Assembly (NCBI GenBank): GCA_946479475.1
Contig: CAMLGG010000071.1
Coordinates: 1-20,436 of the forward strand
Direction of reading: 5' to 3'
Source: an uncultured Ideonella sp.
GTDB taxonomy: Bacteria > Pseudomonadota > Gammaproteobacteria > Burkholderiales > Burkholderiaceae
DNA length: 20,436 nt
The notes below the pieces were generated by a model, which saw only the letters and a program-made list of their open reading frames with translations, ran no database searches and was not told where the DNA came from. Both the position numbers and the translations under genes were made by a program. Positions 1 through 20,436 of this stretch are shown piece after piece (position 1 is the first letter of the stretch; each line of letters starts with the position of its first letter).

Positions 1-817
1 GCACGGCGGCGCCGAGCATCCCCTGGCGATCGACGAGTCGATGGAGCTGCTGGAAAGCCAGCAGAACGCGGTGCTGAACCTGCTGGGCCTGTCGCTCGAG
101 GACCGGCCCGCGTTCTTCCGATCGCTGTGGGCGCGGATGCGCGAGCTGCGCCTGCGCACCGGGCAGCCGCACTGGCTGCTGCTGGACGAGGCGCACCACC
201 TGCTGCGCAAGCAGGCAAGCTCCGGCGGTGATGACGCGACGGACGCGCTGGACCGCGTGATCATGGTCACGGTCCACCCGGACCTGCTGCCCGCGGACGC
301 CCTGGCGCGGGTCGACGTGATGGTGGCGGTGGGCCGCGAGGCGGCACAGACCTTGTCGCGGTTCGCGCAGGCGGCGCAACTGGCCACGGCCCTGTCCGCC
401 GACGATGCTTCGCCAGGGGCGGGCCAGGCCCTGGTCTGGATGCGCGGCCAGGCGGGGCCGGCGCGGAGGGTCGTTCTGCCGGCCAGCCGCGCCGAACACC
501 GCCGCCACATCCGCAAGTACGCGCAGGGCGAGCTGCCGGAGGACCGCAGCTTCTATTTCCGCGGGCCGGACGAGCGGCTCAACCTGCGCGCACAGAACCT
601 CTTCGTCTTCCTGCAGATCGCCGACGGTGTCGACGACGACACCTGGCTGTACCACCTTCGCCGCGGCGACTATTCGCGCTGGATGGACAGCGCGATCAAG
701 GACGAGGAACTGGGCGTCGCGGTGCGCGAGGTCGAGTCGATGCCTTCACCGGACCCTGCACGCACGCGCCAGCAGGTGCGCGAGGCGATCGAGCTCCGTT
801 ACACGCTGCCGGGCTAG
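1..817 (+). CDS. HerA-like P-loop ATPase, C-terminal part (5' end outside window)
   Basis: The reading frame is open from the window edge (codons in phase with base 2), so the N-terminus with the Walker A motif is missing. Counted from the first internal Met at base 41, residues 45-52 read WLLLDEAH. This is a hydrophobic strand ending in Asp-Glu, a Walker B motif. It is followed by a segment with a strand-like VIMVTVHPD, the pattern of DUF87/DUF853 (HerA/VirB4-like) ATPases. The tail (about residues 175-230) contains FYFRGP and NLRAQNLFVFLQIADG. I associate that tail with Burkholderiales proteins in which a HAD-type hydrolase is joined to such an ATPase, but the HAD part would lie upstream and is not visible. 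It ends in TAG 34 bases before a convergent receptor gene. Its substrate and role cannot be told from this fragment. Confidence 0.6.
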   Translation, partial: HGGAEHPLAIDESMELLESQQNAVLNLLGLSLEDRPAFFRSLWARMRELRLRTGQPHWLLLDEAHHLLRKQASSGGDDATDALDRVIMVTVHPDLLPADALARVDVMVAVGREAAQTLSRFAQAAQLATALSADDASPGAGQALVWMRGQAGPARRVVLPASRAEHRRHIRKYAQGELPEDRSFYFRGPDERLNLRAQNLFVFLQIADGVDDDTWLYHLRRGDYSRWMDSAIKDEELGVAVREVESMPSPDPARTRQQVREAIELRYTLPG

Positions 818-850
818 CGCGCGTCCCGAAGGGCGCTGGCCCGGCCGCCA

Positions 851-1819
851 TCAATCCGCCGTGATGTGGCGCTCGCGGATGAGCCTGGCGTACCGCTGGC
901 GATCGTCCGCGATCAGCTGTGCGAACTCGCGAGGGGTCGTCGCGCGGGGGACGCCACCGAGCCCGACGAAGCGGGCCTTCACGGCCTCGTCCGCCAGCAC
1001 GCCGCGAACGTCGGCCGCGATCTTGTCGACAACCTCCGCGGGCGTGTTCGCCGGCGCGAGCAGGCCGATCCAGGAGATGGCGGTGAAGCCCGGCACGGCG
1101 CCTTCGGCCAGGCTGGGCACGTCGGGAAGCGCAGGCACGCGCTTGTCGCCGGTCACGGCGAGCGCGCGCAGCCGGCCGGACTTGATCTGGCCGCTGGCCT
1201 CGAGAACGGTCATGAACGAAAGCTGCACGTGGCCCGCGATGAGGTCGGATACCGCAGGGCCGCCGCCGCGGTAGGGCACGTGCAGGATGAAGGTGCCCGT
1301 TCGGTCCTTGAACAGCTCGGCCGCCAGGTGCGGCGCACCGCCGGCGCCCGAGCTGCTGTAGCTGAGCTGCCCGGGCTGGGCCTTGGCCAGCGCGATGAAC
1401 TCGGCCGCCGAACGGGCCGGCACGGCCGGGTTCACCATCATCGCCAGCGGCAGCTCGGCGACGAGCGTGACCGGCGCAAACGCGGTGTCCGGGTTGTACG
1501 CCAGCCGGGGATAGAGGCTCGGATTGATGGACTGCGTGCCGACGTTGCCCAGCAGCAGGGTGTAGCCGTCGGGCTTGGCCTTGGCGACCATGTCGGCGCC
1601 GATCTGGCCGGCTGCGCCGCCCTTGTTCTCGACGACGACGGTCTGCCCCCAACGCTTGCCCAGTTGCTCGGCGATGATGCGGGCGCCGGTGTCGGTGCCG
1701 CCGCCCGGCGGGAAGGGCACGACCAGGGTCACGGTCCGGTTCGGGAAGCCTTGCGCCAACGATGCCGCGGCGTGCAGCGACAAGGCCAGGGCCATGAATC
1801 TCGGCAGGAGTCGGGTCAT
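851..1819 (-). CDS. Bug-family (TctC-like) periplasmic solute receptor, copy 1
   Basis: A 322-residue secreted binding protein of the Bug family, the receptor component of tripartite tricarboxylate transporters. Residues 1-23 form a signal peptide ending near LAQG. The mature start FPNRTVTLVVPFPPGGGTD is the family hallmark ligand loop. Further hallmarks are VVENKGGAAGQIGA, KPDGYTLLLGN and HVPYRGGGPAVSDLIAGHVQ. Length is normal for the family. A GGAG ribosome site seven bases before the ATG lies inside the 3' end of the upstream receptor gene, only four bases away, so the two are one transcription unit. No TctA/TctB membrane genes are in the window, so it either works with a distant transporter or acts as a sensor receptor. 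The ligand is probably a carboxylate (family knowledge); the exact compound is unknown. Confidence 0.93.
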   Translation of the reverse strand: MTRLLPRFMALALSLHAAASLAQGFPNRTVTLVVPFPPGGGTDTGARIIAEQLGKRWGQTVVVENKGGAAGQIGADMVAKAKPDGYTLLLGNVGTQSINPSLYPRLAYNPDTAFAPVTLVAELPLAMMVNPAVPARSAAEFIALAKAQPGQLSYSSSGAGGAPHLAAELFKDRTGTFILHVPYRGGGPAVSDLIAGHVQLSFMTVLEASGQIKSGRLRALAVTGDKRVPALPDVPSLAEGAVPGFTAISWIGLLAPANTPAEVVDKIAADVRGVLADEAVKARFVGLGGVPRATTPREFAQLIADDRQRYARLIRERHITAD

Positions 1820-1823
1820 GGCA

Positions 1824-2792
1824 TCACTCCGGCTGGATGTTGGCGGCCCTGATGATCCGGCCCCAGCGTTCGTACTCGGCCTGCTGGAAGCGGCCGAGCT
1901 CTTCGGGCGTCGACAGGGCGACCTCCATGCCGTTCTGGTCGACGAATCGCTTCACCCCTTCCGACGCCATCGCGTGCCGGACCAGCTCGTTGAGGCGGTG
2001 CACGACGGCCCCGGGTGTGGCGGCCGGTGCGTAGAGCGCGTTCCAGTAGCTGGCCTCGTAGCCGGGCAGCCCCGATTCGGCCAGCGTCGGCACGCCCGGC
2101 ACGAGGCGCGAACGACTCGGGCTCGTCACCCCGAGCGCCCTGAGCTTGCCCGCCTTGACCTGCGGCAGGCTCGTCGTCAGGTCCACCGTCATCAGGTCGG
2201 TCTGGCCGGAAACGAGGTCGATGACCGCGGGCGGGTTGGCCTTGTAGGGCACGTGGTTCAGCTCGATGCCGGCCATCTGCTCGAGCAGCTCGGTCGCCAC
2301 GCGCGCCGAGGAACTGCCCTCGCCATAGTTGAGCCTGCCCGGCTCCTTGCGGGCCAGCGCGATCAGCTCCTGCACGCTGTTGGCCTTCACCGAAGGATTC
2401 ACGACCAGCAGCAGGTAGCCCTTGACCAGCAGCGAGACCGGTGCGAAGTCCTTCATCGGGTCGTAGGCGATCTTCCTGAAGAGGTGCGGGTTGGCGGCCT
2501 GGGTCGTGTTCGTGGTCATGAACAGCGTGTAGCCGTCGGGTGCCGAGCGGGCGACGGCCTGCGCCGCGATGCCGCCGGAGGCTCCCGCCTTGCTGTCGAC
2601 GATCACCGGCTGGCCGGTCTCGCGGGTGATCTCGGCGCCCATGGCCCGCGCCAGCCCATCGGTGGTGCTGCCCGGGCTCGAGCCGATGACGATGGTGATC
2701 GGCCTGGCGGGGTAGGCCTGGGCGTTGGCGGCCAGCGCCGAGCCGGCGCAAAGCACGGCGGCGAATGCCTGTCTCGCGATTCGTTCGAACAT
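1824..2792 (-). CDS. Bug-family (TctC-like) periplasmic solute receptor, copy 2
   Basis: A 322-residue receptor of the same family as its downstream neighbour but well diverged, so this is not a recent duplication. The signal peptide covers residues 1-25 (cleavage after ANAQA). The mature protein starts YPARPITIVIGSSPGSTTD. The ligand loop has SSPGS where the neighbour has PFPPGGG, which suggests a different ligand. Other family signatures are VIVDSKAGASGGIAAQ, APDGYTLFMTTN, HVPYKANPPAVIDLVSGQ and GVPTLAESG. A GGAG ribosome site sits five bases before the ATG. It lies 39 bases downstream of the dehydrogenase gene and 4 bases upstream of the second receptor, so it is the middle gene of a three-gene operon. 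Confidence 0.92.
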   Translation of the reverse strand: MFERIARQAFAAVLCAGSALAANAQAYPARPITIVIGSSPGSTTDGLARAMGAEITRETGQPVIVDSKAGASGGIAAQAVARSAPDGYTLFMTTNTTQAANPHLFRKIAYDPMKDFAPVSLLVKGYLLLVVNPSVKANSVQELIALARKEPGRLNYGEGSSSARVATELLEQMAGIELNHVPYKANPPAVIDLVSGQTDLMTVDLTTSLPQVKAGKLRALGVTSPSRSRLVPGVPTLAESGLPGYEASYWNALYAPAATPGAVVHRLNELVRHAMASEGVKRFVDQNGMEVALSTPEELGRFQQAEYERWGRIIRAANIQPE

Positions 2793-2831
2793 GGTGTCTC
2801 CGGTGTGGGGATGTCGCTGCGGAGCGGCGGC

Positions 2832-3785
2832 TCAGGTGGTCAGGCTCATCCGGGGTCGCTGGCCGGCCAGGGCCTGCGCCAGGCTGTCCAGGACCATGTC
2901 GGCCATGGCGGCCCGCGTCTCCCAGGTGGCGCTGGCGCGATGGGCCTGCAGCGTCACGCGATCGGACGAGCGCAAGGTCGGCGGGACGCGGGGCTCGTCG
3001 ACGAAGACGTCGAGGCCGGCCCCGGCGATGCGTCCCTGGGCCACCGCGGTCACCAGGTCGGGTTCGTTGACGAGCCGCCCGCGCGCCACGTTGACGAGGA
3101 AGCCTCGCGGACCGAGCGCTTCCAGCACACGCGCGTCGACGATGCCCTCGGCCTTGTCGGCGGCGGCACAGAGCACCAGCGCATCCGACTGGCGGGCGAG
3201 TTCAACGAGGTCGGCGTCGAAGCGGTAGGGCAGGTCGGGCATCGGCTTCAGGTCGGTGTAGGCGATGGCGCAACCGAAGGCGGCCGCACGCGTGGCGACG
3301 GCCCTTCCGACACGCCCCATCCCGACGATGCCCACCCGCATGCCGCTGAACCTGCGTGCCAGCGGTATCGCGCCGGGCTGGGGATGGAGCTCCCACTGGC
3401 CGTCCCTGACGAAGCGATCGCCGGCACACAGCCCGCGGCAGGCCGCGATCAGCAGGCCGAGCGCCAGGTCGGCGACGTCCTCGGTCAACGCGCCCAGCGT
3501 GGCCGTGACTGCAAGACCTCGCTCGCGGCAGTAGGCCAGGTCGACCGCATCGGTGCCGACGCCGTTGATGGCCACCACCTTCAGAGCAGGCAGGCGTTCG
3601 AGCATCGTGCGCGAGATGCCGGTGTGGCCGCCGGTGATCACCGCGTCGATGGCCTGCGCATTCGCGCGCATCCAGGCTTCGTGGTCGCTGATCTCGAACC
3701 ATCGGTGCACCTCGTAGAGCTGCGCCAGCCGTTCATTGGCCTGGGGGATGAGGATGGGGTTGAGCTGGAGGATCCGGGGCTTCAT
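2832..3785 (-). CDS. D-isomer-specific 2-hydroxyacid dehydrogenase (NAD(P)-dependent)
   Basis: A 317-residue cytoplasmic enzyme that interconverts a D-2-hydroxyacid and a 2-oxoacid. The Rossmann dinucleotide motif GMGRVG is at residues 155-160. The catalytic set is present: Arg235 in VARGRLVNE, Glu264 in VFVDEP, and His282 in LQAHRASAT, the acid-base His that pairs with the Glu. The N-terminal half has TGGHTGISRTMLERLPALKVV and the GVGTDAVDL turn typical of glyoxylate/hydroxypyruvate-reductase-like members. Asp178 (AYTDLK) at the end of the second Rossmann strand favours NADH (inference). It is the first gene of the operon with the two Bug receptors, suggesting that it acts on the acid they bind. 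No clear Shine-Dalgarno precedes the ATG; the predicted leader is only about 22 bases. Confidence 0.92.
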   Translation of the reverse strand: MKPRILQLNPILIPQANERLAQLYEVHRWFEISDHEAWMRANAQAIDAVITGGHTGISRTMLERLPALKVVAINGVGTDAVDLAYCRERGLAVTATLGALTEDVADLALGLLIAACRGLCAGDRFVRDGQWELHPQPGAIPLARRFSGMRVGIVGMGRVGRAVATRAAAFGCAIAYTDLKPMPDLPYRFDADLVELARQSDALVLCAAADKAEGIVDARVLEALGPRGFLVNVARGRLVNEPDLVTAVAQGRIAGAGLDVFVDEPRVPPTLRSSDRVTLQAHRASATWETRAAMADMVLDSLAQALAGQRPRMSLTT

Positions 3786-3814
3786 GTCGTCGGTGCGTCG
3801 ATCAGGTGCAGCGG

Positions 3815-3858
3815 ATGCTAGATTTGCATTGACTGGACGGTCAATCTTGATCTACAAA
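3815..3858. promoter_or_regulatory. Divergent promoter pair centred on a 36-bp dyad
   Basis: Bases 3819-3854 form a dyad centred between 3836 and 3837: TAGAT, four unmatched bases, ATTGAC, six bases, GTCAAT, four bases, ATCTA. Twelve of 18 base pairs match. Both -35 boxes lie inside it. On the plus strand TTGACT (3829-3834) is followed after 18 bases by TACAAA (3853-3858). On the minus strand TTGACC (3844-3839) is followed after 18 bases by TAGCAT (3820-3815). The -35 boxes are four bases apart. A second inverted repeat, TTGAT-N7-ATCAA, lies at 3847-3863. One regulator bound here could control both directions. Confidence 0.6.
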
Positions 3859-3893
3859 ATCAACGTCACTGCCCACAGGATCGATTCCCTCCC

Positions 3894-5069
3894 ATGGCCA
3901 CTTGGATCTCGATGGAAGAGGCCTGCCGCCTGCTCGGCGTGCGCACCCAGACCCTCTACGCCTACGCCAGCCGCGGCAAGGTCGAGGTCGCGCCCGACCC
4001 GCAGGACAGCCGCCGCAGCCTTTACCGCGCGGAAGACGTGCGTGCGCTCGTCAAGCGCAAGCAGGACGGCCGCAAGCCGGCCACGCTGGCGAGCAACGCC
4101 ATGTTCGGCTCCGAGCCGAGCATCCCGACGGCGATCTGCACCTTCGTGCGCGGGCGCCCCTGCTACCGTGGGCAGGACGCGGTCGAGCTCGCGCAGTCGG
4201 CCACGTTGGAGGAGGTGACGCGCCTGCTGTGGAACACCGGGCAGCCGGTCCGGTTCGGTGCGGCCGAGGCCGCCGCAGTCGATCGGCAGCCCGGTCGCGT
4301 GAGCGCCTTCCGGCTGCTGGCCACCCTCGCGGCCACCGGCCATTCGACCCGCGGCCGCGTCGAGCGCGTGCTTCACGAAGAGGCCCAGGGCCTGGTCGGG
4401 CAGCTGGCCTGCGCCTTCGGCGCGTCGCGTCAGGCCGATTCGCCGCTGCACCTGAGGTTCGCCAAGGGCTGGGGCCTGAGCGTTCGGGCGGCCGAGCTGC
4501 TGCGCAGGGCGATGGTCCTGCTCGCCGACCATGAACTGACGAGCTCGGCCTTCACGACGCGCATCGCGGCGTCCACCGGCGCTTCGCTGCCGGCCTGCCT
4601 GCTCGCCGGCCTGGCGACCTTTTCCGGGCCCTTGCACGGCGACGCATCCGGGCGCGTGCGCTCGCTGCTGGAGGAGGTCGACCGGCTGGGGCACGACGTC
4701 GTGGTGGAGCGCTACCTCGCGGCGGGCCAGGCCATTCCCGGCTTCGGCCACCACCTGTATCCCGATGGCGACCCGCGCGCGGCGGCTCTTCTGGAGCACT
4801 TCGAGCCGCCCAGGGCCATCGATCAGTTCATGGCCCGGGTCGAGGCCCTGACGGGTCTGAAGCCGAACATCGACCTGGTGCTGGCGGCGATGGTGGCGCG
4901 CCACCGGCTTCAGGGGGATGCCGCCTTCGCCATGTTCGCCACGGCGCGAAGCACCGGCCTGATGGCGCACGCCATGGAGCAGCTCTCGGAGCCCCAGGTG
5001 ATCCGGCCGCGCGGCCGCTACACCGGCCCGGTGCCGCAGGGCACTCCGGCGGCCAGGGCGATTCGCTGA
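3894..5069 (+). CDS. Citrate synthase-like enzyme with N-terminal helix-turn-helix domain
   Basis: A 391-residue fusion protein. Residues 4-55 form a MerR/excisionase-type helix-turn-helix (MEEACRLLGV, QTLYAYASRGKV, then a wing with DSRRSLYRAEDV). Residues 75-391 form a citrate synthase fold. All three catalytic positions known from citrate synthase appear present: His213 in ADHELTSSAF, His286 in GFGHHLYPDGDPRA, and Asp327 in NIDLVL. The substrate loop GPLHGD (His249) replaces the usual HGGA. The C-terminal RPRGRYTGP supplies the usual Arg. It is therefore probably catalytically active as well as able to bind DNA (inference). The ATG has a weak AGGA 13 bases upstream. It is divergent from the dehydrogenase/Bug operon over a shared dyad, the arrangement of a local regulator and its target. 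Acceptor substrate (oxaloacetate or another 2-oxoacid) is unknown. Confidence 0.88.
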   Translation: MATWISMEEACRLLGVRTQTLYAYASRGKVEVAPDPQDSRRSLYRAEDVRALVKRKQDGRKPATLASNAMFGSEPSIPTAICTFVRGRPCYRGQDAVELAQSATLEEVTRLLWNTGQPVRFGAAEAAAVDRQPGRVSAFRLLATLAATGHSTRGRVERVLHEEAQGLVGQLACAFGASRQADSPLHLRFAKGWGLSVRAAELLRRAMVLLADHELTSSAFTTRIAASTGASLPACLLAGLATFSGPLHGDASGRVRSLLEEVDRLGHDVVVERYLAAGQAIPGFGHHLYPDGDPRAAALLEHFEPPRAIDQFMARVEALTGLKPNIDLVLAAMVARHRLQGDAAFAMFATARSTGLMAHAMEQLSEPQVIRPRGRYTGPVPQGTPAARAIR

Positions 5070-5081
5070 AGCGCCGCCTGC

Positions 5082-5348
5082 TCAGGGTGGCGGCGTCTCG
5101 AGCCGGCCCCGGCGCTTCTTCTCGGCCAGGCGCTGGTCGACCTCGCACTTCAGGACCATCCGCCGCCACTCGTAGTAAAGCAGCACGGACACCGTCGCCG
5201 TGTCGAGGACGCGGCGTTCGACGCTCACGTCCTGGCCCTGCGCCGCCATGCCTGCGTAGAGGTTCCTCAACGCCTGCTTGCGTCGGTGGGCCTGGGCCAG
5301 CAGGGCGTCTATCCTGGCCAGCTTCGAATGATCGCTCGTCGCTTCCAT
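5082..5348 (-). CDS. Small conserved-looking protein of unknown function
   Basis: An 88-residue soluble protein that I do not recognise. It is mostly predicted helix and rich in Arg, Lys and Glu: residues 11-32 (ARIDALLAQAHRRKQALRNL) and 55-81 (LLYYEWRRMVLKCEVDQRLAEKKRR) look like two amphipathic helices, with a charged basic end and a PPP tail. The ATG at 5348 is preceded by GGA nine bases away. A TTG start at 5369 would add seven residues and has AGGA 13 bases upstream. It converges on the citrate synthase-like gene with a 12-base gap. Codon use matches its neighbours, which supports a real gene, but the function is unknown. Confidence 0.55.
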   Translation of the reverse strand: MEATSDHSKLARIDALLAQAHRRKQALRNLYAGMAAQGQDVSVERRVLDTATVSVLLYYEWRRMVLKCEVDQRLAEKKRRGRLETPPP

Positions 5349-5470
5349 GGCTGGAGTTCCGTCGGTCAAGTGGCGATTGCGATCCTAGCGGCTCGAGGGT
5401 CGAGGCGCTGTCACCGGTTGCGACCTGTGCTGCCTGCCAGGGCGGTCAGCGCCCGACATCCCCAATTCGT

Positions 5471-5495
5471 GCGACGCGTCGCCCCCGTTCGGGGG
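5471..5495. repeat. 12-bp perfect palindrome next to a G/C hairpin
   Basis: GCGACGCGTCGC at 5471-5482 is its own reverse complement. Directly after it, CCCCC-GTTC-GGGGG (5482-5495) can form a hairpin. They lie in the 204-base gap between a minus-strand small gene and the plus-strand small membrane protein gene, 58 bases before the latter's ATG. No U-rich tract follows, so it is not a simple terminator. It could be a protein-binding site or a repeat-family member. Confidence 0.3.
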
Positions 5496-5552
5496 AGATA
5501 CAGAAGCTGCGCCTGCGCCAACAATGGCGCGATCAGAAGTCACCGTTCCGAC

Positions 5553-5840
5553 ATGCGCCTGCTGTTCCTCGACCGCCCCACCAGCCGTATCACCGCGCGG
5601 CAGTGGCTCATGATCGCGCTGTTGCTGGCTGCGCTCGAGGCGGCAGGCTTCGCCTGGTACATGATGCGGCCCGCCGAGCGGGGCCTTTCCCTCGGCATGT
5701 CCACGCCTCACGAGCAATGCGTTGCACGCGGCGTGGCCCAGTTCGAGGTGCGGCGCGAATGGCCGCGCACGCTGGATGGCCGCGACGCCGGCACGCTGAT
5801 CGAGTCGCGCTGCACGCTGGACCCGGCTTCCTTCCAGTAG
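5553..5840 (+). CDS. Small single-pass membrane protein, unknown function
   Basis: A 95-residue protein with one strong membrane segment at about residues 16-38 (QWLMIALLLAALEAAGFAWYMM) and a short basic N-terminus, predicting N-in, C-out topology. The outer part of about 57 residues holds two cysteines (Cys56 and Cys87) that could form a disulfide in the periplasm. The frame is open much further upstream, but ATG 5553 is where protein-like sequence begins. The Shine-Dalgarno is weak. It ends 22 bases before the convergent potF-like gene. I do not recognise the family; hydrophobicity and codon use support it being real. Confidence 0.55.
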   Translation: MRLLFLDRPTSRITARQWLMIALLLAALEAAGFAWYMMRPAERGLSLGMSTPHEQCVARGVAQFEVRREWPRTLDGRDAGTLIESRCTLDPASFQ

Positions 5841-5862
5841 CGCTCGATAGAGCTCGCGGCCT

Positions 5863-6990
5863 TCATCGCCCCGCCTTGAAGGCGGTGAAGATGCGGGTCT
5901 GCACCCGGCGGATGTCCTGCGGGACCGAATCCGGTGCCGTCATGCCCGCCATCTCGTCCGCCGTCAGGAAGATCGTCTTGTTGGCCGCCACGTCCGGCTT
6001 CACGTAGGGCAGCGAGGCCTTGTTGGGATTGGCGTAGAAGACCTTGTTGGTCAGGCTCGCATGCACCTCGGGCCGCAGGATGTAGTTGATGAAAAGGTGG
6101 GCGTTGCGCGGGTGCTTCGCATCGGCCGGGATGGCCATGGTGTCGAAGAAGAGCGTCGCGCCGTGGCGCGGCACCAGGGCCTCGATCACCTCGCCCGTCC
6201 CGCTCTCGACGGCGCGCGAGCGCGCGATGTTGATGTCGCCCGAATACCCCATCACTGCGCACAGCGAGCCATTGGCCAGGTCGTTGATGTAGCCCGACGA
6301 GGAGAAGCGCGTCACGTAGGGCCGCACCTTCTTCAGCACGGCCGCGGCGGCTTCGTAGTCGGCGGCCACGCGGCTGTAGCCGGGCTTGCCGGCGTAGAGC
6401 ATCGCCACCGGCAGCACCTCCGAAGGCGAATCGAGGAAGTTGATGCCGCAGCTCTTGAGCTTGCCGGCGTGGCGCGGGTCGAAGATCAGGTCCCAGGGAT
6501 TGGCCGGCAGCGGCCCGCCCAGGGCCTTTTCCACCTTGGGTCGGTTGATCCCCACCGTCACGTAGCCCCAGAGCCAGTCGACCAGGTACTGGTTGCCCGG
6601 GTCCACCTTGGCCAGCTGGCCCAGCAAGGCCGGATCGAGGTTGCCCCAGTTCGAAAGCAGGGAGCGATCCAGCTTGCGGAACAGGCCGGCCTCGATCTGC
6701 TGCTTGGCGAAGTGGGCGCTGGGCACGACGATGTCGTAGCCGCTGCGGCCGGCCACCAGCTTGGCATGCAGGATCTCGTTGGCGTCGTAGTTGTCGTAGT
6801 GCACGACGATGCCGGTCTCGCGCTCGAAGTTCTTCAGCGTGTCGTCGGCGATGTAGTCCGACCAGTTGTAGACGTTGAGGACCTTCGGCTCCGGCGCCTC
6901 GGCGCCGTGGGCCGGCGGGGCGTGCAGATACAGCAGGATGCCGACGATGGCCGCGACGATGGCCACGGCGAAATGGCGGGCGTATCGCAT
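5863..6990 (-). CDS. PotF/SpuD-like periplasmic polyamine-binding protein
   Basis: A 375-residue ABC-transporter receptor for polyamines. The N-terminal 30 residues are a hydrophobic signal segment (AVAIVAAIVGILLYLHA) ending near AHGAEA. The mature protein opens with VLNVYNWSDYIADDTLKNFERETGI, the family signature, followed by YDNYDANEILHAKL and SGYDIVVPS. Later come GSLCAVMGYSGD, FFDTMAIPADAKHPRNAHLFINYILRPEV and an NKVFYANPN stretch, all usual for PotF/PotD proteins. The start at 6990 has a good GGAGAGGA ribosome site; the frame upstream to 7566 is spurious. No permease or ATPase genes (PotGHI-like) are near, so this is an orphan receptor. Putrescine or spermidine is likely by family, not proven. 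Confidence 0.93.
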   Translation of the reverse strand: MRYARHFAVAIVAAIVGILLYLHAPPAHGAEAPEPKVLNVYNWSDYIADDTLKNFERETGIVVHYDNYDANEILHAKLVAGRSGYDIVVPSAHFAKQQIEAGLFRKLDRSLLSNWGNLDPALLGQLAKVDPGNQYLVDWLWGYVTVGINRPKVEKALGGPLPANPWDLIFDPRHAGKLKSCGINFLDSPSEVLPVAMLYAGKPGYSRVAADYEAAAAVLKKVRPYVTRFSSSGYINDLANGSLCAVMGYSGDINIARSRAVESGTGEVIEALVPRHGATLFFDTMAIPADAKHPRNAHLFINYILRPEVHASLTNKVFYANPNKASLPYVKPDVAANKTIFLTADEMAGMTAPDSVPQDIRRVQTRIFTAFKAGR

Positions 6991-7162
6991 GACGGGTCCT
7001 CTCCAGGCAGCCGTTGTCCTGGACTTGGGCCCCGCGCGCGGCGGAAAAGTTCCGGCGCGATGCAGCCTGTCCCGCCGCCTCGACGCCCTGTCGCACGAGG
7101 CGTGACTTCCGTCGGCCGCTGGCCAGACTGGCGCCTTCACACCTCGAAGCAAGGAGCTCGTC

Positions 7163-7543
7163 ATGTCCCGCATCTCCATGGCCCTGGCCGCCGCCTGTCT
7201 TGCCGCCTCCGCACTGCCGATGACGGCCAGCGCCGCCGACGAAAGCGCCCAGCAGGTCGACATCCGCGGCCATGGCGCCTCGATCCTCCGCAGCGACGAG
7301 TTCGAGGCGATGCGTGGCGAGTACCTGCTCTCCAATGGCGGCCGGCTCTGGATCGAGGGAGGCCGCACGCGGCCCACCGTGACCATCAACGACCGGACGC
7401 CGGTGCTCCTCGCGAGCACCGGACCCCACCGCTTCGCCAGCGTCGACGGGCGGCTGCAGCTGGAGTTGCATGCCCACGACAACGGCAGCATCGACGGCCT
7501 CACGCTGACCACCGGCAGCCGGATCGTAGTCGCCCGTCGCTGA
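7163..7543 (+). CDS. Small exported protein of unknown function
   Basis: A 126-residue protein with a clear signal peptide (residues 1-24, ISMALAAACLAASALPMTASA) and a mature domain of about 100 residues with no cysteine. The mature part looks beta-rich: YLLSNGGRLWIEGG, PTVTINDRTPVLLAS, GRLQLELHAHDNGSIDGLTLTTG. A strong AAGGAG ribosome site lies six bases before the ATG. It is divergent from the potF-like gene (172-base gap) and followed 54 bases later by a TPR gene on the same strand. I do not recognise the family; it is probably periplasmic. Confidence 0.7.
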   Translation: MSRISMALAAACLAASALPMTASAADESAQQVDIRGHGASILRSDEFEAMRGEYLLSNGGRLWIEGGRTRPTVTINDRTPVLLASTGPHRFASVDGRLQLELHAHDNGSIDGLTLTTGSRIVVARR

Positions 7544-7597
7544 ACCCCGGCGGGCCATCTCGGCACTCACCGGGGCAGATGCTCCAGGAGGCAAGAG

Positions 7598-8116
7598 ATG
7601 GCTGCAAGGCAAGGTTCCGGAGGCAGGGCGGGCCGCGCACTCGCCCTGGCCGTGGCGCTGGTGGCGTCGTTCCAGGCGTGGCCCGCCGGCGGCGGTGGCG
7701 GAGGCCGCAGCGGCACGGCCGCCAGCGAGGCCGACAAGGACTACCGGGCCGGCGTCGTCGCGATCAAGGCCGAGCGCTACGCCGAGGCCATCCCGCTGCT
7801 CACCGCCTACGTCGCCCGTGCGCCGGCCGATGCGAACGGCGAGAACTGGCTGGCCTATGCCTACCGCAAGTCCGGGCAGCTCGATGCCGCCTTCGAACAC
7901 TACGAGAAGGCGCTGGCGATCGACCCCGGCCACCGCGGCGCGCACGAGTACATGGGCGAGGCCTGCCTGATGGCGGGCAAGCTCGCCGAGGCCGAGGAGC
8001 ACCTGCGCATCCTCGACCGCCTGTGCCTGCTCCCCTGCGAGGAGTACAGCGACCTGAAGAAGGCCGTGGCCGCGTACAAGTCGCGCGGCGGGGCCACGGC
8101 GGCGGCAGCGCAGTGA
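7598..8116 (+). CDS. Exported tetratricopeptide-repeat protein
   Basis: A 172-residue protein. Residues 1-30 look like a signal peptide (RALALAVALVASFQAWPAGG), followed by a glycine run and about three TPR units at residues 47-80, 81-114 and 115-148. The repeat signatures are visible: AIKAERYAEAIPLL, LAYAYRKSGQLDAAFEHYEKALAIDPGH, and MGEACLMAGKLAEAEEHL. Two cysteines close together in LDRLCLLPCEEY could form a disulfide in the periplasm. TPRs mediate protein-protein contacts; the partner is not evident. AGGAGG lies six bases before the ATG. It ends 32 bases before the CpxR box, so it is upstream of, not within, the stress operon. Confidence 0.82.
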   Translation: MAARQGSGGRAGRALALAVALVASFQAWPAGGGGGGRSGTAASEADKDYRAGVVAIKAERYAEAIPLLTAYVARAPADANGENWLAYAYRKSGQLDAAFEHYEKALAIDPGHRGAHEYMGEACLMAGKLAEAEEHLRILDRLCLLPCEEYSDLKKAVAAYKSRGGATAAAAQ

Positions 8117-8148
8117 GCGCGTGTCCCGCGGCCTGGGCTGATCCGCCG

Positions 8149-8163
8149 TTTACCGATCTTTAC
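8149..8163 (-). promoter_or_regulatory. CpxR-type operator
   Basis: Read on the minus strand, the site is GTAAA-GATCG-GTAAA, an exact match to the direct-repeat consensus GTAAA-N5-GTAAA known for the OmpR-family regulator CpxR. It lies 82 bases before the ATG of the Spy/CpxP-like gene, the first gene of an operon that also encodes an OmpR-type regulator and sensor kinase. This placement suggests autoregulation. No strong -35/-10 pair was found downstream, as is common for activated promoters. Confidence 0.7.
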
Positions 8164-8244
8164 CGGGCTGGAAAACGCTTCTGACAAACACCCGCGAGCA
8201 TTCCCTTCGTCCCTTCTGTCAGGGAGCGATGAAAGGAAACTCGG

Positions 8245-8814
8245 ATGAAGCGCTCTTCCATCCCCGCCAGCTGGCGCTACGTCGCCGCCGGCCTGGCGAT
8301 CTCGGCTGCCGGCGCCTTCGGCCTGATCGACCTGGCATCCGCCCACAGCCGGGCGGACATGCCTCCTGCCGGCAACTGGCGCGGCGGCCCCGGCATGGGC
8401 ATGGCCGGCGCCGGCCTGCCGCTGGGCGGCCCGATGCTCGACCGGCTGCTCGACGACGTGAAGGCCAGCGATGCCCAGCGCGACCAGCTGCACCGCATCG
8501 CCGAAGCCGCGCAGGCGGACCTGAAGCCGGCGGCCGAAGCGGCGCGCGCCGATCACGCCCGGATGGTGGAGCTGTTCGCTCAGCCCAGCGTGGACGCCGC
8601 CGCAGTCGAGGCGCTGCGCCAGAAGATGCTGGCCCGGCATGACCAGCTGACCAGGCGGGTCAACGTGGCGATGCTCGATGCCGCCAAGGTGCTCACGCCC
8701 GAGCAGCGCCAGGAGATGGCCGACCACATGCGGCAGATGGAGCAGCGCCGTGCCGAGCGGGGCGAGCGCGGCGGCCACGAAGCCCCTCCCGCCCCCGGCC
8801 CGGCGCCACGCTGA
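8245..8814 (+). CDS. Spy/CpxP-like periplasmic protein
   Basis: A 189-residue exported protein related to the Spy/CpxP family of periplasmic chaperones and stress sensors. A basic start plus hydrophobic segment (residues 10-33) forms the signal peptide, cleaved near ASAHS. Residues 36-64 are rich in Gly, Met and Pro (GGPGMGMAGAG), then residues 65-172 are nearly all helix with heptad-like spacing. The family LTxxQ motif appears as LTPEQR at 150-155. The tail is charged and Pro-rich. AAGG lies eight bases before the ATG. In known Cpx systems, CpxP restrains the sensor kinase and Spy protects envelope proteins; the adjacent regulator and kinase genes and the CpxR box upstream support that role here. 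Confidence 0.85.
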   Translation: MKRSSIPASWRYVAAGLAISAAGAFGLIDLASAHSRADMPPAGNWRGGPGMGMAGAGLPLGGPMLDRLLDDVKASDAQRDQLHRIAEAAQADLKPAAEAARADHARMVELFAQPSVDAAAVEALRQKMLARHDQLTRRVNVAMLDAAKVLTPEQRQEMADHMRQMEQRRAERGERGGHEAPPAPGPAPR

Positions 8815-8896
8815 CCAGGGGGCCGGCATGACGTATCCTTTGCTGATGGCCCGGGCCGCGCGATCCGTGCGCGAGAACCCCGGCGCCGCCGCCGAC

Positions 8897-9619
8897 ATGA
8901 CCCCCGCCAAGCTGCTGCTGATCGACGACGATTCCCGCCTGACCTCGATGGTCGGCGACTACCTCCGGGGCCATGGCTTCGAAGTCGACACCGCCGGCTC
9001 GCTCAACGCGGGCCGTGACCGGCTTCGCAGCGGCCTGTACGACGCGCTCGTGCTCGACCTGATGCTGCCCGACGGCGACGGGCTGGAGATGACCCGCGAG
9101 CTGCGAGGCGATCCGCGCACCCGCCGCCTGCCGCTGCTGATGCTCACCGCCCGCGGCGAGCCGATGGACCGGATCATCGGCCTGGAGATCGGTGCCGACG
9201 ACTACCTGCCCAAGCCCTTCGAGCCGCGCGAGCTGCTGGCCCGCATCAAGGCCCTGCTGCGGCGGGCGGCTCCCGAGCCGTCGAACGACGAGGTCCTGCG
9301 CTTCGGCCGCCTCGAGATCGACCTCGGCGCCCGCGAGGCCCGGCTGGACGGCAAGCGCTGCGACCTCACCGGCCACCAGTTCGAGCTGCTGACCGTGCTG
9401 GCCGGCAGCCCCGGCCGCGTGCTCAGCCGCGACCAGATCATGGACGCGCTCAAGGGCCACCCCATGGAGGCCTTCGACCGCTCGATCGACGTCCACGTCT
9501 CGCGCATCCGCGCGGTGATCGAGGACGACCCGAAGAACCCCAAGCGCGTGCTGACCGTGCGCGGCACCGGCTACGTGTTCGCACGCAAGCAGGACCAGGA
9601 GCCCACCGGCGAGGAGTAA
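8897..9619 (+). CDS. cpxR: OmpR/PhoB-family response regulator, CpxR-like
   Basis: A 240-residue two-component regulator. The receiver domain (residues 5-120) has the acidic pocket Asp10-Asp11-Asp12, phospho-acceptor Asp54 in LVLDLMLPDGDG, Thr84 in MLTAR and Lys106 in LPKPFEP. A winged-helix DNA-binding domain follows (about 140-233) with the usual LTGHQFELLTVLAGSPGRVLSRDQIM and RSIDVHVSRIR recognition helix, ending in VRGTGYVF. ATG 8897 is chosen because it sits just before the receiver's first strand. An in-frame ATG at 8828 with AGGGGG five bases upstream would add 23 residues and leave a 13-base gap after spy, so it is a serious alternative. The CpxR name rests on the neighbouring Spy/CpxP gene and CpxR box rather than on sequence alone. 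Confidence 0.88.
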   Translation: MTPAKLLLIDDDSRLTSMVGDYLRGHGFEVDTAGSLNAGRDRLRSGLYDALVLDLMLPDGDGLEMTRELRGDPRTRRLPLLMLTARGEPMDRIIGLEIGADDYLPKPFEPRELLARIKALLRRAAPEPSNDEVLRFGRLEIDLGAREARLDGKRCDLTGHQFELLTVLAGSPGRVLSRDQIMDALKGHPMEAFDRSIDVHVSRIRAVIEDDPKNPKRVLTVRGTGYVFARKQDQEPTGEE

Positions 9620-9628
9620 GGCGACCTT

Positions 9629-11239
9629 TTGAAGTCGCTCTACCTGCGTATCTGGCTGACCGTCGTGACGGCGCTGGCGCTTTTTGCGCTGGCGTCGGGC
9701 TGGCTGCTGAGCCGCCATCTGGAGCAGGAGCGGCAAAGGGCCGAGGCCCTGCTGACCGAGCGCATGGCCGCCTGGGGCGACCTGATCCAGAACTCCATTC
9801 CCGGCCCCGGCGCGACCGCCGAGGAGCAGACCGCCGCGCTGCGCGAGTGGTCGCGCCGGCTGCGGGTGCCGCTGGCCCTGCACGATGCCCAGGGCCAGCG
9901 CATTGGCGCCTCGGAGTCCTACCTGCGGCGCGAGGCCGAGGGTCCCGGAGGCCCGCGGCGGCCTTTCTCCATCCACCTCGAGGACGGCCGGACGCTGTGG
10001 CTGATGCGGCCCAACATCGTCCGCCTGCAGCGGCCCGAGCCGGGGGGCGAGGCCGCGGCCGCCGCCCCCGTGCCCGGCTCTGCCCCGGAGCGAGGCGGCG
10101 TCGCGCCCGGCTTCGGCGGCCCGCGCCCGTTCGAAGAGCGGCCGGAAGGCCCGGGCGTCGGCCCTCCCGGCTTGCCGCCCGGCCACTCGATGGGTCCCGA
10201 CCCGGGCGGGCCGCCGCCGGGGGGGCCAGGGCCCGATGTCGGTCACTCGCCCGAGGCAAGCCCCTTGTCCCTTTCCCTGCCCACCAAGCCGCCGGAGTGG
10301 CTGACCAGCCTGGGCCTGGTGGCGCTGCTGCTGCTGCTGTTCCTGGCCGTGGCGGGCGGCGCCTACCCGGTGGTGCGCCGCCTGACGCGGCGGCTGGAGC
10401 AGCTCAAGCGGGGCGTGGAGGCTTTCGGCGCCGGGGCGCTGGATCACCGCGTCAAGGCCGACGGCAAGGACGAAGTGGCGGCCGTGGCGGCGAGCTTCAA
10501 CCGCGCCGCCGAGCGGATCGAGGCCTTGGTCAAGTCCAACCAGAGCCTGCTGGCCAACGCGAGCCACGAGCTGCGTTCGCCTCTGGCCCGGCTGAAGATG
10601 GCGGTGGCCATGCTGGCCGATGCTCCGCCGGCCATGCTGGCTTCGCTGCGCCGCGAGATAGACACCAACATCGGCGAGCTCGACGCCCTGGTCGAAGAGG
10701 TGCTGCTGTCCAGCCGGCTCGACGCCGGGGCGGTGCACGACCTGGCCGAACCGGTGGACCTGGCCGGCGTGGTGGCCGAGGAGGCCGCGCGGGTCGGGGC
10801 CGAGCTGGCGGCCGGCCCGGAGGGTGCGAGCCTGCGGGTGAAGGGCAGCGAGAGGTTGCTGCGCCGCGCCGCGCGCAACCTGCTCGAGAACGCCCGCCGC
10901 TACGGCGGTGAGGACATCAGCGTCGAGCTCGTCGTCGAGGCGCGCGGCGCGGTGCAGCTGAGGGTGTCCGACCGGGGGCCGGGCGTGCCCCAGGCCGAGC
11001 GCGAGCGCATCTTCGAGCCCTTCTACCGCCTGCCCGGCCACGCCGAGCGGGAGGGCGGCGTCGGCCTCGGGCTCGCGCTGGTGCGGCAGATCGCCGCAGC
11101 CCACCAGGGCAGGGTCCATTGCGAGGCCCGCCCGGGCGGCGGCAGCGTGTTCGTGATCACGCTGCCGGCTGGCTCGCCGCCGGCCGCGCGGCCTGTCGCT
11201 GCAGCTCTTCGGCCTTCGCCTTCAGCACCAGGCGCATGA
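9629..11239 (+). CDS. cpxA: Sensor histidine kinase, CpxA-like, with Pro/Gly-rich periplasmic insert
   Basis: A 536-residue membrane kinase. TM1 is at about residues 8-27, and TM2 at about 226-247 (TSLGLVALLLLLFLAVAGGA). A HAMP linker follows (about 247-300). The phospho-acceptor is His313 in NASHELRSPLARLKM. The ATPase domain has Asn421 (NLLENARRY), DRGPGVP (448-454) and GVGLGLALVRQI (477-488). Between the membrane segments, residues 134-222 are largely Pro and Gly, with little other composition. The start is TTG, with AAGG seven bases upstream; the next Met (residue 46) would lose TM1. It starts nine bases after the regulator gene stops. Its last 83 bases overlap the 3' end of the convergent MATE gene. 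It should phosphorylate the adjacent regulator upon envelope stress. Confidence 0.87.
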   Translation: MKSLYLRIWLTVVTALALFALASGWLLSRHLEQERQRAEALLTERMAAWGDLIQNSIPGPGATAEEQTAALREWSRRLRVPLALHDAQGQRIGASESYLRREAEGPGGPRRPFSIHLEDGRTLWLMRPNIVRLQRPEPGGEAAAAAPVPGSAPERGGVAPGFGGPRPFEERPEGPGVGPPGLPPGHSMGPDPGGPPPGGPGPDVGHSPEASPLSLSLPTKPPEWLTSLGLVALLLLLFLAVAGGAYPVVRRLTRRLEQLKRGVEAFGAGALDHRVKADGKDEVAAVAASFNRAAERIEALVKSNQSLLANASHELRSPLARLKMAVAMLADAPPAMLASLRREIDTNIGELDALVEEVLLSSRLDAGAVHDLAEPVDLAGVVAEEAARVGAELAAGPEGASLRVKGSERLLRRAARNLLENARRYGGEDISVELVVEARGAVQLRVSDRGPGVPQAERERIFEPFYRLPGHAEREGGVGLGLALVRQIAAAHQGRVHCEARPGGGSVFVITLPAGSPPAARPVAAALRPSPSAPGA

Positions 11240-12596
11240 AGAGGGTGAGCGCCACGCCGGCCGCCACCAGCCCCGCCGTGGAGGCCGCCCAGAAGCCGGG
11301 CGCGCCCTGCAGCGCGGGCGGCGTGGCCCCGGTGAGGTTCAGGCCCAGTGTGTAGCCGCCGGCCAGGCCGATGCCCCAGAGCGAGCCGGCATAGATGAGC
11401 ATCGGCAGCGTCGCGATGCGCCAGGCGCGCAGAACGAAGGCTGCCACCGTCTGCAGTGCGTCGGCGAGGTGGAAGACGACGACCCAGGCCAGCAAGGGCA
11501 GGGCCGCGGCAGCCACCGCCGCGTCGCGCGTGTACAGCGCGATGATCGATTCGCGCTGCCCGAACACCACGACCCCCAGCACGCCGGCCAGCAACCCGCC
11601 CAGGAGCAACCCGTGCCAGCCCAGGCGCCGCGCATCGGCCAGGTCGCCGGCGCCGATGCGCTGCGCCACCAGCGTGCCGCTTGCGTTGGCCAAGCCCAGC
11701 GGCAGCATGAACATCAGCGAGACGATGTTGACGGCGATCTGGTGGCCGGCCACCGGCAGCGTGCCCAGGCGCGAGATCAGCAGCGCCATCATGCTGAAGC
11801 CGGTCACCTCGATCAGGATGGCGCCGCCCATGGGCACGCCCAGGCGCAGCAGGCCCCACAGCGCCTTCCGGTCGGGAGCATGCAGGCCATGTCCCCAGAA
11901 GCGGAAGGGCGCATAGAACGGGTCGCGTCTCATCAGCAGCCACGCCAGCAGCAACTGCACCCACAAGGCGACGGCCGTCGCCATGCCGGCGCCCGTGACG
12001 CCCATCTCCGGGATGCCCAGGGCGGGCACGCCGAAGACCAGCGCGATCGACAACGGCAGCTTGGCGACCAGGCCGCCGATCTGCAGCACCATCACGATCT
12101 TGGGCCGTGAAACCGCGGTGTTGAAGCCGCGGAAAGCCGTGAACAGCAGCGAAGCCGGCAGGGCCACCGCCAGGGCCTTGAGATAGCCGTGGACACGCTC
12201 GGCGATGTCCGGGCCGGCCTTGGCTATCCACAGGAAGGGCTGCGGGAAGAGCAGCAGCACCATGCCGATGACCGACAGGGCGAGCGAAAGCCACACGGCC
12301 TGGTGGAGCTCGTCGCCCGCCGCTTCGAGGCGCCCGGCGCCGAACAGCTGCCCGACGATGGGTGAGACCGCCAGCACGATGCCCATGAAGCCGACGAAGA
12401 CCGTCACGTAGGCCGCCGCGCCGACGGCGAAGGCGGCCAGGTCGGCCGGCGAGTGGCGGCCCACCAGCACCGTGTCGATGGTGTTGAAGGCCAGCACCGC
12501 CACCTGGCCGATGACCACCGGCCAGGCCAGCGGGGCGATGCGCCGCACGTCCTCGGCGAAGCCGTGCGCGCGGCCGGGCAGGGCGGGCGCCGTCAT
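11157..12596 (-). CDS. MATE-family multidrug/toxin exporter (NorM-like)
   Basis: A 479-residue inner-membrane antiporter with about twelve hydrophobic segments in two similar halves. Family signatures are LAWPVVIGQVAVLAFNTIDTVLVGRHSPADLAA at the N-terminus, VGQLFGAG in the first half, and LGVPMGGAILIEVTGFSMMALLISRLG with LANASGTLVAQRIGAGD in the second. MATE proteins exchange drugs or cationic metabolites for Na+ or H+; the substrate cannot be told here. The start ATG overlaps the TGA of the upstream DUF3717-DUF1289 gene by four bases, implying translational coupling. The C-terminal AASQPAA tail overlaps the kinase gene by 83 bases on the opposite strand. Confidence 0.94.
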   Translation of the reverse strand: MTAPALPGRAHGFAEDVRRIAPLAWPVVIGQVAVLAFNTIDTVLVGRHSPADLAAFAVGAAAYVTVFVGFMGIVLAVSPIVGQLFGAGRLEAAGDELHQAVWLSLALSVIGMVLLLFPQPFLWIAKAGPDIAERVHGYLKALAVALPASLLFTAFRGFNTAVSRPKIVMVLQIGGLVAKLPLSIALVFGVPALGIPEMGVTGAGMATAVALWVQLLLAWLLMRRDPFYAPFRFWGHGLHAPDRKALWGLLRLGVPMGGAILIEVTGFSMMALLISRLGTLPVAGHQIAVNIVSLMFMLPLGLANASGTLVAQRIGAGDLADARRLGWHGLLLGGLLAGVLGVVVFGQRESIIALYTRDAAVAAAALPLLAWVVVFHLADALQTVAAFVLRAWRIATLPMLIYAGSLWGIGLAGGYTLGLNLTGATPPALQGAPGFWAASTAGLVAAGVALTLFMRLVLKAKAEELQRQAARPAASQPAA

Positions 12597-13069
12597 CGGC
12601 CCGCGTCACCCGGCGCGGCCGGATGGGGATGCAAGGTCTCGGGCGCGGGATGGTCGGCGCCGGTGGCGGCTCGTGCCCGCTCGGCGTAGCGGTTGAAGCG
12701 CCAGGCCTTGGCCTCGAGGGTGATGCGGCGCCAGACGGCGCGCTTCTCCCCGGGGCTCATGACCGGCCAGTCCTGGACTTCGTCCTCGGTGCGGCCGCAG
12801 CCCTTGCAGACCCGGTCGCCCTGCGCGGTGGAGCAGATGGCGATGCAGGGCGCATCCGGTGTGCTGGCATACCACTGCAGCCAGGCGTTGCGGGCCTTCG
12901 GCGGCATGGTCTGTTCGTCGGCCTCCGCCTCGCGGTAATAGACCATCAGCGCGTAGACCTCGGCCAGCGCCCTCACCTCGGGGCACGCACTGACGCCGTC
13001 CGGCGAAGGGGAACGATCCCGCCACCAGTTGATGGCCAGCTCGATGTCGTGGATGTGGATGCCGGCCAT
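12593..13069 (-). CDS. DUF3717-DUF1289 protein with four-cysteine motif
   Basis: A 158-residue protein with two recognisable parts. Residues 3-66 match the pattern of DUF3717 (IHIHDIELAINWWRDRSP, then EVRALAEVYALMVYYR). Residues 72-125 match DUF1289: PCIAICSTAQGDRVCKGCGRTEDEVQDW, with Cys75, Cys79, Cys88 and Cys91 as a probable metal or Fe-S site, followed by MSPGEKRAVWRRI. The C-terminal 35 residues are Ala/Pro/His-rich and probably disordered. DUF1289 is widespread with no firmly assigned role. It sits directly upstream of, and overlaps by ATGA with, the MATE gene. A candidate -10 box TAGAAT lies 24-29 bases before its ATG (13098-13093), without a clear -35. Confidence 0.87.
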   Translation of the reverse strand: MAGIHIHDIELAINWWRDRSPSPDGVSACPEVRALAEVYALMVYYREAEADEQTMPPKARNAWLQWYASTPDAPCIAICSTAQGDRVCKGCGRTEDEVQDWPVMSPGEKRAVWRRITLEAKAWRFNRYAERARAATGADHPAPETLHPHPAAPGDAGR

Positions 13070-13120
13070 GGTCGCAGTCTGGAGGGGCGGCGATTCTATC
13101 GACCGCCCTGCAGACCTTGG

Positions 13121-13149
13121 GGCCGGTCCGGCTTTGCCCGGGCCCGGCC
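13121..13149. terminator. Possible weak terminator hairpin
   Basis: GGCCGG at 13121-13126 pairs with CCGGCC at 13144-13149, with further CCGG pairing inside and a TTTG loop. It follows the stop of the minus-strand thioesterase gene by five bases and precedes the DUF3717-DUF1289 gene. No run of U follows on the minus strand, so at best it is Rho-assisted or an RNA-stabilising stem. Confidence 0.3.
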
Positions 13150-13153
13150 GTTT

Positions 13154-13708
13154 TCAGCGGGCCGGGGCGGGGAAGACCAGGCAGGTCGTCGTGCCGTGTG
13201 CGTAGAGCTTGCCGTCGGGCCCGACGACGCGCGCCTCGGCGGTGGCGAGCTGGCGGCCGCTGTGCACGATCTGGCCGATGGCCCGCAGGGGGCCGGTCCT
13301 GGCGCTGGCCGCACGGACGATGTTCACGCTGACCTCGGCCGTCGTGTAGGCCATGCCGGGCGGCAGCGTGGTGTGCACCGCGCAGCCGAGCGCCGAATCC
13401 AGCAGCGTCGCATACCAGCCGCCATGCACCGAGCCCAGCGGGTTGTAGTGCTTCAGCTGCGGCGTGCCCTGGAACACCGCCTTGCCGTAGGCCGCCTCGA
13501 CGAGCTGGAAGTCCATCGTGTCGGCGATGTGCGGGTACGGCAGCTCGCCCGCGAGCATGGCGTGCATGGCCTGCAGGCCCGACAGGCCGGCCACCTGCTC
13601 CGGCGATGCGAGGCCGGCGCCCCGGCCGGCCGCCAGCCGCTTTCGGATGGACTCGGCCTGATCGTTCCACTCGGACAGGGTTTGCTCGGGACTGGGCTCG
13701 GTGTGCAT
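13154..13708 (-). CDS. PaaI-family hotdog thioesterase
   Basis: A 184-residue acyl-CoA thioesterase-like enzyme. The hotdog core spans about residues 75-180. The active-site motif is NPLGSVHGGWYATLLDSALG (89-108), with HGG at 95-97 and Asp104 as the likely acidic residue. The second conserved stretch is TTAEVSVNIVRAA (122-134), then GQIVHSGRQLATAEARVVGPDGKLYAHGTTTCLVF. The extra N-terminal 60 residues are helical. AGGAA lies seven bases before the ATG. It is divergent from the marR-MFS operon with only 54 bases between start codons, and a tandem palindrome in that gap suggests the MarR protein controls it. The acyl-CoA substrate is unknown. Confidence 0.92.
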   Translation of the reverse strand: MHTEPSPEQTLSEWNDQAESIRKRLAAGRGAGLASPEQVAGLSGLQAMHAMLAGELPYPHIADTMDFQLVEAAYGKAVFQGTPQLKHYNPLGSVHGGWYATLLDSALGCAVHTTLPPGMAYTTAEVSVNIVRAASARTGPLRAIGQIVHSGRQLATAEARVVGPDGKLYAHGTTTCLVFPAPAR

Positions 13709-13724
13709 CGGCGCGTTCCTTGAG

Positions 13725-13751
13725 TTGTAGATACAATGATTGTAGATGCAA
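13725..13751. promoter_or_regulatory. Tandem MarR-type operator over divergent -10 boxes
   Basis: Two copies of a 12-bp palindrome start 15 bases apart: TTGTAGATACAA (13725-13736, perfect) and TTGTAGATGCAA (13740-13751, one mismatch). The first contains most of TACAAT (13732-13737), a plus-strand -10 for marR. The second overlaps TACAAT on the minus strand (13744-13739), a -10 for the thioesterase gene. Occupancy would block both promoters. Confidence 0.65.
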
Positions 13752-13762
13752 CGTCAGCCATC

Positions 13763-14242
13763 ATGACACAGCCCAAAACTCCGGCGGCATTGCGCGCCAG
13801 CCATTGCACCCACGACGCCCTGCGGCGCCTGATGCGCCGCCTGTCCACTCACTACGACGCGCGGCTGCGTCCCCTGGGCTTGAAGACCACGCAGTACTCG
13901 CTGCTGGCTCGCGTCGGCTGGCTGGGGCCGGTGCGTCCAGTCGACCTGGCCGAAGCCATGGGCCTGGACGCCTCCACCCTCACGCGCAACCTGAAGCCGC
14001 TTGCGCAAGCCGGCTGGCTGGTCCAGGAGCCGGGGCCGGACGCGCGCAGCCGCCTGGTCAGCCTCACCGAAGAAGGCCGCGCCAAGCTGGTCGAGGCGCG
14101 CGTGCTCTGGCGGCAGGCGCAGTCGAGCCTGAACCGGGTCCTCGGGGTCGACCGCGTCGAGGCCTTGCACGCGATGGTCGACGAATGCCTGCACTTGCTG
14201 CCCCACGAATCGATTGCCGAAACCGGAGCCACCGATGACTGA
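13763..14242 (+). CDS. MarR-family transcriptional regulator
   Basis: A 159-residue dimeric winged-helix repressor. A helical N-terminus carries Cys15 (SHCTHDALRRLMRRL), followed by LRPLGLKTTQYSLLARVG and the winged helix at about residues 57-102 (VDLAEAMGLDASTLTRNLKPLAQAGWL, wing with DARSRLVSLTEEG). The C-terminal helix completes the dimer interface. A cysteine in helix 1 is the redox switch in OhrR-type members, but here it could be incidental. ATG 13763 is preferred over the upstream ATG 13736, which overlaps the operator. The next gene (MFS) overlaps its stop by eight bases, so they form one operon. It probably represses this operon and the divergent thioesterase. Confidence 0.92.
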   Translation: MTQPKTPAALRASHCTHDALRRLMRRLSTHYDARLRPLGLKTTQYSLLARVGWLGPVRPVDLAEAMGLDASTLTRNLKPLAQAGWLVQEPGPDARSRLVSLTEEGRAKLVEARVLWRQAQSSLNRVLGVDRVEALHAMVDECLHLLPHESIAETGATDD

Positions 14243-15473
14243 ACAAGCTTCTCCCTCAGCCCGCCCGGCCTGGGGCTGGATCCTGCTGGCCGCCGCCGGC
14301 ACCTTCGCGCTGACGATGGGCGTTCGCCAGTCGATGGGGCTGTTCCTCGGGGCGCTGAATTCGGCCACCGCGCTGGGCCTGGCGAACATCAGCCTGGCCT
14401 TCGCGTTCGGCCAGCTCTGGTGGGGCCTGACCCAGCCGTTCGCGGGGGCCCTGGCGGACAAGCTTGGCGCGGGCCGCGTGCTCGTCGCAGGGGTCGCGCT
14501 CGTAGCGCTCGGAACGGTGCTGACGCCGTGGATGCACAGCACCGCGGGCCTCATCCTGGCCATCGGCGTGCTGGCGGCCGGCGGGGCCGGCATGGCCGGG
14601 CCGGCGGTGCTGATGGCGGCCGCCTCGCGCCTGATCCCGCCGGAGCGGCGCGGCCTGGCGACCGGCGTGGTGAATGCGGGCGGCTCGTTCGGCCAGTTCA
14701 TCATGGCCCCGATCGCCGGCGCGCTGACGCTGGGCCTGGGCTGGGACCACGCCATGCAGGTCATGGGCCTGCTGGTGCTGCTGGCGCTGCCCGCGGCGTG
14801 GGCCCTGCGCGGCAACTCCGCTCACGCGGCCGGGGCCGGCACGGCCAGGCCCGTAGGCACGCGCGAAGCCATCAGCCAGGCATTGCGCACGCCGAGCTAC
14901 CTGCTGCTCGCGGGCGGCTTTTTCGTCTGCGGCTTCCACGTGGCCTTCCTGGCGACGCACCTGCCCGGCGTGGTCGCCGCCTGCGGCCTGCCGCTTCAGT
15001 ACGGTGCGTGGGCCCTCGCGGTGCTGGGCCTGTTCAACATCGTCGGCAGCCTGGCCATGGGCTGGGCGGTGGGGCGCTGGCGCATGAAGTCGCTGCTGTC
15101 GCTGGTCTACGCCGCGCGCGGCGTCGCGGTGCTCGTCTTCCTGCTGGTGCCCAAGAGCGGCCTGGTCGTGCTCGTGTTCGCGGGCTTCATGGGCCTGACC
15201 TTCCTGTCGACCGTGCCGCCCACCGCCGGGCTGGTCGCCAAGTTCTTCGGCACAGGCAACATGGCCACGCTGTTCGGCGTGGTCATGCTTTCGCACCAGG
15301 TCGGCGGCTTCCTCGGGGCGTGGCTGGGCGGGCGGGTTTTCCAAAGCACGGGCAGCTACGACATCGTCTGGATCGTCGACATCGCGCTGGCCGTCGGCGC
15401 CGCGCTGATCCACCTGCCCATCCGCGAGGCGCCGCTTCGCCCCGCGACCTCGCTGGCCGGCGCTACCGCCTGA
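14235..15473 (+). CDS. MFS transporter
   Basis: A 412-residue inner-membrane carrier with about twelve membrane segments. The family features include GVRQSMGLFLGALNSATALGLANISLAFAFGQLWWGLTQPFAGALADKLGAGRVLV, where ADKLGAGR is the inter-helix 2/3 motif, and RRGLATGVVNAGGSFGQFI. In the second half come FNIVGSLAMGWAVGR and FGVVMLSHQVGGFLGAWLGG. It resembles CynX/oxalate-type and uncharacterised aromatic-acid carriers, but the substrate is not assignable. ATG 14235 lies inside the marR stop region (ATGACTGA), giving coupled translation. Its stop overlaps the convergent bufC-like gene's stop by 11 bases. Confidence 0.92.
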   Translation: MTEQASPSARPAWGWILLAAAGTFALTMGVRQSMGLFLGALNSATALGLANISLAFAFGQLWWGLTQPFAGALADKLGAGRVLVAGVALVALGTVLTPWMHSTAGLILAIGVLAAGGAGMAGPAVLMAAASRLIPPERRGLATGVVNAGGSFGQFIMAPIAGALTLGLGWDHAMQVMGLLVLLALPAAWALRGNSAHAAGAGTARPVGTREAISQALRTPSYLLLAGGFFVCGFHVAFLATHLPGVVAACGLPLQYGAWALAVLGLFNIVGSLAMGWAVGRWRMKSLLSLVYAARGVAVLVFLLVPKSGLVVLVFAGFMGLTFLSTVPPTAGLVAKFFGTGNMATLFGVVMLSHQVGGFLGAWLGGRVFQSTGSYDIVWIVDIALAVGAALIHLPIREAPLRPATSLAGATA

Positions 15474-16215
15474 CGAGCAGCCCGTCGTCGACCCAGCGGC
15501 GCATGGCGCTCGCCACCCAGGCAGGCGCCTCTTCGCCTCGGACGACGGTGGCCCGATCGCACAGCGCGAGGAAGGTCTCGCCGGCGAGGCAGTCGGCCAG
15601 GGCGGCCGATTCGTCGTCGTCCAGCGAGCGCCACCGCGTGTCCAGCCCCTGCCGCCACACGAGCAGGGTGTGCGGATGGGCTTGCGGCTCTTCGCTGCTG
15701 GCGTTCTCGTCGTCGGTCAGTGCTCGCCAGATTGGCTCGACGGCCCACTGCAAGGGCAGCAGCGTCACGGAAGGATGTGGCGCGAAGTGAGTGTCGGCCC
15801 ATTGCGACGGGGGCAGCGCGGCGAGGTCCTCGAAGCCGAGGGGCAAAGCGTCGGCGGCGTCGAAGCTCAGGCCCATTGCCCATTCCATCGCGGCCAGGTC
15901 GGCCAGCGCGGGATGGGGCAGGGCTTCGGCATGGCCGGCGGCCCACTCCGGCAGCCGGTCGCCGAACCACCGGATCGACGGGGTGCGGGAAGGGTGGTCC
16001 GCGAGGTAGCCGAGCGCGAGCTCGCGAAACCCGTCGTCGCCCAGGACACGATGCAGCACGGGGTAGTTGCTGCGCAGCGCCTCGACAAGGCGTGCGCGGT
16101 AGGCGTGGTGGTAGACATCGAGGCGCGCCGGCGCCGCCAGCAAGCCGGATGGCGCGGCGGCATCGCAGCCGTCCAGCAGCGCCGCGAAGGCCCGTTGCCG
16201 GGCGATGAGGTTCAA
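15463..16215 (-). CDS. bufC: BufC-like DUF2063 protein (MNIO partner)
   Basis: A 250-residue protein with the DUF2063 'putative DNA-binding' domain at about residues 1-95: [14 protein letters not shown], then [62 protein letters not shown]. In bufferin and related RiPP systems this domain recruits the precursor to the DUF692 (MNIO) enzyme rather than binding DNA (family knowledge). The start is TTG at 16215, with GGAGG seven bases upstream. It overlaps the bufB stop as TTGA, so translation is coupled. The longer frame to 16380 lies over bufB and is rejected. Confidence 0.9.
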
Positions 16216-17057
16216 GGCGCGACCTCCAGGGCGAGGGCGGCCTCGGCTTCGCGGCGGGCACGGCCCAGCTCCGCGACCAGCTCGGCCAGCGGCGGGATGT
16301 GGTCGTCGCGCTCGATCATCGTCGGCACCGGCCCGAAGCGGGCGACGGTGTGACGGTAGAGCGCCCAGACCGCTTCGCACACGGGGTGGTCATGGGTGTC
16401 GACGAGCAAGCCGTCTTCGTTCGCCTCGTGACCGGCGAGATGGATCTGGCGCACGCGCTCGCCCGGCATCGCATCGATGAATCTGCGCGGGTCGAAGCCG
16501 TGGTTGCTCGCGCTGACATAGACGTTGTTGACGTCGAGCAGCAATTCGCAGTCGGCGCGGCGGGCGAGCTCGGCGAGGAATTCCCACTCGGCCATCTCGT
16601 CGGCTGCCCAGCGCACGTAACTCGATACGTTCTCGAGCACGAGCCGCCGGCCCAGCAGGTCCTGCACGCGCATCACGCGCGTGGCGACGTGGCCGAGGGC
16701 CTCTTCCGTGTAGGGCAGCGGCAGCAGATCGTGCCGGTTGGATCCGTCGACGCCGGTCCAGCACAGGTGATCGGAGATCCACGCGGGCTCGATGCGGTCC
16801 GCCAGGGCCTTGAGCTCGCGCAGGTAGCCCAGGTCCAGCGGATCCGTGCCGCCTATCGACATCGACACGCCGTGCATCACCATCGGACAGTCTCGCCGGA
16901 TCGCGTCCAGGTGCGCCAGCGGCTTGCCGCCGGGCACCAGGTAGTTCTCGCTGATGACCTCGAGCCAGTCCACGCCGAGCCTTCGCGCCGGCGTGGCCCG
17001 AAAGTCGGCGTAGTGGTCGGTCCGCAGGCCGAGGCCGAAGCCAAGCAACTTGTTCAT
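16212..17057 (-). CDS. bufB: BufB-like MNIO-family iron oxidase (DUF692)
   Basis: A 281-residue TIM-barrel enzyme of the multinuclear non-heme iron oxidase family that modifies cysteines in a precursor peptide. From the ATG at 17057, conserved metal ligands and neighbours appear in order: GFGLGLR, VISENYL (Glu37), [11 protein letters not shown] (His62), ISDHLCW (His97), [17 protein letters not shown] (Glu142), [18 protein letters not shown] (Asp175, Asn178, His186), QIHLAGHE (His206), DTHDHPV and MIERDDHIP (Glu249). This is a full set, so it should be active. ATG 17093 would add 12 residues but has no ribosome site; GGAG lies 14 bases before 17057, so neither start is certain. It lies between the precursor gene and bufC on the minus strand. 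Confidence 0.92.
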
Positions 17058-17107
17058 GGCGTTGGCGCGGCGCTCCAAAGGAGCCGCCGCCATTCAAGGG
17101 CGTGCGC

Positions 17108-17168
17108 GGATCCGGCTTCGCCGGTCCGCTGCGCGAGCCCCCTCGGGGGGCAGCCCCCGGAAGGGGGC
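17108..17168. repeat. Three consecutive hairpins between bufA and bufB
   Basis: Stem 1 (17108-17127) pairs CCGGC with GCCGG over a TTC loop, extended by GGA/TCC. Stem 2 (17137-17151) pairs GCCCCC with GGGGGC over TCG. Stem 3 (17153-17168) pairs GCCCCC with GGGGGC over GGAA. They begin eight bases after the bufA stop on the minus strand and end before bufB. The GC-run layout resembles an intergenic repeat common in Comamonadaceae genomes (recall, not checked). No U-tract follows. Confidence 0.7.
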
Positions 17169-17175
17169 GTGGGGG

Positions 17176-17439
17176 TCAACCGTTCACGACCATGCCGCCG
17201 GCCTTGGTGCACTCGTCGGCCGACTTCTTCGTGACCCAGCCCTGGCCCTTGCAGCTGTTGTGGCCCTTGCATTCGCTCTTGGCGGTCTTGCACTCGGACG
17301 TGCCCTTGCAGCTGTTGACACCCGCGCATTTCACGCCGGCGTCCTCGGCATGGGCGGCCAGCGGCGCGGCGCCGAGCGCGAACAGGGCGGCGGCGGCAGC
17401 AGCGACGGCCAGGCCGGACTTGGTGGTGATGGCATTCAT
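17176..17439 (-). CDS. bufA: Bufferin-type six-cysteine RiPP precursor
   Basis: An 87-residue secreted precursor. Residues 1-31 form a Sec signal (GLAVAAAAAALFALGAAPLAAHA). The mature 56 residues carry six cysteines: Cys38, 44, 50, 57, 63 and 77. Two related units are visible, CAGVNSCKGTSEC and CKGHNSCKGQGW, the pattern of bufferin precursors that bind copper after the MNIO enzyme modifies cysteines to thiooxazole-type groups (family knowledge). GAGGAG lies six bases before the ATG. Its next gene on the strand is the MNIO enzyme, then DUF2063, which settles the class. It should act in the periplasm as a metal buffer under copper stress; copper specificity here is inferred. Confidence 0.9.
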   Translation of the reverse strand: MNAITTKSGLAVAAAAAALFALGAAPLAAHAEDAGVKCAGVNSCKGTSECKTAKSECKGHNSCKGQGWVTKKSADECTKAGGMVVNG

Positions 17440-17545
17440 GGTTGGCTCCTCGAAAGTGTTGAAGCGGAATGGACAAAGGGCGGGTGCCCGCTCGAAGCCC
17501 GGGCGCAGGCGCGTCGTTTGCCGATGCGTTTGCGACCTTGCCGCC

Positions 17546-17575
17546 GTTGGTCGTACCGGCGGCCGGGTTCTTACA
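17546..17575 (-). promoter_or_regulatory. Candidate ECF-sigma-type promoter for bufABC
   Basis: On the minus strand, TGTAAGAACC (17575-17566) is followed by CGACCAAC (17553-17546), with 17 bases between TGTAA and CGACC. The layout recalls ECF-sigma promoters with a TGTAA/AACC -35 and a CGxCC -10. The predicted start is about 100 bases before bufA. No ECF sigma gene lies in the window, so the assignment rests on pattern alone. Confidence 0.35.
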
Positions 17576-17689
17576 GCCCTTACGCACTGACCTTCGAAAT
17601 GGACGCAGCAACCCGGTGCTGGAACTGTTTCACGCTGGTTGCCGCTTCGTGCTGCAGCCAGGACGCGCTTTTCACCAGAATTCCGGCCC

Positions 17690-18202
17690 ATGACGAGAAG
17701 AATCCTGATCGGGGCGCTGGCGGGAGCGGCGCTGACGGTGACGGTCATGTCCGCCGCTGACTCCATCCGCTACCACCGCGGTGCGCCGGGGCCGTCGGTC
17801 GAGGCGGTCGAACGTCCTCTCGACGTGTTCCAGGTCGATCCGAGCTGGATCCTTTCAGGACGGCCGGTCTTTCGCGGGGTCGAGACCGTGCGCTCGCCCG
17901 ACGGCGAGGTGGTCAGCGGGCTGTGGGCGTGCGAAGGGCCGACGTCTTTCGTCTGGCACTTCAGCCACGACGAGACGGTGCACCTGCTGGAAGGCTTGGT
18001 CGAGGTCGAGTACCAGGGCCGGCGCTTTCGCATCGAGCCGGGCGACACGGCCAGCTTCCATGCCGGCACGCAGGCCGTGTGGCATGTACCGCAGCATGCG
18101 AAGAAGGCCTACACCCTGCACCAGCCGGGGCTGCTGGTGCGGGCCTGGCGCAAGCTCGGCCGGTTGTGGGCCGGGCAGGCGGGGGCACGCCCGCCCGGCT
18201 GA
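17690..18202 (+). CDS. Membrane-anchored cupin-domain protein
   Basis: A 170-residue protein. Residues 1-24 are a basic start plus a hydrophobic segment (RRILIGALAGAALTVTVMSAA), a signal anchor or signal peptide. Residues 75-145 are a small cupin barrel of the Cupin_3/DUF861 type: SGLWACEGPTSFVWHFSHDETVHLLEGLVEVEYQG, then FRIEPGDTASFHAGTQAVWHV. Possible metal ligands are His93, Glu95, His98 and His124. The function is unknown; such cupins range from enzymes to sensors. It is divergent from bufA over a 250-base gap and ends 37 bases from the convergent Rieske gene. The ATG at 17690 is preferred to an upstream ATG at 17639 because the signal segment follows directly. Confidence 0.8.
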   Translation: MTRRILIGALAGAALTVTVMSAADSIRYHRGAPGPSVEAVERPLDVFQVDPSWILSGRPVFRGVETVRSPDGEVVSGLWACEGPTSFVWHFSHDETVHLLEGLVEVEYQGRRFRIEPGDTASFHAGTQAVWHVPQHAKKAYTLHQPGLLVRAWRKLGRLWAGQAGARPPG

Positions 18203-18239
18203 CGTTCCGCGGCCCGGCGAGAGCCCGGACCTGTGGCTG

Positions 18240-19364
18240 TCACCAGCTCGCCCGCCCCAGTCCCATCACTCGCCGGTACCACTCGTGGAAGTGACGCATG
18301 CCGTCTTCCATCGGGCTCTGGTAGGGCCCGGCCTCGTCGTCGCCGCGGTCGAACAGGGCCTTGCGGCCGGCGTCCATCCGCTCGGCGATCTCGTCGTCCT
18401 CGATGCACGTCTCCATGTAGGCCGCGCGCTGGGCCTGCACGAACTCGCGTTCGAAGGCGGCGATCTCCTCCGGGTAGTAGAACTCGACGACGTTGAGCGT
18501 CTTCTGCGGGCCTTGCGGGTACAGCGTGGACACGGTCAGCACGTGCGGGTACCACTCGATCATGATGTTCGGGTAGTACGTGAGCCAGATCGCGCCTTGC
18601 CGGGGCGCGCGGCCCTCGCCGAGCTTGAGCACCTCGTCCTGCAGGCGGCGGTAGGTGGGTGAGCCCGCGCGCTCCAGGCCGTTGTGCACGCCGACCGTCT
18701 GCACGGAGTAGTGCTTGCCGAACTCCCAGCGCAGGTCGTCACAGGTGACGAAGTTGCCGAGGCCCGGGTGGAAGGGGCCGACGTGATAGTCCTCGAGGTA
18801 GACCTCGATGAAGGTCTTCCAGTTGTAGTCGCACTCGTGCATCTCGACGTGGTCGAGCACGTAGCCCGAGAAGTCGAGCTCGGCGCGGGGGCCGAGGTGC
18901 GCCAGGTCGGCCGCGATGTCGCGCCCGTTGTCCTCGAAGACCAGGCCGTTCCAGGTCCGCACCTTGTAGTTGTTCAGGTGCAGGCAGGGGTCCTGCCTGA
19001 AGTGCGGCGCCCCGATCAATTGGCCCGACAGGTCGTACGTCCAGCGGTGCAGCGGGCAGACGATGTTCGAGCGGGTGTGGCCGCGCCCGCGCAGCATCAC
19101 CGCCTGTCGGTGACGGCACACGTTCGAGACGAGCTCCACGCCCTTTCGGGTGCGCACGAGGGCTCTGCCCTCGCCCTCCTGTGGCAGCGCGTAGTAATCG
19201 CCTACCTCGGGCACGGACAGCTCATGCGCGAGGTAGCGCGGTCCGTGCTGGAAGATGAGTTCCTGCTCCCTGCGGAGCAAGCCCTCATCGAAGTAGGTGG
19301 AGACAGAGAGTTGAGAGCGCGTCGTGCGCTCCAGAGCTTCCAGCGTGATGCTCAGGTCCGACAT
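18240..19364 (-). CDS. Rieske-type ring-hydroxylating oxygenase alpha subunit
   Basis: A 374-residue mononuclear iron oxygenase. The Rieske [2Fe-2S] ligands are Cys83 and His85 (NVCRHRQAVM) and Cys103 and His106 (VCPLHRWTYD). The catalytic domain has NWKTFIEVYLEDYHVGPFHPGL (181-202), with Asp192 bridging the domains and His194 and His199 binding the iron. These features indicate an active oxygenase working with a separate reductase; none is in the window. The substrate (aromatic, choline-like or demethylation) is unknown. ATG 19364 is chosen because the family N-terminus starts there; the upstream extension to 19538 looks non-coding. A candidate -10, TACAAT, is at 19473-19468 on the minus strand. 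Confidence 0.9.
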   Translation of the reverse strand: MSDLSITLEALERTTRSQLSVSTYFDEGLLRREQELIFQHGPRYLAHELSVPEVGDYYALPQEGEGRALVRTRKGVELVSNVCRHRQAVMLRGRGHTRSNIVCPLHRWTYDLSGQLIGAPHFRQDPCLHLNNYKVRTWNGLVFEDNGRDIAADLAHLGPRAELDFSGYVLDHVEMHECDYNWKTFIEVYLEDYHVGPFHPGLGNFVTCDDLRWEFGKHYSVQTVGVHNGLERAGSPTYRRLQDEVLKLGEGRAPRQGAIWLTYYPNIMIEWYPHVLTVSTLYPQGPQKTLNVVEFYYPEEIAAFEREFVQAQRAAYMETCIEDDEIAERMDAGRKALFDRGDDEAGPYQSPMEDGMRHFHEWYRRVMGLGRASW

Positions 19365-19430
19365 GATCCCCAGGATCTCCTGCAAACCCCCCACCCGGTG
19401 GCCCCGCGGATGGGTTTTCGACAAATGAAA

Positions 19431-19461
19431 CCCCGCTGGATCCGGTGGGATGCCAGCGGGG
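19431..19461 (-). promoter_or_regulatory. Leader hairpin at predicted transcript start of the Rieske gene
   Basis: CCCCGCTGG (19431-19439) and CCAGCGGGG (19453-19461) are a perfect 9-bp inverted repeat with a 13-base loop. A minus-strand TACAAT -10 (19473-19468) predicts a transcript starting near 19461, so the stem would be the first thing transcribed. On that strand the stem is followed by TTTCATTTG, a poor U-tract. Confidence 0.4.
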
Positions 19462-19581
19462 GCCGCTATTGTAGCCGGGCCTTGTAGGTTCCAGGCCACG
19501 TTCCTGCCCGCCTCGAGCAGGATTTGCGTCCATTTCATGACATTGCCAGCGGTTACCGGGTAAACGTGAGCTGTCGCTGAC

Positions 19582-19587
19582 TACAAT
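19582..19587 (+). promoter_or_regulatory. Candidate -10 box of the xseB-ispA operon
   Basis: TACAAT matches the sigma-70 -10 consensus at five of six bases and predicts a start near 19594, 18 bases before the xseB ATG. No good -35 lies at the right spacing (GGTAAA at 17 bases), so confidence is modest. It argues against a TTG start at 19594. Confidence 0.35.
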
Positions 19588-19611
19588 CTCCCTTTGATTT
19601 CACCAACCGGA

Positions 19612-19860
19612 ATGCCCAGCGACGACAACCCCGCTGCACCGGCTGCCGGGGAGCCTGCGAGCTACGAGGCGGCCCTGGCTGAGCTGGACGCCCTCGTGCA
19701 GACCATGGAAGGTGGGCAGCTGCCGCTGGACAGGCTGCTCGAGGGCTACCGCCGGGGGGCGCGCCTGCTGGAGTTCTGCCGCGAGCGCCTGGCTGCCGTC
19801 GAGACGCAAGTGAAGGTCCTGGAGGAAGGGCTGCAAAGGCCCTGGACGAACACACCATGA
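19612..19860 (+). CDS. xseB: Exodeoxyribonuclease VII small subunit
   Basis: An 82-residue protein, the usual size for the small subunit of exonuclease VII, which trims single-stranded DNA together with the XseA large subunit. The conserved core is [57 protein letters not shown], with the family's two-helix pattern. ATG 19612 is used; a TTG at 19594 would add six residues but coincides with the predicted transcript start. Its TGA overlaps the ispA ATG (ATGA), the standard xseB-ispA order in proteobacteria. Confidence 0.95.
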
Positions 19861-20436
19861 AACCCGACGACTTTGACGCCTGGGTTCGGCTGGAGCTGGC
19901 CGCGATCGAATCGGCGCTCGACCGCCTCGTGCCCACCGACCCGCCCGCCGGGCTGGGCGATGCCATGCGCTATGCCGTGCTCGACGGCGGCAAACGTCTT
20001 CGCCCGTTGCTGGCCCTGGCGGCGTGCGAGGCGGTCGACGGCCAGTCCGAAGCCGCCATGCGCGCGGCCGTGGCGGTCGAGCTGATCCACGCCTACTCGC
20101 TGGTGCACGACGACATGCCCTGCATGGACGACGATGCGCTGCGCCGCGGCAAGCCGACGGTCCACGTCAAGTACGGCGAGGCCCAGGCCATGCTGGCCGG
20201 CGATGCGATGCAGGCCCTCGCCTTCGAGGTCCTCACGCCGGAGGAAGGCATCGATCCGAAGCTGCAGGCCCGCCTCGTGGGCCTGCTGCGCGCGGCCGGG
20301 AGCGAGTCCGAGCGGGAGCTGCCATTCGATCTGGTCGGTGGCGCGGGTCCGCGTGGGGGAGAGCGCATCGAAGCCGTGGAGGTGCTCCCACCGATCGAAC
20401 GGGCCACGCAGCATCCGGTCGCGGAACCGTTCCGGC
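19857..20436 (+). CDS. ispA: Farnesyl diphosphate synthase, broken after residue 150
   Basis: IspA condenses isopentenyl diphosphate with dimethylallyl/geranyl diphosphate to make farnesyl diphosphate. Recognisable features are [10 protein letters not shown] (43-52), the first Asp-rich motif [10 protein letters not shown] (84-93) with RRGKPT after it, and [20 protein letters not shown]. Sequence typical of IspA continues to LLRAAGSE at residue 150 (base 20306). The next residues should read about GMAGGQAIDL but instead are [12 protein letters not shown], with no similarity I can see. The frame stays open to the window edge. The bases after 20306 read as another gene on the minus strand, so the second Asp-rich motif is missing. 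Overlap with xseB is ATGA. Confidence 0.85.
20307..20435 (-). pseudogene. Internal fragment of an SRPBCC-family protein
   Basis: Forty-three codons read without stop on the minus strand from the window edge: residues include [19 protein letters not shown] and [14 protein letters not shown]. This matches the pattern of SRPBCC/cyclase-dehydrase proteins (GPF-x-x-W-x-H-x-H-x-F, then D-x-I-E-Y-x-L-P-L-G). Both ends are missing: the 5' part lies outside the window and the 3' part is cut exactly where ispA homology ends. It may be a contig-end artefact. Confidence 0.6.

Follow-up and report, generated by a model that had tools for sequence, protein, structure and literature searches.

A winged-helix citrate synthase as a likely one-component regulator of a divergent hydroxyacid dehydrogenase operon

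A citrate synthase joined to a DNA-binding domain raises the question of what such a protein does, and to which genes. The case considered here is an open reading frame in a 20,436-base stretch of DNA (the window) that encodes a helix-turn-helix fused to a citrate synthase (HTH-CS). An earlier note on this DNA had described the gene as divergent from an operon for a D-2-hydroxyacid dehydrogenase (HDH) and two carboxylate receptors of the Bug type, and gene calls and Pfam matches in the window bear this out (Table 1). The likely answer is that HTH-CS is a one-component regulator with a citrate synthase (CS) fold as its sensor, which binds a DNA dyad between its own gene and the HDH-Bug-Bug genes and controls both.

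Table 1. Features of the HTH-CS locus (positions in the window)
Feature	Position	Strand	Basis or remark
HTH-citrate synthase (HTH-CS) fusion, proposed regulator	3894..5069	+	ORF, 391 aa
N-terminal winged helix-turn-helix, residues 4-55	3903..4058	+	profile matches and AlphaFold2
Citrate synthase (CS) fold, residues 71-391	4104..5066	+	alignment to solved CS and AlphaFold2
Core operator dyad TTGAT-N7-ATCAA (candidate)	3847..3863	.	footprint and pattern search
Accessory dyad TTGAC-N6-GTCAA, adjoins core dyad	3829..3844	.	footprint
Predicted sigma-70-type HDH operon promoter	3815..3844	-	prediction; 1 found vs mean 0.1 in shuffles
D-2-hydroxyacid dehydrogenase (HDH), predicted target	2832..3785	-	profile matches; related to glyoxylate/hydroxypyruvate reductases
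Bug/TctC tripartite tricarboxylate receptor 1, predicted target	1824..2792	-	Pfam
Bug/TctC receptor 2, predicted target	851..1819	-	Pfam

The window protein matches the Pfam family Citrate_synt (PF00285) at 171.8 bits, over the cut-off, and narrowly misses that of HTH_17 (25.8 bits; cut-off 27); the Pfam scan gave no MerR_1 match in it at E 0.001. Among six distant HTH-CS relatives scanned, four exceed the HTH_17 cut-off and two pass MerR_1. An AlphaFold2 model built on a 109-sequence alignment has an N-terminal winged helix (helices 7-14 and 18-26, strands 32-35 and 38-45) with a pLDDT of 92-97 over residues 1-50, followed by a CS fold; it replaced a run with only 22 close relatives (pLDDT 63.9, poor N-terminus), both models being of a single chain. 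The winged helix in the model and the scores of the four distant relatives make the HTH credible despite its sub-cut-off score in the window protein. The recognition-helix segment, YAYxSRG, is near-invariant among HTH-CS relatives. The fusion proposed in the earlier note is thus confirmed by the profile matches, by the distant relatives and by the structure prediction that the note had named as a check, and the architecture of a one-component regulator, a DNA-binding winged helix on a CS fold, is present. No NCBIfam citrate synthase model reaches its cut-off with the window protein, the best scores being 122.4 bits (cut-off 550) and 122.2 bits (cut-off 332). The winged helix, these scores and the candidate operator described below rule out an ordinary duplicate citrate synthase.

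Alignment to solved citrate synthases places the catalytic triad at His248 (GPLHGDA), His286 (GFGHHLY) and Asp327 (PNID), positions whose catalytic role we take as given, while His213 presumably corresponds to the oxaloacetate-binding His229 of E. coli. The earlier note had singled out His213, His286 and Asp327; all three are present and conserved, but the third catalytic residue is His248, and His213 is a further active-site position. In a single alignment of 121 sequences, the most distant rows of which are possibly misplaced, each of the four residues is kept in 81 of 81 close copies, and the 40 distant copies have retained His248 and Asp327 in 33 cases each, His213 in 34 and His286 in 36. 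Across the nearer HTH-CS relatives (the core family, 109 aligned sequences), the triad does not vary.

This conservation bears on the best-surviving alternative, a trigger enzyme, in which an active citrate, 2-methylcitrate or related synthase also binds the operator and substrate flux sets expression. An intact triad in the core family is not strictly needed by a pure sensor and would, to judge from the alignment, count against a sensor-only view. The presumed CoA site tells against catalysis. Residue 290 occupies what we take to be a contact to the CoA phosphates. It is Pro in 113 of 121 HTH-CS sequences (80 of 81 close and 33 of 40 distant copies, and the window protein), whereas it is Lys or Arg in all 21 companion citrate synthases (CS2, see below) and in the GHRVYK or GHRVYR stretch of the nearest type II citrate synthases, Mycobacterium tuberculosis CitA (8gll) and Thermotoga maritima CS (2p2w), to whose fold HTH-CS adds the winged helix. 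Likewise, residue 292 is Gly in 118 of 121 HTH-CS and Arg in 21 of 21 CS2. His248 and Asp327 are each absent from 7 of the 40 distant copies (the most distant rows being perhaps misaligned), whereas the substrate arginines Arg295, Arg352 and Arg371 occur in 121 of 121 sequences. Carboxylate binding therefore looks to be under more constraint than CoA binding, which favours the sensor reading: a ligand sensor appears to fit better than a working citrate synthase. The active metabolic enzyme of the earlier note is disfavoured by the same residues, and the trigger enzyme is rather unlikely.

If HTH-CS is a sensor, its neighbours should indicate what it serves. Gaps of 39 and 4 bases within HDH-Bug-Bug fit a single operon, and solved relatives of the HDH include hydroxyphenylpyruvate and glyoxylate/hydroxypyruvate reductases. 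A bacterial genome scan gave 246 relatives of HTH-CS, of which the best 80 loci, by title nearly all from Burkholderiales, were kept. HDH is present in 77 of these 80 (tblastn), which rules out a chance gene neighbour; 76 of the loci have it upstream of the HTH-CS gene, no more than 3.5 kb away and on the other strand (median identity 79%), and in L046 it falls outside this rule, its ORF having been called too long. Two of the misses are contig ends (L003 and L060) and one, L058, is a real absence; in L067, L073, L075 and L077 other genes intervene between HTH-CS and HDH. The regulator-and-target layout, for which the earlier note had recommended a comparison across genomes, is thus conserved.

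The carriers vary more. As a raw count, Bug receptors occur in 76 of the 80 loci. By a first ORF clustering, in which overlapping ORFs concealed some HDH, the HDH-Bug-Bug run is found in 9 of 81 loci (window included), and others add a short-chain dehydrogenase/reductase (SDR) and a fumarylacetoacetate-hydrolase-family (FAH) gene, with SDR in 46 of 81, FAH in 31 of 81 and neither in the window. Plasmids of Caballeronia, Thioclava and Paraburkholderia carry HTH-CS copies (46-51% identity) that face HDH and an MFS carrier. Such a swap of the non-homologous Bug and MFS carriers beside the same HDH fits the uptake and oxidation of a hydroxyacid that the earlier note had suggested.

The intergenic region shared by the regulator and its putative target contains the only TTGAY-N7-RTCAA in the window, the core dyad, which ends 30 bases before the regulator start codon. 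The predicted HDH promoter overlaps the accessory dyad with its -35 hexamer, and its -10 region, CATggTA, is conserved in the upstream footprint. Alignment succeeds for 79 of 81 upstream regions, in the order TTGAY, a 6-base spacer, GtCAA and then TTGAY-N7-ATCAA; half-site columns carry 0.9-2.0 bits and the accessory-dyad spacer 0-0.4. Between the core half-sites, close copies share a spacer as well (nTATAAA, with 1.1-1.8 bits at every position but the first), so that part of the footprint may be promoter; among distant relatives this spacer is variable. The segment 3815-3858, to which the earlier note had pointed for DNA binding, holds most of this candidate operator, which extends to 3863.

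The dyad is tightly linked to the HTH-CS gene. With gene starts taken from tblastn, 78 of 81 loci (the 80 and the window) have the core dyad no more than 200 bp upstream; among 1063 upstream windows taken at other genes of these loci, 1 contains it. The 81 loci total 1.28 Mb and contain 82 dyads, 79 of which fall between -350 and +90 of the HTH-CS ORF start. The three misses are L060, whose sequence begins within the gene so that nothing upstream is covered, and L074 and L078, where the dyad is further upstream. L058, which is without HDH, keeps the dyad, as fits autoregulation. That a specific dyad is preserved between the divergent genes and goes with the HTH-CS gene strengthens the regulator-target relation drawn in the earlier note.

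The same association extends to whole genomes and to distant relatives. Across whole genomes chosen for 24 of the 80 loci, the pattern AANNTTGAYN7ATCAA has 40 matches, 24 of them at the HTH-CS gene (one per genome), 3 just upstream of HTH-CS paralogs (in G003, G022 and G023) and 13 elsewhere; a reversed-pattern control gave 3. An even draw of 249 Pseudomonadota genomes, with at most seven candidates scored per genome, contained 28 with an HTH-CS match at E 1e-50 or below. Of these 28, 22 have TCAANNTTGAYN7ATCAA at the gene and one has it elsewhere; the pattern also occurs in 25 of the 221 genomes without a match at that threshold, a higher rate than the 3 of 249 given by the reversed pattern. 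Weaker or unrecognised HTH-CS relatives may account for some of the background matches in these 25 genomes. The shorter TTGA-N9-TCAA lies upstream in 23 of 28 loci, with one occurrence elsewhere in these ~4 kb loci, and a strict count of dyads within 200 bp upstream gives 22 of 27 drawn Pseudomonadota loci and 3 of 6 paralogs. Among relatives with 42-57% identity on seven plasmids, six have the dyad beside the gene, as do alphaproteobacterial relatives with 42-46% identity. In an Agrobacterium plasmid (L081:4887-4990), the annotated HTH-CS start is probably too early, the operator dyad lying inside the annotated N-terminus.

A natural check is offered by L082, the seventh of the plasmid loci above, from Burkholderia multivorans, in which the HTH-CS gene ends an SDR-MFS-VOC operon and its own start is without the dyad. 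If the dyad marks target promoters, it would be expected between HDH and SDR, the first gene of that operon, and it is seen there twice, at 2098 and 2263. Exceptions also exist: the span searched in L124, L139, L140 and L142 contains no dyad, L141 has one with a 6-base spacer, and L146 and L147 have half-sites that are, by eye, related but different. The recognition helix is changed in L142, but YAYVSRG is kept in L124, L139, L140, L141 and L146; thus, the recognition helix alone does not explain loss of the dyad. Because the dyad is found beside most HTH-CS genes, in far relatives, and at HDH when the gene lies elsewhere, HTH-CS is very probably a one-component regulator, as judged from sequence comparison.

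HTH-CS is not confined to loci with HDH. Three protein searches, each with its best 120 matches listed, returned 5077, 7896 and 5287 matches at E 0.001, totals that may include enzymes without an HTH; the 5077 came from 7999 scored candidates, and the 120 listed are all at least 66% identical. In one search, at least one-fifth of the rows listed cover residues 68-391 only. In a tree of 70 of the 121 sequences, with partner labels from the same first ORF clustering that concealed some HDH, a branch with support 100/95 has all HDH-labelled copies on the same side, which comprises 34 rows and where the transporter varies between Bug and MFS. Outside this clade the usual divergent neighbour is CS2, found in 18 of 27 drawn relatives: in 17 by tblastn, within ~115 bases and with 52-59% identity to the CS2 of L085, and in L121 by HMM. 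In L131 and L132 a more distant citrate synthase lies ~1 kb from HTH-CS, and L141, L146 and L148, among the most distant copies, face a Bug gene. Distant loci in the range L116-L138 are often divergent from a citrate synthase of the PRK12350 type, with the dyad in between.

CS2 corresponds to NCBIfam PRK12350 (NF009005) and belongs to the same superfamily as HTH-CS. Two CS2 scanned pass that model (435 and 452 bits; cut-off 332) and have no HTH match, whereas three HTH-CS score 122-162 bits. All 21 CS2 have Glu where the catalytic Asp would be.

The frequency of CS2 next to HTH-CS invites a second alternative, that HTH-CS is mainly a regulatory subunit partnering CS2, that its DNA binding serves autoregulation only, and that the window clade has lost the partner, leaving the adjacency of HDH incidental. 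The 18 divergent pairs agree with this, as does the dyad retained in L058. However, HDH adjoins nearly all close copies and also sister lineages with a different transporter, and the L082 dyads lie far from the regulator's own start; such a subunit is improbable. It is very improbable that the dyad belongs to another regulator or is a mere promoter element, with the HTH binding elsewhere or nowhere: the overlap of the accessory dyad with a predicted promoter hexamer, the conserved core spacer and the background matches in genomes without a strong HTH-CS match would agree with it, but the site follows the HTH-CS family across orders and stands beside some paralogs, is at the HDH promoter region in L082 where the HTH-CS gene lies elsewhere, and is absent at nearly all other genes of the same loci.

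For the sensor-regulator, the following mechanism may be proposed. Two winged-helix domains, carried by a CS dimer, would bind TTGAY-N7-RTCAA at 3847-3863 directly, aided by the accessory dyad, and the bound regulator would control both its own gene and the HDH-Bug-Bug operon. Binding should affect both, since the accessory dyad overlaps the HDH -35 hexamer and the core dyad ends so close to the regulator start. A carboxylic ligand would sit in the retained oxaloacetate-type site (Arg295, Arg352, Arg371, His213, His248, His286 and Asp327), the CS part acting as the sensor. Citrate synthases are dimers that close on their ligand, which could readily carry a signal from the ligand to the spacing of the HTHs: the ligand would probably change how far the CS domains close and how the two HTHs are spaced, and in this way release or reshape binding. 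As to its identity, a small 2-oxo or hydroxy carboxylate linked to HDH is probable, a guess from the retained residues and the neighbours; most likely it is the 2-oxoacid product of HDH or its hydroxyacid precursor, and the system would then serve hydroxyacid import and oxidation.

Fusion of a DNA-binding domain to a metabolite-reading enzyme fold is known from BirA, PutA and NadR, among other trigger enzymes and enzyme-derived regulators. HTH-CS shares this plan and differs in its citrate synthase fold; we know of no CS-fold sensor in this group. A full-text search of open-licence PubMed Central found no description of an HTH-citrate synthase. A related published case is Caulobacter crescentus CitA, a citrate synthase whose reported regulatory role in the cell cycle does not depend on its enzyme activity (PMC7083601). 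Like the proposed HTH-CS, it is a citrate synthase recruited for regulation; unlike HTH-CS, it has no HTH reported in the available part of that paper. The same part describes the paralogs citB and citC (CitC is CCNA_03758), which have consecutive locus tags, and an E. coli gltA mutant that is complemented by CitB and not by CitC (PMC7083601). As far as that text goes, citB-citC may be a CS2/HTH-CS pair; a named control genome contains the HTH-CS family.

A broader view, bolder and unlikely as a whole, is that HTH-CS represents a widespread, undescribed family of transcription factors with a CS sensor, whose older target may have been CS2, and that in one mainly Burkholderiales clade control passed to hydroxyacid uptake and oxidation with the DNA site unchanged; in its boldest form, the operator-bound enzyme would still condense its substrates, gauging flux by turnover of its own signal. 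If HTH-CS is a regulator, many proteins that bear no more specific name than citrate synthase, citrate synthase family protein or citrate/2-methylcitrate synthase would act as gene regulators, with targets readable from sequence through a predictable DNA site. An enzyme fold of central metabolism would gain a role as a transcriptional sensor, and orphan Bug receptors and hydroxyacid dehydrogenases would be tied to a regulon. The candidate operator provides a concrete object for a first binding test.

Other genes in the window include a RiPP-modifying enzyme of the MbnB/TglH/ChrH family (16212-17093, minus strand; 373 bits), which adjoins an ORF without a Pfam match (15356-16261, minus strand); together they are possibly a small peptide-modification cluster. 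A Rieske ring-hydroxylating oxygenase alpha subunit (18240-19538, minus strand) lies ~1 kb from the RiPP enzyme. An OmpR-type response regulator (8678-9619, plus strand) and a HAMP histidine kinase (9629-11239, plus strand) form a pair, and the last bases of the kinase ORF overlap that of a MatE transporter on the opposite strand (11157-12596).
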